Source: a virus. Taken from it: a stretch of DNA of 64,000 nt. The notes beneath the pieces are model-generated. The model worked only from the letters and a program-made list of their open reading frames with translations, was not told the origin of the DNA and made no database searches. Position numbers and translations under genes: made by a program. The number at the start of each line of letters is the position of its first letter. The stretch's first letter is position 1. This document shows, in pieces, positions 1 to 64,000 of the stretch. The stretch covers positions 1-64,000 of the IMG/VR virus record IMGVR_UViG_3300041409_000348. One strand, given 5' to 3'.

Positions 1-342
1 CTCAGGCCGAGGATGCTGTTGATGATCCGGGAGAACACCAGATGCTCGTCCCGGTTCAGGCAGTCACTCGCCGGCATCGTCCGGGCCATGGCCAGGAACT
101 CGCGCCGGACGCGCATCCGGTCGCTGCGGTTCACCCGCCAGTACAGGAAGGCACCCGTGGCCGCGAACACGACAGTGACGGCGGCCAGGATGATGCTGAC
201 GGGCCGGTGCGCGGGCCACCAGAACCCGGCGATCGAGGCGGTCACGGCGGCTTCGATCCACCAGATCGCCGGCCAGTACAGCGGGGCCAGGTCGAACCGG
301 GGGAACCGTGCCGTTTTCGGTCACCAACCGGGGGCGCCTCAT
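1..342 (-). CDS. Two-helix membrane protein, partial, with apparent frameshift
   Basis: The gene runs off the left edge. It starts at ATG 342, overlapping the upstream stop by ATGA. That frame reads only to about position 300. The convincing protein (two Trp-rich hydrophobic helices around APLYWPAIWWIEAAV and SIILAAVTVVFAATGAFLYW, then a charged tail) lies one base over (+1). The switch sits at a run of five G (299-303; CCCCC in the mRNA). A one-base indel, sequencing error or +1 slip on the Pro codons would join the frames. The function is unknown; it is probably a small phage inner-membrane protein. Confidence 0.6.
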
Positions 343-500
343 GACGGGCCGCCCGCCGCGGCCCGCTCGGCTTGCTGTGCCTCGTCCTCACGCCGGAGGG
401 CACGCAGGAGCAGTTCCCCCAGCGACAGCCCCGCCGACTCGGCCAGCAGTTCGACCGCCTCTGCGGTGGCCCCTTCCAAGACGATCCGTTTACGAGCCAT
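339..500 (-). CDS. Small ribbon-helix-helix-like protein (53 aa)
   Basis: It reads MARKRIVLEGATAEAVELL onward, with a short basic strand followed by two amphipathic helices, which fits an Arc/CopG-type fold. The start overlaps the upstream gene by 11 bp and the stop overlaps the next ATG, so it is translationally coupled in the minus-strand early operon. A role as a small DNA-binding regulator is inferred from size and layout only. Confidence 0.6.
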   Translation of the reverse strand: MARKRIVLEGATAEAVELLAESAGLSLGELLLRALRREDEAQQAERAAAGGPS

Positions 501-669
501 TACTGTCCTCCAGCACTGCCCGCACTTCGCCGGCTACGGCATTCGCGGTCGCTTCCCAGACCTCACGCTCCGGATCCCGGACATCCCTCCACGGCCGAAC
601 GCCGTCGAGCTGGTCGCGGTATGCCTCGAACGCGACTTGGCCGAGAGTCTTCTCCGTGGCCTCACGCAT
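490..669 (-). CDS. Hypothetical phage protein (59 aa)
   Basis: A short acidic, helical protein (MREATEKTLGQVAFEAYRDQ...) chosen at ATG 669, because that start overlaps the upstream stop at 662-664. I recognise no family. Codon third positions are GC-rich and the neighbours overlap on both sides, which supports a real gene. Confidence 0.6.
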   Translation of the reverse strand: MREATEKTLGQVAFEAYRDQLDGVRPWRDVRDPEREVWEATANAVAGEVRAVLEDSNGS

Positions 670-898
670 CACTGCCGCCCTCTGTCGCTGCCCGCACTTC
701 GTCTTTATGGCCCCGGTGCCACACGCGGCGCGCGTAGTCGGAGTCGAGCACACCCGACCGTTCACCGCAGGCACAGAGACCGAAGCCGACAGGCCCGCCG
801 TAAAGTTCCGTCCGGCGTGTACCGCCGCGGCCGTCGTCCTCGAAGGGCTTGCCTTCAGACTGCAGGCCATGACCCCGGAGGCGGGTGCTGGTGTCCAT
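662..898 (-). CDS. Hypothetical small protein (78 aa)
   Basis: Contains one C-x-C pair (GLCACGERSG) and a His-rich segment (VWHRGHK), so a metal site is possible but unproven. Start ATG 898 overlaps the upstream stop by ATGA. No family recognised. Confidence 0.5.
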   Translation of the reverse strand: MDTSTRLRGHGLQSEGKPFEDDGRGGTRRTELYGGPVGFGLCACGERSGVLDSDYARRVWHRGHKDEVRAATEGGSDA

Positions 899-1182
899 CA
901 GGAGCCGTCCCCTCTAGGCGACAGGATTTGCAGCGACGCGCCCGCAGCAAAGCCCGCGTTGTCGGGAAGCCGCTGATCGCCGGTCGACAGCAGGCGCACG
1001 ACAACCCCCGGTGCGACTTCCACGTCCTGGCGGTAGGGGACGACGAACACATTGGCGGCTTTCATGCACTCGCCGCAGGACAGTTCGTCGGGATACTCGC
1101 TCACCATGCCGTAGGTATCGTGCGTGGCTCCGGGTGAGTGAATGACCCACGGCCGGGGCTTCGTCGGATTGTCGTCACCCAT
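898..1182 (-). CDS. Hypothetical protein (94 aa)
   Basis: Has a C-x2-C pair (ELSCGECMKAANV) followed by a beta-rich segment (VFVVPYRQDVEVAPGVVVRLL). Its end overlaps the next start by ATGA, and its start overlaps the upstream antitoxin-like gene. No function assigned. Confidence 0.55.
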   Translation of the reverse strand: MGDDNPTKPRPWVIHSPGATHDTYGMVSEYPDELSCGECMKAANVFVVPYRQDVEVAPGVVVRLLSTGDQRLPDNAGFAAGASLQILSPRGDGS

Positions 1183-1423
1183 CGCCGTGCTCCGTTTCCC
1201 TCAGCCGTGGACGCCCGCCCGGTGCTGTCCCGCCCGCTGCGGCCCTCACGGTAGCGATGGCCTCTTCCGCCTCGGCGTGCCACTGGGGGGACACTAAAAC
1301 ACCCGCCGGGCGGCGCCACCGCGTGATCACGAACTGCCGGTCCGCGTGCAGCACGAGAACGTCGTCGAGGATGCGGGACAGATCCCGCGCCAGGTCGGTG
1401 CTCCTGATCGTCTCAATGGTCAT
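1175..1423 (-). CDS. Phd/YefM-family antitoxin-like protein
   Basis: 82 aa. The N-terminus MTIETIRSTDLARDLSRILD and the strand FVITRWRRPAGVLVSPQWH match the Phd/YefM pattern (two helices, then an I-T-x-x-G/P-x-P-x-A-V-L-V strand). Such antitoxins bind DNA and neutralise a partner toxin. No toxin gene is adjacent, so here it may act as a regulator or as an orphan antitoxin against host systems. Confidence 0.65.
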   Translation of the reverse strand: MTIETIRSTDLARDLSRILDDVLVLHADRQFVITRWRRPAGVLVSPQWHAEAEEAIATVRAAAGGTAPGGRPRLRETEHGDG

Positions 1424-1426
1424 GGC

Positions 1427-1771
1427 TCAGTCGTCCCCCTCCGCGGCGGCCATCGCGTCGCCTTGCCCGGGAGGCGATATCCGGGTGACGCCCAGTAGGA
1501 ACCGGGCCATCCTCCCTGCTGCGGTTGCCATGGCGTGCTGGGCCCAGAATCCCGCGCAGACAGCCGGCCCGAAATCCGGGTGCTCCCCGTACGGGAGTGT
1601 GGCGTGGCACGTCAGGAGCGCTCCGCGGGCGACGTTCGTCTCGATAACCTCGGCGGCACGTTCCTCGCCGAACGGGTGGTCCCGGCGGAACAGGCACGTG
1701 CCGCAGCGACGGGAGAGGACCCGGACGCGGCCGTCGTCGCCGATCACGTCCGGGGCGCGGCGCCCGCTCAC
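1427..1771 (-). CDS. Cys-containing hypothetical phage protein
   Basis: 114 aa. An RRCGTCLFRRDHPFGEE motif is followed by two further Cys in a TCHATLPYG...AVCAGFW context, giving four candidate zinc ligands. Proteins opening with RCGTC are common in Streptomyces phages and prophages, with unknown function. Start 1771 overlaps the stop of the upstream gene. Confidence 0.65.
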   Translation of the reverse strand: MSGRRAPDVIGDDGRVRVLSRRCGTCLFRRDHPFGEERAAEVIETNVARGALLTCHATLPYGEHPDFGPAVCAGFWAQHAMATAAGRMARFLLGVTRISPPGQGDAMAAAEGDD

Positions 1772-2148
1772 GTCGCCACCCCCGGCCGGTACTGCTGCTC
1801 ATAGGACGCCTCAGCCGCAGCGTCCAGGCACTCCCCCGAGCACCACTGGCGCCCGAGCGGGTCATCCCCTGCGGTGACGGGGATACCGGTGATGGGCTTC
1901 TCACAGCGATGACACACGGGGACGAGACGCCAGCGGCGCATGCCGTCCCATGTCCGCCAGCCGGACTCCAGCCAGAAGGTGTCACGGCGGCCAGTGAATG
2001 CGCCCGGGTCGTCGTAGCGGACCTGGCAGTACAGGCCGGCGATGCCGGTGATGGTGGCGTAGTGGACCTTGCCGCCCTCGCGGGGCTTGCGGGTGGCGGG
2101 GTTGTGCTCGACCACGGCCACGTCATCGTCCAGGCTGAAGCGGGTCAC
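1768..2148 (-). CDS. Hypothetical protein with C-terminal Cys pairs
   Basis: 126 aa from GTG 2148, chosen because it overlaps the upstream stop as GTGA. A beta-rich N-terminal part (VHYATITGIAGLYCQVRYDD) precedes four Cys (CHRCEKP and WCSGECLDA) typical of a treble-clef zinc ribbon. Likely an accessory early protein; function unknown. Confidence 0.65.
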   Translation of the reverse strand: MTRFSLDDDVAVVEHNPATRKPREGGKVHYATITGIAGLYCQVRYDDPGAFTGRRDTFWLESGWRTWDGMRRWRLVPVCHRCEKPITGIPVTAGDDPLGRQWCSGECLDAAAEASYEQQYRPGVAT

Positions 2149-2651
2149 TGGGACGCCTCCTTGGCGTTTCCCGTGGTCACGTACAAACCTTCGGCGCGTG
2201 GCTCGGCAATGAGGCCGTTGCGCTCTAGCGCGCCCGCCACCTTGCCGAGCATGCGCAGCACGTCGGGGTCGTTCTTGACGGGCTCCACAATCGCACCGGC
2301 CGCGCCGCCCCGGCCTCCAGTGACTGCCAGTCCGTGGAAGCCGTTGGCGGTAAGGGTCGCTTCGATGTGGTCCTTGAGGGAAATCCGGGCGGCGCTCATC
2401 TCTCGCGCCTCCTTGGCGGTGACGGGTTCGGCGACATGCCAGATCGTGTCGGCAGGTACCTTCTCGAACAGCTGCCACCGGCCGCCCTCGAAGTGGTAGA
2501 CCCACGCCTCGTGGCCCTTGCCGTTGATGGCCCGGGCCACGTCCTGGAACGCCGCCTTCTCCGAGCCAACGGTGACCGGGTTGTCCGGGCCGCCGTTCTC
2601 GTCGCGGTCGTGGACGCGCCACTTTTTGCGAGGCGGGGTGTCAGTGCTCAT
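2145..2651 (-). CDS. Hypothetical early protein (168 aa)
   Basis: Start taken at ATG 2651 (MSTDTPPRKKWRV), which lies within the end of the upstream gene; a longer open frame has no support. The N-terminal half holds a domain reading NPVTVGSEKAAFQDVARAI. The C-terminal half looks helical (DHIEATLTANGFHGLAVTGG). No family recognised. Confidence 0.6.
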   Translation of the reverse strand: MSTDTPPRKKWRVHDRDENGGPDNPVTVGSEKAAFQDVARAINGKGHEAWVYHFEGGRWQLFEKVPADTIWHVAEPVTAKEAREMSAARISLKDHIEATLTANGFHGLAVTGGRGGAAGAIVEPVKNDPDVLRMLGKVAGALERNGLIAEPRAEGLYVTTGNAKEASQ

Positions 2652-2862
2652 CGCCCGATCCCGTGGTGTCGTTGGCTGCGCGCAGTTCCCGCTCAAGCTC
2701 ACGGACCTCGTCGGCCTTCCAGGTCTGCCGCTGGTCAAGCTCGGCCCAGCGGCGGTGCGCTTCCCGGGCCTGCCCGGACAGCATGTTCAGGTCGGCCTTA
2801 GCCGCCTCAAGGGCGGCGTACAGCTCCGGGATCTGCATCTCCGAAGGTGGCTTGGTGCTCAT
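2641..2862 (-). CDS. Short coiled-coil protein
   Basis: 73 aa, almost entirely charged helix with heptad-like spacing (ELYAALEAAKADLNMLSGQ... VRELERELRAAND). Overlaps the downstream gene by 11 bp and follows an antitoxin-like gene by 3 bp. Probably a small structural or regulatory adaptor; function unknown. Confidence 0.6.
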   Translation of the reverse strand: MSTKPPSEMQIPELYAALEAAKADLNMLSGQAREAHRRWAELDQRQTWKADEVRELERELRAANDTTGSGDEH

Positions 2863-2865
2863 CGG

Positions 2866-3048
2866 TCACGCCTCACTCTCGCCGTACTTGGCCATCAGGG
2901 CTTCAGCGCGGTCGTACCAGTCGGAGCTGACGAGGACGGCCACCCGCTTACCCTGCCGGGTGATCGTCGCTGGCTCGCCGGTGAAGCGGGCCCGGTCGAC
3001 GAGCTCGCCGAGGCTGGTCCGCGCCTTCTCGATTCCTACCTGATCCAT
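2866..3048 (-). CDS. Phd/YefM-family antitoxin-like protein (second copy)
   Basis: 60 aa: MDQVGIEKARTSLGELVDRA, then GEPATITRQGKRVAVLVSSD. This is the textbook Phd/YefM N-terminal DNA-binding fold (helix pair followed by ITRxGKxVAVLV). The first gene of a transcription unit with its own promoter, so it may repress itself. No toxin reading frame flanks it. Confidence 0.75.
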   Translation of the reverse strand: MDQVGIEKARTSLGELVDRARFTGEPATITRQGKRVAVLVSSDWYDRAEALMAKYGESEA

Positions 3049-3055
3049 GCCACTA

Positions 3056-3084
3056 ATCCTACAGGAGCATATGGACCTTGCCAA
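3056..3084 (-). promoter_or_regulatory. Sigma70-type promoter, leaderless start
   Basis: On the minus strand, TTGGCA (3079-3084), a 17-bp spacer and TAGGAT (3056-3061) form a good -35/-10 pair. The predicted transcript start falls at about 3049, next to ATG 3048, so the Phd-like gene would be leaderless. Confidence 0.6.
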
Positions 3085-3094
3085 GCTGTATGCA

Positions 3095-3688
3095 TCACGC
3101 CGCCCGCCCAACTTCGCCCCGCCGGTAGCAGGACCGGTCCATCCCCTGCTTCCCCGGCGCCGTCTCCCCCTCATGCCACAGGATCCGGAACGCTTCCCGG
3201 GCCCGCCGCAACCGCGACCGGTACGTCGCATACGTGGTTCCCAGGGCCTTCGCCGCGCCTTCCTGATCCCCCGCCTCCGCGAGAGCCGCCAGGACCCTGC
3301 GGTGCGCCGGGGAGATCGCCTCCCACACCTGCCCTAGCGCGATCCGGTCCACGATCGCGTCCTCCCACCCGGTCAGCGGAGGCTGATGCCAGTAGCCGGC
3401 GAACCCCGGGCCGGGACGGGTGAAGCCGGACGCCCGTGACAGGCCGTGGAACTGGCGGTCGGCCTGGTTCAGGTACGCCACGGCGAGACGCGCCGCCCGC
3501 AGCAGCTCGTCACGCGGCGGCGGCTCGGTGGCCAGCAGGAGGGTTTCGGCTGCCGCTGACCAGGCCGCTGCGTACCGGTCCGGGAACGGGGTCGCGTAGG
3601 TCCATGAACGGTGCGCAGCGAACTCGGCCACCCCGGCGAGGTCCCCGGCCGTCCAGCCGTGAGCCACGAGGTGATCAGCGGGCATCAT
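3095..3688 (-). CDS. Sigma-factor region 4-like DNA-binding protein
   Basis: 197 aa. The C-terminal third (VWEAISPAHRRVLAALAEAGDQ..AAKALGTTYATYRSRLRRAREAF) has the helix-turn-helix layout of sigma region 4: cleavage-like helix, AAxxLGxxxxTxRSRLxRAR recognition helix. The N-terminal 110 residues are helical and lack a clear region 2. It could be an ECF-like factor, an anti-sigma partner or a phage transcription regulator. Confidence 0.65.
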   Translation of the reverse strand: MMPADHLVAHGWTAGDLAGVAEFAAHRSWTYATPFPDRYAAAWSAAAETLLLATEPPPRDELLRAARLAVAYLNQADRQFHGLSRASGFTRPGPGFAGYWHQPPLTGWEDAIVDRIALGQVWEAISPAHRRVLAALAEAGDQEGAAKALGTTYATYRSRLRRAREAFRILWHEGETAPGKQGMDRSCYRRGEVGRAA

Positions 3689-4020
3689 GCGGCGAGCCTT
3701 TCCGTGTCACGGTCACGCAGTTCGGCCTCGTAACGCTGGGCGGTACGGAGCGAGACACGGAGACGTTCCGCGGCCCGCTCAGGCGGCTCACCCCAGGACC
3801 GGAGCTCGGCGTAGTCCTCTATCCGCCCGGTCCGGGTGCGGCTGCGGCCCCGTACGCGGGGTGGCGGCGGCCCGTCAGGCGGGTAACCGTTGCGGCGCCA
3901 GCGGCTTCGGCAGCGCCCGCAGTACGGGCCCTGCCATCCCCTGCGCCAGGCGTCTTCCGGGCGCGGCTCGGGGCAGCTGAGGCATGCCGGCTCGCTGGCC
4001 CACTGACTGACGTGTCTCAT
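3685..4020 (-). CDS. Zinc-ribbon plus helix-turn-helix protein
   Basis: 111 aa. An N-terminal Cys set (ACLSCPEP..., YCGRCRSRW) suggests a zinc ribbon. The C-terminal helix pair (ERAAERLRVSLRTAQRYEAEL) is a clear HTH with an RTAQRYEAEL recognition helix. It overlaps both neighbours by 4 bp. Probably a phage transcriptional or replication accessory factor. Confidence 0.65.
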   Translation of the reverse strand: MRHVSQWASEPACLSCPEPRPEDAWRRGWQGPYCGRCRSRWRRNGYPPDGPPPPRVRGRSRTRTGRIEDYAELRSWGEPPERAAERLRVSLRTAQRYEAELRDRDTERLAA

Positions 4021-4319
4021 GCGACGTCGCCCTTCGGCGGGTTCGCGGCCAGGGTCCGCCGCCGGATCGACGCCTCAGCCAGCAGCCGGCGGGTCTCCGC
4101 GACCTGCAGCCGGGTTTCCTCCGACGTCGGCAGGCCCTCCCCGTGCGGCTGATTCCGGTAGTCCCATGGGGTCCGGGCCTCCGTCGGCCTCCACCCACGC
4201 GCCCTGAGCTCGGTCATGAACGAGCGGGCGATGACCTCAACGTCGGCGTCGCCGCGGTCGTTCAGGCGGTAGACGAGGGCACGGATGGCCTGCTCGGTTT
4301 CCCCATCCAGCCCGGTCAT
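4017..4319 (-). CDS. Hypothetical protein (100 aa)
   Basis: Mixed helical protein (EQAIRALVYRLNDRGDADVEVIARSF...) with a basic C-terminus. Both ends overlap neighbours by 4 bp. No family recognised. Confidence 0.6.
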   Translation of the reverse strand: MTGLDGETEQAIRALVYRLNDRGDADVEVIARSFMTELRARGWRPTEARTPWDYRNQPHGEGLPTSEETRLQVAETRRLLAEASIRRRTLAANPPKGDVA

Positions 4320-4984
4320 GACGCCGCTGCTTCCTCACCGAGCTCGTTGTCGATCCACGCGGCGAACGCCTCCCAGCGCTCCTCGGGCGTCTTCTTCCCA
4401 AACGTCTCGTCGTTGCGGTAAGCCAGCTCCCACGCCAGCGTGTACGCCAGCCCGGCATCCTCCCCGTGCTTGGCCGTCTCCTGGAGCGGGTCACTGTCGC
4501 GGCCAGTCACGGCCGGCAGCGCAGCGAAGGCCCCGGCCGGGGCCATGCCGCCCTTGACCTTCTGGTGCCACAGGTACGCGCCGATCAGGCAGACACCCTC
4601 ACCCTGCGACGCCGACCCGATGGCCGAGGCGACACTTGCGCGCTCCTCCTCGACGTCCTCCCGCATCCACCGGGCGGTGTTCGCTGCATCCTGCTCGGTC
4701 CAGTCGAGATCACACCGGGCGTAGTCGGCGGCCTTTTTGGCGATCTTCGCGGCGATAGCCTCCTCGTCCACATCGGGCACCCGGGCCGGGCCACCGACGG
4801 TGCACAGCGCACCCTCAATCAGCCGGTGATCGGGCAGCGCCAGCAGCGCCTCGCGGATGTCACGGAGCGCCTTCCGGCCGCGCTTGCTTTTGAGGGTCGC
4901 GCGAGCATTCCGCTGCCAGCGGCCCATCGCGAGGATCTGCTCAGGCTCACCCTCGTAATCGTCGTAGTCCCCGAATCGGCTCAT
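4316..4984 (-). CDS. Hypothetical early protein (222 aa)
   Basis: Start set at ATG 4984 (MSRFGDYDDYEGEPEQILAM), which overlaps the stop of a tiny upstream ORF; the open frame extends further but looks non-coding. Contains GRKALRDIREALLALPDHRL and a single Cys-rich turn (ALCTVGG, ARCDLD, VCLIG). It resembles uncharacterised actinophage proteins of this size. No catalytic motif seen. Confidence 0.65.
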   Translation of the reverse strand: MSRFGDYDDYEGEPEQILAMGRWQRNARATLKSKRGRKALRDIREALLALPDHRLIEGALCTVGGPARVPDVDEEAIAAKIAKKAADYARCDLDWTEQDAANTARWMREDVEEERASVASAIGSASQGEGVCLIGAYLWHQKVKGGMAPAGAFAALPAVTGRDSDPLQETAKHGEDAGLAYTLAWELAYRNDETFGKKTPEERWEAFAAWIDNELGEEAAAS

Positions 4985-5049
4985 TGGGTCACTTCTCCTG
5001 TCGCTGCTGAACTTGGGGCTGACGTAGGCGGTAAGTACGGCTCGGTCAT
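4981..5049 (-). CDS. Candidate micro-ORF (22 aa)
   Basis: MTEPYLPPTSAPSSAATGEVTQ. Its ATG overlaps the upstream stop and its TGA overlaps the downstream ATG, both as ATGA. It therefore fills the only gap in a chain of coupled genes. It contains one of the very few in-frame TTA codons of the window (5032-5034). It may simply carry ribosomes to the next gene. Confidence 0.4.
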   Translation of the reverse strand: MTEPYLPPTSAPSSAATGEVTQ

Positions 5050-5309
5050 GACGGCTCCTGGTGCGGTTCCGGGATGGGCCAGACGGGCATTCCCCAGCCG
5101 GCGTCGAGCAGGGCGGCGAGGATGCGGCGGGCGAGAACATCACGGCGCGGGGCCGGGTACCCGGCGAACCGTTCCGGGTCCGTGACACGGGCCGCGGCGA
5201 GCGCGTCACTGGCGGCGATGTGCAGCACGATCTCGTCTTCGGCGTAGTCGAGGGGGGCGATCCCGGCCTCGTAGGCGATGCGGGCCAGGGTGCCGATGTC
5301 AGCGGTCAT
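5046..5309 (-). CDS. Hypothetical protein (87 aa)
   Basis: Helical protein (MTADIGTLARIAYEAGIAPL...) typical of small actinophage early products. Start ATG 5309 overlaps the upstream nuclease gene by 4 bp. No known motif. Confidence 0.6.
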   Translation of the reverse strand: MTADIGTLARIAYEAGIAPLDYAEDEIVLHIAASDALAAARVTDPERFAGYPAPRRDVLARRILAALLDAGWGMPVWPIPEPHQEPS

Positions 5310-5809
5310 GCGGACTCCTTCGCCAGAGGGGTGAAGTCTTCGGACCTGCACCGGCTGAACTGACCCATGCCGGACCAGAGCAGCCACATCGGCTGCGCGT
5401 CGAATTCCGCGTACCACGCATCGCCGCCGCGGCGACTGTGAAGCGTCAGGTATGCACCGTCGCCGTAATTCCAGAAGACCAGGCAGAGGTAGGCGTCGGG
5501 CCGGCTCGCCCGGGCGATCATCATGCGGCGCAAGATGGCGTCCACGTGCTCCACGAACCCGATGGAGCCGGGAATCCACTCCATGAGCGGACCTGCGGGC
5601 TTGACTTCGATGAATACCGCGAGCGGCTCGTTGTAGCCGTGGCTGCGACCGAAATCGGGGAGCCACTGCCCGTCGCTGCTGGCGAAGCATTCCGGCTCGT
5701 ACTCCCAGCGGTACCCCCACCGGTCCAGTTCGGCCGCGTAGTCGGCTTCGAGGCGGGACCGCATCTGGATGCCCTTGTACAGGGTCGGCCGGGCCTTGAT
5801 GATCGTCAT
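5306..5809 (-). CDS. PD-(D/E)XK-type nuclease
   Basis: 167 aa from ATG 5809. The order MRSRLEADYAAELDRWG ... WLPDFGRS ... AVFIEVKPAG gives the E, PD and ExK residues of the PD-(D/E)XK nuclease core. Phage enzymes of this type process replication or recombination intermediates. It sits directly downstream of the O-like initiator, overlapping it by 4 bp, so a role in replication is likely. A resolvase-like function is also possible. Confidence 0.7.
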   Translation of the reverse strand: MTIIKARPTLYKGIQMRSRLEADYAAELDRWGYRWEYEPECFASSDGQWLPDFGRSHGYNEPLAVFIEVKPAGPLMEWIPGSIGFVEHVDAILRRMMIARASRPDAYLCLVFWNYGDGAYLTLHSRRGGDAWYAEFDAQPMWLLWSGMGQFSRCRSEDFTPLAKESA

Positions 5810-6705
5810 GCGGATCGCGCGCCCTTCGTGGTCCGGGAGTGGCATCGGCCCTCGCACCATGAGGAGGTGCATTTATCGCAGTCCCGATTGCGGCAGCGGT
5901 CGGAATGTTTCCGTTCGCCATATCCGCAAGGGAAGAGGCCGATTAGGTCGTCGCGCTCTATCAGCGTCTCGACGTACCTTGGCAGGTTCTTCGGGCTGAA
6001 CTTGGTTTTGATAACCCGGATTGTTTCGTCCATCTCATCGGGCGTGGCGTCAGGGACGGCGGTGAGCATCGCCTCGCGTACGCGCGCGAGAGTCGTTCTT
6101 TTCTCATCAGAGTCTCTATCGTCTCCTATGGGGTCCGGGTTTCCGGGACCCTTCAGTCCGGGTTTCCGGGACCCTTCAGCCGTAGAACCCGGACCCTTCA
6201 GGTGGTGGACGTTGCTTGAAGGGTCCGTAGAACCCGGACGCTTCCCGGAGTTATCCACAGGTGAAGCGTCCGGGTTTCCGGGACCCTTCAAGTGGGCCAG
6301 CGTGGCAAACGGCGCGATGGCATAAACGGCGCGGACGCCATTCCGCCCGCGCTCAACCTGAATAAGCGCGCCCTTGTCGCGCAGGGCAGCGATAACCTCA
6401 TAGCGAGCGGTCCGGTTCAGCCGGAGCCGGCGAACAATGTCAGGGTTGTCCTCAATGCCATGCGGGCATTCCCTCGTTGAATCCATGGCAGCGTTCGCAA
6501 GCACGGACAGCGCGAAGCGCTCACGCCACGTGAGGCTTTCCGGGGCGCGATCCTCGGCCTCCCGGACAAGCTGCCAGCCCATCAGGCCACCTGGCCTGTA
6601 CAGCGCGCGCCACGGCGGGGCCTGGAGTGATTCCAGGCCCAGGTCATGACGCCGATAGCCACCTGCGGCTGTCCTTCCGCTCATATGAACCGGTCCCTGC
6701 CTCAC
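5806..6705 (-). CDS. Lambda O-like replication initiator carrying its own iterons
   Basis: The N-terminal half is a winged-helix initiator-like domain (SLTWRERFALSVLANAAMDSTR ... NPDIVRRLRLNRTARYEVIAALRDKGALIQVERG). The middle is low-complexity repeats (LKGPGNPD, KRPGSTD) written by tandem DNA iterons. The C-terminus ends in Cys/His clusters (CGYGERKHSDRCRNRDCDKC). This is the layout of lambda O, where the origin lies inside the gene. The start is uncertain: GTG 6705, ATG 6684, or ATG 6582, which has an AGGTGG Shine-Dalgarno. Promoter -10 TATAAC lies at 6728-6733. Confidence 0.75.
   Translation of the reverse strand: MRQGPVHMSGRTAAGGYRRHDLGLESLQAPPWRALYRPGGLMGWQLVREAEDRAPESLTWRERFALSVLANAAMDSTRECPHGIEDNPDIVRRLRLNRTARYEVIAALRDKGALIQVERGRNGVRAVYAIAPFATLAHLKGPGNPDASPVDNSGKRPGSTDPSSNVHHLKGPGSTAEGSRKPGLKGPGNPDPIGDDRDSDEKRTTLARVREAMLTAVPDATPDEMDETIRVIKTKFSPKNLPRYVETLIERDDLIGLFPCGYGERKHSDRCRNRDCDKCTSSWCEGRCHSRTTKGARSA
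6133..6290. repeat. Iteron array (putative origin 1)
   Basis: A 23-bp unit, GTCCGGGTTTCCGGGACCC plus TTCA, occurs exactly at 6133-6155, 6156-6178 (directly abutting) and 6268-6290. Degenerate copies lie at 6182-6200 and 6227-6244, and an inverted half-unit (TGAAGGGTCC) at 6217-6226. The array sits inside the initiator gene, as in lambdoid origins. Confidence 0.8.
6251..6259. promoter_or_regulatory. DnaA box (perfect TTATCCACA)
   Basis: The consensus DnaA box lies between iterons and is translated as VDN in the overlapping gene. It supports host DnaA assistance at this origin. Confidence 0.75.
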
Positions 6706-6787
6706 GTCGCGCTCATCTCTCCACTATGTTATACCCTAACGGAGAACGTAGCGTAAGATCACACCGGAGACCGGAGGGAAGGGCGCG
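6706..6787. promoter_or_regulatory. Divergent promoter region
   Basis: Between the initiator and the plus-strand HTH gene. It holds -10 TATAAC for the minus direction (6728-6733), a candidate -10 TAAGAT for the plus direction (6754-6759), and an imperfect dyad CTAACG/CGTAG around 6736-6751 that could be an operator for the HTH protein. Confidence 0.45.
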
Positions 6788-7054
6788 ATGGATATGCCGG
6801 AGGGCTGTGTCATCATGGATCTCATGAGCGAGGCAGCGAAGGCACGGACGGCGAAGGCATCGCGCAACTACACGCGGCTCAAGTCGCAGTTCGCGGACGC
6901 CCGGAAGGAACTGGCCGCCGCCATCGTCGCCGAGCGCATCGACGGCGAGAAGATCGAGGACATCACAGCCCGGGTGCCTGTCCGTCAGACGCAGGTGAAC
7001 CGCATCCTTGAGGCGGCCGGGCTGACGGAGAAGCGCAAGCGCGAGGCCGCCTGA
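6788..7054 (+). CDS. Small helix-turn-helix regulator
   Basis: 88 aa. The C-terminal half (IDGEKIEDITARVPVRQTQVNRILEAAGL) is an HTH resembling resolvase/Hin tails. It is the only plus-strand gene among the early minus-strand genes, divergent from the initiator and preceded by GGAGGGAAGG. Probably a repressor controlling replication. An internal ATG at 6815 is an alternative start. Confidence 0.6.
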   Translation: MDMPEGCVIMDLMSEAAKARTAKASRNYTRLKSQFADARKELAAAIVAERIDGEKIEDITARVPVRQTQVNRILEAAGLTEKRKREAA

Positions 7055-7062
7055 CCGCGCGC

Positions 7063-7371
7063 TCACGCGGCCCGCTGCCTGAGCGCGCTGATAGCCGTCA
7101 GTTCCCGCGCGATCCGGCCTGAGATCAGGTCCGACGGCCGCCACACAGCCCAGTCGCCCCCGGCCCCGGTGAGCAGTTCACCCACCGTCCGCTGCGCCGG
7201 TGAGACCCTGCCCCGCTCGGCCTTCAGCTCGCGGTAGATGATGCGGCTCCCGACGATCGCCCAATCGGGCCAGCCCTCTTTGCTGCGCCGGGAGTCGAAC
7301 GGGTGGAATCCCCACAGCCCCAGGTCTTTGATGAACCGGCGGACGTGGCTCTCAAGCCCGGCCTCGCTCAT
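7063..7371 (-). CDS. VRR-NUC domain nuclease
   Basis: 102 aa from ATG 7371, which overlaps the upstream stop by ATGA. Key core: SKEGWPDWAIVGSRIIYRELK, then VSPAQRTVGELLTGAGGDWAVWRPSD. This is the PD...ExK core and downstream helix of the VRR-NUC family, often found beside phage replication helicases. The frame stays open to GTG 7683, but third-position composition favours the short form. Confidence 0.75.
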   Translation of the reverse strand: MSEAGLESHVRRFIKDLGLWGFHPFDSRRSKEGWPDWAIVGSRIIYRELKAERGRVSPAQRTVGELLTGAGGDWAVWRPSDLISGRIARELTAISALRQRAA

Positions 7372-7628
7372 CGCCGCGGCGAGCGCCCCCCGGGCTCCTG
7401 GCTGGCCCGCTCCGCCGCGTTGGTCACGTCCACGACTGGCGGTGCTGTCCGCCGGCTGGGTGGCTTCCTGCTGCGCTTCACGGGCTTCACGGCCGGTTCC
7501 CGTTCCCCGTGCAGTTCCTGCTCGAGGTCCCGCCACTTGTTCCCGCTCCCCGGCATTGGTCTCCCTGGTGGATGGGCCGATGGCCGCACGCGCTTCCCAC
7601 GCGGCGGCCACCGGGGCTGGTTCCGCAT
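7368..7628 (-). CDS. Small basic protein, unknown
   Basis: 86 aa from ATG 7628, or 62 aa from ATG 7556, which has a good AGGGAG site. Contains KWRDLEQELHGEREPAVK and a Lys/Arg-rich tail. Third codon positions are GC-rich in this frame, unlike the overlapping frame of the nuclease. Its stop overlaps the VRR-NUC start by ATGA. Confidence 0.5.
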   Translation of the reverse strand: MRNQPRWPPRGKRVRPSAHPPGRPMPGSGNKWRDLEQELHGEREPAVKPVKRSRKPPSRRTAPPVVDVTNAAERASQEPGGRSPRR

Positions 7629-7679
7629 CCACGCCCCCGGGGACAGTGGATGACGTGGATGCGGAAGTCTTGGGGCTGG

Positions 7680-7862
7680 TCACGACGCCCGCCCGAAGGT
7701 CTGGACGTTCGCGGCCTGCCCGGTTTCCTGCGGTGCCTGTTTCTGCACCGGGGGGGCCTTCACCTGCACACCGCCGCCCTGGCGCAGCAGATGCCACCCG
7801 GCGCCGATTCCGGCGAGCAGGACAATGTTCTCCGCGATGATCGCGGCTACAGCGACACTCAT
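7680..7862 (-). CDS. Single-helix membrane protein (60 aa)
   Basis: One N-terminal hydrophobic helix (VAAIIAENIVLLAGIGAGWHLL), then a polar Gln/Pro/Ala tail. Small phage membrane protein of unknown role. Start overlaps the upstream stop. Confidence 0.6.
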   Translation of the reverse strand: MSVAVAAIIAENIVLLAGIGAGWHLLRQGGGVQVKAPPVQKQAPQETGQAANVQTFGRAS

Positions 7863-8116
7863 GATCCTGGCCTTCTGTATGCGTTGAAGGGGGCGCCATG
7901 CTCGGCGCGGTACGGGCCGGGTGCGGTCTCCGAGGGCAGGAACCCGAGCTGTTCCATGCGCTCCCGCAGTTCGGTGGCGTCCGCGACGATCCCGCCGAGG
8001 AACACTGATGCTTCCCGGGCCTGGTGGAGGGTGACGTCGATCGGTGCGGTGAGCGCGTCCGGGTGCCTGGCCCAGAACTTCACCCAGCGGTCCTTGCGCT
8101 TGCTGCGGGCGGTCAC
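7859..8116 (-). CDS. Hypothetical protein (85 aa)
   Basis: Starts at GTG 8116 as GTGA overlap with the upstream gene (VTARSKRKDRWVKFWARHPD). Basic N-terminus and helical middle. No family recognised. Confidence 0.6.
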   Translation of the reverse strand: MTARSKRKDRWVKFWARHPDALTAPIDVTLHQAREASVFLGGIVADATELRERMEQLGFLPSETAPGPYRAEHGAPFNAYRRPGS

Positions 8117-8292
8117 ACCGGCCCCCCCTCGAGGCTGTCCCGCGGGCTGTGCAGGGGGCAGAACGGGTGCGGGACGCTCAGTTCCCACCGCCACGGGTCC
8201 ATGGATGTCCGCCACGCCCAGGTGCAGCAGCAGCCGTCCGGGATGATCTGGTAACTGGCCGCGGTGCGGATGGGCGGCAGGATCGGGCTCAC
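8113..8292 (-). CDS. Hypothetical Trp/Cys-rich protein (59 aa)
   Basis: GTG 8292 start, overlapping the preceding micro-ORF stop. Contains IIPDGCCCTWAWRTSMDPWRW and a PFCPLH motif; possible small metal-binding protein. No family recognised. Confidence 0.5.
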   Translation of the reverse strand: MSPILPPIRTAASYQIIPDGCCCTWAWRTSMDPWRWELSVPHPFCPLHSPRDSLEGGPV

Positions 8293-8390
8293 GCGGCCAC
8301 CGCCGGTTCCGTGCGGGCCAGCAGCGACCGCATAGCCTCGGGCGCCCGCAGCAGCAGCCGGATAGCCGCGGCACCCTGCTGCGGCATCAT
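8289..8390 (-). CDS. Candidate micro-ORF (33 aa)
   Basis: MMPQQGAAAIRLLLRAPEAM... ends TEPAVAA. Its ATG overlaps the HNH gene stop and its stop overlaps the next GTG, so the chain of coupled genes is unbroken. Amphipathic helix only; function unknown. Confidence 0.45.
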   Translation of the reverse strand: MMPQQGAAAIRLLLRAPEAMRSLLARTEPAVAA

Positions 8391-8983
8391 GCGGCATTCC
8401 TAAGCTCGCGGGCCCGCTTGGTCTGACGGTTCCGCTCAGCCCGGCAGATGTCGGAGCACGACTTCTGCTGCAGGAGGCCCCGGAAGACTGTCCCGCACAC
8501 GATGCATTCCTTTGATTCCGTGTGCTCCGCGTTGCGCCGGCTGATCAGCTCGCCCCTGCATGCCGGGCTGCATGTCTGCTGACGCAGACGCTTCGTCTTA
8601 TGGGGCGTGAACTGCGTCCCGCAGACGACGCAAACCTTGACTGTCGCGTGCCGGGTGTGCCTATGGCCGTGCTGTTCGGATGTGACCAGTTCGAGATTCT
8701 CGGGGCGATTGTCCAGCCGGTTGCGGTTCTTGTGGTGAACCTGCTCCCAGCGCTTGAGCCGGCGGCCTAGCGCCTGTTCCATGACGTAGCGATGCTCAAG
8801 GATCTTCCTGCCGTCAGGGGTTTTGATCTGGCGGTACCGGCCGACAAACTGCCCATCCGGCAGACGCCGGTTCAGGAGCAGCCCGCTGCATCGTTTGCTG
8901 CAGCAGCGTCGCGCCTCGTACTGCCAGTAAGCCTCAGTTGGGCGCTTCCCGTACTCGCCGCCGCACTGTTCGCAGATCTTCAT
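8387..8983 (-). CDS. HNH homing endonuclease with zinc fingers
   Basis: 198 aa from ATG 8983 (MKICEQCGGEYGKRP). Central HNH core: VHHKNRNRLDNRPENLELVT. It is flanked by four C-x2-C-type pairs (CEQCG, CVVCGTQF...C...C, CIVCGTVF...C...C). It is a free-standing phage homing endonuclease type. It abuts the 3' end of the C5 methyltransferase gene. Confidence 0.85.
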   Translation of the reverse strand: MKICEQCGGEYGKRPTEAYWQYEARRCCSKRCSGLLLNRRLPDGQFVGRYRQIKTPDGRKILEHRYVMEQALGRRLKRWEQVHHKNRNRLDNRPENLELVTSEQHGHRHTRHATVKVCVVCGTQFTPHKTKRLRQQTCSPACRGELISRRNAEHTESKECIVCGTVFRGLLQQKSCSDICRAERNRQTKRARELRNAA

Positions 8984-10522
8984 GCGGCCCTCCTGCTCTC
9001 GTCCGGGATGCCCAGCAGGAGTCGCAGCGCGAGGGCGCATTGCTGCGGAACCACCCCGTTCCCCAGGGCGTGGAGCTGGGCATTGCGGGACAGGCCGGGA
9101 ACGTCGGTCACCCAGCCGTCAGGCAGGCCCATGAGGAACTCCACGAACCTCGGGCTCAGGCGCTCTCCAGTCCGTCCAGGCTCAGTTGGCCGGGGAGCGG
9201 TGCGGCCGGTTGCCCGTTCCCATCGGCGGATGGCGGGCTCGTAGGTTCCCCACGCAGTTCGCTGACCACTGTCTCCCGCAGGTTCCGCGGTGACCCGCCA
9301 TGATCCCCGTTGCCCCTGTTGCGGGCCTTCACCTGTTCCAGCGTCCTGGCGGGCAGTGAATCCATCGTGTTCGGCGTCGGCAGGAGTGCCGCAACCGACG
9401 CCAGGTCGGGGGCCGCCCCGCCGTTCCTGCCCATCGCCCGGCCCGGCAGGTGCCTCCTCACCGCTTCCTCCGGCGTGCGATCCTGCGTCCTGGCCGTAGG
9501 TGTCGGCAGGAGCATCTCCACAACTTCGTTCAGCGGCCTGGCGTTCGTCCCGATCAGATTCGACTGCCCCGACTTCCAGTCCCTCGCCGCGGGTGTCGGC
9601 AGGAGCTGGTGCTCCACCTGATCGGCCAGCGTCGGGCCATGGCCGCCCGCCCGCCGTTTGTCCGGGTGCTGCGAGCCGCCGTTCACCGCGAGCTGTGCAG
9701 TCGGCGTCTTGAGCAGCTGCTGCGCCGCTATCGCCAGCGGCGTGCCCTGCCCGTTCCCGTTGATCCCTTTCGCCAAGTTCGCCTGCCTGCGCGCCTCCCA
9801 GGACTCCAGAGACTCCCCGTCGTTGAAGTTCCCCGCATTCGGGGTCGGCAGCAGATCGCGCACTTCGTTCCGCAACCCCCAGCCCGCGCTGCTGCCCCTG
9901 GCTCCCTTGCCGTCCTCGTCCCCCGCCCATCCCCCGTCCGAAGCTCTCGGCGTTGACAGCAGGCCAAGCGACGATGAAGACCCGCTCGCGGCGGTGGGGT
10001 GCCCCTGCGTCAGCGGCGGATACAGTTGCCCACTCCGCATCGAACCCGAGGTCGGCCAGGTCTCCGAGAACGGCACCGCATGCCCGCAGAGCATGCTCAT
10101 CGCCGGACTCTCCCATGCACCACGGGCAGGGTTCCATGTTGCTGTCGGCTCCGGCACTGAGCAGTCCTCTCACGTTCTCCAGCAGGACGATCGACGGCCG
10201 CAGCACGCCGATGGCCTGCGCCACATACGCCCAGACGCCGGTACGGTTACCGGCCCGCAGGCCCTTACGTGCGCCGGCGCAGGACACGTCCTGGCATGGG
10301 AAACCGGCGGTCAGGATGTCCACGGGCCCGGCCGCGGCCCAATCGGCGGCCGTGATGTCGCCCAAGTTGGGCACATCGGGGAAGCGGTGGGCGAGGATCT
10401 TCGCCGCGCCCGGGTCGTTATCGGCCACCCAAACGAGCTCGCCGCCGAGGACTGATTCCACGGCCATGCCCAGGCCCTCGTAAGTAGCCTGAGCAAAGCG
10501 AACCGATCCGCAACTCAGACAT
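8980..10522 (-). CDS. C5-cytosine DNA methyltransferase, frameshifted in motif I
   Basis: Start ATG 10522 gives MSELRIGSLCSGY, then TTA (10481-10483). The conserved continuation EGLGMAVESVLGGELVWVAD is +1. Motif IV is intact (TAGFPCQDVS), as are motif VI (VLLENVRG), RRERVFI, and the C-terminal SPRFVEFLMGLPDGWV and ALGNGVVPQQ. A TTAC insertion splits the SAM-binding motif I. Reinitiation at ATG 10467 would lack motif I. The enzyme is either inactive or made by frameshifting. It would protect phage DNA from restriction. Confidence 0.85.
9156..10157 (-). CDS. Overlapping ORF with LPTP repeats inside the methyltransferase
   Basis: 333 codons without a stop in another frame of the same strand. 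It opens with ETWPTSGSMRSGQLYP, then has five LL(P/S)TPxA units (LLSTPRASDG, LLPTPNAGNF, LLPTPAARDW, LLPTPTARTQ, LLPTPNTMDS). I recognise this WPxSGxMRxG...LPTP pattern from proteins reported near phage and bacterial C5 methyltransferases. In the middle, the amino acids are more balanced in this frame than in the methyltransferase frame (Gly/Arg/Ala-rich there). Function unknown. Confidence 0.55.
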   Translation of the reverse strand: MPEPTATWNPARGAWESPAMSMLCGHAVPFSETWPTSGSMRSGQLYPPLTQGHPTAASGSSSSLGLLSTPRASDGGWAGDEDGKGARGSSAGWGLRNEVRDLLPTPNAGNFNDGESLESWEARRQANLAKGINGNGQGTPLAIAAQQLLKTPTAQLAVNGGSQHPDKRRAGGHGPTLADQVEHQLLPTPAARDWKSGQSNLIGTNARPLNEVVEMLLPTPTARTQDRTPEEAVRRHLPGRAMGRNGGAAPDLASVAALLPTPNTMDSLPARTLEQVKARNRGNGDHGGSPRNLRETVVSELRGEPTSPPSADGNGQPAAPLPGQLSLDGLESA

Positions 10523-11090
10523 TTCCCACCACCTCCTTAAAGAGGGACTGGGTAGAACGGCCCAGTACCGCCCGGCGCCGGGCATCAAGTCGCAGATGAC
10601 ATGGCACACACAGGCGCGCGTAGTCGTAGACGTCTTCGTAGTGGCCGGACAGGTTGGCCCACTGATACGTCGCTGATGAATTGTCCGTATCGCAGCAAGC
10701 GCACCGCTTGGGTTTCCCTCGCGCCACCTCAACTCGCAGGTGCAAAGCGGCAAGCCCAGCACTGTCGCCGCGCCAGAAGGAGTTGGCAGGTCCAGCCTGA
10801 TCTCGCTTCCCTAGGGGGCGCGTGGGGATCTGGTAGCGACGAATGATGTTCTGCGCCTTGAATCCCTTCGGGAGCCTCCTTTGAACCTCGGCCACCGTCA
10901 GCCCGGATTCGTAAAGATCGCGAACAAGCTGAACGGTCTCGGGGGGGTAGTCACGCAACGACCCGGAGGATGGATGCTCGCGTTCTCGCAGGATGGCCCC
11001 GCACTTGCGGCCACAGGTGCGGTTTTTTGCGCGCGCCTGGAATGGCAAACCACAGACCTCGCAGTCTCGGGCACGGAGAGGGCTAGGCAT
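10515..11090 (-). CDS. HNH-type homing endonuclease
   Basis: 191 aa from ATG 11090. N-terminal Cys pairs (CEVCGLPF...TCGRKC), a HTH-like middle (LYESGLTVAEVQRRL), and a C-terminal module CACCDTDNSSATYQWANL...LCVPCHLRLD. That module is a common phage HNH variant in which Asn/Cys residues set the zinc-bound ββα core. Its stop overlaps the methyltransferase start region, 32 bp from the methyltransferase frameshift. Confidence 0.75.
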   Translation of the reverse strand: MPSPLRARDCEVCGLPFQARAKNRTCGRKCGAILREREHPSSGSLRDYPPETVQLVRDLYESGLTVAEVQRRLPKGFKAQNIIRRYQIPTRPLGKRDQAGPANSFWRGDSAGLAALHLRVEVARGKPKRCACCDTDNSSATYQWANLSGHYEDVYDYARLCVPCHLRLDARRRAVLGRSTQSLFKEVVGNV

Positions 11091-11247
11091 GCGTCGCGCT
11101 CCCGTCCATCTGTGCGCGGGCCAGTGCCGGTTCAGGCTTGTGTTCGCTGGTCGGGAACGGGCCACGCCATTTGCATTTGGCTAGGTCGCAGGCGCGGGGG
11201 ATCTGCCGCCAAGTGTCGGCCCAGGCCGCGATGCGGGCGGTGGTCAT
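11083..11247 (-). CDS. Hypothetical protein (54 aa)
   Basis: MTTARIAAWADTWRQIPRAC with one further Cys (CDLAKCKWRG). Overlaps both neighbouring endonuclease genes. No family recognised. Confidence 0.5.
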   Translation of the reverse strand: MTTARIAAWADTWRQIPRACDLAKCKWRGPFPTSEHKPEPALARAQMDGSATHA

Positions 11248-11672
11248 GCGGCGGGTCCTCCGTCGTTCCATGAGTGGACCAAGAGGCCCAGGTCATAAGC
11301 CCACTGGAGCTGGTTCTCCGGCGCGAATGTGACCTGATCATGATGTTTGCGGCACAGCGGCTCGGCGTTGTTCTCGTCGGTAATAGCTCCGCCCCTGGCG
11401 CGGCTTTTCGGTTCGTGCAAATCGTCGGCGAGGCGCGGGCACCAGGGGACCGCGCACATGACGGTCCCTTCACGGCGGTCGGGGTAAAGCCGGTCGGCCA
11501 TGGCGGCGCGTTCCCGGTTCTGGCGGGCTCGTTTGAGGCTGACCGCCTTGATCGGGGTCCGCTGCTGCGGGATCTGGATGACTGGTGCCCCGTCCCCGTC
11601 GATCACCTTGAACCGGCGGATGGGTGTGCGGGCCATGGGCTCGGTGCGGGGCTTCATGCCGGTGCGTTTCAT
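11244..11672 (-). CDS. HNH endonuclease
   Basis: 142 aa from ATG 11672. The core reads CAVPWCPRLADDLHEPKSR, then AEPLCRKHHDQV: two zinc Cys pairs with the H...N...H catalytic layout of classical HNH proteins. The basic N-terminus probably contacts DNA. Free-standing homing endonuclease or recombination-associated nuclease. Confidence 0.8.
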   Translation of the reverse strand: MKRTGMKPRTEPMARTPIRRFKVIDGDGAPVIQIPQQRTPIKAVSLKRARQNRERAAMADRLYPDRREGTVMCAVPWCPRLADDLHEPKSRARGGAITDENNAEPLCRKHHDQVTFAPENQLQWAYDLGLLVHSWNDGGPAA

Positions 11673-12025
11673 CGTTGCCCCACCCCTGCCGCGCCGTACA
11701 TCGCCCGCAGATTGCTGTTGATCGATTGCCACGCGAGGAGTTCCTTCTCCAGCGCCTTCGCGGTTCGTTCGGCGTGCTTGAATGCGATCTCGGCGGTGTC
11801 GGCTTCCTCGCGGAACGGCATCGCCTGAATGTCCGCGGTGTACCTGCGCTCGTGCGCCGGTCCGTCGGCCTTCTTGTAGGCGTGGGCGTAGGCCAGGTCG
11901 AAAGCGCGCTTCTTGCCCCGCGCCTCCCGTTCAGCGTTGGTGACGACCCCGACGCCCCTGGCGATCCGCTCGGACAGTTCCTGGATCTTGCCCTCGGCGT
12001 CGACCGGGTTGAGAACCTCGCTCAT
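11669..12025 (-). CDS. Hypothetical helical protein (118 aa)
   Basis: Charged helix-rich protein (KIQELSERIARGVGVVTNAE...TAEIAFKHAERTAKALEKEL), probably coiled-coil. It sits between nuclease and exonuclease genes with 4-bp overlaps. Could be a small partner of the recombination proteins; inferred from position only. Confidence 0.6.
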   Translation of the reverse strand: MSEVLNPVDAEGKIQELSERIARGVGVVTNAEREARGKKRAFDLAYAHAYKKADGPAHERRYTADIQAMPFREEADTAEIAFKHAERTAKALEKELLAWQSINSNLRAMYGAAGVGQR

Positions 12026-12990
12026 GCGGCCTTCTTCCGCTGCGCTGGTGTCTTGATCCGGGTGACGGTCAGGCGCGGCGCGTTGCCGGGCCTGGTGACC
12101 ATGGGGACCGTCTCGCCGCGGGCCTCGTACTCGGCGCGGATGCGGGCCTCGTCGATGGCGTCCTTGTCCTCGCCGGGCTCGCCGAGGGAGATACGCCACT
12201 CCCCGGCCGTGCCGCGCAGGCCGCGGATCATCGGGGCGAGGCTTTCCTTCTCCTTGCCGAGCGGGCCGACGATGGCGTTGATCTCCCCGTACCGGGCGAC
12301 CGCACCGGCCAGTTCCGGGTCGGTGATCACCTCACCCGCCCGCCTCGCCGAAGGGTCGCGGCACAGCGAGAAGAACGAGCAGTAGTTCTCGCAGAACGCG
12401 AACGGCTTGTCTTTCGGCAGCGGCTCCCCGGCCGCCATGAGGGCGCGCACCTCGTCGAGCCGGTCGGCGCCCTCATCGGCGAGCGCCCGGTCGAACTGCT
12501 CCTCGTAGCACCACCAGTCGGCGAACGTGCCGTCCACGGGGATCACCAGCAGCCGGACCGTGCAGTCCGGCGGAAGCTCGCCCGCGGCGATGAGCCCGGC
12601 GGCGTACCCGTGGGCCTGGATGCGGGCCTGCCGCATCGTGGCCGGCTTGTCCCGCCACGTCTTCGAGTTGGCCAGCGTCTTGGTCTTGATGTCCGTGACG
12701 GACACAGCGTCAACGAGGTCGGCGTGACCGGGGATACCCCGGTACTCGGTGTCCACTTCGGTGCGGACGCCCGGCCCGGTGAGGATCGGCTCCAGGTACT
12801 CATGCAGGGCGGTGCCGCGCTGCGCGGCCCACGTGTCTGTCTCGTCGGTGGCCCACGCCCCGTCGAGCCGGTAGCCGAGCGCGGAGCGGCAGCCGCCCAC
12901 CTCGGACCAGCCGACGGCGGTCTGGGTCGACCGCGGGCGCGCGGCGTCATGGTCGCGCGCCCGCTTGATCACCTCGTCGATGAAAGACAT
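12022..12990 (-). CDS. Cas4/RecB-like PD-(D/E)XK exonuclease
   Basis: 322 aa. Core: GTALHEYLEPIL, GHADLVDAVSVTDIKTKT (D...DxK), QAHGYAAGLIAAG (QxxxY). Later Cys residues (CENYCSFFSLC) could hold an iron-sulfur cluster as in Cas4/AddB. It overlaps the annealing-protein gene by one base. The pair forms a phage exonuclease/annealase recombination module acting on double-strand ends during replication. Confidence 0.85.
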   Translation of the reverse strand: MSFIDEVIKRARDHDAARPRSTQTAVGWSEVGGCRSALGYRLDGAWATDETDTWAAQRGTALHEYLEPILTGPGVRTEVDTEYRGIPGHADLVDAVSVTDIKTKTLANSKTWRDKPATMRQARIQAHGYAAGLIAAGELPPDCTVRLLVIPVDGTFADWWCYEEQFDRALADEGADRLDEVRALMAAGEPLPKDKPFAFCENYCSFFSLCRDPSARRAGEVITDPELAGAVARYGEINAIVGPLGKEKESLAPMIRGLRGTAGEWRISLGEPGEDKDAIDEARIRAEYEARGETVPMVTRPGNAPRLTVTRIKTPAQRKKAA

Positions 12991-13967
12991 CAGGCTGCTG
13001 CCTTCAGGGCGTCGATGGCCTTGCGGACATCGGCTGCGGTTGCGCCTTCCACTGTCTTGCCGGACACCTTGCGGACGTGATCCTCAACCGCGCCGACTTC
13101 CATCCGGTGCGCCTCGGCCGCCTTGTACAGGTCGTTCCATGCGGCGTCGGTGTCTTCCAGCACCTTCTTGCGGAAGTTCAGGTACGGCCCGAGCTGGCCC
13201 TTGGTGCCGCTCGACGGGTCGGCGACGTAGGCGCGGAGCTTGCCCTTCGCCAGCACCTTGGCGTGGATCTCCCGCAGCTCGTTCACGCTGAGGCAAGTGG
13301 CGGCCTCGTCGGCGAGCGCCTGCGCTTCATCGTCGATCTCCGCGTCAGGGTCGGGTGCGGCCTGCACGGTGGGACGGGCGACCTGGCCGCGGTCGGCGTT
13401 CTGCCGTGGCCTGGCGGGGGTGGCGTCCTCGAACGGGTCAGCGTTGCGGCCCCGGCTTGCCTTGCCGGCCGAGGCGGTGGCATTCTCCGCTGTCGGGTCT
13501 GCCCGGTCGCCCTTGGCCCACAGATCCAGGGCCACGCCGAACCTCATCGCCGCGTTCCGCAGGGCGTCGCCGATGAGCACCTTCACAGCGTCCGGCTGGC
13601 CAGATGGCACCGAGCCGTAGCCGAGCCGGGTCACGCCGCCGGCCGTGAGCTTGATCCACAGTCCGACCGGGTTGCCGCTGTCGTCAGTGTCGAACGCAGG
13701 CATGCCGTGCTCGTCCTCGGCCTTGGGCTCCCAGTTCCACTCCGGGTCAGCGGCGAGCAGGCGGCTCGTGACGTCGGCGTGGCCCACGTAGTCGATGTGG
13801 ATGTGCCGTTCGGAGACGTAGGCGTCACAGACCTTGCACTTGGACTTCTTGTGCTCGTTGCAGTCCTTGCGCCGGTCGCTGCAGTTGGGGCAGGTGACGC
13901 GGGGAAGCTTGCCGACTTCCTCGGCCGGGAAGGGCTTGCGGAGTTCGGTCCAGATGTCGGCGCTCAT
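12990..13967 (-). CDS. Rad52-like single-strand annealing protein
   Basis: 325 aa. An N-terminal CxxC pair set (CPNCSDRRKDC...CKVC) precedes HIDYVGHADVTSRLLAADPEWNWEP, LWIKLTAGGVTRLGYGSV and IGDALRNAAMRFGVALDLW. This is the layout of Rad52/DdrA-like phage annealases. The C-terminal 150 residues are acidic and helical and probably bind partners. Coupled to the exonuclease gene. Confidence 0.75.
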   Translation of the reverse strand: MSADIWTELRKPFPAEEVGKLPRVTCPNCSDRRKDCNEHKKSKCKVCDAYVSERHIHIDYVGHADVTSRLLAADPEWNWEPKAEDEHGMPAFDTDDSGNPVGLWIKLTAGGVTRLGYGSVPSGQPDAVKVLIGDALRNAAMRFGVALDLWAKGDRADPTAENATASAGKASRGRNADPFEDATPARPRQNADRGQVARPTVQAAPDPDAEIDDEAQALADEAATCLSVNELREIHAKVLAKGKLRAYVADPSSGTKGQLGPYLNFRKKVLEDTDAAWNDLYKAAEAHRMEVGAVEDHVRKVSGKTVEGATAADVRKAIDALKAAA

Positions 13968-14314
13968 GCTGCCCTCTCCGTTCGGTGCGTCAGGTCGATG
14001 CCGAGGTCCGCGAACACTTTCCGCGCGGCGTCAGTGGTGTCGGCGAGATCCTGGGCGGCGATCCGGGCCGCCTCCCGCTCGGGCTCATCGCTGTCCAGCT
14101 CGTGGTAGATCGCGGACCAGTGGATGCCCTCGTCGAGGGCCTCAACGTTGGTGATGGCGGTGGCGAGGCTGTGGATCGTGTCGAGGATCGCCCGGCTGGC
14201 TGCCGGTCCGGCTGGCCAGTCCGCGCGTTTGACGGCGGCGAGCAGGGCGTGCGCCCCGGCGGTGGTGCCGATGACAGGTGACGGGTCAGCCTTGGCGGTC
14301 ATCGGGATGGCCAT
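13964..14314 (-). CDS. Hypothetical helical protein (116 aa)
   Basis: Starts MAIPMTAKADPSPVIGTTAG; mostly helix, ending FADLGIDLTHRTERAA. Overlaps the Rad52-like gene by 4 bp, so probably co-expressed with recombination. No family recognised. Confidence 0.6.
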   Translation of the reverse strand: MAIPMTAKADPSPVIGTTAGAHALLAAVKRADWPAGPAASRAILDTIHSLATAITNVEALDEGIHWSAIYHELDSDEPEREAARIAAQDLADTTDAARKVFADLGIDLTHRTERAA

Positions 14315-14778
14315 CAGGCGGCCCTCACAGCGAGCGGCATCTGCGGGATGAACAGCGGGTTGGAGCGGACGTCCCGGACGCACACCCAGGAGCCGAACAG
14401 GTCTTGCCGCCACCCGGCGGCGCGGGCACTGTCGCGGAGGGCGTGGAAGGTGCCTGCGGCGGTGTCGGCGTAGGAGACGGCACAGTGGCCGCAGGTGAGG
14501 GTGAACCGGCCGATCTCGTCGGGGATGCTGTCCCCGATGAGGGTCCGCCCGGTGATGTGCAGAGCGACCCGGACCGCTGAGGGCTGCGGCACTGGCCGGA
14601 CCCGGCGCACCTTGCGGTACGGCAGAGGCGCCGGGAACATCTGCGTGTCGTCCGGTGATGCGCCGGCCGTCACTATGGTGATGGTCTCGGTGGCCGGCTC
14701 GTGGGCCAGTTCCGGGAGGTCGAACATGGGGCCGCCGGAAGGTGCCGCGTGGCGGCCGTGACGGAAGAGGATGCTCAT
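14314..14778 (-). CDS. Hypothetical protein with one CxxC
   Basis: 154 aa with LTCGHCAVSYADTAAGTFHALRDSARAAGW, a pattern seen in small actinophage proteins. One Cys pair only. Function unknown. Confidence 0.6.
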   Translation of the reverse strand: MSILFRHGRHAAPSGGPMFDLPELAHEPATETITIVTAGASPDDTQMFPAPLPYRKVRRVRPVPQPSAVRVALHITGRTLIGDSIPDEIGRFTLTCGHCAVSYADTAAGTFHALRDSARAAGWRQDLFGSWVCVRDVRSNPLFIPQMPLAVRAA

Positions 14779-15152
14779 GCGGCTGCGTCCTTAATGCCGT
14801 AGAGGGCGCGCTGGCGGTTCTCTGCCTGCGCGGCGGCCGGGGTGTAGTGGGCCTCGACCGTGACGTCACCGAAGTGGCGGGCGGCGATGTAGCAGCCGTC
14901 CACCGTGGTCTCGGCGTGGACGCCGTACAGGCGGGCGACCTCATCGACGGCGGCGCGGCGGTCCTCATCCGGGCCGGCCGGGATGGGGATGTTCATGACC
15001 ACGTGCGGGGGGATGGGGGCGTCCAGGTGGGTCGCGGTGAACACGGCGACGCTGGTCAGTGCGGAGACGAGCCCGGTCCGCTCACCGGTCCCGGCTGCGG
15101 CGAGGGCCTTCTCGTGGTCGGTCCAGCCGTGGTAGAGAACTGGCTCGCTCAT
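14775..15152 (-). CDS. Hypothetical protein (125 aa)
   Basis: ATG 15152 overlaps the upstream stop by ATGA. Beta-rich region VVMNIPIPAGPDEDRRAAVDEVARLYGVHA. Conserved-looking but unrecognised. Confidence 0.6.
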   Translation of the reverse strand: MSEPVLYHGWTDHEKALAAAGTGERTGLVSALTSVAVFTATHLDAPIPPHVVMNIPIPAGPDEDRRAAVDEVARLYGVHAETTVDGCYIAARHFGDVTVEAHYTPAAAQAENRQRALYGIKDAAA

Positions 15153-15394
15153 GCGGTGCCTCCGGCTTCCGGTGCGCGAACCGCTTCGCTCCAGGCGTCG
15201 TGGTCGGTGACGGGCATCTCGCCGACCTGAGGCAGCGCGGTGGCGGCGGCCAGGGCGAGCGTGGCGTGCACCTGGGCGGCGGCGATCACGGCCGAGCCGT
15301 TCTCGGCGAGGATCACGGGCGGCCCGTAGTGCTGGACCTGGGTGACGTTTCCGAGCAACTGCTCGGCGATCTGGTAGTGCTCTGGCCCGGTCAT
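15149..15394 (-). CDS. Hypothetical protein (81 aa)
   Basis: Opens MTGPEHYQIAEQLLGNVTQV. Proteins beginning with this tetrapeptide-like block and containing HATLALAAATAL are common small products of Streptomyces mobile elements; function unknown. Confidence 0.6.
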   Translation of the reverse strand: MTGPEHYQIAEQLLGNVTQVQHYGPPVILAENGSAVIAAAQVHATLALAAATALPQVGEMPVTDHDAWSEAVRAPEAGGTA

Positions 15395-15858
15395 GCCGCA
15401 CGCTCCCCGGACGGGACCGCGATGACGAAAGTGACCGGGCTGACCGGCTCACCGGACTCCAGTGCCCGCTTGAACTTCGCGGCCACCTCGGGGAGGTCCA
15501 CGGTGCCGCCGCCGTCCCGGAACAGGACCGTCGCGGAGCCGTAGGTGACCGTCACCGGCCGGGCGATCGTCTCGCTGATGGCCAGCGCGATGGGGTGCCG
15601 GGCCGGGTTGCGGATGTCACCGGCGAGGATGTGCCGGGCGGCGACGGTGACGGTGACCGCCCCGGGCCGGGTGTCCGTGCCGTTGAGCAGCGCGGTGACC
15701 TCGGATTCGCGGTACCGGCGGTGGCCGCCGAGCGTGCGGAGCGCTGTGATCTTGCCGGCCTTGGCCCAGCGGCTGACTGTTTTGACGTCGACCCTGAAGG
15801 TCGCCGCCACCTCGGCGGGAGTCAGGAGCCTCTCGTATTGCAGATCTTCGTGCCCCAT
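15391..15858 (-). CDS. MerR/BldC-type DNA-binding protein
   Basis: 155 aa. N-terminal MerR-like winged helix: LLTPAEVAATFRVDVKTVSRWAKAGKI...TLGGHRRYRESEV. The C-terminal 90 residues form an unrecognised domain (ARHPIALAISETIARPVTVTYGS). Such proteins act as excisionases or developmental-type regulators. It begins the minus-strand early operon that ends near the left edge. Confidence 0.75.
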   Translation of the reverse strand: MGHEDLQYERLLTPAEVAATFRVDVKTVSRWAKAGKITALRTLGGHRRYRESEVTALLNGTDTRPGAVTVTVAARHILAGDIRNPARHPIALAISETIARPVTVTYGSATVLFRDGGGTVDLPEVAAKFKRALESGEPVSPVTFVIAVPSGERAA

Positions 15859-15952
15859 GGGGCTTGATCCCTTCGTTGGTAGAATGAATGCGCGGCTTGA
15901 TCCCGCCCCCGGTCGTCAGCAGCGGCCGGGGTTTTTTACGTCTAATGGCCGC
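15859..15952 (+). terminator. Terminator hairpin in a 94-bp non-coding gap
   Basis: CCCCGG (15907-15912), a 13-nt loop, CCGGGG (15926-15931) and six T (15932-15937) read as a plus-strand terminator. A TAGAAT box at 15880-15885 lies upstream, and GGCTTGATCCC is repeated at about 15861 and 15895. A short plus-strand RNA is possible. Confidence 0.5.
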
Positions 15953-16198
15953 TCACGCGGCGGCTTCGAGTGGCACGCTGGTTTCGCGGGGCGCGTCGGG
16001 CTGCAGGTCCGCCGGCTTGCGGTTCAGTGCCTTAGCCAGCTTCACCAGGGTCTTCGCGGTGACCGCGGGGATCACGCCCCGTTCCAGCTTTGAAATATGC
16101 GTCGAGGTCACGTGGGCTTTGAAGCCAAGCTCCGCCTGGGTGAGGTAAGCCTCTTCGCGCAGGCGCTTCAGTTTGGCGGGGTCGTAGCTTTCGCTCAT
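15953..16198 (-). CDS. XRE-family (Cro/CI-like) repressor
   Basis: 81 aa: KLKRLREEAYLTQAELGFKAHVTSTHISKLERG is a complete XRE helix-turn-helix, followed by KTLVKLAKALN. Faces away from the plus-strand regulator at 16357, with a shared intergenic control region. Most likely the Cro- or immunity-type half of the lysogeny switch. Confidence 0.8.
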   Translation of the reverse strand: MSESYDPAKLKRLREEAYLTQAELGFKAHVTSTHISKLERGVIPAVTAKTLVKLAKALNRKPADLQPDAPRETSVPLEAAA

Positions 16199-16356
16199 AC
16201 GGGCAGACTATGCGACGACTAGATAAACTTCAAGCCGCCTCGCTAGCCAATGTCTGACAGGTGCCGCCGAAACGCCGGCGTGCCCCAGGAGTGTTGGGAA
16301 TCAGACATATCTCCCTTAGTCTTTGCGTAGCCGACGCAACCAGGGAGCAACCGCGC
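16199..16356. promoter_or_regulatory. Divergent lysogeny-type control region
   Basis: Minus promoter: TTGAAG (16228-16233), 17 bp, TAGTCT (16205-16210), 6 nt to ATG 16198, so leaderless. Plus promoter: TTGGGA (16294-16299), 17 bp, TAGTCT (16317-16322). An inverted pair TGTCTGA (16251-16257) and TCAGACA (16301-16307) looks like an operator, one half lying in the plus spacer. Confidence 0.6.
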
Positions 16357-17184
16357 ATGCAGCCAGAGACACCCCCGCCGGCCGAAGCCGTCCTCATCCG
16401 CCGGGCACGCAACGCTGTCATCCCCCGCTTCACCGCTGAGGCCGCCGCCGCCCAGGCGAGAGCCTCCGGCGGGAAAATCAGCGCCCCCTACTGGCGGTGC
16501 GTGGAAACCGGGTACGGCGGCCGGCGCGGCAAGCGGGTTCCCATGCGGGCCTCCGACGAGACACTCGCCCTCATGGCCGCCACAGTCACCGCCGCCGGGT
16601 ACCCCGTCACCCCCCGGCAGCTGGAAGACGCCGGCCGGGCCGGTGCCGCCGCCGTCCTGCGCGCCGCCGCCGCCCGACGCCTCGGCGATCTCCTCGCCGA
16701 GCACCGCCTCGCCGACGGCTGGCATGCCCGGGACGTGTTCTGCGCCGCCCGCGGCATCAGCGCCGCACTCGCCCGGGACGTGGAAAACGGCCAGCGCGCC
16801 ACCCTCACTGGTGACGACACCGCCGTGATCAGCCGCGCCTACCAGGTCACCCAGGCGTCTATCGCCGCCGTGTTCGCCGGTGAGGCCACCGCGCTTGAGT
16901 CCCTGCCCGAAGCCGACCAGGACGAGGCCGCCGTGTGGGCTGAGGTGAAACGGCACCCGCCCGGCACTCCCGGTGAGGTGATCTTCCCCAGCAGTGTCCC
17001 CGGTGTGATCACCGACGACGCCCGGAACTGGAACGCTCTCGCCGGCGCCAAGGTCCCCATCAGCGAACTGGTGCCGATGATCGCGTGGTGGCGGCGGCGG
17101 AACCGGCAGGACGCCGGCGGCACGGACCGGTGGGAAGTCCCCCGCCCGCGCGCTGAGGCCGAGGTAGCTGCCGCCGGCGGCTAG
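16357..17184 (+). CDS. HTH regulator, putative immunity repressor
   Basis: 275 aa from ATG 16357 (MQPETPPPAEAVLIRRARNA). The N-terminal domain reads LIRRARNAVIPRFTAEAAAAQA...YWRCVETGYGG, an XRE-like opening found in actinobacterial regulators. A second such unit may lie around LAEHRLADGWHARDVFCAARGI...DVENGQ. Divergent from the XRE gene. Probably controls the lytic/lysogenic choice. Confidence 0.65.
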   Translation: MQPETPPPAEAVLIRRARNAVIPRFTAEAAAAQARASGGKISAPYWRCVETGYGGRRGKRVPMRASDETLALMAATVTAAGYPVTPRQLEDAGRAGAAAVLRAAAARRLGDLLAEHRLADGWHARDVFCAARGISAALARDVENGQRATLTGDDTAVISRAYQVTQASIAAVFAGEATALESLPEADQDEAAVWAEVKRHPPGTPGEVIFPSSVPGVITDDARNWNALAGAKVPISELVPMIAWWRRRNRQDAGGTDRWEVPRPRAEAEVAAAGG

Positions 17185-17320
17185 ATCACCTGCCCCGCCG
17201 GGTATTAGCCTGTCCCTCTAGGCCACCCGTAACACATCACACACATTCGCTGACCGTGCGCGTCCAGTCCCCGCGCCTGCATGGCCAGAGCCTCGTTTCC
17301 CGGGGGGGATACGCACGCCT

Positions 17321-18223
17321 ATGCCAGACAGCAGCAGGAACGACGACGACCTTGAACGGCAGCTGGCCGAGACCGAGCGCGCCCGGCAGGAGGCCGAGGA
17401 ACGCTGGACCGCCGGGCTGGCGAACTTCGCCACCCAGCTGGAAGAGGCGTTCGAGCGGGGCCGGGTCCGCGGGTGGGCTGAATGCGCCCGCCGCTACGGC
17501 CTGCCCCTCACCGCACCGTCTGGCCGTCACCGGCACCGCAGGCACCTGTCCGCTGTCCCCGGGGTCGGCGGGGTGGCCGCGTTCGCCGCGCTGCGGCTCG
17601 CCGGGTCCGCGCGGACGGTCACGTCGGCGGGTGCGGCGTTCGCCCGGTACACCGCCGCCCATTCGACCGCTGCGGGGGTCACCGTCGCTGCTGGGGTGAC
17701 GGTGGTCGCGGGCGGGGTGACGGTGGCGCTGGCCCCGTCCACCATCCACCTGGCCGGCTCTCCCCCGCCCGCGGCGGCGGCGATGCCCGTGACCCCGGCG
17801 TCGGCGGTCACGTCCCCGGCGGCCCTGTGGCCGTCCCGGCAGGCACCAGCAGGTGCGGCGGTGAACTCAGCCAGCCCGGCCCCGTCCGCGTCCGCCCAGA
17901 CGCTCCCTGCGGTGACCGCCGTACCCGTCCCGGACGTCCCTGTCGCTCCGGTCATCCCATCCGTTCCCGCTGTCCCTGACATCCCGCCGGTCCAGATCAG
18001 CGTCCCCGTGTCGGCTGTCGCCGAGGCCGCGGCCCCGGTGGTGCGGCATGCGCGGCGGACGGTGCACGGGCTCGGGCAGGGCGTGGGCGGGCTCACGAGG
18101 CCGCGTGACGGCGGCCGTCACCGCCGAGGGGGCCTGCCGGTGACGGTGCCGTCTGTGCTGCCGTCCGTCATCCCGGTGCCGTCAGTCCCGGTCTCGCTGC
18201 CGCCGGTCCTCGGCGGCGGGTGA
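17321..18223 (+). CDS. Membrane-anchored Pro/Ala/Val-rich protein
   Basis: 300 aa. The N-terminal coiled coil contains LANFATQLEEAFERGRVRGWAECARRYGLP and RRHLSAVPG, a block repeated in the gene at 27336. A hydrophobic Ala/Val stretch (AAGVTVAAGVTVVAGGVTVALA) then precedes a long Pro/Val low-complexity tail. Likely a surface or membrane protein; function unknown. Confidence 0.6.
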   Translation: MPDSSRNDDDLERQLAETERARQEAEERWTAGLANFATQLEEAFERGRVRGWAECARRYGLPLTAPSGRHRHRRHLSAVPGVGGVAAFAALRLAGSARTVTSAGAAFARYTAAHSTAAGVTVAAGVTVVAGGVTVALAPSTIHLAGSPPPAAAAMPVTPASAVTSPAALWPSRQAPAGAAVNSASPAPSASAQTLPAVTAVPVPDVPVAPVIPSVPAVPDIPPVQISVPVSAVAEAAAPVVRHARRTVHGLGQGVGGLTRPRDGGRHRRGGLPVTVPSVLPSVIPVPSVPVSLPPVLGGG

Positions 18224-18224
18224 G

Positions 18225-18626
18225 TCAGGCCCCGGACAGGTCATCCGGCGGCGTCCACGGGTCGGAGAACTGTGCCGGGGAGATGATGTCGTTCACGGCG
18301 TCGTCCCCGAGCTTCTCCCGCACCCAGGAGAGCGCCTGGTCATGGCCAGCGTGCGCGGCTTCCTCGGTGGCGTACCGCTCCATGTACTGCTCGCCCCACA
18401 CGCTCTCGCCACCAGCCTCATCACCGGGCGGGAAGATCATCGTCTCGAAGATGACCGGCGGCCCATGGCCGAACGGGCTGAAGCTGTGGTCGATGCCGAT
18501 CCAGACGGTGGACACCATCCAGCCGCGCACCCAGTGCTGCGCGACCGTCCTGTAATCGTGGTCCTCATGCTTGCGCGCCCACGTCATCAGGTCGATGGGC
18601 TGGCCCTTGCGGTCGTAGTACAACAC
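18225..18626 (-). CDS. Hypothetical phage protein (133 aa)
   Basis: Opens MLYYDRKGQPIDLMTWARKHED and contains WIGIDHSF and PVIFETMIF. This pattern is familiar from actinophage hypothetical proteins of about this length. Function unknown. Converges with the gene ending at 18223. Confidence 0.7.
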   Translation of the reverse strand: MLYYDRKGQPIDLMTWARKHEDHDYRTVAQHWVRGWMVSTVWIGIDHSFSPFGHGPPVIFETMIFPPGDEAGGESVWGEQYMERYATEEAAHAGHDQALSWVREKLGDDAVNDIISPAQFSDPWTPPDDLSGA

Positions 18627-18889
18627 CGCGCCTTCCCCCTATGGGGGCGGGCGGGGGGAGCCAAGCGCTTGTGTAGGCGACCCCCCGCGCGCCATCCGGC
18701 GAGAATAACCGCCGCAACATCTGGTGATCAAGCGATCCGGGAAAGTAACCGGCCGCCGGCGGAGTTGTCCGTCAGATACCCGTGGGGAGATAGGGATCGG
18801 ATAGGTCACCGCCAGCGGCCAGGCTTTACCCGCACGGCCGGGTGGCCGCCCCCTAGGTCGCCAGTGCCCCGGCCGTGCGGAAGATAGTT
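18627..18889. other. Non-coding gap
   Basis: 263 bp with no convincing gene. It holds G-rich runs (around 18640-18660) and no clear promoter or hairpin of note. Confidence 0.4.
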
Positions 18890-19972
18890 CTACCCCACCC
18901 GGCGGCCGACACCACCGAGAATCACCGAATCCTTCACCGACGCCACCGGCCCGCCCGGTCGGGGCCACGCCTGCGCGTCCACCAGGCCCGGCGGCACCAT
19001 CTCCAGGCCGTCGAACATACCGCCGATCTGCGCCCGGGTATGGTTCCACACCCTCGGGCCGCGTTCGCTGCACACCGCCGCGAACTTATCCCCCGCTTCC
19101 CCGTCCTGATGCCACACCGCGACGATGATGCAGGAGCCGGGGACCAGCGCCGAGGCGAACCCGGCCACCACGTCACGGGCGCAGGCGGCGTCCAGGTGGT
19201 GCAGAACGTTGCCGAGGACCACGCACACCGGCTCGGCCATGCGGAACAGGCCCCGGACCTCGCCCCTGGCCAGCAGGGCGTGCGGGTCGCGGACGTCGGC
19301 GCCGGTGACGTCCACGTCCGGGCCGTCGGCGAGGATCGCGCGGGCGTGGGCCAGGACCATCGGGTCATAGTCGGCGTACACGGTCCGGGCGTCCGGGTTC
19401 ACGGCCCTGGCCGCCTCATGGACCGGCAGCCACTCCGGGCCCCCGCCCCACCGCCGCGGCACAGTCGGCAGGCCCGTCCCCGCATCAATGAACTGCCCGA
19501 TCCCCTCCCCCGCCGCCCACCGGACAGCCCGGGTCACGAAACTCTTGCTGCCCGCGGCGAGAGCCCCGGCGCGGGGCTGGCGGTCCAGGATCATGGCGGC
19601 GTGTGCCCGGTCGGCGGCGAAGTTGTCTTTCCCGCCGAGGAGGCAGTCGTGGACGCGGGCGATGTTCGGGACGGTCGCGTCGAACGGCATCAGGGTCTGC
19701 TCGAGTTTCGCGCGGAGCCCGCCGAGGGTCGCCGACTGGGCCCAGTCGGGCCACATGCGGTCGTGGCGGGCGGTGGCGAAGTAGCAGGTTTCCCCGTGGA
19801 CGGTGACGGGGGCGATGTTGTAGGCGGGGAAGTCGCCTTGCAGGGCCAGCAGCCGGGAGTGGGCGCGTACGGGGTCGGGGATGCGCTGCCCGATCTGGCC
19901 GGGTGTATGCGGAAGCTGATCGACGCCCACCAGGGTTCCCCCCCTGTACCGAGTTACGCAATTGCGTACCAT
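18890..19972 (-). CDS. DUF574-type SAM-dependent methyltransferase
   Basis: 360 aa from ATG 19972, or slightly less from a GTG. The C-terminal part has the family layout: PNIARVHDCLLGGKDNFAADR, GIGQFIDAGTGLPT (SAM-binding loop), VYADYDPMVLAHARAIL, and VLGNVLHHLD. The DUF574/SAM-methyltransferase family is abundant in Streptomyces chromosomes, with unknown substrates. It looks like host-derived cargo, isolated by hairpins on the upstream side. Confidence 0.85.
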   Translation of the reverse strand: MVRNCVTRYRGGTLVGVDQLPHTPGQIGQRIPDPVRAHSRLLALQGDFPAYNIAPVTVHGETCYFATARHDRMWPDWAQSATLGGLRAKLEQTLMPFDATVPNIARVHDCLLGGKDNFAADRAHAAMILDRQPRAGALAAGSKSFVTRAVRWAAGEGIGQFIDAGTGLPTVPRRWGGGPEWLPVHEAARAVNPDARTVYADYDPMVLAHARAILADGPDVDVTGADVRDPHALLARGEVRGLFRMAEPVCVVLGNVLHHLDAACARDVVAGFASALVPGSCIIVAVWHQDGEAGDKFAAVCSERGPRVWNHTRAQIGGMFDGLEMVPPGLVDAQAWPRPGGPVASVKDSVILGGVGRRVG

Positions 19973-20084
19973 GCCAGCCTAGTCATGCCAGCCACGTCCT
20001 GTCACGGACTCCGGCCTCTCTGTGACACGGAAACCCCTGGTGTATCGGTCAACCAAGCCCAGGTGAGAGGCGTACGGCACGAGA

Positions 20085-20119
20085 GAGGCCCCGGCCGGCT
20101 GCCAGCCCGGCGGGGCCTC
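20085..20119. terminator. GC-rich hairpin
   Basis: GAGGCCCCG (20085-20093) pairs perfectly with CGGGGCCTC (20111-20119). No T tract; terminator-like or structural. Confidence 0.45.
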
Positions 20120-20304
20120 GTCGTTGATGGAACGGTCAATCCCAGTCGATGCTCATCAGGGTTCCCCTTCCCTGTCCGGCGGGATTCGCGGAGGTCATCC
20201 CCACTCGATGCGCATACCCGCCACCTCCGCCCGCTAAAGCCGTATCTGACCGGACTCTTTTAGCAGACCATGCTACGTGTGCCACGTCTACCAACCAGGG
20301 CATG

Positions 20305-20357
20305 AAAAAACCCGGCCAGCGAGGGGATCCGGGTGGGCGGACCCCTCGCTGGCCGGG
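20305..20357 (-). terminator. Strong Rho-independent terminator
   Basis: A perfect 16-bp stem (20311-20326 with 20342-20357) around CCCGGCCAGCGAGGGG is followed on the minus strand by six T (20305-20310). It ends the operon running from about 24.5 kb. Confidence 0.8.
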
Positions 20358-20432
20358 CGTTACGGCCTGCCCGCGCGGACTGCAGGTCTCCGGGGGAAGG
20401 AGGTGCCTGGGCAATCAGGGATGGTCGGGCCG

Positions 20433-20666
20433 CTATCTTTCCGCTACATAGCGTAAGCGAATGGTGCGGCCCCGTGTCAAGCGGGACGGCGGGATCTCCT
20501 GTGCCAGTTCCTCGCTGATCTCAGGGTCCATCAGCCGCGCCTCCTTCCGCTTCGCAGCCCGTGCGCCCATCGACCCGCCACCCGAGCAGTCCGGGCCGGG
20601 GTCGCGGCCAGCGCGCGTGCCGGGGCAGCAGCCGGGCGCCTGATAGCGGCCGAGCATCCGCGGCAT
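20433..20666 (-). CDS. Hypothetical small protein (77 aa)
   Basis: ATG 20666 overlaps the phosphoesterase stop (TAATG), so the full frame is used. Second half: GARAAKRKEARLMDPEISEE, ending TIRLRYVAER. Has an in-frame TTA codon at 20454-20456, near the end. Last gene before the terminator at 20305-20357. Function unknown. Confidence 0.55.
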   Translation of the reverse strand: MPRMLGRYQAPGCCPGTRAGRDPGPDCSGGGSMGARAAKRKEARLMDPEISEELAQEIPPSRLTRGRTIRLRYVAER

Positions 20667-21466
20667 TACGCCTCCCAGATCATGGTCTTGACGTCGAGCA
20701 CCGCCCAGTTAGCACCGTCACCCTCATCGCAGTCCAGCCCAGTCACCTCGACCGGGCCATAGCCGAAGTCACATACACGCTGGTATGAGCGGTGCAGGTG
20801 CCCGTGCATCAGGTGGGACGGCTGTACGGCGCCCACCACCCGCTGCAGGCGCTCCTGATGCGCGTCGCTGCGTGCGAGATCCCGCACATCCCAGAACGCA
20901 GGCGGGGGCGGGAACGTGTGCTTCACGCCGGATGGGCAGTCGTGGGTGACCATCACATCAGCCGGCCCGTCCGCGATGACAGCCCGCTCCTGCTCGGCGG
21001 TGATCTCTTCCTCGGGCCACCAGTTCCTGCCCTCGGTGCGGATGGCCTTGTCCAGGCTCACCCCGCCACCGAGCGCCAGCCAGGTCCGGCCGTGCCACAT
21101 CCACCGGGTTCCGCGCGGCTGCCAGTAGATGCCCGGCGAGATCTCGGTTACCCCGATGCCGCCGCCGAACATGCGCTTGTTCTGCTCGACCGCCTCATGC
21201 ATCTGCGGGAAGTCCTCGTGGTTGCCGTCCACGAACCACAGCACCATGTCGGCGGCTTCCAGCGCTTCGCTCACCTGCCGCAGGTACTTCCGCCCCGCGT
21301 CGCCCGGCCAGACGCCGAAGTCGCCAAGGTGCAGGATGATCCGCGAGGCCAGCGGGTTCTTGTCGTCCAGCCGTTCGGCGGCCATCCCGATAACGTGCAG
21401 TGCCCAGTCGGTGTTGCCGTGCCAGTCCCCGGCGACGACGATGCGTCGTGTGTCGCGGTAGCCCAT
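20666..21466 (-). CDS. Calcineurin-like metallophosphoesterase
   Basis: 266 aa from ATG 21466 (MGYRDTRRIVVAGDWHGN). All family motifs are visible: GDWHGN, HLGDFG, VDGNHED, VMVTHDCPSG and HLMHGHLHRSY, which supply the two-metal ligands. Phage members act as phosphodiesterases or phosphatases in nucleic acid metabolism. Its substrate cannot be told from sequence. Confidence 0.85.
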   Translation of the reverse strand: MGYRDTRRIVVAGDWHGNTDWALHVIGMAAERLDDKNPLASRIILHLGDFGVWPGDAGRKYLRQVSEALEAADMVLWFVDGNHEDFPQMHEAVEQNKRMFGGGIGVTEISPGIYWQPRGTRWMWHGRTWLALGGGVSLDKAIRTEGRNWWPEEEITAEQERAVIADGPADVMVTHDCPSGVKHTFPPPPAFWDVRDLARSDAHQERLQRVVGAVQPSHLMHGHLHRSYQRVCDFGYGPVEVTGLDCDEGDGANWAVLDVKTMIWEA

Positions 21467-21604
21467 GGCTCCATGATGCGCTACGGCGAGCGGGGCACGG
21501 CCAGGACCAGCCCGGCCATGCTCCCCGCCAGCGGTGGCCGCCCATCCGGGCGCCGTGTACCCGGCGTTTCCCCGGCGGGCGGCCAAGGGAACGGTAACGC
21601 GGGC

Positions 21605-21895
21605 CTACGACAATCCAGGCGCGGTGCCAGGTGTGTGCCGATTACGGATGTAGTTGCTCACGTTCTCCGCAGTCAGCGGCGGCAGGACCGGCCGCCCGCT
21701 TGGAGCGCCCTCCCGGCGCTCCGCCACGGTGTCACGGCCAGTGCAGCGCTCATGGCCAGACTCTGTGTGCACCAGCACCGTCACCGGGCGGCTGCCCAAA
21801 CCGGACTCGCCCGCGACGAACTCAGTCAGGTGCTGCTCGTTGATGGCGTCGCCGCAATGGGTGCAGTCCCCGGCCGGATAGAGCGTGAAGGTCAT
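21605..21895 (-). CDS. Hypothetical protein with CxxC (96 aa)
   Basis: MTFTLYPAGDCTHCGDAINE, then an RHH-free beta region (GSRPVTVLVHTESGHERC). Possible treble-clef metal site. The 138 bp between it and the phosphoesterase shows nothing clear. Confidence 0.55.
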   Translation of the reverse strand: MTFTLYPAGDCTHCGDAINEQHLTEFVAGESGLGSRPVTVLVHTESGHERCTGRDTVAERREGAPSGRPVLPPLTAENVSNYIRNRHTPGTAPGLS

Positions 21896-21899
21896 GTCC

Positions 21900-22292
21900 T
21901 CAGTCTCCCCCGCCGGTCACAGATTCCCGCCCCAGCCGCTCGTTGTGCACCGCGCAGATGTGCGCGGCCAGATCCGCTGTCTCCACCGTCCCGACGTACG
22001 GGTCCTGGCGGTCCGGCCCGTCACCCAACTGGGCGTACATGTGCCGGTTGACCTGCCGGCCGGGACGCCACGGCAGCGTCAGCGGGCATGCACCAGCGGC
22101 CCGCGGATCCCCCGCTTCCTCAAGCCTGTCGAGCAGCTCGGGGAGGTCCAGCGTGCGGATTGGCAGCAGTGTGCCGTCGTAGACGGCCCGCCACCGGCGG
22201 TCGCCCGGATCGGGCGGCAGGATGGTCACCCCCGGGTGGGCCTGCTCGTAGGCGAGCTTGCGCGGCACCTGATCCTCTGGTTCACCTGTCAT
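21900..22292 (-). CDS. Hypothetical protein (130 aa)
   Basis: Start ATG 22292 is set by a strong GGGGAGGGG site seven bases upstream. Sequence includes ILPPDPGDRRWRAVYDGTLL and AAHICAVHNERLG. Sits just downstream of the second initiator. No family recognised. Confidence 0.65.
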   Translation of the reverse strand: MTGEPEDQVPRKLAYEQAHPGVTILPPDPGDRRWRAVYDGTLLPIRTLDLPELLDRLEEAGDPRAAGACPLTLPWRPGRQVNRHMYAQLGDGPDRQDPYVGTVETADLAAHICAVHNERLGRESVTGGGD

Positions 22293-22348
22293 TTCTTTCC
22301 CCTCCCCTTTGAGGCCCGGTAACCCGGGATTTCCTGATTCTGGCCCGG

Positions 22349-23179
22349 CTAAATCGCAGTTGGGGCGCAATTCCCCGTCATCCTTTCGCGGGTGATTGCC
22401 GACAGCAGGACCCCGAGCGGAGGCGGATCATCGCTCCGGGCCGGTGGTGGCGTCGCCCACGGGTCGGCGTCGGCGGGCGGCTTGGCAGGCGCTGGCGCGG
22501 CCCGGTACGGCGGGGGCGTGTTCGTGGGCACGAAGTTCTGCGGGTCTTCTTCCCGCCGGATCGCGGTGCGCACGAACACCAGCGGCTTGCGGGGCGGCGA
22601 CGAGGCGCGGCCGAGGATCTGGCGTGCGACCTGCGCGGCGTGGTCCCGGCTGACCCTGACCTGGGTTCGTTCTTCAATCTCAGAAATGATCATGTCGGTC
22701 ATGGAGCCTGAGTTATCCACAGGCGGGTCAGCCTCGCGCGCCCGCGCGGATCGATCTTTCGTTTTTGGGTCTTCCGTCTTTAGTTCTTTATCTGACGGGT
22801 TCCCGTCTGACGGCTTCCCGACCGACGGGAAGCCGTATGTCGTGGTGACCAGCGGCGATGCGCCATCCTCGCCGCTGGTCACGATCGCCTCATCGCTGAG
22901 AACCTGATCCCACACCCAGATCCCCCGCGGGCCCTTCCGCCGGTCGCGCCGGTAATAGCCACATTGCCCGAGCTCGCGCAGTGCGCCCCGGACCGCCTCG
23001 CGGCCGTCAGGCGCCTGGGACTCCAGCCACTTGGCCGTGAGGACGTGATCCGGCGGCAGGGAAAGGACGAACGCGAGGACGCCGCGGGCACGCCAGCTGA
23101 GGCGCTCATCCTGAAGCGCGGCGTTGGAGATTTGGACGAACTTGCCTTCGGCAGCGCGAACGCTGCGTATCGCGGTCAC
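22349..23179 (-). CDS. Second O-like replication initiator/HTH protein
   Basis: 276 aa from GTG 23179, with GGGAGG four bases upstream. The N-terminal winged helix FVQISNAALQDERLSWRARGVLAFVLSLP...EAVRGALRELGQCGYYRR is typical of phage/plasmid replication initiators and DnaD-like proteins. The middle is repeats (GFPSVGKPSDGNPSD) and VDNSG, encoded by iterons and a DnaA box. A C-terminal Pro-rich tail follows. It has the same architecture as the 5806 gene but a different sequence. Confidence 0.75.
   Translation of the reverse strand: MTAIRSVRAAEGKFVQISNAALQDERLSWRARGVLAFVLSLPPDHVLTAKWLESQAPDGREAVRGALRELGQCGYYRRDRRKGPRGIWVWDQVLSDEAIVTSGEDGASPLVTTTYGFPSVGKPSDGNPSDKELKTEDPKTKDRSARAREADPPVDNSGSMTDMIISEIEERTQVRVSRDHAAQVARQILGRASSPPRKPLVFVRTAIRREEDPQNFVPTNTPPPYRAAPAPAKPPADADPWATPPPARSDDPPPLGVLLSAITRERMTGNCAPTAI
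22713..22721. promoter_or_regulatory. DnaA box (perfect TTATCCACA)
   Basis: The consensus box inside the second initiator gene is translated as VDN, exactly as in the first origin. Confidence 0.75.
22756..22835. repeat. Iterons plus AT-rich stretch (putative origin 2)
   Basis: Three abutting 15-bp units: TCTGACGGGTTCCCG (22791-22805), TCTGACGGCTTCCCG (22806-22820) and ACCGACGGGAAGCCG (22821-22835). Immediately beside them is a T-rich tract (22756-22793) that stands out in this GC-rich DNA and could be the unwinding element. Confidence 0.7.
22845..22882. repeat. 14-bp perfect inverted repeat
   Basis: GTGACCAGCGGCGA (22845-22858) and TCGCCGCTGGTCAC (22869-22882) with a 10-bp spacer. One arm recurs exactly at 24559-24572. 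Next to the iterons of origin 2; may bind a replication or regulatory protein. Confidence 0.55.
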
Positions 23180-23261
23180 GATGCCTCCCGCGACGGGGGC
23201 TGGCCCGACACGCCGGGGCCGTCGTCTGCGGGAGTTGCGCGCCCGCTTGCGTCCCGTGTTA

Positions 23262-23423
23262 TGTTGATTCAACTCCCTTGGAGTACAGCAAAGGCCCGGT
23301 TCGCCGGGTGCTGTGGATCGGATCAGGAATCGCCAGCTACATCGGGCGCCAACCTTCAGGGGCTGGGATTCCAGGTGGATTCTGTTGTGCGATGCTCCCC
23401 ATTACGGGGGGCTTTTTTTACGT
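23262..23423 (+). ncRNA. Candidate small structured RNA with terminator
   Basis: A non-coding stretch between the second initiator and the HNH operon. ACAGCA-aagg-CCCGG-ttcg-CCGGG-TGCTGT forms a two-step hairpin from about 23285 to 23314. The end is a terminator: CCCC, ATTAC, GGGG, then seven T at about 23395-23420. A possible -10 (TATGTT) lies at about 23260. It could be an origin-linked antisense or regulatory RNA; expression is unproven. Confidence 0.35.
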
Positions 23424-23510
23424 TCCGGGGGGCAGTATCTCCTGGCGAGTCGTGCCCCCTATCATGCCGCGCCGACAGTCCGGGCGTCCCCTTCTCGCGT
23501 AGCCGGCGTG

Positions 23511-24155
23511 TCATGCGGCCGGCTTGAGTTGAGCCGAGAGCACTGCGTAAGCTTCGCGAGCTTCCGGTGAGTCAGCCTCGCCTAGTGCGGCGAGGATGGT
23601 CTCCCAGTACCGTTCGCTAAGCCATGCCGCCTGGCGCCTGTTGGCTATCTGTTCGGCGGAGGTTGCCCACCGCAGGTTCCCGGGCTCGTAATTGCCGTCA
23701 CCTTCGATCCGATCAAGCGATCCGCCGATCGGCTTCGGCCCGAGGGTTGCTTCGATCCAAGCAATGAACGCGGTCGGGTCATCGCGCCACTCGACGTAGA
23801 CCGTGATGCCCCGGCCACCGTAGAGGTGCCATCCCTTGTCGCGCGGGCTCCCGCAGCGTCGGCGCATAGCCCGCCACGTGCAGTAGAGCGGATGCTTCGA
23901 CAAGCCGTGCGTACGATTCGGCGCTCGCATCTTGCGCAGCCGCTTGCCGGTTGTGATCCGGAGGCATCCGCAGGATTGCGAGTGCCCGCTGGTAAGGGCG
24001 CACAGTCTCACCAGCTTGACGATGCCGCAATCACACCGGCAGTCGCGGCCATGCTCGCGCGCCCGCCAGCCTTCCGTTCCGAGGCGGCGTTCCGGGCCAA
24101 CCACAGTCCACCGGCCGAACCGCTGGCCAAGCGAGACGGGATGTGTGCGAGGCAT
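23511..24155 (-). CDS. HNH/AP2-like phage homing endonuclease
   Basis: 214 aa. N-terminal zinc part (CRCDCG...SCGCLR), then the phage-typical block YCTWRAMRRRCGSP, YGGRGITVYVEW, SLDRIEGDGNYEPGNLRWAT and EQIANRR. This supplies the HNH-like active region seen in many free-standing homing endonucleases. Its ATG overlaps the upstream stop by one base. Confidence 0.8.
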   Translation of the reverse strand: MPRTHPVSLGQRFGRWTVVGPERRLGTEGWRAREHGRDCRCDCGIVKLVRLCALTSGHSQSCGCLRITTGKRLRKMRAPNRTHGLSKHPLYCTWRAMRRRCGSPRDKGWHLYGGRGITVYVEWRDDPTAFIAWIEATLGPKPIGGSLDRIEGDGNYEPGNLRWATSAEQIANRRQAAWLSERYWETILAALGEADSPEAREAYAVLSAQLKPAA

Positions 24156-24271
24156 CAGGCTCGGTCGCTAACTTCCCACGGCAGGCGTTGCGTGCAGTCG
24201 ATCAGCACGTGCGATTCACCGCAGGTGGAGCACGGTGGCAGTGTGAGCCACCATCTCGTGTGATCGTTCAT
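24155..24271 (-). CDS. Small CxxC protein (38 aa)
   Basis: MNDHTRWWLTLPPCSTCGES, ending PWEVSDRA. Overlaps both neighbours (ATGA upstream, TGATG downstream). Such 35-40 aa CSTCGE proteins are frequent in actinophages, probably as half zinc ribbons. Confidence 0.55.
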   Translation of the reverse strand: MNDHTRWWLTLPPCSTCGESHVLIDCTQRLPWEVSDRA

Positions 24272-24501
24272 CGTTGCTCCTTATCGAGGATCTCTTCGGC
24301 CTCATCGAGGCTCAGCCCGTACTGATGGCCGAACGCCTCATGGTTCCCTGCGGCGTAGACGGAACCGTCCGGCCGCGTGAGCTGATATGTGCCGTACAGC
24401 ACGTGGCGGCGGTCGCGGGCGCGGTACCGCTGGAGTTCCAGCCCCCGTCGCTGCGCGACCCGCCGCACCCGGTTCTCGCGGGTCTTCTCCGCCATGTCCA
24501 T
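24268..24501 (-). CDS. Hypothetical phage protein (77 aa)
   Basis: MDMAEKTRENRVRRVAQRRG, then YGTYQLTRPDGSVYAAGNHEAFGHQYGLSLDEAEEIL. Small basic proteins with this LTRPDG..Y pattern are common in actinobacterial mobile elements. First gene of a three-gene operon with the HNH gene. Confidence 0.65.
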   Translation of the reverse strand: MDMAEKTRENRVRRVAQRRGLELQRYRARDRRHVLYGTYQLTRPDGSVYAAGNHEAFGHQYGLSLDEAEEILDKEQR

Positions 24502-24568
24502 ACCAGTAGCTATATCACAAAGCGTGCCGCGAGTAGTGCTGTAAGGTGGCCCGGCGTGTCGCCGCTGG

Positions 24569-24772
24569 TCACAGGTGCAGCACCACGACGACCGCGACGA
24601 TCACCGCGGCACCCCACAGCAGGCTCAGGAGCGCGTGCCGCCGGAACAGCCTCCGCAGGACGGGGACCGCTGCCGCTGCCGACTTCCAGTCCCGCCAGGC
24701 CCGGTGTGCGTGTTTCCACCGCCAGCCTGCCAGGACACCGATCATGATGCCGGGGATCAGCGCTGCGTGCAC
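24569..24772 (-). CDS. Two-helix membrane protein (67 aa)
   Basis: GTG start at 24772. Helix one ALIPGIMIGVLAGWRW, basic linker HAHRAWRDWK, helix two LLSLLWGAAVIVAVVVVLHL. The basic linker would face the cytosol. Function unknown. Confidence 0.55.
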   Translation of the reverse strand: MHAALIPGIMIGVLAGWRWKHAHRAWRDWKSAAAAVPVLRRLFRRHALLSLLWGAAVIVAVVVVLHL

Positions 24773-24793
24773 TCACGGAGCGTCCCACGGCGT

Positions 24794-25258
24794 TCACGTT
24801 CCGTCCAGAGCGTTCGGGATCGTCCGCGAATCCCCGTAGCCGATGCCGTCACTTCCCTGACTCCACGAGGCCGCAGCGTGCAACTCGGCCGACTTGGCGT
24901 TGAACGCCAACTTGGAGGATCCGGGTATCGTCCAGCCAATTCCGTCAGGTCCCTCGACGTGGCGAAACTTCGGCTTCGGTTTTGGCTTGCTCGTGCGCTT
25001 CCGGTAGGGGCGCGGGCTGTCCGTCACGGCGTGCTTCTTGTTGTACTTCGGCCGCTCGGCCTTGATGGCTGCGATCTCAGCCCTCGCCGCTTCTGGCCGC
25101 GAGTCGTACCAGTAGACCGTCATCCGGCGATGCTCGTCCCACCACGGCTGCTTCCTTGCGTGCTGCTTCCAGCGACCGCCGAAGTCATAGCTGATGCCGA
25201 TGTAGAGCAGCCGGTCAGCGTCGCCGAACACGTGGTAGAGCGCCGTTCGTTGTTTCAC
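24794..25258 (-). CDS. GIY-YIG-type nuclease
   Basis: 154 aa. TALYHVFGDADRLLYIGISY, GRWKQH and EAARAEIAAIKAERPKYN match the GIY-YIG core (catalytic Tyr, Arg and Glu). The C-terminal half is a basic linker and unrecognised domain. It could be a homing endonuclease or act in repair. Coupled to the NTF2-like gene upstream. Confidence 0.75.
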   Translation of the reverse strand: MKQRTALYHVFGDADRLLYIGISYDFGGRWKQHARKQPWWDEHRRMTVYWYDSRPEAARAEIAAIKAERPKYNKKHAVTDSPRPYRKRTSKPKPKPKFRHVEGPDGIGWTIPGSSKLAFNAKSAELHAAASWSQGSDGIGYGDSRTIPNALDGT

Positions 25259-25659
25259 TGGCCATCGACCGCCGCCAGTGAGCCCACCGGTTCCGAACTC
25301 CAGAATTCCCGCAAAGACCGGATGAGCCGCCCGTCGAACTCAAGGATGGCCACCTCCCGCATCCGCTTCCGCACGCCCTGGGCCACATCGTCGAACTCGG
25401 CCAGCCATTCCGCCGTGGCCGTGTCGCCGTCCAGGTACACGGCCAGCAGCTCGCACGTGATGTTGGCCTGAGCCCCGACTACCTTGTCTTTCCAGTAGGC
25501 GCGGATGGCCTCACGGTCGCCGATGGTGACGGGCTTCATGACCCGCTCCCAGTAGGTTGCGTCTTCGGTGAAGATCGTGCAGATCAAATCCGGGTCCTGC
25601 TCCTGCCACGCCTTGATGTAGACGGCGATGACCTCGCGCACGTCGTCCTTGGTCAGCAT
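25255..25659 (-). CDS. NTF2/SnoaL-like protein
   Basis: 134 aa: VREVIAVYIKAWQEQDPDLICTIFTEDATYWERVM...YWKDKVVGAQANITCELLAVYLDGDTATAEWLAEF is the SnoaL-like alpha+beta barrel. The family includes cyclases and isomerases and many ligand-binding accessory proteins. Unusual in a phage; part of a four-gene regulatory cargo block. Confidence 0.75.
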   Translation of the reverse strand: MLTKDDVREVIAVYIKAWQEQDPDLICTIFTEDATYWERVMKPVTIGDREAIRAYWKDKVVGAQANITCELLAVYLDGDTATAEWLAEFDDVAQGVRKRMREVAILEFDGRLIRSLREFWSSEPVGSLAAVDGQ

Positions 25660-26438
25660 CAGCGTTCCTCTCCAATGTCGGCCAGCATCAGCGGCGCGTC
25701 GTTGCGGTCACGGGACATCACCAGCTCGTAAAGCTCCACCGGGTCACGCAGGACGATCCCAGTCACCTCGGCCGGGCCGGCGTCGAGCCGGACCCACTTC
25801 CACCGGCCATCCGACACCTCGACGTCACTGCCGACGCCGCCGTAGATGCCTTCCATGACGGTCTCGCCCGAGTGGACGGCCAGTTGCACGACGCCGTGGT
25901 ATCTCCGGTCGGACGTGTTCATGTAGCAGCCCAGCAGGTGCCGGCCGTGCAGGTCCGCGACGATCTCGTTGCGAAAGCCGACGGACCGGCCCTCGCTGCG
26001 TGGCTCGGGTGGGTGATTGGCGGCCCGGATGCGGCCGGTGCCGACGGCGGTGATGGTGGCTATGTCGGCGTGGCGGCGGGCGACGCCCATTGACGGGAAC
26101 TCATAGACCGTCACCCACGGGCCGGCCAGCAATCCGGCAGGGAACTGGGGCGGAACGTCAGCCAGCAGCGGCACGTCCAGCGCGGGCAGGCCTTGCGTAA
26201 CCGCGAAGCACGCCATGACCACATCGCTGGGCGGACGGCTGCCGCCCTCCCATGCCTCGATGGTCTCGGGCAGCATGTCCCGCTTGGTTTCCCGCAGGAT
26301 GAAGCCGGAGAACTCTTCGTAGTCCATTCCGAGCTTGAGCCGCGCCGCGGTGACCTGAACACACGCCTGCCGGCTGTAGTCGATATGACGCGTGCCACCG
26401 ACTCCGATGCTGACGACCTCGGCGCTACCGTCGCCCAC
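25659..26438 (-). CDS. XRE-like regulator with C-terminal sensor-like domain
   Basis: 259 aa from GTG 26438. N-terminal HTH: VTAARLKLGMDYEEFSGFIL...LPETIEAWEGGSRPPSD. The C-terminal part (GFRNEIVADLHGRHLLGCYMN...GVVQLAVHSGETVMEGIYGG) looks like a ligand-binding beta domain seen in Streptomyces regulators. Overlaps both neighbours. Possibly controls the block or senses a host signal. Confidence 0.65.
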   Translation of the reverse strand: MGDGSAEVVSIGVGGTRHIDYSRQACVQVTAARLKLGMDYEEFSGFILRETKRDMLPETIEAWEGGSRPPSDVVMACFAVTQGLPALDVPLLADVPPQFPAGLLAGPWVTVYEFPSMGVARRHADIATITAVGTGRIRAANHPPEPRSEGRSVGFRNEIVADLHGRHLLGCYMNTSDRRYHGVVQLAVHSGETVMEGIYGGVGSDVEVSDGRWKWVRLDAGPAEVTGIVLRDPVELYELVMSRDRNDAPLMLADIGEER

Positions 26439-26853
26439 CGTCGGCCGCCGTCGTTGCGCGCTCACGCTTGCCACCGTGCGGCTCTTCGGCTGCGCTGGCA
26501 AGGTCGGCTTCCATCTGGCCCATGCGCCTGCGAAGGATGCCAACTTCCTCTTGAAGCCCGGCGACCTGTGAACGCAGCCCCGCGATCTGTTCCTCGATCG
26601 GGCGTACATCCAAGCGGCGCTCGCGGGCATCCTCGGCGCTGAGCAGGACTTGATACGGGCGCCCCTGGCGCCCCTGCAAGACCCGCTGATGCTTGAGCCA
26701 GTCGACAGCGGCCCGCGATGTCCCGCGCCCGGCTCCCGTGGCCGCCTCGATCCCCGTCAGGGTGATGCCGTCGGCTCCAATGGCCCCAGACGCGATCCCG
26801 TCGAGAACCCAGTCCGCCACGCGGAGGTATTCCGGCGGTTCCTGATCGGTCAC
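26425..26853 (-). CDS. GntR-like winged-helix coiled-coil protein
   Basis: 142 aa. PEYLRVADWVLDGIASGAIG and AATGAGRGTSRAAVDWLKHQRVLQGRQGRPYQV form a winged helix of the GntR/replication-initiator style. A coiled coil follows (IEEQIAGLRSQVAGLQEEVGILRRR). It starts the 24.8-26.85 kb operon and faces the palindrome at 26937. Confidence 0.7.
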   Translation of the reverse strand: MTDQEPPEYLRVADWVLDGIASGAIGADGITLTGIEAATGAGRGTSRAAVDWLKHQRVLQGRQGRPYQVLLSAEDARERRLDVRPIEEQIAGLRSQVAGLQEEVGILRRRMGQMEADLASAAEEPHGGKRERATTAADGGRR

Positions 26854-26954
26854 CCGGTGGCCCCTTCGGCGCTATGTACGGCCTTGCAAGCTTTGTGATC
26901 ACAGTACAACAAGCCTCCCTCGTGGTCTCCTCTTGACACTATGCATGCATAGTG
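26854..26954. promoter_or_regulatory. Divergent control region with 18-bp palindrome
   Basis: CACTATGCATGCATAGTG (26937-26954) is a perfect palindrome overlapping a consensus -35 TTGACA (26933-26938) for the plus direction. A second palindrome, TGTGATCACA (26894-26903), lies nearer the minus-strand gene. This is the junction between leftward early and rightward genes. Confidence 0.65.
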
Positions 26955-27029
26955 ATTCCATGTCTACAGACGGAACACACGGAAGAACCGCCACGAGTGG
27001 CCGAATCGGCTGAATGGGACGGAAGAACC

Positions 27030-27242
27030 TTGGACGAGAACGCAGACCGCGCCAGCGGCCCCGGGAAGTGGCTGATGCCCGCCGAGGCCGCAGCGCTGTT
27101 CCCCGCCTCGACGCGAGCCCTGCGGAAGTGGGCCAAGGCCGGGCTGCTCCACGCGAACCGCACCCCGGGCGGCCACCGCCGCTACCGCGAGGCGGAAGTC
27201 CGGGCCCTCGTCGCCGAACTGGCCGAGGGAGTGGCGGCGTGA
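27030..27242 (+). CDS. BldC/MerR-like small DNA-binding protein
   Basis: 70 aa from TTG 27030, with GGAAGA nearby; GTG 26952 would lengthen it. WLMPAEAAALFPASTRALRKWAKAGLLHANRTPGGHRRYREAEV is a complete BldC-type winged helix. As the first rightward gene after the palindrome, it probably sets expression of the transfer/late region. Confidence 0.75.
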   Translation: MDENADRASGPGKWLMPAEAAALFPASTRALRKWAKAGLLHANRTPGGHRRYREAEVRALVAELAEGVAA

Positions 27243-27262
27243 TGACTTCCGTATACGCAAAA

Positions 27263-27295
27263 GGCGGCCCTAGCGCTGAAGACGCTAAGACCGCC
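27263..27295. promoter_or_regulatory. Nested stem-loop
   Basis: GGCGG...CCGCC (27263-27267, 27291-27295) encloses AGCG...CGCT (27272-27275, 27283-27286). Lies in the leader of the next gene; may be an attenuator or processing site. Confidence 0.35.
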
Positions 27296-27335
27296 GTGAC
27301 TGCAACTGAGCAACGCCTCGCTGAAGGAGCACTCA

Positions 27336-27557
27336 ATGGCCACCCTAACAGCACCCCCCGTCCAAACCCCGGCACACCCGGCGCGTGTCCGTCTCGCCGG
27401 CACGGAGGAACGCCAGGAAGCCGCGCTGCTGAACTTCGCGGGCCAGCTGGAGGAAGCGTTCCAGCGCGGCTACGCCGAATGTGCCCGGCGCCACGGCCTC
27501 CCGCAGGCCGCGGACCGTCCCCGGCACCTGTCTGCTGTCCCCGGCGGTGCCGCATGA
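27336..27557 (+). CDS. Small protein sharing a block with the 17321 gene
   Basis: 73 aa. LLNFAGQLEEAFQRGYAECARRHGLP...RHLSAVPG is nearly the same as the N-terminal block of the protein at 17321, without its membrane tail. Preceded by GAAGGAG. Function unknown. Confidence 0.6.
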   Translation: MATLTAPPVQTPAHPARVRLAGTEERQEAALLNFAGQLEEAFQRGYAECARRHGLPQAADRPRHLSAVPGGAA

Positions 27558-27775
27558 GCGTCAACCTGACCGCCCTGCATGAAGCGGCCGAAGCGCTCGG
27601 CACCGCGGCCCGTGCCGCGGACGAGGGCCGCATCGACGACGCCCGGTTCGCTATCGCTCGGGCCCGCCTCACCGCTGTCCCCGCGCTCGGCCCCGGCAGT
27701 GAGGCATCCGGCCACTTCGATGCCGTCCTGCATGTTGTCGCTGCCGAACTGACCATTGACGGGGTGCGGCTGTGA
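27554..27775 (+). CDS. Hypothetical helical protein (73 aa)
   Basis: MSVNLTALHEAAEALGTAAR...; ATG 27554 overlaps the upstream stop by ATGA and its stop overlaps the next GTG. Helical and acidic; unknown. Confidence 0.6.
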   Translation: MSVNLTALHEAAEALGTAARAADEGRIDDARFAIARARLTAVPALGPGSEASGHFDAVLHVVAAELTIDGVRL

Positions 27776-28089
27776 ACGAGGACCAGGGCTACACCGGCCG
27801 CCACCGCAACGGGGACGACAGCCCCGCCTGTTTCCCGGGCCAGCCCGGCGACCCGCACGGTGACCCGCAGGCCGACACCGCCGTCAGGGCGCTGCGCAAG
27901 GCCCTCGGGCACCTGACTTCCGCCGCCACCGTCGCCGAGTGCACGCTGCCCGAGGCTGGCCGGTTCGTAGACGGTCACCTCGCCGAGGCCGCGCTGCTCG
28001 CGTTCGGGTTCCCGCCGGACAGCGACGAGGCGAAGGGCCTGCACCTGCTGGTCGGCGCGGTCCAGCGCGCGAAGGAGGATGTGTCATGA
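27772..28089 (+). CDS. Hypothetical protein (105 aa)
   Basis: VNEDQGYTGRHRNGDDSPAC, then AVRALRKALGHLTSAATVAEC. GTG start overlaps upstream stop; its own stop overlaps the WhiB start. No family recognised. Confidence 0.6.
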   Translation: MNEDQGYTGRHRNGDDSPACFPGQPGDPHGDPQADTAVRALRKALGHLTSAATVAECTLPEAGRFVDGHLAEAALLAFGFPPDSDEAKGLHLLVGAVQRAKEDVS

Positions 28090-28451
28090 CCCTCCCCCTG
28101 ACCGCGCTCGCCCTCCCGGTCCCCCTCTGCCCGATGCACAGCCTGCCCCTGTCGCTCGGCCCGGTCGTCTACCACTGCGACGCCGGGCAGCACGGTCACC
28201 GCGTCCAGGCCGCTGATCTTGAGGTGGCCGCTGAGAGCCGCTGGCAGGACCGGGCCCGGTGCGCCGAGGTCGATACGGAAATTTTCTTCCCGGAGAACGG
28301 TGGCCTGGATCGCCCGGCCAAGAAGATCTGCGCTGGCTGTGAGGTCCGGGCGGAATGCCTGGAGTTCGCGGTGGACAACGACGAGATCTGGGGCATCTGG
28401 GGTGGCTTCTCCGAGCGGGAGCGCCGGAACATGAAGCGGGAGGCGGCATGA
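28086..28451 (+). CDS. WhiB-family transcription factor
   Basis: 121 aa. C-terminal WhiB domain: RCAEVDTEIFFPENGG, then AKKICAGCEVRAECLEFAV (C-x2-C-x5-C; first Cys upstream) and GIWGGFSERERR. These hold a [4Fe-4S] cluster and the beta-turn that binds sigma-A. The N-terminal 45 residues carry extra Cys/His. Phage WhiB proteins can alter host transcription. Strong marker of an actinobacterial host. Confidence 0.9.
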   Translation: MTLPLTALALPVPLCPMHSLPLSLGPVVYHCDAGQHGHRVQAADLEVAAESRWQDRARCAEVDTEIFFPENGGLDRPAKKICAGCEVRAECLEFAVDNDEIWGIWGGFSERERRNMKREAA

Positions 28452-28636
28452 CCACCATGGCCGACCTGACCGACCGCACCCGTATCCGCCACATCAAGTG
28501 GGACATGACCGGGACCATCCGGGTCGTGGGCGACTCGGCCGAGATCCGCTGGGACGACACGTTCGGCGAGATCGAGATCAGCGACGAGGGCGTGGTCTTC
28601 CCGGCCGACGTCGAGATCATCGGGGAGGCGTCATGA
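28448..28636 (+). CDS. Hypothetical beta-rich protein (62 aa)
   Basis: DMTGTIRVVGDSAEIRWDDTFGEIEISDEGVVFPADVEII: short beta protein, ATGA overlaps on both sides. Unknown. Confidence 0.6.
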   Translation: MTTMADLTDRTRIRHIKWDMTGTIRVVGDSAEIRWDDTFGEIEISDEGVVFPADVEIIGEAS

Positions 28637-28737
28637 TCCGCGCTCGCCTTCTCGGCTGGGCCATCGGCCTCGCCGTCTTCCTCATCGGCTACTGGCTGTT
28701 CGTAGTGCACGGCGTGCACATGGAGGTGCGGCCGTGA
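28633..28737 (+). CDS. Micro membrane protein (34 aa)
   Basis: MIRARLLGWAIGLAVFLIGY... one hydrophobic helix and a short external tail. Overlaps both neighbours by 4 bp. Confidence 0.55.
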   Translation: MIRARLLGWAIGLAVFLIGYWLFVVHGVHMEVRP

Positions 28738-28910
28738 ACTTCGACGGCATCCTCCCCTGGCTGCAGGCGCAGCTGAGCGCCGTGGTCGCCAACTTCGGTG
28801 CCGTGGCGGCCAACCATTCCGAGCCGGCGCGTTCCACGGTCATCTACACGCTGGTGACGGTCGCGCTGGGCATGGCCGTCCTCAAGATCGTCAAGGGGGT
28901 CAGCAAGTGA
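28734..28910 (+). CDS. Small membrane protein (58 aa)
   Basis: GTG start. Amphipathic N-terminus (FDGILPWLQAQLSAVVANFG), then a helix TVIYTLVTVALGMAVLKIVK. Part of a run of tiny membrane proteins like those (Spd-type) beside transfer genes of actinobacterial plasmids. Confidence 0.6.
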   Translation: MNFDGILPWLQAQLSAVVANFGAVAANHSEPARSTVIYTLVTVALGMAVLKIVKGVSK

Positions 28911-29080
28911 TACCCGCCATCACCGTCGCGGCGGCGATCTTCCTGTTCTGGATCTACAGCCACAGCCACAGTGAGGCCATCCTCACCGGGGTCATCATCT
29001 GCGCGGCGATCCTCGCCGAAGGCAACTGGCACTTCGCCCGCGTCCGTAAGCGTGCCCGCGCGCAGCGCGCACGCGGCTAA
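28907..29080 (+). CDS. Small membrane protein (57 aa)
   Basis: GTG start overlapping the upstream stop. AITVAAAIFLFWIYSHSHSE and ILTGVIICAAILAEG are two hydrophobic helices, ending in a very basic tail (RVRKRARAQRARG). Confidence 0.6.
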   Translation: MIPAITVAAAIFLFWIYSHSHSEAILTGVIICAAILAEGNWHFARVRKRARAQRARG

Positions 29081-29139
29081 CCGAAGACCGAAGACTCCCG
29101 GCCCGAACGGTGCCGGGTTAACCAAAGGAGAAAAAGTCC

Positions 29140-29286
29140 ATGCACCCCACCCACGTCCTCGCCTACGCCCCCGTCGACAACTACGCCAACCAGCACCAGA
29201 GCATGGCCATGTACGTCGCGCTCGGGTTCATCGCGCTGGTCATCTTCGGGCTCCTCCGGCTCGCCGGCGGCGGTCGCCGCGCCTAA
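29140..29286 (+). CDS. Small membrane protein (48 aa)
   Basis: Preceded by AAAGGAG. MHPTHVLAYAPVDNYANQHQ, then MAMYVALGFIALVIFGLLRL helix and basic end. Unknown. Confidence 0.6.
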   Translation: MHPTHVLAYAPVDNYANQHQSMAMYVALGFIALVIFGLLRLAGGGRRA

Positions 29287-29343
29287 CCCAAGACCCCCCG
29301 GCGTCACCTGGCACCGGGCCGGACCTCCCGAAGGAGACAGCAC

Positions 29344-29580
29344 GTGAGCATCGAACCCGTCGCCGCCGCCGCTCAGGCGTGCAGCACCCGGACCAGCAAC
29401 CTGCTGGCGAACTGGAAGTGCAGTTTCACCGTCGCCCATCCGTCCACCGTCCAGGCCGGCGGTGGCCCGTCGCTGCACTCCACCAGCCCCGTCGTCATCT
29501 TCATCATCGGCGCGCTGATCGGCCTGGTCCTCATCACCATGCGCAAGAGCCGCGGCCGGTCCGCACCCGCCAGCCGTTAA
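29344..29580 (+). CDS. Small membrane protein (78 aa)
   Basis: GTG start after GAAGGAG. Two Cys in the external half (QACSTRTSN, NWKCSFT), then helix PVVIFIIGALIGLVLITM and basic tail. Unknown. Confidence 0.6.
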   Translation: MSIEPVAAAAQACSTRTSNLLANWKCSFTVAHPSTVQAGGGPSLHSTSPVVIFIIGALIGLVLITMRKSRGRSAPASR

Positions 29581-29650
29581 AGCGAGAGCCCGGCAACGCG
29601 GCCAAGCAACCGCCGGGCCCCCGCAGACCCCATCCCCTGAAGGAGAGATC

Positions 29651-29902
29651 GTGCCCGTATCCAACCAGACCCGTCACCGGCTCACCAGGGCCGCACTGAT
29701 CGCGGCCCCGTTCGCGTCGATCACGCTGCTCGGCGAGCTCGCGTCGCTGGCGTCCCGGTTCCGCCCCGTCGCTGGCGTCCTGGTGGTCGTGCTCGTGTTC
29801 GGCTGCGGCCTGATCGTCAAGCGGCGGCAGCGCACCGCGGCCCTGCCCCGCCCGGCCGCCGCACCGCTCCCGGTGCGTGAGCCGGCGCAACTCGCCGCCT
29901 GA
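29651..29902 (+). CDS. Small membrane protein (83 aa)
   Basis: GTG start after GAAGGAG. Hydrophobic segments AALIAAPFASITLLGELA and VAGVLVVVLVFGCGLIV separated by an Arg turn. Unknown; same cluster. Confidence 0.6.
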   Translation: MPVSNQTRHRLTRAALIAAPFASITLLGELASLASRFRPVAGVLVVVLVFGCGLIVKRRQRTAALPRPAAAPLPVREPAQLAA

Positions 29903-29949
29903 CCCCGGATTACCCGCAACCACACGGCAACAGGGAGAGGATTCCGGGC

Positions 29950-31008
29950 ATGGGAAAGCATTCAGACCTCAGTAACTGGCAGGTGAAGGCGGTCGTCACC
30001 GTCGTCGCCATTGTCGCGGCCGGTCTCGCCGTCTACTCCGCCGCGGCCTCCTACGAAACCGTGTCCCACCTGGCGGCCACCTACGGCGTGCCGCTGGCCC
30101 GCTGGACGCCGATCGGCCTCGACGGCGGGCTCTTCGGCGCGATCATCATCAACATCGGGCTCATCTGGCTGAAGAAGCCGGTGTGGTGGTTCGGGATGGT
30201 GGCGCGGTTCTTCGCCATCGCGGTGATCGCCGCGAACGGTGCCGCCGGCTGGCCCCGCCCCATCGGCGTCGGCCTCCGCGTCGCCGCCCCGGTGCTGTTC
30301 GTCATCATCATGGAAGCCGCGCAATACGTCCTGCTGTACCGGACGGATGCGGCCGAGGCGGAAAGGCAGCGGAAGCGGGACGAGCGCATTCCATTCGCCC
30401 GCTGGACTCTCGCGCCAATTCAGACGTTCGCTATCTGGCGGCGGAAAAAGCTCTGGACGGACAGTAATCTCCCGCAGTCCGTAATTGACGTTGAGCTTTC
30501 CTTTATCCGCCTCGCCGATTTCTACGGCACCGATTGGCGCGACCAGGCCGACCCCGACTTGGTGTGGATGGTGGAGTCCGGCGTGAACATGGACGAGGTG
30601 CTGGACCGGGTGCGGAAGCTCACCACCGTCAAGGCGGTAACGCGGCGGCAGGGGAGCGGCGGTAACACTCAGGTCGCGGCGGCAGTAACGCCAGAGCCCG
30701 CGCTCCCCGTAACGGCCCCGGCTGCCGGGGGAGCGGTGCCAGTAACGCCGCCGCCCGTTACGCCGGAAACGGACGCCGTGGGGGAGGGGCTCCGGAAGCG
30801 CACAGAGGGGGAGTGGCTCACGGAGGTCCGCAACCTGTACGCCGACCAGGGCGACGCCCTGAGTGTCCGCAAGCTCATGCCGCAGCTGAAGCTCCTCGGC
30901 GGCGGCAGCGGGATCGCCATCGCCACGGCGACGGCGATGCTGCGTCAGGTCAAGGCGGAAGCCAGGGCCGCGGCGGGGGTCAGTGACGACGCCGGGGCGG
31001 TGGGCTGA
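29950..31008 (+). CDS. DUF2637 four-helix membrane protein with embedded GTAACG sites
   Basis: 352 aa. The N-terminal half has four helices typical of DUF2637 (VKAVVTVVAIVAAGLAVYSAA, GLDGGLFGAIIINIGLIW, WFGMVARFFAIAVIAANG, APVLFVIIMEAAQYVLL). This family sits beside tra/rep genes of actinobacterial plasmids and integrative elements. The C-terminal half is cytosolic and holds a Pro-Val-Thr-rich linker whose VT pairs are spelled GTAACG or GTTACG. A HTH-like end (VRKLMPQLKLLGGGSGIAIATATAML) follows. Confidence 0.8.
   Translation: MGKHSDLSNWQVKAVVTVVAIVAAGLAVYSAAASYETVSHLAATYGVPLARWTPIGLDGGLFGAIIINIGLIWLKKPVWWFGMVARFFAIAVIAANGAAGWPRPIGVGLRVAAPVLFVIIMEAAQYVLLYRTDAAEAERQRKRDERIPFARWTLAPIQTFAIWRRKKLWTDSNLPQSVIDVELSFIRLADFYGTDWRDQADPDLVWMVESGVNMDEVLDRVRKLTTVKAVTRRQGSGGNTQVAAAVTPEPALPVTAPAAGGAVPVTPPPVTPETDAVGEGLRKRTEGEWLTEVRNLYADQGDALSVRKLMPQLKLLGGGSGIAIATATAMLRQVKAEARAAAGVSDDAGAVG
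30637..30762. repeat. GTAACG/CGTTAC site cluster A
   Basis: GTAACG at 30637, 30685, 30709 and 30742, CGTTAC at 30756, and GTAACA at 30662, all inside the DUF2637 gene. They use GTA/GTT valine codons that are otherwise avoided here. Confidence 0.75.
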
Positions 31009-31260
31009 GATGGCCTTCCCGTCCCGGTGCCTAACCGGCCGTCCGTGGGGGTGCCTGCACGGCATCCACGGCACCCCCCGCACGGCCCGGAATTGGGGGG
31101 AAATTCCCGCGATTCCCCGCCGGCCCCGTGCGGCGGCCCGCCAGATGGCCCCTCCCCCGGGGAGCGGTGCCCCTTCCGGAAGAGGGGTCCGGCCTCGCCC
31201 GACGGGCGCGGACCCGACGGGCGCGCGTGATTTTACTCCTTCCCGCATACGGAGCGTGCC
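31009..31260. other. Gap with weak ORF and repeats
   Basis: A frame from ATG 31011 to 31267 (MAFPSRCLTGRPWGCLHG...) is Pro/Arg/Gly-rich and unconvincing. The stretch has the short inverted block GGAATTGGGGGGAAATTCCC near 31090 and the direct repeat CCCGACGGGCGCG near 31198 and 31212. Possibly regulatory; nothing firm. Confidence 0.3.
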
Positions 31261-31566
31261 GTGCTGACCACCCCGCAGTCCGTGTCGAACGGCCGCAAGT
31301 GGCACATCGACCACATCAACAACGCCCCCACGGCGGAGATCGCGCTGCAGCGGGCCTTCGAGTGGGCCAGGGCGGAACTGCGGGACTGCCAGCTCCGCCG
31401 CCCCCAGGACGCCGAGGGGTTCCGGTGGCAGATCATCCACGAACTCGCGGACCGCACCCACCAGATCCACGGCAACCACCCGGGCGACGAGTACCGGTAC
31501 AACCCGCCGAAGCTGCCCGGCGGCGGCTGGGTGGCCAAGCCCGGTAGCAACGTACGGCACCCCTGA
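31261..31566 (+). CDS. Hypothetical protein (101 aa)
   Basis: GTG start (VLTTPQSVSNGRKWHIDHIN). Mixed alpha/beta, ends PKLPGGGWVAKPGSN. Lies between the two genes that carry GTAACG arrays. No family recognised. Confidence 0.6.
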   Translation: MLTTPQSVSNGRKWHIDHINNAPTAEIALQRAFEWARAELRDCQLRRPQDAEGFRWQIIHELADRTHQIHGNHPGDEYRYNPPKLPGGGWVAKPGSNVRHP

Positions 31567-31592
31567 GACGACCAACCCGAGACGAGAGAGTC

Positions 31593-32168
31593 ATGGCCCA
31601 CAGCAACGGCAACCGCGTTACGCGCACCCTGTTCGCGCTGCCCGCCGTTACGGACACCGTTCCCCGTAACGCTGGCCAGGAGCCCGTTACGCAGCCCGTT
31701 ACTGGCCCCGTAACGCTTCCCCTGACGCCGCTCAGCGTTACGGGTAACACCGGGGAGCCCGTTACGGGCCCTGCCGCCAGTAACGCTGTCGTCGTCCCGC
31801 TGTCGCCCGCCGAGCACGCCCATCTCGCCATCCGGCACTGGGCGGAACTCGCCGCGAACGGGGCCGGGCAGTTGTGGCTTCACCCGGACCGGCTCGGTCA
31901 TTCCCTCTACCACGGAAAGCCGGGATCACTGGCCGAGCATCGCGCCTACATCAAGTCGCGGGGATGGGTGCCGCCGGACCTGGACGGCAAAGCCGCCAAG
32001 TTCATCGCGGGTACCGGGGTCGTCTTTTACGCGATTACGGGGATTCTCCAGATCCCGCTTCTGATTCTTTATGCGGCCCTGGATAGGGCGCTCCGTGTCG
32101 CGGGGCTTATCGCGGCCGTCCTCGTTTTCGTGTTCGCTGTCGTCCCGCACATTCACATTCACCCCTGA
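31593..32168 (+). CDS. Membrane protein with embedded GTAACG array
   Basis: 191 aa. Residues 8-65 are a Val/Thr/Pro-rich segment (PVTQPVTGPVTLPLTPLSVT) produced by the DNA repeat array. A soluble middle (AEHAHLAIRHWAELAANGAG) and two C-terminal helices (FIAGTGVVFYAITGILQIPLLILYAAL; VAGLIAAVLVFVFAVV) follow. Typical of actinobacterial plasmid-spread membrane proteins. Confidence 0.65.
   Translation: MAHSNGNRVTRTLFALPAVTDTVPRNAGQEPVTQPVTGPVTLPLTPLSVTGNTGEPVTGPAASNAVVVPLSPAEHAHLAIRHWAELAANGAGQLWLHPDRLGHSLYHGKPGSLAEHRAYIKSRGWVPPDLDGKAAKFIAGTGVVFYAITGILQIPLLILYAALDRALRVAGLIAAVLVFVFAVVPHIHIHP
31616..31785. repeat. GTAACG/CGTTAC site cluster B
   Basis: CGTTAC at 31616, 31646, 31685, 31697, 31736 and 31760; GTAACG at 31666, 31710 and 31780; GTAACA at 31744. 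Nine exact 6-mers in 170 bp, in both orientations, within coding DNA. Confidence 0.8.
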
Positions 32169-32179
32169 AAGGAAATCCA

Positions 32180-32632
32180 GTGAACTACGACCCGCTTTTC
32201 CTCGGCGCCGTGTTCGGCACGCTCGCCGTGGTCGGGCTCGTGCGCCACAAGGCCCCCCGCGCCACCGCGATCCTCGCCGCGCTCGCCGTCCTGTGCCTCC
32301 TCGCCGGCGTCCCCTCGATGCTGGCCGCGCTCGGGCATCCGATCGGCAGCGGCCCGATCCTGCTGGGCATCATCATCGGCGCGGTCGGCTTCACGGCGTT
32401 CTTCTACTTCGACGTGATCCGCGGTGAGCACAAGACCCCGCTGGGCCTGAAGGCCATCGGCGGCGGTGGCCAGGGTGGCGGCAAGTCCAACCATCACGTC
32501 CGCCCGCTGGTGGTCACCGTGGGCCTGACCGTGTTCGGCCTGCTGATCGCGATGAACTGGAGCGCGGTCGTCTCGGGTACCGGCGGCGGTTTCACGCAGA
32601 CCCCCGCGATCATCGCCCACTCGGGGGCCTGA
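32180..32632 (+). CDS. Four-helix membrane protein (150 aa)
   Basis: PLFLGAVFGTLAVVGLV, ATAILAALAVLCLLAGVPSM, GPILLGIIIGAVGFTAFFYF and PLVVTVGLTVFGLLIAM are four helices. A Gly-rich cytosolic loop (GGGGQGGGKSNHH) separates the last two. Stops four bases before the translocase, so probably partners with it. Confidence 0.7.
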   Translation: MNYDPLFLGAVFGTLAVVGLVRHKAPRATAILAALAVLCLLAGVPSMLAALGHPIGSGPILLGIIIGAVGFTAFFYFDVIRGEHKTPLGLKAIGGGGQGGGKSNHHVRPLVVTVGLTVFGLLIAMNWSAVVSGTGGGFTQTPAIIAHSGA

Positions 32633-32635
32633 CCG

Positions 32636-34726
32636 ATGGGCCGCGTCGAACGCAGCTGGAGCGGGGACGGCCTCGTCCAGGGAGAGGTCGTCCCCGACGG
32701 CCTGTTCCCCGGCGAGGCCCCCGCCGAACCGGCGCGGCCTGAGCCCCTGTCCCGCAAGCCGGGCATGGTCCGCCTGATGTGGCGGCACCACGGCCCGTTC
32801 ATCCGCCCGTTCCTCCTGCTCGGCGTGCTCTGGCTGTACGCCGCCGTCGTGCACCGCGCCCCGGCGCTCGAGGTGCGGCTGCTGCTGACCGCGGTCCCGG
32901 GTGCCGTGGCTACGTGGCGGGTGTTCCGCCGCACCCGTAAGGGCACCCCGGCCCGGCTGCGTGCCATCGTGTCCCTGGCCGGCGGGGTGCTGTGGCTGCT
33001 GCTCGCGGGTATCGTCACCGGGCCCGCCGCGTGGATGATCGTGCTGCTGCTCGCGGGTGGCCTGCTGGCTGGCGGGCACGCCCACGAAGCCCGCCGCGAC
33101 GCCCCCGTCCCGCCCCCGGCCGACGAGGCGGACGAGACGGGCTGGGAGCCGGTGACGGAACCCGAACCCGTCCACGTCCCGCAGGCCGCGCCTCAGGGCG
33201 GCCCGGTGCGGCAGGGAGCCCTCGGTGAAGACGACTACACCCCGCCCGGCCTCGCCGACTTCACCCCCGCACCCCCGGTCGCCCCGGAACGGCTCGCCGC
33301 CGCCAGCAAAACCATCACCGCCGCACTGTCGGACGTGCTCGAGCAGTTCAACGTGGACGCCCAGGTGACTGGCTCCATGCGCGGCCCGCAGGTCACCCGG
33401 TATGAGATCGAGCTGGGCCCGGCGGTGAAGGTGGAGCGGGTCACGGCGCTGTCGAAGAACATCGCCTACGCGGCGAAGACCCCGGACGTGCGGATCATTT
33501 CCCCGATCCCCGGGAAGTCCGCGATCGGCGTGGAGATCCCGAACGCGGTCAAGGAGATCGTGTCCCTCGGCGATGTCCTGAAGTCACCGGCGGCCATGGC
33601 CGACCAGCATCCGATGATCGTGGGCCTGGGGAAGGACGTTGAGGGCCGGACGGTGCTGGCGAACCTGACGAAAATGCCGCACCTGCTGATCGCGGGGGCG
33701 ACCGGCTCGGGTAAGAGCGTCTGCATCAACGGCCTGATCACGTCGGTCCTGACCCGGGCGACTCCTGAGGACGTCCGCATGATCCTCATCGACCCGAAGC
33801 GGGTCGAGCTGTCGATCTATGAGGGCATCCCGCATCTGCTGTCCCCGATCATCACCGAGCCGAAGAAGGCAGCCGAAGCCCTGGAATGGGTGGTGGCCGA
33901 GATGGAACGCCGTTACGAAGACCTCGCCGCGTCCGGGTTCCGGCACGTCGACGACTTCAACCGGGCGGTGAGGGCCGGGAAGCTGACCGCCCCGCCCGGC
34001 AGCGAGCGGGTCTACCGGCCGTACCCGTACCTGCTGATCATCGTGGACGAGCTCGCCGACCTGATGATGGTCGCCCCCCGGGACGTGGAAGATTCCGTGG
34101 TCCGCATCACCCAGCTCGCCCGTGCCGCCGGCGTCCACCTGGCCCTCGCCACCCAGCGGCCCAGCGTGGATGTGGTGACGGGCCTGATCAAGGCCAACGT
34201 CCCGTCCCGGCTCGCGTTCGCCACCTCCAGCCTCACCGATTCCCGCGTGATCCTCGACCAGCCCGGCGCCGAGAAGCTCATCGGCGAGGGTGACGCCCTG
34301 TTTTCCCCGATGGGCTCGAAGACCCCGATGCGGCTCCAGAACGCTTTCGTGACGGAGAAGGAAATCCGGGCCATCGTGGCGCACTGCAAGAAGCAGAAGC
34401 GCCCCGAGTACCGCGACGACCTGCTGACTGCTGTCGCACCGGACCGGAACCGGGACACCGACACCGAGATCGGCGACGACCTCGACCTGCTCGTCCAGGC
34501 GACGGAACTGGTGGTGTCCACGCAGTTCGGGTCCACGTCGATGCTGCAGCGCAAACTCCGCGTCGGGTTCGCGAAGGCCGGCCGGCTGATGGACCTGATG
34601 GAGAGCCGGAACATCGTCGGCCCGTCGGAGGGGTCAAAGGCCCGTGACGTGCTCGTCAAGACGGACGAGCTCACCGAAACCCTGGCCAGCCTCAAGGCGG
34701 CCAGCAGCACCGAGGAGAACCGATGA
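32636..34726 (+). CDS. FtsK/SpoIIIE-type DNA translocase with gamma domain
   Basis: 696 aa. Four N-terminal membrane helices (residues about 50-145), then the alpha domain ([20 protein letters not shown]). Walker A is [11 protein letters not shown] (about 350), [12 protein letters not shown] is present, and Walker B is [13 protein letters not shown] (about 465). The C-terminal winged-helix gamma domain reads [20 protein letters not shown] then [13 protein letters not shown]. Gamma domains read short DNA sequences to orient or load the motor. Close to cellular FtsK rather than to short TraB forms. Likely pumps DNA in transfer or segregation. Confidence 0.9.
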
Positions 34727-35139
34727 CCGTTCTGGATCACCGGCGCAGCGCAGCCGACGAGTTTGAGGGGGCACCTATGCCGATCCCGCAGCAGGGACTG
34801 CCGACCGTGCCGGGCACCTCAGCGATCCCGTGGTGGACCGGTGTCCCCGGCCTCGACCCGGACTGCCGCTACGCCGAATGGGTGTACGCCGCCGAGTGCG
34901 CCGCTATCGCCTGCGGGATCCACGTCCTCGGCGCCGACGCGGGCCGCGCGGACTGGCTGCGCGGGCAGATCAAGGGGCCGGTCAGGAAATGGGCGCAGTG
35001 GCTCACCGAGGGCGGCCAGGCGCAGGCACCGAAGCGGACGCTGGTCCTGCGGATGCTGTGCGAGCGCTCCACCGTGATCGGCCCCGACCACATCCTGACC
35101 GTCGCGCAGAGCATCTGCGCCGCCGGGACACTGAGGTGA
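34723..35139 (+). CDS. Hypothetical protein (138 aa)
   Basis: ATGA overlap with the translocase. [20 protein letters not shown] and [20 protein letters not shown] suggest a compact helical soluble protein. Position suggests an accessory of the DNA pump; no family recognised. Confidence 0.6.
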
Positions 35140-35146
35140 AACCGCC

Positions 35147-35665
35147 GTGGGGCTGAAGAAGGTGCTCGCGCTCGCCGGGGCCGGTGCCGTGTTCTACGTG
35201 GGCACCCACCACTCGGCCGCCGCTGTCCCCGCGTTCACGGGGCATCTGGCCAGCGGTGCGCTCACCAGCGGCCAGCAGACCTTCGGTTCCCGATTGGCCG
35301 CCGACACGGGCCTGAACCCGGGTGTGGTCACCGCGTGGATGCTGGCCGAGGAATCCAGCAGCTACGCCGCCCAGCGGCAGGCGGACGGCAACAACGACTG
35401 GCTGAACATCGGCTACACCGACTCCAGCACGTACGGCGCCAGTGACGGCATCTGGTCAAGCCCCGTGTCGGCGGCGGACGCGACCGCCGGGTGGATGAAA
35501 GGCGGCGACACGATCCCCGGGTACGGCACCGCCAGCGCCGGTATCCGCGGCATCGTCAGTGCGGCAGGTGAGAGCCCGTCCGCGCAGATCGCCGCGATCC
35601 GCGGGTCCGGGTGGGCGTCGAGCGGCTACCCGGACCTGGGCGACCTGTACGCGCAGGCAGCATGA
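35147..35665 (+). CDS. Secreted lysozyme/transglycosylase-like protein
   Basis: 172 aa with an N-terminal signal or anchor helix (KKVLALAGAGAVFYVGTHHSAAA). The muramidase-like core is FGSRLAADTGLNPGVVTAWMLAEESS...GNNDWLNIGYTDS...WMKGG, with the catalytic Glu probably in AEES. Conjugative elements and phages use such enzymes to open peptidoglycan locally. Its place beside the FtsK-like motor supports a cell-wall role in DNA passage. Confidence 0.7.
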   Translation: MGLKKVLALAGAGAVFYVGTHHSAAAVPAFTGHLASGALTSGQQTFGSRLAADTGLNPGVVTAWMLAEESSSYAAQRQADGNNDWLNIGYTDSSTYGASDGIWSSPVSAADATAGWMKGGDTIPGYGTASAGIRGIVSAAGESPSAQIAAIRGSGWASSGYPDLGDLYAQAA

Positions 35666-36057
35666 TGAGCCAGCATCCAGAACGCCCGCGCCGAGCTCAG
35701 GAGAGCCGGCCTGACCGAGGGAACATCATGACCCCGATCACCGACACCGAGCGCCTGGGGTGGCAGTTCCGTGCCCTGGCCCTGCTCAGCGAACTGGTCG
35801 ACCGTGCTATCGCCGAGCATCTGCCGCCGCTGCAGTGGAGCATCGGCACCACCGGCGAACTGCGCGGCCAGGTGGGCGGCTATGGGGACCGGCGTGAGGC
35901 TTTCACCCGCTGGCGTGACGCCATCGGCAACCCGGACCGGGAATGGGAGGTGTTCGAGGGGAAGCGGCTGCGGGCCGCATGGGATCGCCTCGAGCACGTT
36001 GAGTTCATCCTGGCCGCCGACCTGCCGGACGACGATGACGGGCTGGGGGCACCATGA
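35662..36057 (+). CDS. Hypothetical phage protein
   Basis: Start ATG 35662, or 35728 which has GAGGGA. MTPITDTERLGWQFRALALL and EVFEGKRLRAAWDRLEHVEF. Helical; unknown function. Confidence 0.6.
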   Translation: MMSQHPERPRRAQESRPDRGNIMTPITDTERLGWQFRALALLSELVDRAIAEHLPPLQWSIGTTGELRGQVGGYGDRREAFTRWRDAIGNPDREWEVFEGKRLRAAWDRLEHVEFILAADLPDDDDGLGAP

Positions 36058-36260
36058 ACCTCAACGATGATCAAACCCGGATTATCGACCGCGCCCGCAA
36101 CCTGGCCGCGCCTCAGTACCCGGATGTTGCAGCGATCCTGAGTTCGTCCGAGATGAAGCCGGACGCCGAGTACGCGATGAACGTCGGCTACGCGCTCGGG
36201 ATCGTGTACGCGAACCTGCAGCAGGTATTGCGGGTCGTCGGCCAGCTGACCGGCAAGTAA
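36054..36260 (+). CDS. Hypothetical helical protein (68 aa)
   Basis: MNLNDDQTRIIDRARNLAAP...; ATGA overlap upstream. Unknown. Confidence 0.55.
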   Translation: MNLNDDQTRIIDRARNLAAPQYPDVAAILSSSEMKPDAEYAMNVGYALGIVYANLQQVLRVVGQLTGK

Positions 36261-36281
36261 AGCGACTACTGGGGGACTGTA

Positions 36282-36506
36282 ATGACGGAGCTAACGGGGC
36301 CTCAATTGGCCGCCTTGCGCAGCGCCTCCCGGCGTCGGCACCTGTACCGAGGCGAGGATGGCGTGGCGACCATCACCATCCGCCGCTTGCAGGCGATGGG
36401 CTTGGTCCTGGTTACCCCGCACTCTCCACGACCTGGCGGCTGGACAGCCCAGATCACCGAGAACGGCCGGCATGCGCTACGAGAAGGTGAGCGATCCGAT
36501 GGCTAG
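36282..36506 (+). CDS. Winged-helix-like protein (74 aa)
   Basis: LTGPQLAALRSASRRRHLYR, ITIRRLQAMGLVLVTP and AQITENGRHALREGE follow the winged-helix pattern of small phage regulators (helix, recognition helix, wing ending TExGRxAL). Confidence 0.6.
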   Translation: MTELTGPQLAALRSASRRRHLYRGEDGVATITIRRLQAMGLVLVTPHSPRPGGWTAQITENGRHALREGERSDG

Positions 36507-36708
36507 CATCCTGACGCCGCGCTGCCCGCTGTGCTGCGGCCTGCCGATGCTGGTGCTCGGTGGCGGCACGCAAGCGTTCTGCGGTAACGACGACTGCACG
36601 CTGATCTGCTGGAACCCGGCGCTCAGCGTGGACGACAACCTGCTGGACTCCAAGGTCATCCACCTGCCGCCGATGACCGACGGCAAGAAGCCACCGGACA
36701 GTGAGTGA
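36499..36708 (+). CDS. Zinc-ribbon protein (69 aa)
   Basis: CPLCCGLPMLVLGG...FCGNDDCTLICWNP gives two Cys pairs of a zinc ribbon. ATG 36499 overlaps the end of the upstream gene. Common small actinophage protein; unknown role. Confidence 0.65.
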   Translation: MASILTPRCPLCCGLPMLVLGGGTQAFCGNDDCTLICWNPALSVDDNLLDSKVIHLPPMTDGKKPPDSE

Positions 36709-37282
36709 GAGGATGCACGCCGTGACACCGCCGAAGGGAACGCTCGCCGCCGCGACCCGCCAAGCCATCGAGACCCACACCGAATGGGATTCTCTGCACT
36801 GCTTCGTCACCCTGCACTGGGACGGGGAACGGCTGCACACCGGCACGTATGCAGCGATTGACCCGGCGATCGACCCGCCGGACTACCCGGCGCTGATGGC
36901 GGGGATCGCCGCGAAGGAGCTGGAGAAGCACCCCCACGATCCGCCGTACGCTTACCTGCTGCAGATCGAGGGGTTCGGTGTCACCGCACCTCGGCCGGAT
37001 GCCAGCGAGGCGGAACGGGAGCAGTTTGACCGGGACCGGCTCGGCCGCACCTTCCACCAGCGTGCCGACGCCGTTGAGTCCGTGATCGCCTACTGCGCCG
37101 ACATCCACGGGCGCCTCTGGACCGCCGCCGAGGTCCGCACCCGGCCCGGCGAAATCTCGGAGAATTTCTACCCGCCGGGCAAGGCGCTGGGCGGGCAGAT
37201 GATCCGGGGGCTGCTCGCGGTCGCCTACACGACCGGCATGAAAGCGCACGGTCTGCCCGGCCCGCAGAACGCCTGGAACTGA
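36701..37282 (+). CDS. Hypothetical protein (193 aa)
   Basis: Overlaps the upstream gene (GTG 36701; ATG 36713 also possible). FVTLHWDGERLHTGTYAAID and YAYLLQIEGFGV suggest a beta sandwich. No family recognised. Confidence 0.6.
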   Translation: MSERMHAVTPPKGTLAAATRQAIETHTEWDSLHCFVTLHWDGERLHTGTYAAIDPAIDPPDYPALMAGIAAKELEKHPHDPPYAYLLQIEGFGVTAPRPDASEAEREQFDRDRLGRTFHQRADAVESVIAYCADIHGRLWTAAEVRTRPGEISENFYPPGKALGGQMIRGLLAVAYTTGMKAHGLPGPQNAWN

Positions 37283-37289
37283 GCCGGAC

Positions 37290-37445
37290 GTGCCCATCAC
37301 CGGCCGCACCTACCTTGAGCGAGGCAAGCCCGTCACGGTCATCACCCAGTGGAAGGGCAAAGGCCCCCGCAACGTGGCGATCAGGCGGCAGGACGGGAGT
37401 ATCGTCGTCCGGCCGTTCCGGGGCCTGCGAAAGCCGACGAAGTGA
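37290..37445 (+). CDS. Small KOW/SH3-like protein (51 aa)
   Basis: VPITGRTYLERGKPVTVITQ, then NVAIRRQDGSIVVRPFRGLR. Beta-barrel-like, basic. Known pattern for tiny phage proteins with 'rxGkxVtVi..W' strands. GTG start; stop overlaps the next GTG. Confidence 0.6.
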   Translation: MPITGRTYLERGKPVTVITQWKGKGPRNVAIRRQDGSIVVRPFRGLRKPTK

Positions 37446-37750
37446 CTGATTGCATGGCCAGTCGCTACGGCCACCATGACTACTCGCAGCCGCCGCACAG
37501 CACGCCCGATGACCCTCGTGACGCCGAGGGCGCGACGGCCTGTCAGCTGCAGATCGCGGCGGGGCTTGGCCCTTGCGAGCACGAGCGACGGTACGAGATG
37601 ATCATCTACCAGCCGGGCACGCATGACTGGATTCGCGTGTTCGCGTGCATCCCGTGCACGGCGACACTGAGGAGCCGGCCGACATTCGGGCCGGGCGGCA
37701 GTGGTTCGCCCAGCATCGCGAGAATCCGGGACGCCGCTGACCTGCCGTAA
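37442..37750 (+). CDS. Hypothetical Cys-containing protein (102 aa)
   Basis: GTGA overlap sets the start. CEHERRYEMIIYQPGTHDW and FACIPCTATL hold candidate metal ligands. Unknown. Confidence 0.55.
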   Translation: MTDCMASRYGHHDYSQPPHSTPDDPRDAEGATACQLQIAAGLGPCEHERRYEMIIYQPGTHDWIRVFACIPCTATLRSRPTFGPGGSGSPSIARIRDAADLP

Positions 37751-37807
37751 CCGCTTGACAGCACGCCGTGTTGGCACTGGCCGTGACGTTCCGCAATCAT
37801 CACCCCC

Positions 37808-38770
37808 ATGCCCAAGCGCCGGGACGGCTACATCACCCCCCCACCACCCGCACCGGACGGCGAAGGCCAGCGGCCATGCGCCCGTGTCCCGCGCGAATGG
37901 TGTTCCGGGGCGAGACTCGTTGAGCAGCCCGACGGGACGATGCGCCGCGAAGCCGGCCTCACCTATCAGGCGTTCTGCGACCCGTGCCGCACCCGCATCG
38001 GTGCCTGCCTGGATGAACTCCCCTCCGCGTACGCGCGTCTCGCCGCCGCGATCGGTGACCCGCCCCGCCGCGGCCAGGTGGTCCGTATCCCGTTCGGCCC
38101 CCGCATGCCGCTGCAGCCCGCCGTCGACGAGCTCATGCGCTACATGGCCGCCGTCCTCGGCTCCTGGCATGAGCGGGTCGCAGCGGTCGCCCGCCTCACA
38201 CCACCAGACACCGGCGCGTCCCGCACCGACCCGGCCCGCACCGTCGACCGCGCGGTCACCGTCCTGTCCGTTCACCTGACCGTGATGCTGGCCCTCATGC
38301 CCGAGCAGATGGCCCGCGTGATGACCCCCGCCGACGCCGAAGCGTGGGCCGATGACCCTGATGCGGTCACCGTCGTCCGCCCCAGCGGCGAGGCGCACGT
38401 CCTGCGGCCCATGTCCGGCGCCGACGCCGGCAACGAAATCTTCGACCTGCACTATCAGGCCCGCCGGATCCTGTTCGAGACGAAAACCCAGCCGGAATCG
38501 TTCGACGGCATCCCTTGCCGCGGCTGCGAGGACATGGCCCTCGAACGCGCCGAACCGCCATCGGACCCGAACCTGCCCGCGATGAAATCCCGGTGCGCCT
38601 CCTGCGGCGACACGATGGACGACGCCGAGTTCGCGGCATGGGCCAGGCTGTACGCGAAATGGGCGGACTCGGCGGGCCTGCCGGCATGCAAACGGTGCCA
38701 GGACGACAGGCACGAGCAGTGCGCCTGGCCGGTATGCCCGTGCCGCCACGCCGGCCATGCCGCAGCGTAA
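37808..38770 (+). CDS. Zinc-finger-rich hypothetical protein (320 aa)
   Basis: An N-terminal Cys set (CARVPREWCSGARL, CDPCRTRIGAC), a helical middle, then C-terminal pairs IPCRGCEDMALE, CASCGDTMD, CKRCQDD and CAWPVCPCRH. It looks like a multi-ribbon phage protein; DNA or RNA binding is plausible, but no family is recognised. Confidence 0.65.
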   Translation: MPKRRDGYITPPPPAPDGEGQRPCARVPREWCSGARLVEQPDGTMRREAGLTYQAFCDPCRTRIGACLDELPSAYARLAAAIGDPPRRGQVVRIPFGPRMPLQPAVDELMRYMAAVLGSWHERVAAVARLTPPDTGASRTDPARTVDRAVTVLSVHLTVMLALMPEQMARVMTPADAEAWADDPDAVTVVRPSGEAHVLRPMSGADAGNEIFDLHYQARRILFETKTQPESFDGIPCRGCEDMALERAEPPSDPNLPAMKSRCASCGDTMDDAEFAAWARLYAKWADSAGLPACKRCQDDRHEQCAWPVCPCRHAGHAAA

Positions 38771-38807
38771 CGACACACTCACCTGCCGGGGTATATCATC
38801 AGTCGCA

Positions 38808-38853
38808 GTTGTAACAACTATGCCCCGAGCCCATTTGCGGCCGGGGCGTTTTT
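38808..38853 (+). terminator. Palindrome and terminator hairpin
   Basis: Palindrome GTTGTAACAAC (38808-38818), then GCCCCG (38822-38827), a loop, CGGGGC (38842-38847) and five T (38849-38853). Ends the upstream unit; the palindrome may be an operator for the HTH gene at 38877. Confidence 0.6.
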
Positions 38854-38876
38854 GCTGTAGCGGGACGGGTGATGAC

Positions 38877-39134
38877 ATGCGCCCCACCCGTGGAGATGGC
38901 CTGCTCAGCACGCCTGCCGCTGCCCGTCTCGTCGGCGTCAAGCCCGTGACGATCCGCAGCTGGCGGCGGAAAGGCTGGCTTGTCCCGCAGGGCCTGGACG
39001 AGCGCGGCTACCCGCTGCACACCCGCGAGGCGGTCCGGGCAGCCGAACGGCTCGTCCACGAGAACGGCCTCCGCGCCTCGGGCATAGACCCGCGGCAACT
39101 GCGGCAGCGTCCGCCACTCTCCGAAGCCGCCTGA
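38877..39134 (+). CDS. MerR-like HTH protein (85 aa)
   Basis: LLSTPAAARLVGVKPVTIRSWRRKGWLVPQGLDERGYPLHTREAVRAAE is a MerR/excisionase-type winged helix. Stands alone behind a terminator and palindrome. Likely a late-gene or plasmid-maintenance regulator. Confidence 0.75.
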   Translation: MRPTRGDGLLSTPAAARLVGVKPVTIRSWRRKGWLVPQGLDERGYPLHTREAVRAAERLVHENGLRASGIDPRQLRQRPPLSEAA

Positions 39135-39187
39135 CCACTAAGATCAGGGCCAGATCACGCCCAGTCCCCGCCTCTGATCGGTCACCT

Positions 39188-39359
39188 TGTGCTGCTCGCA
39201 CCGCTTGCACTCCTCGCCTGGCTTGCCCTGGCCTTCGCCGTACCCAACCCGGAACGCCGCAGCGACAGGGAGTGGCATGGCCGGAACGCAATCGCTGTCC
39301 CGCCGCCTGTTCCTGACCTGGGCACCCACCCGGATACTGCCGATGCTCCGGTCCGCTGA
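39188..39359 (+). CDS. Candidate small membrane protein overlapping the next gene
   Basis: GTG 39188 opens VLLAPLALLAWLALAFAVPN, a good membrane helix, then a polar tail to TGA 39359. It overlaps the gene at 39277 in another frame, and its ribosome site is weak. Either this or a longer non-coding leader fills the 39135-39276 gap. Confidence 0.4.
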
Positions 39360-39588
39360 ACTCCCGCAGCCGTGGCCCGGCCGCCTGTGGTGCGCGGTCT
39401 GCGCCGGCCACTACAAAGCAGCCCTCGACGACCCCGGCATGATCCGGCAGCACCTCGAGCACGCCGTGACCCGCAGCATCTACCTGCCGCTTCAGCACCT
39501 CGGCCCCCTCGACGTGTGCTGGGCCCACGCGATGCCGATCACCATGACCGCACCCGAGCTGGCCCAGGACGGGAGCGTCCCCGCGTGA
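39277..39588 (+). CDS. Hypothetical protein with Cys pair (103 aa)
   Basis: ATG 39277 has AGGGAG five bases upstream. LWCAVCAGHYKAALDDPG and VCWAHAMPI. A shorter form from ATG 39343 is possible. A ten-codon ORF (39585-39617) bridges to the next gene. Confidence 0.6.
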   Translation: MAGTQSLSRRLFLTWAPTRILPMLRSAELPQPWPGRLWCAVCAGHYKAALDDPGMIRQHLEHAVTRSIYLPLQHLGPLDVCWAHAMPITMTAPELAQDGSVPA

Positions 39589-39613
39589 GCGACGACTACC
39601 GGTACGAGCGGCG

Positions 39614-40135
39614 ATGACCTGGCGCAACCGGAAACCTGCTGCCGACCCCGAGATGACGGAACTCGCAGACAGCAGCAGCGGAGAAACGGTGCTCGTGCCC
39701 GCAGATGCCCTGCGTACCGTCGCGGACCGCTTCCTGCCGCTGCTGCTCAAATACGGCTCCGTGAATCTCACTCTCGGCACCCCGCGCGAACAGCCGGAAC
39801 GGCCGAAGGGCCTTATCAAGGGGAGCGGGCGCATGGGTGAGCCGCGCAAGCTCGAGCACATAGTCTCCATCCGCGCCGACGCGCCTCTCCTGGACGCCGT
39901 TTGCCGCCTCGCGGCAGGTGAAGGCATATCCGTCAGCGAGTGGATGCGCCGTGCTGCTGCGCGGGAAGTAGCTGAGCAGGAGAAGTCACCGGCTCCATCG
40001 GTTCCGTCCGGCTATCGCGTCGTCGGCTGGCAGTGCACCCACATGACCATGACTTCCGGCGGCATCCACTGGGGCAAGGTCACCGCCATGTGCGGCTGTG
40101 AGATGCAGCCTTTGTATGAGCCGGTAGCGGCGTGA
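39614..40135 (+). CDS. Ribbon-helix-helix-like protein (173 aa)
   Basis: The middle holds KLEHIVSIRADAPLLDAVCRLAAGEGISVSEWMRRAA, a CopG-like RHH (strand then two helices). The C-terminus has C/H residues (WQCTHMTMTSGG...MCGCEMQ) as a possible metal site. Probably DNA-binding. Confidence 0.6.
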   Translation: MTWRNRKPAADPEMTELADSSSGETVLVPADALRTVADRFLPLLLKYGSVNLTLGTPREQPERPKGLIKGSGRMGEPRKLEHIVSIRADAPLLDAVCRLAAGEGISVSEWMRRAAAREVAEQEKSPAPSVPSGYRVVGWQCTHMTMTSGGIHWGKVTAMCGCEMQPLYEPVAA

Positions 40136-40353
40136 TGACGACCGTGACTGATCCCGTCACCGGCGCTGCCTACGCAACCCTTAGCAAGGCCAAGGTCGCC
40201 CGCACGGTTGAGGTCAACGTCAGCGTCATGATCGACGTGGACGCGGATGACCTCATCATCGGCGTTGAGACGCTAGACGGCAGCGACTGGCGGGACGCAC
40301 TGGCCACTCTCGCGATACAGGGACGGCTCGCGATCCCACGGGAGGCGAGATGA
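40132..40353 (+). CDS. Hypothetical beta protein (73 aa)
   Basis: ARTVEVNVSVMIDVDADDLI, then helix DWRDALATLAIQG. Overlaps on both sides by 4 bp. Unknown. Confidence 0.55.
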   Translation: MMTTVTDPVTGAAYATLSKAKVARTVEVNVSVMIDVDADDLIIGVETLDGSDWRDALATLAIQGRLAIPREAR

Positions 40354-40550
40354 GCCGCGCAGAGTTCTGGCGCAGCGTGCGCCGCGGGTTCGATTCCCTC
40401 ACGCTCGGCCCCACGTCGCCGGTTCTTGAGGAACTGCGCCGCGACGCTGAGCTGCGGCAACGGCAGGCACGGGAGCGTCTTCTGAACTCGTGGAAGCCGC
40501 TTCCGCCGCTGCCCGGCAGCGCCGAACCGGACGGGCAGGTGCCCGCGTAA
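40350..40550 (+). CDS. Hypothetical small protein (66 aa)
   Basis: MSRAEFWRSVRRGFDSLTLG, then a charged helix ELRRDAELRQRQARERLL. Unknown. Confidence 0.55.
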   Translation: MSRAEFWRSVRRGFDSLTLGPTSPVLEELRRDAELRQRQARERLLNSWKPLPPLPGSAEPDGQVPA

Positions 40551-40918
40551 TGGAACTCGACTGGGAACGCCGGCACTGCGACCACTCAGGGGAACTCCAG
40601 GCGATCCGCCAGTTCCTCGAAACATCCACCAGACACCAGGAGGCCATCATGGCTGCACTCGACAACCTCACCGCCGCGGACAACGCCCTGAAGGCCGAGG
40701 TCACCTCGGCGATCAGCGACTGGGCTGCGGCCCTGGCCAGCGCGAACTCCGCGAACGACCCGGCGATCCAGGCCGTCGCGGATGACATGAATTCGCAGGT
40801 CGCTGCTCTGCAGGCCGCCGACCCGGCGAACGTCCCGGCCTCCACGCCGCCGGCTGCCCCGGCCGCGCCTGACGCCGGCACCGCAGCGCCGGTCAGCCCC
40901 GCCGGCACCTCCAACTAG
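40550..40918 (+). CDS. Coiled-coil protein, possible small structural factor
   Basis: 122 aa from ATG 40550 (TAATG). LDNLTAADNALKAEVTSAIS followed by an Ala/Pro tail resembles the short repeated-helix proteins of phage late regions. ATG 40649 is an alternative start. Unknown. Confidence 0.55.
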   Translation: MELDWERRHCDHSGELQAIRQFLETSTRHQEAIMAALDNLTAADNALKAEVTSAISDWAAALASANSANDPAIQAVADDMNSQVAALQAADPANVPASTPPAAPAAPDAGTAAPVSPAGTSN

Positions 40919-40942
40919 CCGCCAGCGTCCGCCGGGGCAAGC

Positions 40943-42211
40943 GTGGCCATCACACCATCTGGGGTTCGCGAGATCCCCATAGCCACCCTGACCCGCTTCC
41001 CCGGCAACGCCCGGCGCGGCAACGTCGCCGAGATCCGTGCGAGTGTCCGCCGTCTCGGCCAGTACCGCACCATCGTGGTCCGCGACACCGGTTCGGATCT
41101 GGTGATCCTCGCGGGCAACCACACCGCTGACGCGCTGGCCGCTGAAGGGCATGAGAACGCCCGGTGTGAGGTCATCACCTGCACCGACGACGAAGCCCGC
41201 CGCGTCAACCTGACGGACAACCGGCTCGCGGAGCTGCCGGGACCGGACGGGGAACGGTACGACGACGAGGCCCTCGTGGAGCTGCTGTCGTACCTGGACG
41301 GCGACTATGAGGGCACCGGGTGGACCGAAGAGGACGTGTCCGCGCTCATCGAGCCACCCGAGGACACGCCGGGCGGCAACGGCGACCCGGACGACGCACC
41401 GGAACCACCAGCCGAGCCGGTCAGCGCGTTCGGTGACCTCTGGCTGCTCGGGCCGCACCGGCTGCTCATAGGCGACGCGACCAACCCGGATCACCTGGCG
41501 CTGGCAACCGAAGGACTCGGCACGCCGGGCATCGTCTACACCGACCCGCCGTACGGCATAGACATCGTGAGCAGCGCCGGAAAGGTGGGCGCATCCATCG
41601 GCTACCCCGTCGGCGGTGCCAAGAACGGCGGTCAAGGCAGCAAGGGCACCGTCCGCACGACCAGTTATCTGCCCGTCGCTGGGGACGACAGCACCGACGC
41701 TGCGGTGGACGCCTTCCGGCTGCTGTATGCGGAGTACCCGGACGCCATGCATATCTGGTGGGGCGGCAACCACTATGCGGCCTCGGCCGGCCTGCCGGAC
41801 TCGTCGTGCTGGCTTGTCTGGGACAAGGACACTAACGGCAACTTCGCGGACGCTGAGCTTGCCTGGACGAGCCATCCCGGCGCGGTACGGCTGCTGCGGC
41901 ACATGTGGAACGGGATGCTCCGCGCCTCCGAACGCGGCAAGCGTGTCCACCCGACCCAGAAGCCGGTAGCACTCGCCGAGTGGGCGTTCGGTGTCATCGA
42001 CCCCAAGGATGAGCGGAGCGTCGTCCTCGACGTGTTCGCGGGCTCAGGATCAACGCTCCTCGCCGCTCACCGGACCAAACGCACGGCGGCGCTGATCGAG
42101 ATGGAACCCGCATACGGGGACGTCATCGCCGGACGCTGGGAAGCCTTCACCGGCATCAAACCGGAGCGTGTCCTGCCCGACGGCACCACCGAACCTGTCT
42201 CCTTCACCTGA
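40943..42211 (+). CDS. ParB-domain/adenine- or cytosine-N4 methyltransferase fusion
   Basis: 422 aa from GTG 40943. Residues 10-95 are a ParB/Srx-type domain (REIPIATLTRFPGNARRGNV...VILAGNHTADAL...VNLTDNRLAEL). A DNA methyltransferase follows, with IVYTDPPYGID (motif IV), WWGGNHYA, RVHPTQKPV and LDVFAGSGSTLLAAH (motif I). Fusions of this type occur next to terminase genes and may mark or protect DNA for packaging. Confidence 0.85.
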   Translation: MAITPSGVREIPIATLTRFPGNARRGNVAEIRASVRRLGQYRTIVVRDTGSDLVILAGNHTADALAAEGHENARCEVITCTDDEARRVNLTDNRLAELPGPDGERYDDEALVELLSYLDGDYEGTGWTEEDVSALIEPPEDTPGGNGDPDDAPEPPAEPVSAFGDLWLLGPHRLLIGDATNPDHLALATEGLGTPGIVYTDPPYGIDIVSSAGKVGASIGYPVGGAKNGGQGSKGTVRTTSYLPVAGDDSTDAAVDAFRLLYAEYPDAMHIWWGGNHYAASAGLPDSSCWLVWDKDTNGNFADAELAWTSHPGAVRLLRHMWNGMLRASERGKRVHPTQKPVALAEWAFGVIDPKDERSVVLDVFAGSGSTLLAAHRTKRTAALIEMEPAYGDVIAGRWEAFTGIKPERVLPDGTTEPVSFT

Positions 42212-42261
42212 CCGGCATTCGCCGAACGCTAGTTAACCGAATCTCCGGGAGGTGGTGAGAG

Positions 42262-42768
42262 ATGCCACGCCGCCGCTCCGTCGTCACCCGCGAGAACGAC
42301 ATCCGCGCCATTGACCTGCGCCGGCGCGGCCTCACGTATGAGCAGATCGCCACCCAGATGGGCTTCCGCGCCACCTCCAGCGCTTATGAAGCCGTCCAGC
42401 GGGGCTTGGCCGAGGCGTTCCGTGAGGAAGCCGGCGCGCTCACCCAGATGGAAGCGGAACGCCTGGACGCCCTGCGGCGCCTGTTCGAGCGGATCGCCGC
42501 GACCAAGCATTACGCGGTGTCTCTCGGGTCGGGGAAAGTCATCATGGACCCCGCGAACCCCGGCCAGCCCCTCACCGACGACGGCCCCGCCATGGCCGCC
42601 GGTTTGGCGTTGCTGCGGGTCAGTGAGTCGTGGCGGAAACTCAAGGGCCTCGACGCACCCGCGAAGTCCCGCGTCGAAGTGGTCACCGCCGACGTGATCG
42701 AGTCCGAGATCACGCGCCTGGAGGCAGACCTTGCCGCCAACGACCCCGTACATCCAGGCACCGGCTGA
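42262..42768 (+). CDS. terS: Terminase small subunit-like HTH protein
   Basis: 168 aa. DIRAIDLRRRGLTYEQIATQMGFRATSSAYEAVQRGL is the N-terminal HTH of small terminases or terminase-linked DNA-binding proteins. The helical middle and acidic C-terminus fit olig/TerL contact. Overlaps the large terminase gene by 38 bp. It recognises the packaging site. Confidence 0.75.
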   Translation: MPRRRSVVTRENDIRAIDLRRRGLTYEQIATQMGFRATSSAYEAVQRGLAEAFREEAGALTQMEAERLDALRRLFERIAATKHYAVSLGSGKVIMDPANPGQPLTDDGPAMAAGLALLRVSESWRKLKGLDAPAKSRVEVVTADVIESEITRLEADLAANDPVHPGTG

Positions 42769-44440
42769 CCGGCTCCGCTACCTGCGTGAGCTTCAGCGGC
42801 AGGCGGCGGAGACCAAGAAGGCCGCATCCCAGCGGTACTACAACGACCCGGTAGCGTTCGCCGCCGACTGCATCGACTGGCGTGACGGCGCTGGCCTGAC
42901 CGCCTACCAGCAGGAGATCGTCGGGGACCTGCCGGCCCGTAAGCGCATCAGTGTCCGCAGTCCCCACGGCACCGGGAAATCGACCACGGCTGCCGTGACC
43001 ATCTTGTGGTTCGCGCTGACCCGCGAAACGGCGGGTGTGGACTGGAAGGTCGCGACGACCGCCGGGTCCTGGCATCAGCTGTCCAGATTTTTGTGGCCGG
43101 AGATTCACCGCTGGGCGGGCCGGATCCGCTGGGACAAGATACGCGGCAACCAGCCGCTGACCGCCCATGAGGAACTGAACCTCCGCCTGCGCGGTCACCC
43201 GTTCAGCGCCGCTGAGCTGATGAACCTGAACCTGCGCCTCAACCACGGTGCGGCCTTCGCGTCCGCGTCCGCGAACTCGGCCCTCATCGAAGGCGCCCAC
43301 GCCGACAGTCTGCTGTTCGTGTTCGACGAGTCCAAGGCGATCCCCGCCGCCACGTTCGACGCCTGTGAAGGTGCCCTGAACGGCACCGGGGAAGCGTTCG
43401 CCCTCGCGCTCTCGACGCCGGGTGCGCCCGCCGGCCGGTTCTACGACATTCAGTCCCGCAAACCGGGCTATGAGGACTGGCACGCCGTCCACGTCACCCT
43501 TGACCAGGCGATAGCGGCCGGGCAGATCGACCCGGACTGGGCAGCGAACCGGGCCCGCCAGTGGGGCACCGAATCCAGCATCTACGTCAACCGGGTCCTC
43601 GGCGAGTTCCACGCCGGCGATGAGGACAGTGTGATCCCGCTGGCGTGGGCTGAGGCCGCGGTCGAACGCTGGCTCGAATGGGACCTCGCCGGCCGCCCCG
43701 GCACCGAGATGGACTATCCCCGCACCGTCGGTGTGGACGTGGCCCGTGAAGGCATGGACAAGACGGTCCTCGCGGTCCGCAACGGCCACGTGCTGACCGA
43801 ACTGCGCCGGTCGGTGAAGGAAACCACCATGCAGACCACTGGCCGTGTCGCCGGTGTCCTCGACGCCGACGCGGCCAGGACCGCGGTCGTGGACGTCATC
43901 GGTATCGGCGCGGGTGTCGTGGACCGGCTGCGGGAGATGGGCCACAAGGTGCAGGCGTTCAACGCCGCCGCCGGAACCGACCGCCGCGACGTCACCGGCG
44001 AACTGGGCTTCCCGAACTCCCGCAGCGCCGCATGGTGGTCGATGCGTGAGCAGCTCGACCCGTCCGCCGGCTCCACCGTGTGCCTGCCTGATGATGAGAT
44101 GCTGCTCGGTGACCTGGCCGCGCCGCAGTGGAAAGTCCTGTCCGGCGGCAAAATCCAGGTCGAGCCGAAAGACGAGATCCGCAAACGCCTCGGCCGGTCC
44201 ACCGACGACGGCGACGCTGTGGTTCAGGCGTTCTTCTCCCGGTCGATGCCGCATTCGCCGTCGGCGCGGCAGTGGGCTGTCCACGACGAACTTGAGCGGA
44301 TGGGCCAGGACCCGTCCGCGCGGATGCGTGCCCGTCCCGGCCAGGACTATGACCGGGACGACAACTGGTCCGCGGACTCGTTCGCCCCGCAGGCCGACGA
44401 CGGCAGACCGGAACGGCCCAACGTGAGGGCATGGCGGTAA
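42731..44440 (+). CDS. terL: Terminase large subunit
   Basis: 569 aa from TTG 42731. ATPase: SVRSPHGTGKST (Walker A, about 75-86), LLFVFDESKAI (Walker B with catalytic Glu, about 195) and LALSTPGAPAG coupling motif. RuvC-like nuclease: TVGVDVAREGMD (first Asp, about 335), VVDVIGIG, and DDGDAVVQAF near the end. It powers DNA packaging into the prohead and cuts the concatemer. Confidence 0.9.
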   Translation: MPPTTPYIQAPADRLRYLRELQRQAAETKKAASQRYYNDPVAFAADCIDWRDGAGLTAYQQEIVGDLPARKRISVRSPHGTGKSTTAAVTILWFALTRETAGVDWKVATTAGSWHQLSRFLWPEIHRWAGRIRWDKIRGNQPLTAHEELNLRLRGHPFSAAELMNLNLRLNHGAAFASASANSALIEGAHADSLLFVFDESKAIPAATFDACEGALNGTGEAFALALSTPGAPAGRFYDIQSRKPGYEDWHAVHVTLDQAIAAGQIDPDWAANRARQWGTESSIYVNRVLGEFHAGDEDSVIPLAWAEAAVERWLEWDLAGRPGTEMDYPRTVGVDVAREGMDKTVLAVRNGHVLTELRRSVKETTMQTTGRVAGVLDADAARTAVVDVIGIGAGVVDRLREMGHKVQAFNAAAGTDRRDVTGELGFPNSRSAAWWSMREQLDPSAGSTVCLPDDEMLLGDLAAPQWKVLSGGKIQVEPKDEIRKRLGRSTDDGDAVVQAFFSRSMPHSPSARQWAVHDELERMGQDPSARMRARPGQDYDRDDNWSADSFAPQADDGRPERPNVRAWR

Positions 44441-44492
44441 GTTACCGGCGAGTACGGGTGCCACGTTTCCGCAGGTCGCAACCGGAGGTGCC

Positions 44493-44777
44493 GTGACTGT
44501 CCCCGTGAAAGTCACGGTCCCCGAAACGGTCCTCGCCGCCGTCGATGAGATCCGCGGCGACGAGTCACGGTCCGCGTGGATCCTCGGCGCGATCGGCCTG
44601 CGCCTGTCCCCGCTCGCCGAAGCGGTCGCCGCCGTCATCGAACCCGCCGTCGACCCCGGCAACATCATCCCCACCGCGGTCCTCACCGACCGCCCGTCCG
44701 TCCAGGTGTGCAAGCACCCGAAAGCACGGGTACTGCGAGGCTTCTGCGGCGCCTGCGGCACGGGCGGGCTGGCCTGA
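44493..44777 (+). CDS. RHH-like protein with zinc tail (94 aa)
   Basis: MTVPVKVTVPETVLAAVDEI...SRSAWILGAIGLRL is an RHH pattern; CKHPKARVLRGFCGACGTGG at the end holds three Cys and a His. GTG start. Possibly a DNA-binding regulator of late genes. Confidence 0.6.
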   Translation: MTVPVKVTVPETVLAAVDEIRGDESRSAWILGAIGLRLSPLAEAVAAVIEPAVDPGNIIPTAVLTDRPSVQVCKHPKARVLRGFCGACGTGGLA

Positions 44778-45007
44778 TGGCCACCGTCCTGTACACCGCA
44801 CTGGCCCCGCTGACCGTGTACTCGGTGATCAGCACATGGGACTGCGCCGCCGGGGACGTTCTGCCGCTCGACCCCAGCAAGCAGTCCACCGCCAGCCTCC
44901 TGGCCGCCGGGAAGATCGAACCTGCCGCGCCCGGCGCGACCGACACTTGCACCCCGGCAAATGTGCAAAGGGGCGTTCCCGGGCTTCACGTGGGCGTCTC
45001 AAACTAG
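44777..45007 (+). CDS. Hypothetical protein (76 aa)
   Basis: Start ATG 44777 shares bases with the upstream stop. MATVLYTALAPLTVYSVIST, then two Cys. A small late protein of unknown role. Confidence 0.55.
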   Translation: MATVLYTALAPLTVYSVISTWDCAAGDVLPLDPSKQSTASLLAAGKIEPAAPGATDTCTPANVQRGVPGLHVGVSN

Positions 45008-45108
45008 CCCTGACCTGCTAGAATGGCCATGTTAAACCCCGGCGAGCGAGGGTGCGCAAACACCTGACTCACTCCCGGGGGCGTTCGATCTGGTGAAAGC
45101 AGACCGAC
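45008..45108 (+). promoter_or_regulatory. Leader of the homing endonuclease gene
   Basis: TAGAAT (45019-45024) resembles a -10 box. CCCCGG...CTCCCGGGGG (about 45037-45083) can form a stem before the gene. The same TAGAAT-plus-hairpin design precedes two other HNH genes. Confidence 0.45.
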
Positions 45109-45984
45109 ATGACCAAGCGTACAGGCGAGGCGTTTGTCTACTACATACGCCGCGGTGACCTGATTAAGATCGGGGCGTCGGCCAACATCCGGGTGCGGCT
45201 CAGCGCGCAGGCTTATGACGAACTCCTCGCGGTTGAGCCCGGGTACTTCAGCCTTGAGAAGCGCCGGCACAGGCAGTTCGCCGAACACAAGGAACCCCTG
45301 GGTCGCGGCCAGCACGAGTGGTTCAAGCCGGGAGAGACCCTGCTCGGGCACATCGCTGCGATGCGGGCACTCCACGAGCTGCCTGATCTGTCCACGCGCT
45401 ACTGCCCGCGTTTGGGCACGACCGCACAGGCCATACTGGCGCTGCTGCCGCCGCTACTGATGCAAGTTCCGGCCGGCACGATGGAGCGGCTCATAGCCAA
45501 GATCGTCATCGACGGCGAGTCGGGATGCTGGAGACGCCCCGTCGGGATCAGCGCCAAGGGCTACAGCCAGTTCTGGTTCGGCGGCAAACTGCAAGCAGCG
45601 CACCGCGTCTCGCACATCCTGTTCGTCGGCCCCATTCCGGACGGCCACGAGGTCGATCACGTTAAGGCGCGCGGATGCCGGTTCAAGGACTGCATCCGGC
45701 CATCTCACCTTGAAGCCGTGACCGGGCGCGAGAACACACTGCGCGGCGGCAACATGGCCGCCATTCACGCCCGCACGACACACTGCCCGCAGGACCACGA
45801 GTACACGCCCGAGAACACGTACTTGATCAAGTCCCCAAACGGCAGGGATCGACGCCAGTGCAAGATCTGCACCAGGGAAAAGGCGCACGAGCGGCATCAT
45901 CGGCTCAAGACCGACCCGGCATTCCGCGAGACGCGCCGCCTGGGACAACTCAACCGACGGACGCGCGAGCGCGCCACTAGCTAG
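45109..45984 (+). CDS. GIY-YIG(T5orf172)-HNH fusion homing endonuclease
   Basis: 291 aa. Residues 8-80 are a T5orf172/GIY-YIG-like domain (AFVYYIRRGDLIKIGASANIRVRL...EKRRHRQFAEHK). Residues 140-215 carry HNH motifs (GYSQFWFGGKLQAAHRVSHI, GHEVDHVKARGCRFKDCIRP, SHLEAVTGRENTLRGG). A Cys-rich tail (CPQDHEYTPEN...CKICTREKA) follows. Two nuclease folds in one free-standing enzyme is unusual. Directly upstream of the portal gene. Confidence 0.85.
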   Translation: MTKRTGEAFVYYIRRGDLIKIGASANIRVRLSAQAYDELLAVEPGYFSLEKRRHRQFAEHKEPLGRGQHEWFKPGETLLGHIAAMRALHELPDLSTRYCPRLGTTAQAILALLPPLLMQVPAGTMERLIAKIVIDGESGCWRRPVGISAKGYSQFWFGGKLQAAHRVSHILFVGPIPDGHEVDHVKARGCRFKDCIRPSHLEAVTGRENTLRGGNMAAIHARTTHCPQDHEYTPENTYLIKSPNGRDRRQCKICTREKAHERHHRLKTDPAFRETRRLGQLNRRTRERATS

Positions 45985-45993
45985 CGGCGGGGG

Positions 45994-47548
45994 GTGAGAT
46001 TGAAGATGTCACCCCAAGACCCCCAGAAGGCGCGGATCGTGGCGTTCCCCGACTTGAAGCCGGCGACACGCCATGACCTTATGCGCGGGGAGCTCGGCAC
46101 CGAGTTCGACCGCAACCAGATGTTCGGCCTGTACTCGGGTGGTGATGTCTTCTTAGTCCGACTACGGCACCGCCACTGCCCGGGACTTCCAGACCATGCT
46201 CAGCCGCGACGGCCAGGCCGCGGCGCTCGAGGCGGTCCTGACGCTGCCGATCCGGCAGGCGTCCCGCGCGATCGAGCCCGGCAAGAACGACAGCGGCGAG
46301 GCCGATTTCTGCCACTCGGTGCTGTTCGCGCCGCACACCTCGGGCGGCATGAGCACCCCGATGCAGGACGTGATCGGGCAGGTCACCTCGGCGCAGATTT
46401 TCAAGCTCGCCTTCTTTGAGCTCTGCTGGAAGATCCGGGAGCGGGACGGCGGGGTCGCCATCGACAAGATGGCCTACCGGCCGCCGGCGACCTGTGAGCT
46501 GAAGCGGGACGCCCGCACGGGCGCGATGGACGGGTTCCGGCAGCAGGTGTGGCAGTTCGGCGGCAACCTCAAGCAGGACAAGGCATCCAAACTGCCCGGC
46601 TACGTCGAGATCCCCAAGATCAAGTCGTATGTCCACGTCAACGGCCGGCACCGGCAGCCCCTCACCGGCACCAGTGAGCTTGAGCTGACGCACTGGGTCC
46701 ACCAGACCAAGCTCAAATTGCTGTACCTCTGGTTCCAGTTCCTGGAGCAGCAGAGCCTGCCGAAGGTCATCGTGTACGGCCAGGACCAGCGGGAAGCCAA
46801 CGCGAAGGCCGACGACATCGCCTCGATGCGATCGTCCGGTGTCGTGGGGTTCGCCCGCGACCCGCAGGGCGCCAAGTCGTTTGAGATCCTGGAGTCCTCG
46901 GGCTCGAAGGGTGCCACTCAGTTCGCTGACGCCCTGTCGTTCCTTGAAACGTGGCAGACCGCGAGCGTCCTGGCCGGGTTCACGGGCCTGTCCTCGCTCG
47001 CGGCGATGGGCCGCGGTTCCCTCGCGTTGTCGCAGGACCAGTCGGCGTTCTTCCTGAAGTCCCGGCAGGCCATCAGCCTGGAGATCGCCGAGTCCATCAC
47101 CCACGAGGTCATCGCCCCGCTGGTGACCCTGAACTTCGGGCCGGGCGCGAGCTATCCGCGGTTCACGTTCGGGGCCCTGTCGGATGAGTCCGGCTCCCAG
47201 CTGGTCACCTTGTTCCAGGCTCTCGCGGTCGCACCCGCGTTGCAGGTGCCGGCGGGGATCCTGGACATCATCACGGAACGTCTGGCGACGTTCCTGAACC
47301 TGGACGTGGATGCGGTGACGCAGATCGTGCAGCAGGGTGCGAAGGACCGTGAGGCGCAGGCGGTCGCGCAGGCCCCGGCGGGGATGCCGCAGCAGTCGGC
47401 GGCGGCGCTGGGGCATCTGGCGGGGGGAACAGCGGCGGCGGCGGCGATAGCGAAGAAGGCTTTGGCGCATGCCGGTAACCAGCCACTGCCGGAGGACATC
47501 ATGCAGCCGTTCGACGTGCCGAACATGAGCGTGAACCCGAAGGCGTGA
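45994..47548 (+). CDS. Portal protein (DUF935-like), +1 frameshift at codon 54
   Basis: Start GTG 45994 (or ATG 46006) gives the N-terminal part DLKPATRHDLMRGELGTEFD...GLYSGGDVF, then TTA (46153-46155). The rest (SDYGTATARDFQTMLSRDGQAAALEAVL...) is in the +1 frame. A TAG at 46154-46156 blocks upstream reading of that frame. The downstream part matches Mu gp29-like portals (LPIRQASRAI, FFELCWKIRERDGG, KVIVYGQDQREANAKADDIA). The portal is the dodecameric DNA gate and should be essential, so the break matters. Confidence 0.85.
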
Positions 47549-47552
47549 GGCT

Positions 47553-48236
47553 GTGACCACGCCCGCCGCGCAAACCCAGCCACCGCAGCAGCAGGCCCCG
47601 CAGCAGCAGCAGGACGACACCGCCGCTGACGCTGCCCTGATCGCCCTCATCGTCGCTGCCCTCGCCGCCTACGGCACCGCACAGGCCCTCACAGGCGCGC
47701 TGAAGGCCCCGTTCAAGGCTGCGGGCATCTCCGGTGCGGCGTTGTCCGCGATCGCCGCCCTAGCCGTCTCCGCCCCGCAGGACGCCGTCAAGGGCACCGG
47801 CCCGGCGTCCCGGTGGGCGCTGCGGAACAACCTGCTGCGGCGCGCTCAGTTCGTTCTGGCGGCGTCGCGGCGTGTCCAGCAGGCGGTGAAGGCGGCACGG
47901 TCCCAGAACGAGCCGGCGATGACCGCGATCCGGGACGCGCTGGCCACGGAGAAGCAGTATCTCGGGCAGCACATCGCGGCCAGCGAGGGCCGTGTGGACG
48001 CAGCCTCATCCGTGGACAGCGCGGCGGCGAAGCACGGGAAGCTGCTCGGCTGGCAAGCGACCAAAGACAAAAGGTGCACGCCGGGCTGTGCTGCCGCGTC
48101 AGGCTCCAACTTCAAGGCGGACCGGCCTCCGATCGTGGAAGGTCACCCGGCGTTCCCCGGCATGGTCCACGGGGCGACGTGCCGGTGTATCCCGGTCGCG
48201 CCGTTCAAGGGCGCTAAGGTGCTGCCGTCATCCTGA
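47553..48236 (+). CDS. MuF-like minor head protein
   Basis: 227 aa from GTG 47553. Pro/Gln-rich N-terminus; the C-terminal domain GWQATKDKRCTPGCAAASGS...HPAFPGMVHGATCRCIPVAPF is the phage Mu F/SPP1 gp7 pattern. It is normally encoded right after the portal and is incorporated into the head. Confidence 0.8.
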   Translation: MTTPAAQTQPPQQQAPQQQQDDTAADAALIALIVAALAAYGTAQALTGALKAPFKAAGISGAALSAIAALAVSAPQDAVKGTGPASRWALRNNLLRRAQFVLAASRRVQQAVKAARSQNEPAMTAIRDALATEKQYLGQHIAASEGRVDAASSVDSAAAKHGKLLGWQATKDKRCTPGCAAASGSNFKADRPPIVEGHPAFPGMVHGATCRCIPVAPFKGAKVLPSS

Positions 48237-48255
48237 GGTGGAGGCATACACCCAG

Positions 48256-48561
48256 CTAGTCGGGCCAGGCGCACTCGTAGGCCATCCTCGCGAAGTCGGA
48301 ACGGACGATCCGGTACACCAGCCGCCCGCCGTCAGCCAAGGCGAACCGGAGCACCGCGCCGACCGCACCGTCTCCCGGCTCGTAATGACCTTCCGGGCAC
48401 GCAGTGAAGTCGGTGGAGACCAGTGCGACCGGGAACAGCGGCATGCAGTGGATCAGGTCGTCGAGCATCCGCCAGCTGAGCCACATTCGCGGGCCGGCGG
48501 CGGTGAGCAGCAACCCGGAACCATCGGCGCGGGTCGCCCATACCGGCGCGCTTTCCGTCAC
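48256..48561 (-). CDS. Moron: hypothetical protein with leaderless promoter
   Basis: 101 aa from GTG 48561. VTESAPVWATRADGSGLLLT...MLDDLIHCMPLFPVALVSTD. Opposite to the late operon. TACGAT (48568-48573) sits six bases before the start, so the mRNA is leaderless. Unknown function; may act in the lysogen. Confidence 0.65.
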   Translation of the reverse strand: MTESAPVWATRADGSGLLLTAAGPRMWLSWRMLDDLIHCMPLFPVALVSTDFTACPEGHYEPGDGAVGAVLRFALADGGRLVYRIVRSDFARMAYECAWPD

Positions 48562-48596
48562 CCGCTCATCGTAGACGGGGCGGTGAACCTGCTGCC

Positions 48597-48776
48597 GTGA
48601 CCTGCCGCCTATGCCTTGAGCGTGTCCCGTTCGAGCGGATCGCCGATCACATGCGCCTGCTGCACCCGGACCTCGTATGGCATGGCGACGACCCTCATGA
48701 CGCGCGGGCGGATGCGTGGCCGGATGGGAAGCCCGTCGTGCACGAGGACGCGGAAACGCTAGCGGACGTGGCCTGA
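48597..48776 (+). CDS. Small C2H2-like zinc-finger protein (59 aa)
   Basis: VTCRLCLERVPFERIADHMRLLHPDLVWHG: C-x2-C-x12-H-x4-H, a zinc finger seen in small actinophage proteins. Ends WPDGKPVVHEDAETLADVA. Could bind DNA or proteins in head assembly. Confidence 0.65.
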   Translation: MTCRLCLERVPFERIADHMRLLHPDLVWHGDDPHDARADAWPDGKPVVHEDAETLADVA

Positions 48777-48818
48777 GGCCGGACGGCAGCGACGACTGAG
48801 CTAGCCGCGCGGTGCCGT

Positions 48819-49301
48819 TCAGGGACGCTGCGGTGCTTCCGTAGCCAGCCAGTCCACGGCAGAGCGATGGATTGCCGCTGCCTGCTCGGCTGACAACCGG
48901 CGTTCGGCGCACTCGCGCTCGAAGCGGGCCGGGTCGGTCAGATGCTCCAGATAGTCGCGGTACTCGCGCCTTCCGCGCCGCCACCTTGACAGGTAGAGCT
49001 TGGTGAACCAGTGATCGGCGTGAGTTTCCAGGCCACGGTCAGTAGGGGCGTCAATCGAGTCGCCGACCGCCTCGAAGGCGTTCCGCATCATCACGCCGAC
49101 GCTGACGCTGGAGTCCTCTGAGTCGATAATCGCGCCGTACCAGGGCGCCCGGCGGGGGACGTCGGTCACGAGCCGGATCACCGACACGGCATCACGCAAC
49201 TCTTGCGGCGCACCGGCCAGCTCGCGGTCCACGCGGTCAATGGCCTGCTGGAGCGCGTAGCGGCTCAGTTCGCCAATGTGCTCGGGTACGTCACGGCTCA
49301 T
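48819..49301 (-). CDS. Moron: hypothetical helical protein
   Basis: 160 aa from ATG 49301, with TACGAT (49308-49313) six bases upstream (leaderless). MSRDVPEHIGELSRYALQQA...FTKLYLSRWRRGRREYRDYL...AEQAAAIHRSAVDWL. No family recognised; likely lysogen-expressed. Confidence 0.65.
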   Translation of the reverse strand: MSRDVPEHIGELSRYALQQAIDRVDRELAGAPQELRDAVSVIRLVTDVPRRAPWYGAIIDSEDSSVSVGVMMRNAFEAVGDSIDAPTDRGLETHADHWFTKLYLSRWRRGRREYRDYLEHLTDPARFERECAERRLSAEQAAAIHRSAVDWLATEAPQRP

Positions 49302-49332
49302 CCGCTCATCGTAGAACCGGGGCGGTGACCTC

Positions 49333-49779
49333 GTGGCCGCTCCGTCCGTGCAGCCCGTGTCCGACGCCCACGCACCCCTCGCCACCCCGCAGAAGCTCAC
49401 CACGGCGCAAGAGGTCAAGCTGCAGCTGGCCCGCGACTACCCGGCCGGTGCGCTCGCCTGGGTTGATGACATCACGTGGACGCCGCAGCCGCAGATGGTG
49501 CCGCTCCGCCAGGTCGACATGACCGGCGGGGACACGAACTGGGCGCTGGCCCGTAAAGACAAGGCGAAGATCGCCGCGTTCATCGCCCGTATCCGCTCGG
49601 GCACCCGGAAGCCGGTGGTGCTGATCCGTACTCCCGGGCCGGGGAAACTCCGCGCGGTCGACGGTCACACGAGGTGCCTGGCCAGTGCGGCGCTCGGCCA
49701 GCCGGTCACGGCATGGGTCGGGACCGCGAAGACGGCGACCGGCCCGTGGGATGACGTGCACTCCAGGAAGACGAACTAG
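49333..49779 (+). CDS. ParB-like nuclease-fold protein (148 aa)
   Basis: LARDYPAGALAWVDDITWTP...PLRQVDMTGGDTNWALARKD...PVVLIRTPGPGKLRAVDGHTRCLASAALGQPVTAWV matches the ParB/Srx core (xDGHxR). Such genes are frequent in actinophage head clusters; role unknown. Confidence 0.7.
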   Translation: MAAPSVQPVSDAHAPLATPQKLTTAQEVKLQLARDYPAGALAWVDDITWTPQPQMVPLRQVDMTGGDTNWALARKDKAKIAAFIARIRSGTRKPVVLIRTPGPGKLRAVDGHTRCLASAALGQPVTAWVGTAKTATGPWDDVHSRKTN

Positions 49780-50354
49780 TGAGCGCGCAGACTGCACGGC
49801 TCGCCGAGACGCCCAGCCCGTGGGGCAGCCCCGCCGGCCCTGGCCTCTGGCACCACAAGGGCTGGAAACTCCCAAATTACGTGGAGCAGGTCAGCAAGGG
49901 CATCATGAAGTCCGGCCGCGCCGCCACTGAGTCTGAGGCCATCCACATGGCGCTCGGAGTGCTGGCCCGGTGGGCGCGTGGCGGCGGGAAAGTAAGCCCC
50001 GAAGTCCAGGCCGCCGCCGCTAAGGCCATCGCCGAGTTCGCCGCCCTGCGAGCCAAGGCCGCCGCCCACAGTCACGCGAACGAGGACGGTGCCGCCATGT
50101 CCCTCTCCTGGAACGGCGTAGAGGGCATCGAGCTCGGTGCCCCTGCTGTCGCTGAGCGTGTCCCGCCCGGGCGCCGTGAGGGTGGCCAGTTCGCTGGGAA
50201 GGCTACGGTGCTGGGCCGTTACGACACCCCAGAACGTGCCGCGCTGGTGATCAACGGGATGGACGCGGCGGAACGTGCCGTGGCCCGCGCGTCTACCTTG
50301 CCGCCGCCCGGGTTCGCGTGGACGGACGCTGACCGGCTGGCAGTGGCGGAGTGA
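49779..50354 (+). CDS. Hypothetical head-region protein (191 aa)
   Basis: GLWHHKGWKLPNYVEQVSKGIMKSGRAATESEAIHMALGVLARWARGGG is a block often found N-terminal in actinophage structural proteins. The later PPGRREGGQFAGK matches the 'GGQF' tag repeated in the next gene. GTG start sharing bases with the upstream TAG. Confidence 0.65.
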   Translation: MSAQTARLAETPSPWGSPAGPGLWHHKGWKLPNYVEQVSKGIMKSGRAATESEAIHMALGVLARWARGGGKVSPEVQAAAAKAIAEFAALRAKAAAHSHANEDGAAMSLSWNGVEGIELGAPAVAERVPPGRREGGQFAGKATVLGRYDTPERAALVINGMDAAERAVARASTLPPPGFAWTDADRLAVAE

Positions 50355-50490
50355 GAGGCGGGAGAGCGCGCCGGTCCCGGTTCTCACGCTCCTGCCCGGG
50401 ATAACACTGACCGGTGTGGCTCTCCGGGCGGCGGTGACTAGTACGTCCCGCCCCTCTTGATCAGCGTAGCGCCCGACGGAAGGCCCGCAG
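50355..50490. other. Intergenic gap (136 bp)
   Basis: No gene or clear hairpin. It ends with ACGGAAGG upstream of the TTG start. Confidence 0.35.
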
Positions 50491-51789
50491 TTGAAGACTC
50501 CCGCACCGCAGCGCGCCGCTGGCCGTAAGAAGCTCGCCGCGATGGGCCAGGCCCTAAGCGACGGCACGGCACCGATCCCGGACGTCGCCTACCTGAAGAA
50601 GGCGATCCGGGCGAAGGGCCGCGTTGACCCGTCCAAGTGGCCGGCGCTGAAGGCCCTGATCGTGAAGCGGGCGAAGGCTCTCGGTGCCACGAACGCACCC
50701 GGCGTCAAGGGCACGTGGGCGTTCCAGGCCGCGAACGACGGTGAGGCGCTTGAGATGAGCAGTTACATCGCCCCGCACATGCCGGCCGGTTCCCCGCAAG
50801 GCGGCCAGTTCGGCACCACCTCAGGCGGCGGCGGAAAGCCGACTCCCGCGCAGCAGCACGCCGCCCATGACGCCCACCTCGCGCATCTGCAGCATCTGGT
50901 GGACACCGGCAAGGCGACCCCGGCGCAGAAAGCGGAACTGGCCGCGGCGAAGAAGGCCGCGGCTCCGGGGTCGGCGCAGGTGCAGAAGGCGCTGGCGGCG
51001 GTGAAGGCGGGGGCGGCAGCCACCCCGGCACCCAAGGCGAAGAAGGCCAAGGCCCCCGCGAAGCCGAAAGCCCCCGCGAAGCCGAAGGTCAACAAGACGA
51101 AGGGCACCGTCACCGCCACGATCGGCGGCAAAAAAGTGACGATGACCCTGCACCAGTGGCATCAGCTGCACGTCGCGCACGAGAAGGCCATCAAGGCAGC
51201 GAATGACACGGAGGCGATTGAGATGGCCACGGCCACCCCCCGGAAGATGCCGATGGTGCGTGGTGCCGCTGACGTCCAGTTGCGCCGCACCGGGCCCGGC
51301 ATGATCACCGTGCAGCACAAGTCGACGGGCATGAAGGTCGGGACGATCACCCCGAAGGGCAACGGCTGGCAGGGCATGCACGCCACCGGCACGATGACCG
51401 GCGCCTCGGGCAGCCAGCAGGGTGCCCTGACGGGCCTGATCGCGTTCCACAACAAGCAGGCGGCGAAAGCGAAAGCGTCCGGGTTCCCGCCCGCCCAGCA
51501 GGACGGCACAGCGGTCATGCCCGGCTCCAAGACGTACACGGCCGGGCAGGACGCCGTGGACCTCGCCGGCGCGCTCCCCGTATCCACCCCGGCGTCGTCG
51601 TCCTCGGATGGGCCGCGGGTCACGTCGATGGGCTCCGGCAAGCCGGCGGCGGCGCCGAGCGGCGACCCGTCTGGCCTGTCCCCGTACGCGCTGGCGATCT
51701 ACCGGAAGTTCCTGGCGAAGAAGATGAAGCCGGCGGTGGCGCTGGCGTTCGCGAAGCGCGCCGACGCGATGCACGCGAAAGCGGCCTAG
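50491..51789 (+). CDS. Lys/Ala-rich late protein, possible scaffold-associated
   Basis: 432 aa from TTG 50491. Begins with a helical block (DVAYLKKAIRAKGRVDPSKW...IVKRAKALGA) known from actinophage capsid-region proteins, then MPAGSPQGGQFGTT. A Lys/Pro/Ala linker (KAKKAKAPAKPKAPAKPK) and a C-terminal helix (LSPYALAIYRKFLAKKMKPA) follow. Probably a head-associated or ejected protein. Confidence 0.55.
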   Translation: MKTPAPQRAAGRKKLAAMGQALSDGTAPIPDVAYLKKAIRAKGRVDPSKWPALKALIVKRAKALGATNAPGVKGTWAFQAANDGEALEMSSYIAPHMPAGSPQGGQFGTTSGGGGKPTPAQQHAAHDAHLAHLQHLVDTGKATPAQKAELAAAKKAAAPGSAQVQKALAAVKAGAAATPAPKAKKAKAPAKPKAPAKPKVNKTKGTVTATIGGKKVTMTLHQWHQLHVAHEKAIKAANDTEAIEMATATPRKMPMVRGAADVQLRRTGPGMITVQHKSTGMKVGTITPKGNGWQGMHATGTMTGASGSQQGALTGLIAFHNKQAAKAKASGFPPAQQDGTAVMPGSKTYTAGQDAVDLAGALPVSTPASSSSDGPRVTSMGSGKPAAAPSGDPSGLSPYALAIYRKFLAKKMKPAVALAFAKRADAMHAKAA

Positions 51790-52128
51790 CTAGGCGTAGC
51801 GCTCGAGCAGCGGCGTCAGCTTCGCCTGCAACTCCTCCCGCCCGGCCTCGGTGTCCATGTCGGCGATCTCAATCACCGCGTCGGCGACCTCACGGAGCCT
51901 GCCCGGCACGGGACGGCCCGCCACGGCGATAGCGACGATCGGCTTCCCGAGCATGATCGCCAAGCCCAGTTCGACCGCGAACTTGATGTCTACCTCGCCG
52001 TCGTCGGGGACGAGGCTGGCGACGAACGCCGAGTCCGTCATCTGCCTGACGGTCCCTTCGCGGACATTGGCGACCCAGCGGTCCCAGTCGCGGCGATCCT
52101 GCGGGCTCAGGTTCTCATCCCAGGTCAC
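51790..52128 (-). CDS. Moron: nucleoside 2-deoxyribosyltransferase-like protein
   Basis: 112 aa. SAFVASLVPDDGEVDIKFAVELGLAIMLGKPIVAIAVAGRPVPGRL resembles the Rossmann-like NDT fold, with the acidic pair at VDIKFAVELG. Probably modifies nucleotides or binds a nucleoside. Cotranscribed with the gene upstream. Confidence 0.6.
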   Translation of the reverse strand: MTWDENLSPQDRRDWDRWVANVREGTVRQMTDSAFVASLVPDDGEVDIKFAVELGLAIMLGKPIVAIAVAGRPVPGRLREVADAVIEIADMDTEAGREELQAKLTPLLERYA

Positions 52129-52315
52129 GTACGGCCTCCATTCGGGGCTTCTCCCGTGACGTTTCCCGCGCTTCCCGCATCACCTTCCGGAACTCGGGGT
52201 CCTTCGCCATCCGCAGCGCCTCCGCCAGCGAGTAGCCGGCCAGCGTCACCGACCCGTCCGGGCCGATCGTCATTGTCCGCTCGGCGCGTGCCCGCCGCCC
52301 CCTGAACATTCTCAT
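52115..52315 (-). CDS. Moron: small basic hypothetical protein (66 aa)
   Basis: MRMFRGRRARAERTMTIGPD, then LAGYSLAEALRMAKDPEFRK. TACCGT (-10-like, 52322-52327) lies six bases before ATG 52315, so leaderless. First gene of a two-gene minus operon. Confidence 0.6.
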   Translation of the reverse strand: MRMFRGRRARAERTMTIGPDGSVTLAGYSLAEALRMAKDPEFRKVMREARETSREKPRMEAVRDLG

Positions 52316-52344
52316 GCGCAAACGGTAACGGAGGCGAGCCGAAC

Positions 52345-53676
52345 GTGACCACCACTGTCCTCACCCCGATGGACCGCGGGAAAGCCCGCCCGTCCGGCGC
52401 GTCCCTGTGGCGCAAGCAAGTCCTGCCGCTCGGCACCATCGACTACAAAGGCCGCAAGATCACGTTCAGCCGCGAATACCTCGCCGGCCTGGTCCGGGCG
52501 TTCGGTGACAAGGCGTATGACGTGGTGCCGTTCCAGTTCGCCGACGGCGCCAACAGCCACACCAACGCCCCCGAGCAGCGCCGCGGCACCGTCCGGGACC
52601 TGGAACTCACCGACGACGGCCTCGACATCATCGTCGAAGCCGGCCAGGACGCCGCGAAACACCTCGCCGAATACCCCGACCTGGGTGTGTCCGCCCGGAT
52701 CGTGGAGGCCTACGACCGGGCCGACGGGAAGTTTTTCCCCGCCGCCATCCAGCACGTCCTCGGCACCCTGGACCCGCGGATCACGGGCCTGCGGCCGTGG
52801 CAGGCGATCGACGCCGCCAACGACGGGGACGGTGACCTGATCGACCTCACCGACGCCCACTACACGGCGCCGTCTACGACGGCCGCCGCGTTCCCGCCCG
52901 GCGTGAACGTGGCTGGCCTGGGTGGGGGCGGCGGCGGAGCCACCACCGTCACCTTCACCGCGGACGGCGGCAAGCCCGAGCAAGAGCAGCCCAACCCAAC
53001 CGGCACTCCCACGGAGGAACACACGATGGCTTTCACCGCTGACCAGGAGGCCCGGCTGGCTAAGCTGCTCGACCTCCCCGACGACAAGTTCGACGCGATG
53101 CTCGCCGTCGCCGAGGCCGAGCCGCCCGCCGAGGGCGAGGAACTGCAGATGACCGACGAGGAGCTGCAGAAGCTCATCGCGTCGCTGGACGAGGATGAGG
53201 TAGCCGCTACCGAGCCGGAGACCGAGCCCGCCGCGCAGGACGACCGTGAGCTCGTGGGCGCGTCCCTGTCCAACGAGGCGCAGGCGCAGATCGACCTCGC
53301 CAACTCCCGCGCCGAGGAAACGTCCATCGAGCTGGCCCGGGTCACGTCGGCGCTGAACAAGGCCGCCTACGAGAAGGAACGCGACCACTACAGCCGCGAG
53401 TACGGCATCCCCCCGCGGATCACCGACCTCGCCCGCCCCGTCCTCGAAGGCGAAGGCCACGTCGTGGACCTCGCCAACGGCAGCACCGCCGACGCCGGCC
53501 AGATCGTCCGCAAGGTCCTGTCCGAAGTCGGCAAGACCGTCAAGATGCTGGACCTGTCCGGCGAGATGGGCTCCCCCCTCGACGGCGGCCGGGACGCTGA
53601 ACGCGCCGAGCAGGAGCAGACCGCGAAGGACCGCGCCGACATGGTGGGCCGCGTCCGCCAGATGACCGGCATCTAG
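52345..53676 (+). CDS. Prohead protease/scaffold fusion (Mu I-like)
   Basis: 443 aa from GTG 52345. Residues 1-160 look like the phage Mu I-type protease (GTIDYKGRKITFSREYLAGL...PFQFADGANSHTNAPEQRRGTVRDLEL...YPDLGVSARIVEA). A Gly-rich linker follows, then an acidic helical scaffold. Cleaves scaffold during capsid maturation. A nested scaffold start lies at 53026. Confidence 0.8.
   Translation: MTTTVLTPMDRGKARPSGASLWRKQVLPLGTIDYKGRKITFSREYLAGLVRAFGDKAYDVVPFQFADGANSHTNAPEQRRGTVRDLELTDDGLDIIVEAGQDAAKHLAEYPDLGVSARIVEAYDRADGKFFPAAIQHVLGTLDPRITGLRPWQAIDAANDGDGDLIDLTDAHYTAPSTTAAAFPPGVNVAGLGGGGGGATTVTFTADGGKPEQEQPNPTGTPTEEHTMAFTADQEARLAKLLDLPDDKFDAMLAVAEAEPPAEGEELQMTDEELQKLIASLDEDEVAATEPETEPAAQDDRELVGASLSNEAQAQIDLANSRAEETSIELARVTSALNKAAYEKERDHYSREYGIPPRITDLARPVLEGEGHVVDLANGSTADAGQIVRKVLSEVGKTVKMLDLSGEMGSPLDGGRDAERAEQEQTAKDRADMVGRVRQMTGI
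53026..53676 (+). CDS. Nested scaffold protein (internal start)
   Basis: In-frame ATG 53026 (MAFTADQEARLAKLLDLPDD) follows GGAGG (53013-53017) with an 8-base gap, an ideal ribosome site inside the protease gene. It yields a 216-aa acidic, helical scaffold, like Nu3 within lambda C. Confidence 0.7.
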   Translation: MAFTADQEARLAKLLDLPDDKFDAMLAVAEAEPPAEGEELQMTDEELQKLIASLDEDEVAATEPETEPAAQDDRELVGASLSNEAQAQIDLANSRAEETSIELARVTSALNKAAYEKERDHYSREYGIPPRITDLARPVLEGEGHVVDLANGSTADAGQIVRKVLSEVGKTVKMLDLSGEMGSPLDGGRDAERAEQEQTAKDRADMVGRVRQMTGI

Positions 53677-53679
53677 GTC

Positions 53680-53850
53680 ATGGCCCGGCATGTCGTCACC
53701 GTGACCACCGCGGCGACCTCCACCACCCCGGCACTGGTCAAAGGCCAGGTCATCGAACTGACCACCGGGCAGGAAACCACCCTGTCCACCGCGATCCGCG
53801 CCACCACGTTCCGGGACACCACCGGCGAGAACGTCGGCGTCTCCAACTAG
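53680..53850 (+). CDS. Small structural protein (56 aa)
   Basis: MARHVVTVTTAATSTTPALV...VIELTTGQETTLSTAIRATT; Thr/Val beta-rich, typical of short capsid-region proteins. Followed by a terminator. Unknown. Confidence 0.65.
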   Translation: MARHVVTVTTAATSTTPALVKGQVIELTTGQETTLSTAIRATTFRDTTGENVGVSN

Positions 53851-53881
53851 CACCACCCCGCACGGCCCCGAACCGCTTCCA

Positions 53882-53905
53882 CCCGCCCTCAGTGCGGGTT
53901 TTTTT
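53882..53905 (+). terminator. Rho-independent terminator
   Basis: CCCGC (53882-53886), loop, GCGGG (53894-53898), then seven T. Sits ahead of the capsid genes and may tune their dosage. Confidence 0.75.
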
Positions 53906-53935
53906 GTGCCCCACGACAGGACGGTGTGACTCGCA

Positions 53936-54397
53936 ATGAGCGGAAGTCTCCCGCATTACAAGCTCGGCCCAGCCTCCTACCAGGTGTCCGCACTCGTAAC
54001 CGGCGGCCAGCTCGTCACCGCCGACGCGAGCCCCGCGACCACGGTCTCCGTGGCCGGCGCCGGCGCCATTCTCGTCGTCGGCGTCGCCGGCAACGACGCG
54101 GCCCCGATCCCGAACCAGGCCGGCTCTACGGACACCGCCGCCGGGGGTGCGCCGCTGGTCGACATCTCCGTCCTGTCGGACTACACGTCCGTGTACTCCA
54201 GCGGCTACGACATGCACGTCACCTACGCCGCGAACTGCACCTTCGGGACGCTCCTGAAGGCCGCCGCGAACGGCACCGTCACCCCGTGGGTGTCCGGCAC
54301 CGACACCAACGCCGCCCTCATCGTCGGCCGCTGCACCCAGCCCGGCGGCGTCACCACCTCCACCAACGCCGTCGGCCGCGCCCGAATCGGCCTCTAA
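53936..54397 (+). CDS. Capsid decoration-like protein (153 aa)
   Basis: GPASYQVSALVTGGQLVTAD...AGAGAILVVGVAGNDAAPIPNQ resembles small head-decoration or DUF2190-type proteins. Directly precedes the major capsid gene, the usual place. Confidence 0.65.
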   Translation: MSGSLPHYKLGPASYQVSALVTGGQLVTADASPATTVSVAGAGAILVVGVAGNDAAPIPNQAGSTDTAAGGAPLVDISVLSDYTSVYSSGYDMHVTYAANCTFGTLLKAAANGTVTPWVSGTDTNAALIVGRCTQPGGVTTSTNAVGRARIGL

Positions 54398-54436
54398 ACG
54401 CCGGACGAAGCACTTCAAGAAAACTAGGAGACCAAA

Positions 54437-55351
54437 GTGCCCACTCCGGCATATTCCAGCCTTGACGGCCCCCGGGTCACAGTCGACGCCCTGCTCAAGG
54501 ACCCGCTGGTCATTCCCGCGCTGATCCTCGACATGACCCAGAACGAGTTCATCGTCGACGCCGTGCTCCGGCAGGGTGGCCTCGCCACCTCCGGCGCCGT
54601 CCGCTACTCCGAGTCGACGCCGCTGTACGCCGACGACACCCCGGAGATCCGCGCCGAGTTCGCTGAGGTGCCGGTCGTGCCGACCAGCGTCGGCGTCCCG
54701 CGCGTGGTGTTCACCCACGAGCGCGCCATGGCGATCATGGTGTCCGACGAGATGCGGCGCCGCCAGGCCATCGACCCGGTGACGCGGCAGCTCACCCAGG
54801 TCAAGAACACGATGGTGTACTCCTGGAACCAGGCTTTCTTCTCGGCCGTGGTCGCCAACGCCGGCATCCAGACGCTGGCCGTGTCGAACCCGTGGGCCTC
54901 GAGCAACGCCACCATCCGCGGGGACATCGCCAACGCGGTGTATCTGGTCGAGAACGCTTCGATCAGCAGCTCGATCAGCGGCCTGTCTCAGTTCCTCGGC
55001 TTCGAGGCAGACACCATGATCATCAACCACGGGACGAAGAACAGCCTGCTCCAGTCGTCCTCGTTCGCCGCGCCCTACATCGGGGATATTGCGTCGGAGT
55101 CGCTCCAGTACACGGGCGTGCTGCCTAATCGCATTTTTAATCTTGATGTAATGGTGAGCCGACAGATCCCGGCCGGAAATGCCATTGTCATGCAGCGCAA
55201 TAGGTGCGGCTTTATCGCCGATGAATTGCCCATGCAGGCTTCCCCGCTCTACAGGGATGAGCCGCGTAAGACACAGAGGTCGGACGTACAAAGGGCCAGC
55301 GCCATTGGGCTTGACCAACCTTTGAGTATCGTGCTGCTCAGCGGGGTATAA
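54437..55351 (+). CDS. Major capsid protein
   Basis: 304 aa. PLVIPALILDMTQNEFIVDAVLRQGG, TPEIRAEFAEVPVVPTSVG, MVSDEMRRRQAID and TMIINHGTKNSLL follow the HK97-fold layout of actinophage capsid proteins. From about 55120 to the stop the codons switch to A/T-ending and rare types (ATT, TTT, AAT, CTT, GTA, AGG, TTG), unlike the rest of the gene. The boundary points to gene conversion from the HNH gene downstream. Confidence 0.85.
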   Translation: MPTPAYSSLDGPRVTVDALLKDPLVIPALILDMTQNEFIVDAVLRQGGLATSGAVRYSESTPLYADDTPEIRAEFAEVPVVPTSVGVPRVVFTHERAMAIMVSDEMRRRQAIDPVTRQLTQVKNTMVYSWNQAFFSAVVANAGIQTLAVSNPWASSNATIRGDIANAVYLVENASISSSISGLSQFLGFEADTMIINHGTKNSLLQSSSFAAPYIGDIASESLQYTGVLPNRIFNLDVMVSRQIPAGNAIVMQRNRCGFIADELPMQASPLYRDEPRKTQRSDVQRASAIGLDQPLSIVLLSGV

Positions 55352-55476
55352 TCGAACACTTGATCTAGGGTCAAGCGCGTTCGTTTCATACGATAGAATG
55401 GAGGAAAAGTAAAGGTCCCGGCACCTGCTCCACAGGTACCGGGACGTGTCCACACCGATTCAGGCGGTGCAACACC
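55352..55476 (+). promoter_or_regulatory. Leader of the HNH gene
   Basis: CTTGA/TCAAG short inverted repeat, then TAGAAT (about 55390-55395). A strong hairpin follows, GTCCCGG-c-ACCTG / CAGGT-a-CCGGGAC (about 55413-55443). Lower GC than neighbours, like the recoded capsid end. Confidence 0.5.
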
Positions 55477-56712
55477 ATGCAGAATACCCCTGCCCGCAGG
55501 GTCTTCCTGGCGCGCAAGTGCCTAGATTGCCCGGTCCGGTTCACGCCCACAGGTGCCAAGCAGGTCCGCTGCCCGGACTGCCAGGCCGTGGAGAGCGCGA
55601 AGGTGGTTCGCGAGGCCCGCGCCCGGGAGATGATCCGCCGGAAGGCGGTCCGTGCGGAGGCCCGCCTCGCCGGTCCTCGCTGTTCCGTTTGCAGGGCACC
55701 TCTCCGCAAGAACAACACCATCGGCCGATGCCAGGAACACCGCTACATCGGTGAAGGCATGGGTGCCTGCACCCACTGCGGGAAGCCGGTCCGGCGCGAC
55801 AACCAGAGCGGGTACTGCGAGGAGCACAAGTACGCCACCTCGCGCGCGCCGGTACGGTTCTGCGCCAGCAGTGAGGGCTGCGGCAGGCAGCTCCGGATAG
55901 ACAACGAATCCGGCTACTGTGCGCGTCACTTCTCAGAGTCCCCTCTGTGGCGTGAATGCAGGGACCGGTTCAACGCCAAACTGCGGGAGCAAAACCGCCT
56001 GCGCCCCGACGAGCGCCGGTTCTGCTCGGAGCCAAGATGCCCTAACCGGCTCCGCTCCGACAACACCACCGGCCGCTGCGCGGGGCACGTCTATATCCCC
56101 GTGGACATGCCGGAATGCACTGTCGAGAGATGCACCAACCGCCTGACTGTGCGCAACACGACCGGCCGCTGCTGGGAGGAGCATCACGCGAAGTACTGGG
56201 TGGCTGAGCAGTGCGGCCACGTCGGCTGCGAGCAAATCCTGCACGAGGACAACAGCCTCGGATACTGCCACGAGCACCGCAGCGAGGCCGAGCAGCACCA
56301 GGAATACATGCGCGCCTACTACCAGAGCCGGAAGGCCGAGTTCCAGGCGTACGCGAAGGCGTGGCGGCTGGCCAACGGCGATGACCACCGCGCGGCTGTG
56401 CGCGCATGGAGCACTGCCAACAGGGAAGCCCGGCAAGCCATGCACGCCCGCCGGCGCACGCGCATCAAAGTGGCCATGACTGATCTCGACCGGCAGCAGT
56501 CAGTCGCCCGCCGCAGGGACATCAAGAACAACCCCTGCTTCTACTGCGGGACCGCCGAGACTTCCGACACGGACCACTTCTTTCCGCTCGCCAAGGGCGG
56601 CACGGACCACTGGTGGAACCTCGTCCGCGCCTGCGACCCGTGCAATTCCCGTAAAAACGCCACCTGCGGCACTGCGTTCCTGCTCCGCGCCGGTGGCCTG
56701 ACCCTCACCTAA
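55477..56712 (+). CDS. HNH endonuclease with six zinc-knuckle repeats
   Basis: 411 aa. After CLDCPVRF...CPDC come six units of the form C-x2-5-C...N/D-x3-G-x-C-x2-H: CRAPLRKNNTIGRCQEH, CGKPVRRDNQSGYCEEH, CGRQLRIDNESGYCARH, CPNRLRSDNTTGRCAGH, CTNRLTVRNTTGRC and CEQILHEDNSLGYCHEH. A classical HNH core ends it (CFYCGTAETSDTDHFFPLAK...DHWWNLVRACDPCNSRKN). The array probably reads an extended DNA target. Free-standing homing endonuclease beside the capsid gene. Confidence 0.85.
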   Translation: MQNTPARRVFLARKCLDCPVRFTPTGAKQVRCPDCQAVESAKVVREARAREMIRRKAVRAEARLAGPRCSVCRAPLRKNNTIGRCQEHRYIGEGMGACTHCGKPVRRDNQSGYCEEHKYATSRAPVRFCASSEGCGRQLRIDNESGYCARHFSESPLWRECRDRFNAKLREQNRLRPDERRFCSEPRCPNRLRSDNTTGRCAGHVYIPVDMPECTVERCTNRLTVRNTTGRCWEEHHAKYWVAEQCGHVGCEQILHEDNSLGYCHEHRSEAEQHQEYMRAYYQSRKAEFQAYAKAWRLANGDDHRAAVRAWSTANREARQAMHARRRTRIKVAMTDLDRQQSVARRRDIKNNPCFYCGTAETSDTDHFFPLAKGGTDHWWNLVRACDPCNSRKNATCGTAFLLRAGGLTLT

Positions 56713-56713
56713 C

Positions 56714-56735
56714 CCCGCCCTCCCGTGGCGGGCTT
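56714..56735 (+). terminator. Terminator-like hairpin
   Basis: CCCGCC (56714-56719) pairs with GGCGGG (56727-56732), followed by CTTT. Ends the HNH insert. Confidence 0.6.
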
Positions 56736-56762
56736 TCCCTACCGCCACGGAGGCGATCACTC

Positions 56763-57221
56763 ATGTCCGAAGCACAGCCGGAATCCAAGCCCGCGCCCCG
56801 GTCCCGGAACCGCGTCTGGGAAGCTCTCACGAACCTCTCGATTGGCCGCGGCGAGGACAAGGACAAGGCCGCGGACATCGTGCACAAGGGTGAGACCGTG
56901 ACCCTGACCGACGACCAGGCGCAGGGGTTCCTCAACCGGCATCGCCGCCCGGTGATCCGCCCCGCGGCCAACCAGAACGACGCCAGCCCCAGCATTCAGG
57001 CGAAGGATCTGTTCGGGCAGCGTCCCCCCGCGGAGGCGTTCGGTGCCCGCCCCGACCCGCCCGGCTCGTCCAAGGTGACCGTGAACGATGAGGTCGCCGA
57101 CCCCGCCGACCCGCGGAACGCCCCGGAAGCCAAGGACCCGAAGACGGACTTCTCCGTTGACCCGGCCGCGGCGAAGGACAAAGGCACCGGGGCCACCAGC
57201 ACCAAGGGCAGCAGCAAGTAA
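56763..57221 (+). CDS. Late hypothetical protein (152 aa)
   Basis: Preceded by GGAGGCG. The N-terminus (NRVWEALTNLSIGRGEDKDK...VHKGETVTLTDDQAQGFLNR) and a disordered charged C-terminus suggest a head-tail-region linker protein. No family recognised. Confidence 0.6.
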   Translation: MSEAQPESKPAPRSRNRVWEALTNLSIGRGEDKDKAADIVHKGETVTLTDDQAQGFLNRHRRPVIRPAANQNDASPSIQAKDLFGQRPPAEAFGARPDPPGSSKVTVNDEVADPADPRNAPEAKDPKTDFSVDPAAAKDKGTGATSTKGSSK

Positions 57222-57224
57222 CCC

Positions 57225-57437
57225 ATGGCCCAGTACGCCACGCTTGAGGTCACCATCGCCGATGTGGAACCTGTCGCGTCGTTTATCGCCCGGGTGTGCA
57301 AAGCGGACGCGATGATCCGGGGGATGACGCCGCAGGACGCGGCGGATCTGCCTGGTGCGGTGGTTGAGGGGATCGCGGAGCTCCAGTCGGCGGTGCGGGA
57401 TCTCGGGGCCGTGCCACCGCGCGGGGATGTCCTGTGA
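57225..57437 (+). CDS. Hypothetical small late protein (70 aa)
   Basis: MAQYATLEVTIADVEPVASF...; helical, overlapping the next gene by GTGA. Unknown. Confidence 0.6.
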   Translation: MAQYATLEVTIADVEPVASFIARVCKADAMIRGMTPQDAADLPGAVVEGIAELQSAVRDLGAVPPRGDVL

Positions 57438-57562
57438 GCGCCCTCGTGCGTGAGGATGACGCCGACTACGTGTGCCCGTGGTGTGAGCGGAACCAGTGCT
57501 ATCGCTGTACCGAACGGGCGTGCACGTGCTGTTCCGGTGTCCCCGACGACGACGCGGCCTAG
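57434..57562 (+). CDS. Cys-rich mini protein (42 aa)
   Basis: DYVCPWCERNQCYRCTERAC followed by TCCSG: eight Cys in 25 residues, enough for two zinc sites. GTG start overlaps upstream stop; TAG overlaps the convergent HIT gene. Unknown. Confidence 0.55.
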   Translation: MSALVREDDADYVCPWCERNQCYRCTERACTCCSGVPDDDAA

Positions 57563-57927
57563 AGGGGCGCAGGGGAGCCGGTAGGCCGCTGCTGGCCAGT
57601 CCACGGGAGCGACAAGCCATCACCCTCGCGGCGCGGCACCAAGTGGATGTGCAGATGCCGGACGGTCTGGGTCGCTGCCGACCCGGCCGAAGTGATCAGG
57701 TTGTAGTGCCAGTCGGAAAACTCCAGCGGCCCCGCAATCATCGCGGCGAACTCCATCGCTTGGCCGGCGGTGACCGGATCGGCACCCGCGTCCGAGACGT
57801 GCTTGCGAGGGACCACAAGCAGATGCCCCTCGGTGACGGGGTTCAGCGGCTCGAAGGCGACAGCGGTCCGATCCGAGTAATCGAACTCGCCCGCCGCGAT
57901 GCGGGCACAGAACGGGCAGTCGTCCAC
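57559..57927 (-). CDS. Moron: HIT-family protein
   Basis: 122 aa from GTG 57927. DCPFCARIAAGE, NPVTEGHLLVVPRKHV and VRHLHIHLVPRR show the HIT fold, with catalytic His triad HLHIHL. HIT enzymes hydrolyse nucleotide phosphoramidates and dinucleotides. Sits opposite the late operon with its promoter in the 57959-57990 repeat. Probably host-derived. Confidence 0.85.
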   Translation of the reverse strand: MDDCPFCARIAAGEFDYSDRTAVAFEPLNPVTEGHLLVVPRKHVSDAGADPVTAGQAMEFAAMIAGPLEFSDWHYNLITSAGSAATQTVRHLHIHLVPRREGDGLSLPWTGQQRPTGSPAPL

Positions 57928-57958
57928 CGCGCGATCCTCTCCACTGAAATAATGATCG

Positions 57959-57990
57959 CCGCTTACCGTAGCCCGATGAGGTGAGCCGTG
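57959..57990. repeat. 32-bp boundary repeat, copy 1
   Basis: CCGCTTACCGTAGCCCGATG through GTGAGCCGTG matches 61088-61119 at 31 of 32 bases. On the minus strand it holds TACGGT before a moron; on the plus strand it leads into a GTG start. Confidence 0.7.

Positions 57991-64000: not shown

Follow-up and report, generated by a model that had tools for sequence, protein, structure and literature searches.

Arrays of a short DNA word in linker codons near an FtsK-type translocase gene of an actinobacterial phage: putative sites of a membrane-anchored DNA-binding protein

The element and its array module

The DNA described here belongs to IMG/VR record IMGVR_UViG_3300041409_000348 (G000; 103,563 bp), the first 64,000 nucleotides of which form the window. 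L-numbers denote the loci to which it was compared. Judged by gene content (large terminase, portal, tape measure, single-strand annealing protein and exonuclease), G000 is a temperate actinobacterial tailed phage. A tyrosine integrase is encoded at 97787-98752 of the record, and given this gene, an extrachromosomal stage of the element is assumed. A replication-initiator-like protein (PHROGs) is encoded at 22349-23179, separately from the arrays. Non-coding DNA at 6133-6290 contains 23-bp direct repeats (GTCCGGGTTTCCGGGACCCTTCA, three exact copies) and a related 20-bp repeat. These repeats are the second-best k-mer cluster of the record, and could be an origin, an integration-arm or a regulatory region. 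At 40943-42211, just before the terminase genes, a ParB-like N-terminal domain is fused to a DNA methyltransferase. Inspection of translations at the right end of the record (about 89-103 kb, L006) revealed bacterial-looking genes, DUF397-like and globin-like. Neither Rfam matches nor tRNAs were found in the window.

The arrays lie in a plus-strand block of genes for small, mostly hydrophobic proteins, with a full FtsK gene at its end. The first array gene (29950..31008) encodes a DUF2637 protein (Pfam PF10935, E=1.3e-16; 61.4 bits against a gathering score of 22.8), which we propose as the reader of the arrays. In the translation, a multi-TM DUF2637 region (aa 17-172) is followed by a low-complexity linker, which contains array 1, and by a C-terminal HTH-like domain (30787..31005). 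AF2 predicts three helices in this domain (7-24, 27-37 and 45-62; mean pLDDT 85.6); the model of the full-length protein is poor (pLDDT 60). The domain has no Pfam match, and a Foldseek search gave no significant match, with PadR, Hsmar1 and PAX6 DNA-binding domains among the matches with E>3. The C-termini of the readers of other elements match HTH models weakly, and a PDB profile search with YGR-type domains returned marginal matches only. On the basis of the AF2 model, the identity to the L096 counterpart and the Mantel tests described below, the domain is the predicted specificity domain.

Two genes with orthologues in L095, L096, L097 and L109 follow, a small conserved ORF between the array genes (31261..31566) and the gene of the partner protein (31593..32168). 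The partner consists of an N-terminal linker with array 2, a conserved middle part and a C-terminal hydrophobic segment. Next come a small hydrophobic protein, predicted to be membrane-bound and conserved in the module (32180..32632), and the FtsK-type DNA translocase (32636..34726; PF17854, PF01580, PF09397), with an N-terminal hydrophobic region and alpha, motor and gamma domains (gamma at 34484..34657). The first-pass annotation had placed a full FtsK less than 1 kb downstream, and the gene indeed starts 851 bp past array 2 and encodes all three domains. Directly 3' of it lies an ORF (34777..35139) that is conserved in L095, L097, L104, L109, L120 and L134.

All fourteen exact GTAACG/CGTTAC 6-mers that had been reported in two clusters are present, inside two genes. 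Array 1 (30637..30761) comprises five of them (starting at 30637, 30685, 30709, 30742 and 30756) in linker codons of the multi-TM/HTH-like gene. Array 2 (31616..31785) comprises nine (31616, 31646, 31666, 31685, 31697, 31710, 31736, 31760 and 31780) within the codons for the partner protein's N-terminal linker, and its sites are in both orientations. A GTAACA near-site in each array (at 30662 and 31744) raises the count to 16 GTWAC, six in array 1 and ten in array 2. When all 5-8-mers were scanned de novo for clusters over the entire 103,563-bp record, CGTTAC at 31616 was the top clustered k-mer (log10 score of 11, corrected for multiple tests). An element-wide count found 20 further GTAACG in 102 kb, none of them clustered, and nowhere else in the 103,563-bp record does a 170-bp window hold more than two copies.

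The arrays are far beyond chance. With the protein fixed and synonymous codons redrawn, 0.6 and 0.7 GTWAC are expected in the two array genes, compared to 7 and 10 observed (one of the seven, at 29972, falls outside array 1), and none of 5,000 draws matched these counts. In the FtsK gene alongside, the GTWAC count is at expectation. The supposition that the sites encode Val-Thr pairs is correct for 12 of the 16 array sites, but not for the other four, which are read in another frame as CGT-AAC (Arg-Asn), AGT-AAC (Ser-Asn) and, twice, GGT-AAC (Gly-Asn). The third frame, which would require a TAA stop or the rare TTA codon, is unused at the array sites. As two frames and both orientations are used, selection acts on the DNA and not on a Val-Thr repeat, which frames, strands and the synonymous null together rule out. 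The selected object is the DNA itself, as had been suspected in the annotation.

Relatives with the same anatomy and different words

The informative relatives were obtained with FtsK as the query, which led to 64 viral loci; a direct viral scan with P0001 and P0002 as queries found no relatives. An array in a multi-TM/linker/HTH-like gene is present in about 20 viral contigs, in Streptomyces phage VWB and in five plasmids, some of these relatives being fragments. Several of the same anatomy have no PF10935 match. The arrays occupy linker codons of the multi-TM gene, often also those of a neighbouring gene, and are usually near a DNA-pump gene. The words are 5-8 bp long and occur in about 6-69 copies, and most elements carry their own. 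In the closest relatives (L095, L096, L097 and L109) the gene order is kept and the arrays occupy the same two places, though often with other words. The arrays are thus conserved as a feature.

Within this closest group, the word is GTAAC[AG] in L096, GGTACC-like in L095 (RGTACY) and L109, and CGACRCTG in L097. The more distant L104 has two arrays of GGGTAAC, which is also a GTAAC word. Elsewhere the words are GGAAC(T) in L101, CGGAAC in L105 and L108, CGGAACC in L128, CGAGACC in L100, GCGACA in L116, TGACA in L122, GGTGGC in L102, GGGTAC in L107 and L114, CGGACCCC in L110, GGCGGCAA in L113 and GTGGNCCA in L098. L112 has 69 copies of CCGAACACC, spread over all three frames. The plasmids carry GCGGACAA (L165), GWGAAC (L162), GGCGGAACT (L227), GGCGGAAA (L229) and CCGTACGG (L230), and the cultured Streptomyces phage VWB carries CGGGTGCG.

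Words from the de novo scans are nearly always inside the multi-TM/linker/HTH-like gene, and in several elements one word is common to two different genes. When synonymous codons were redrawn for each element (500 draws; all but the first L096 gene and the second L104 gene), mostly 0/500 draws reached the observed count of a word that had itself been picked after scanning. The weakest results, with 1 to 7 of 500 draws reaching the count, concern genes of L095, L098, L107 and L109. In L160, L229 and L122 the word occupies one frame and one strand, and could partly reflect protein repeats.

A strong array is absent from L115, L117 and most chromosomal copies despite a similar multi-TM gene, and chromosomal DUF2637 genes, like some plasmid copies, are mostly without arrays. 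The 80 FtsK-homologue loci of GTDB genomes, chromosomal FtsKs included, contain no GTAAC cluster. Lysine-rich AAGAAG clusters, found near chromosomal FtsK loci, were left out of account as they are probably coding repeats.

Three of the elements deserve separate mention. In VWB (L232, 16326-18918), a DUF2637 protein is encoded by gp24, and of the 60 CGGGTGC sites in the genome, 31 fall within gp24-gp25; the start of gp25 appears to be annotated in the wrong frame. In L107, the word of the element is arrayed in the DUF2637-like gene and again in the FtsK gene, within linker codons (8364-8617). L230 is plasmid pSROS01 of Streptosporangium roseum, with the CCGTACGG array in its DUF2637 gene. Directly 5' of its FtsK gene, non-coding DNA (6762-6968) contains eight CCGCACA in both orientations, which resemble the pJV1 clt repeat CCGCACA[CG][CG] as given in PMC3583192.

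Covariation of the word with the reader

Word similarity is correlated with the similarity of the C-terminal HTH-like domains (Mantel r=0.33, p=5e-5; n=27 hand-cut domains, a small sample), also after removal of two close relatives (r=0.28, p=2.5e-4). When the last 75 aa were cut out automatically, which may take in linker residues, the answer was the same as for the hand-cut domains (r=0.375, p=1e-4). In contrast, the correlation of the word with FtsK motor similarity is not significant (r=0.17, p=0.095), and that with the TM domain is r=0.12 (p=0.05); with the TM domain partialled out, the C-terminal effect is r=0.365 (p=1e-4). Individual cases illustrate this correlational evidence. VWB and L107/L114 have an IGQxxAQ-like helix in common, with the words CGGGTGC and CGGGTAC, respectively. 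L113 and L229 have xRTIRxV in common, with GGCGGCAA and GGCGGAAA, and L101, L105, L108 and L227 combine Y[GA]R helices with GGAAC. L097 is an exception, with a YGR helix and yet a different word.

The strongest evidence that reader and arrays form one cassette is a natural swap. The FtsK proteins of L095 and L096 are 91% identical over 569 aa (L096 ends before gamma), and on both sides of the module most nucleotide windows are 80-99% identical. In the reader gene, however, nucleotide identity drops to 38-55%; the C-terminal domains are only 35% identical, and the words are RGTACY and GTAAC. Reader gene, both arrays and word have thus been replaced jointly, and array 2 has changed with the reader though it is located in a different gene. 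The comparison of G000 with L096 is the converse case. Here, the C-terminal domains are 74% identical and the word is the same, whereas the TM domains cannot be aligned, and the FtsK proteins (74%) are less alike than those of the L095/L096 pair. That the word changes together with the C-terminal end of the reader suggests a private 'address label' between the DNA of an element and its own membrane machinery.

Possible roles of the arrays

We consider it probable, with odds of slightly below 60%, that the arrays are sites of a membrane-anchored DNA-binding protein from their own gene cluster, which would anchor the DNA for segregation or spread beside FtsK. In this model, a multi-pass membrane protein (of DUF2637 type in G000) would bind the arrays with its HTH-like domain, which would be cytoplasmic and attached by a flexible linker. 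With many low-affinity sites, the element's own DNA could collect a large number of readers in the membrane, by which it would be tethered there, close to the FtsK pump and to the small membrane proteins encoded beside it. The most likely purpose would be to keep or move the excised element through septa, in segregation, intra-mycelial spread or transfer. As the short word of each element is paired with a matching domain, reader and arrays would make up a self-recognition cassette. The words may have diversified because elements that live in one host would otherwise be rivals for the same sites (incompatibility). In VWB, reader and arrays occur without an FtsK match, so that FtsK is not obligatory. 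The core function may be to hold DNA at the membrane, with FtsK as an optional or host-supplied partner.

The first-pass annotation raised the possibility of direct reading of the sites by the FtsK gamma domain, in the manner of TraB at the 8-bp clt repeats, so that the pump would be loaded on the element. The FtsK gene does lie 851 bp downstream, and clt repeats are also short, multiple and variable between plasmids (PMC3583192), but the gamma helix is the same or nearly so across the words GTAAC, GGTACC, CGACRCTG and CGGACCCC. Moreover, the words do not track FtsK significantly, the 91%-identical FtsKs, one of them ending before gamma, stand beside different words, and the VWB arrays occur without an FtsK match. 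In view of the near-invariant helix and the Mantel control, we reject the gamma domain as the reader; sequence comparison makes this role very unlikely. Of the proposed clt-like loading site, the clustering of short repeats near a motor gene is retained, and reading by gamma is dropped. It is extremely improbable that low-complexity repeats at the protein level generated the k-mers and that the DNA has no function. The sites do lie within linkers, and PQPT in L160 and the first cluster of L104 look like tandem peptide repeats, but this explanation conflicts with the use of two frames and both orientations, with the synonymous null, with the 69 copies of L112 in all three frames, and with words common to two different genes.

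It is unlikely that the arrays are operators or immunity sites, where an HTH-like protein would repress its own module and superinfection immunity would diversify specificity, as for the stoperators of cluster A mycobacteriophages. Words and readers are element-specific and the sites are within the reader's own operon, as would then be expected, but they are clustered deep in coding sequence, neither at promoters nor dispersed over the genome, and a sigma-70 scan nearby found no promoter-like site. Furthermore, the reader is a membrane protein, and plasmids carry the same system. The iteron reading is also less likely. A replication origin, with the multi-TM/HTH-like protein as a membrane-bound initiator and iterons inside its own gene, would explain sites in the binder's linker codons and co-evolving specificity, the lambda O/ori pattern. 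We nevertheless doubt it, because the record has a separate initiator-like protein and, at 6133-6290, a non-coding repeat cluster apart from the arrays. An initiator that is a multi-pass membrane protein and has no helicase loader would be unusual, and no clear local GC-skew switch was found. A centromere for a separate, soluble partition protein, such as the ParB-like/methyltransferase fusion, is improbable. The fusion product has a PHROGs ParB-like match (E=1e-34), and L104, likewise with GTAAC, has a 75%-identical copy. Against this, the fusion resembles a phage DNA methyltransferase, and a search for a ParA ATPase (AAA_31, PF13614) gave no match in G000 and a match in one of the ten records searched. 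The copy in L100 (41% identical, other word CGAGACC) is neutral in this respect. The parS-like site of the annotation is thus kept in modified form, with a membrane-anchored reader and no ParA found in the record.

The proposed membrane-anchored reader can be compared to several known systems. SpdA2 of the Streptomyces plasmid pIJ101 binds a palindrome, sps, in the gene that encodes it, and when sps is removed by synonymous changes, segregational stability is affected, but not transfer (PMC4170104). The parallel is an element-encoded binder, here predicted, with sites in its own coding sequence in actinobacterial mobile elements; in G000, sites are found in the gene for a protein whose C-terminus is predicted to be HTH-like. 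SpdA2 is small (135 aa), and sps is a 12-bp palindrome (CGTCACGTGACG) in 2-3 copies, conserved between plasmids (PMC4170104), whereas a multi-pass membrane reader, sites of 5-8 bp, about 6-69 copies and element-specific words are found here. G000 has 16 GTWAC in place of such a conserved palindrome, and the words of its relatives vary. SpdB2 of pSVH1, cited in PMC4170104, is a DNA-binding protein of the membrane and an interaction partner of the FtsK-like TraB, and in these respects resembles the predicted reader; its DNA binding is described as non-specific. In the TraB/clt-TRS systems (pSVH1, pIJ101, pJV1, pWTY27), clusters of short repeats also occur near an FtsK-family pump, vary between plasmids, and belong to mycelial hosts (PMC3583192). 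There, TraB/TraA themselves bind the varied clt repeats (PMC3583192), TraB through its own C-terminal winged helix, whereas here the gamma helix varies little or not at all, and the word tracks a protein other than the pump.

ParABS/parS systems are similar in having self-recognition arrays with type-specific binders, but differ in that no ParA is found in the G000 record, the reader is proposed to be membrane-anchored, and the sites are in coding linkers. In phage lambda, the O gene carries its iterons in the part that codes for the linker of O, and specificity and sites co-vary between relatives. Sites in linker codons of the proposed binder's own gene are a likeness, but the initiator O is soluble and has four iterons, whereas we find a membrane protein beside FtsK and, often, a second array in another gene. 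A membrane-anchored reader, many short sites and element-specific words do not occur together in any of the systems compared. Tentatively, this may be an undescribed class of actinobacterial phage and plasmid systems, in which a membrane reader with a swappable domain and words in linker codons would act like a code of identity or incompatibility that differs between elements, and pass the element's own DNA to an FtsK that is otherwise non-specific. If binding and incompatibility were proven, the systems would form a class of their own.

To our knowledge, DUF2637 proteins have no known function, and the name is barely mentioned in the literature that we searched. The analysis suggests a testable job for them, together with a likely DNA word for about 25 elements, among them the cultured phage VWB. 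It would also account for the way in which an FtsK whose gamma domain is host-like might act on the DNA of one phage, since a co-evolving membrane reader would supply the specificity. The series of paired domains and words is ready for the study of DNA recognition, and it indicates that protein linkers can act as space for DNA sites.
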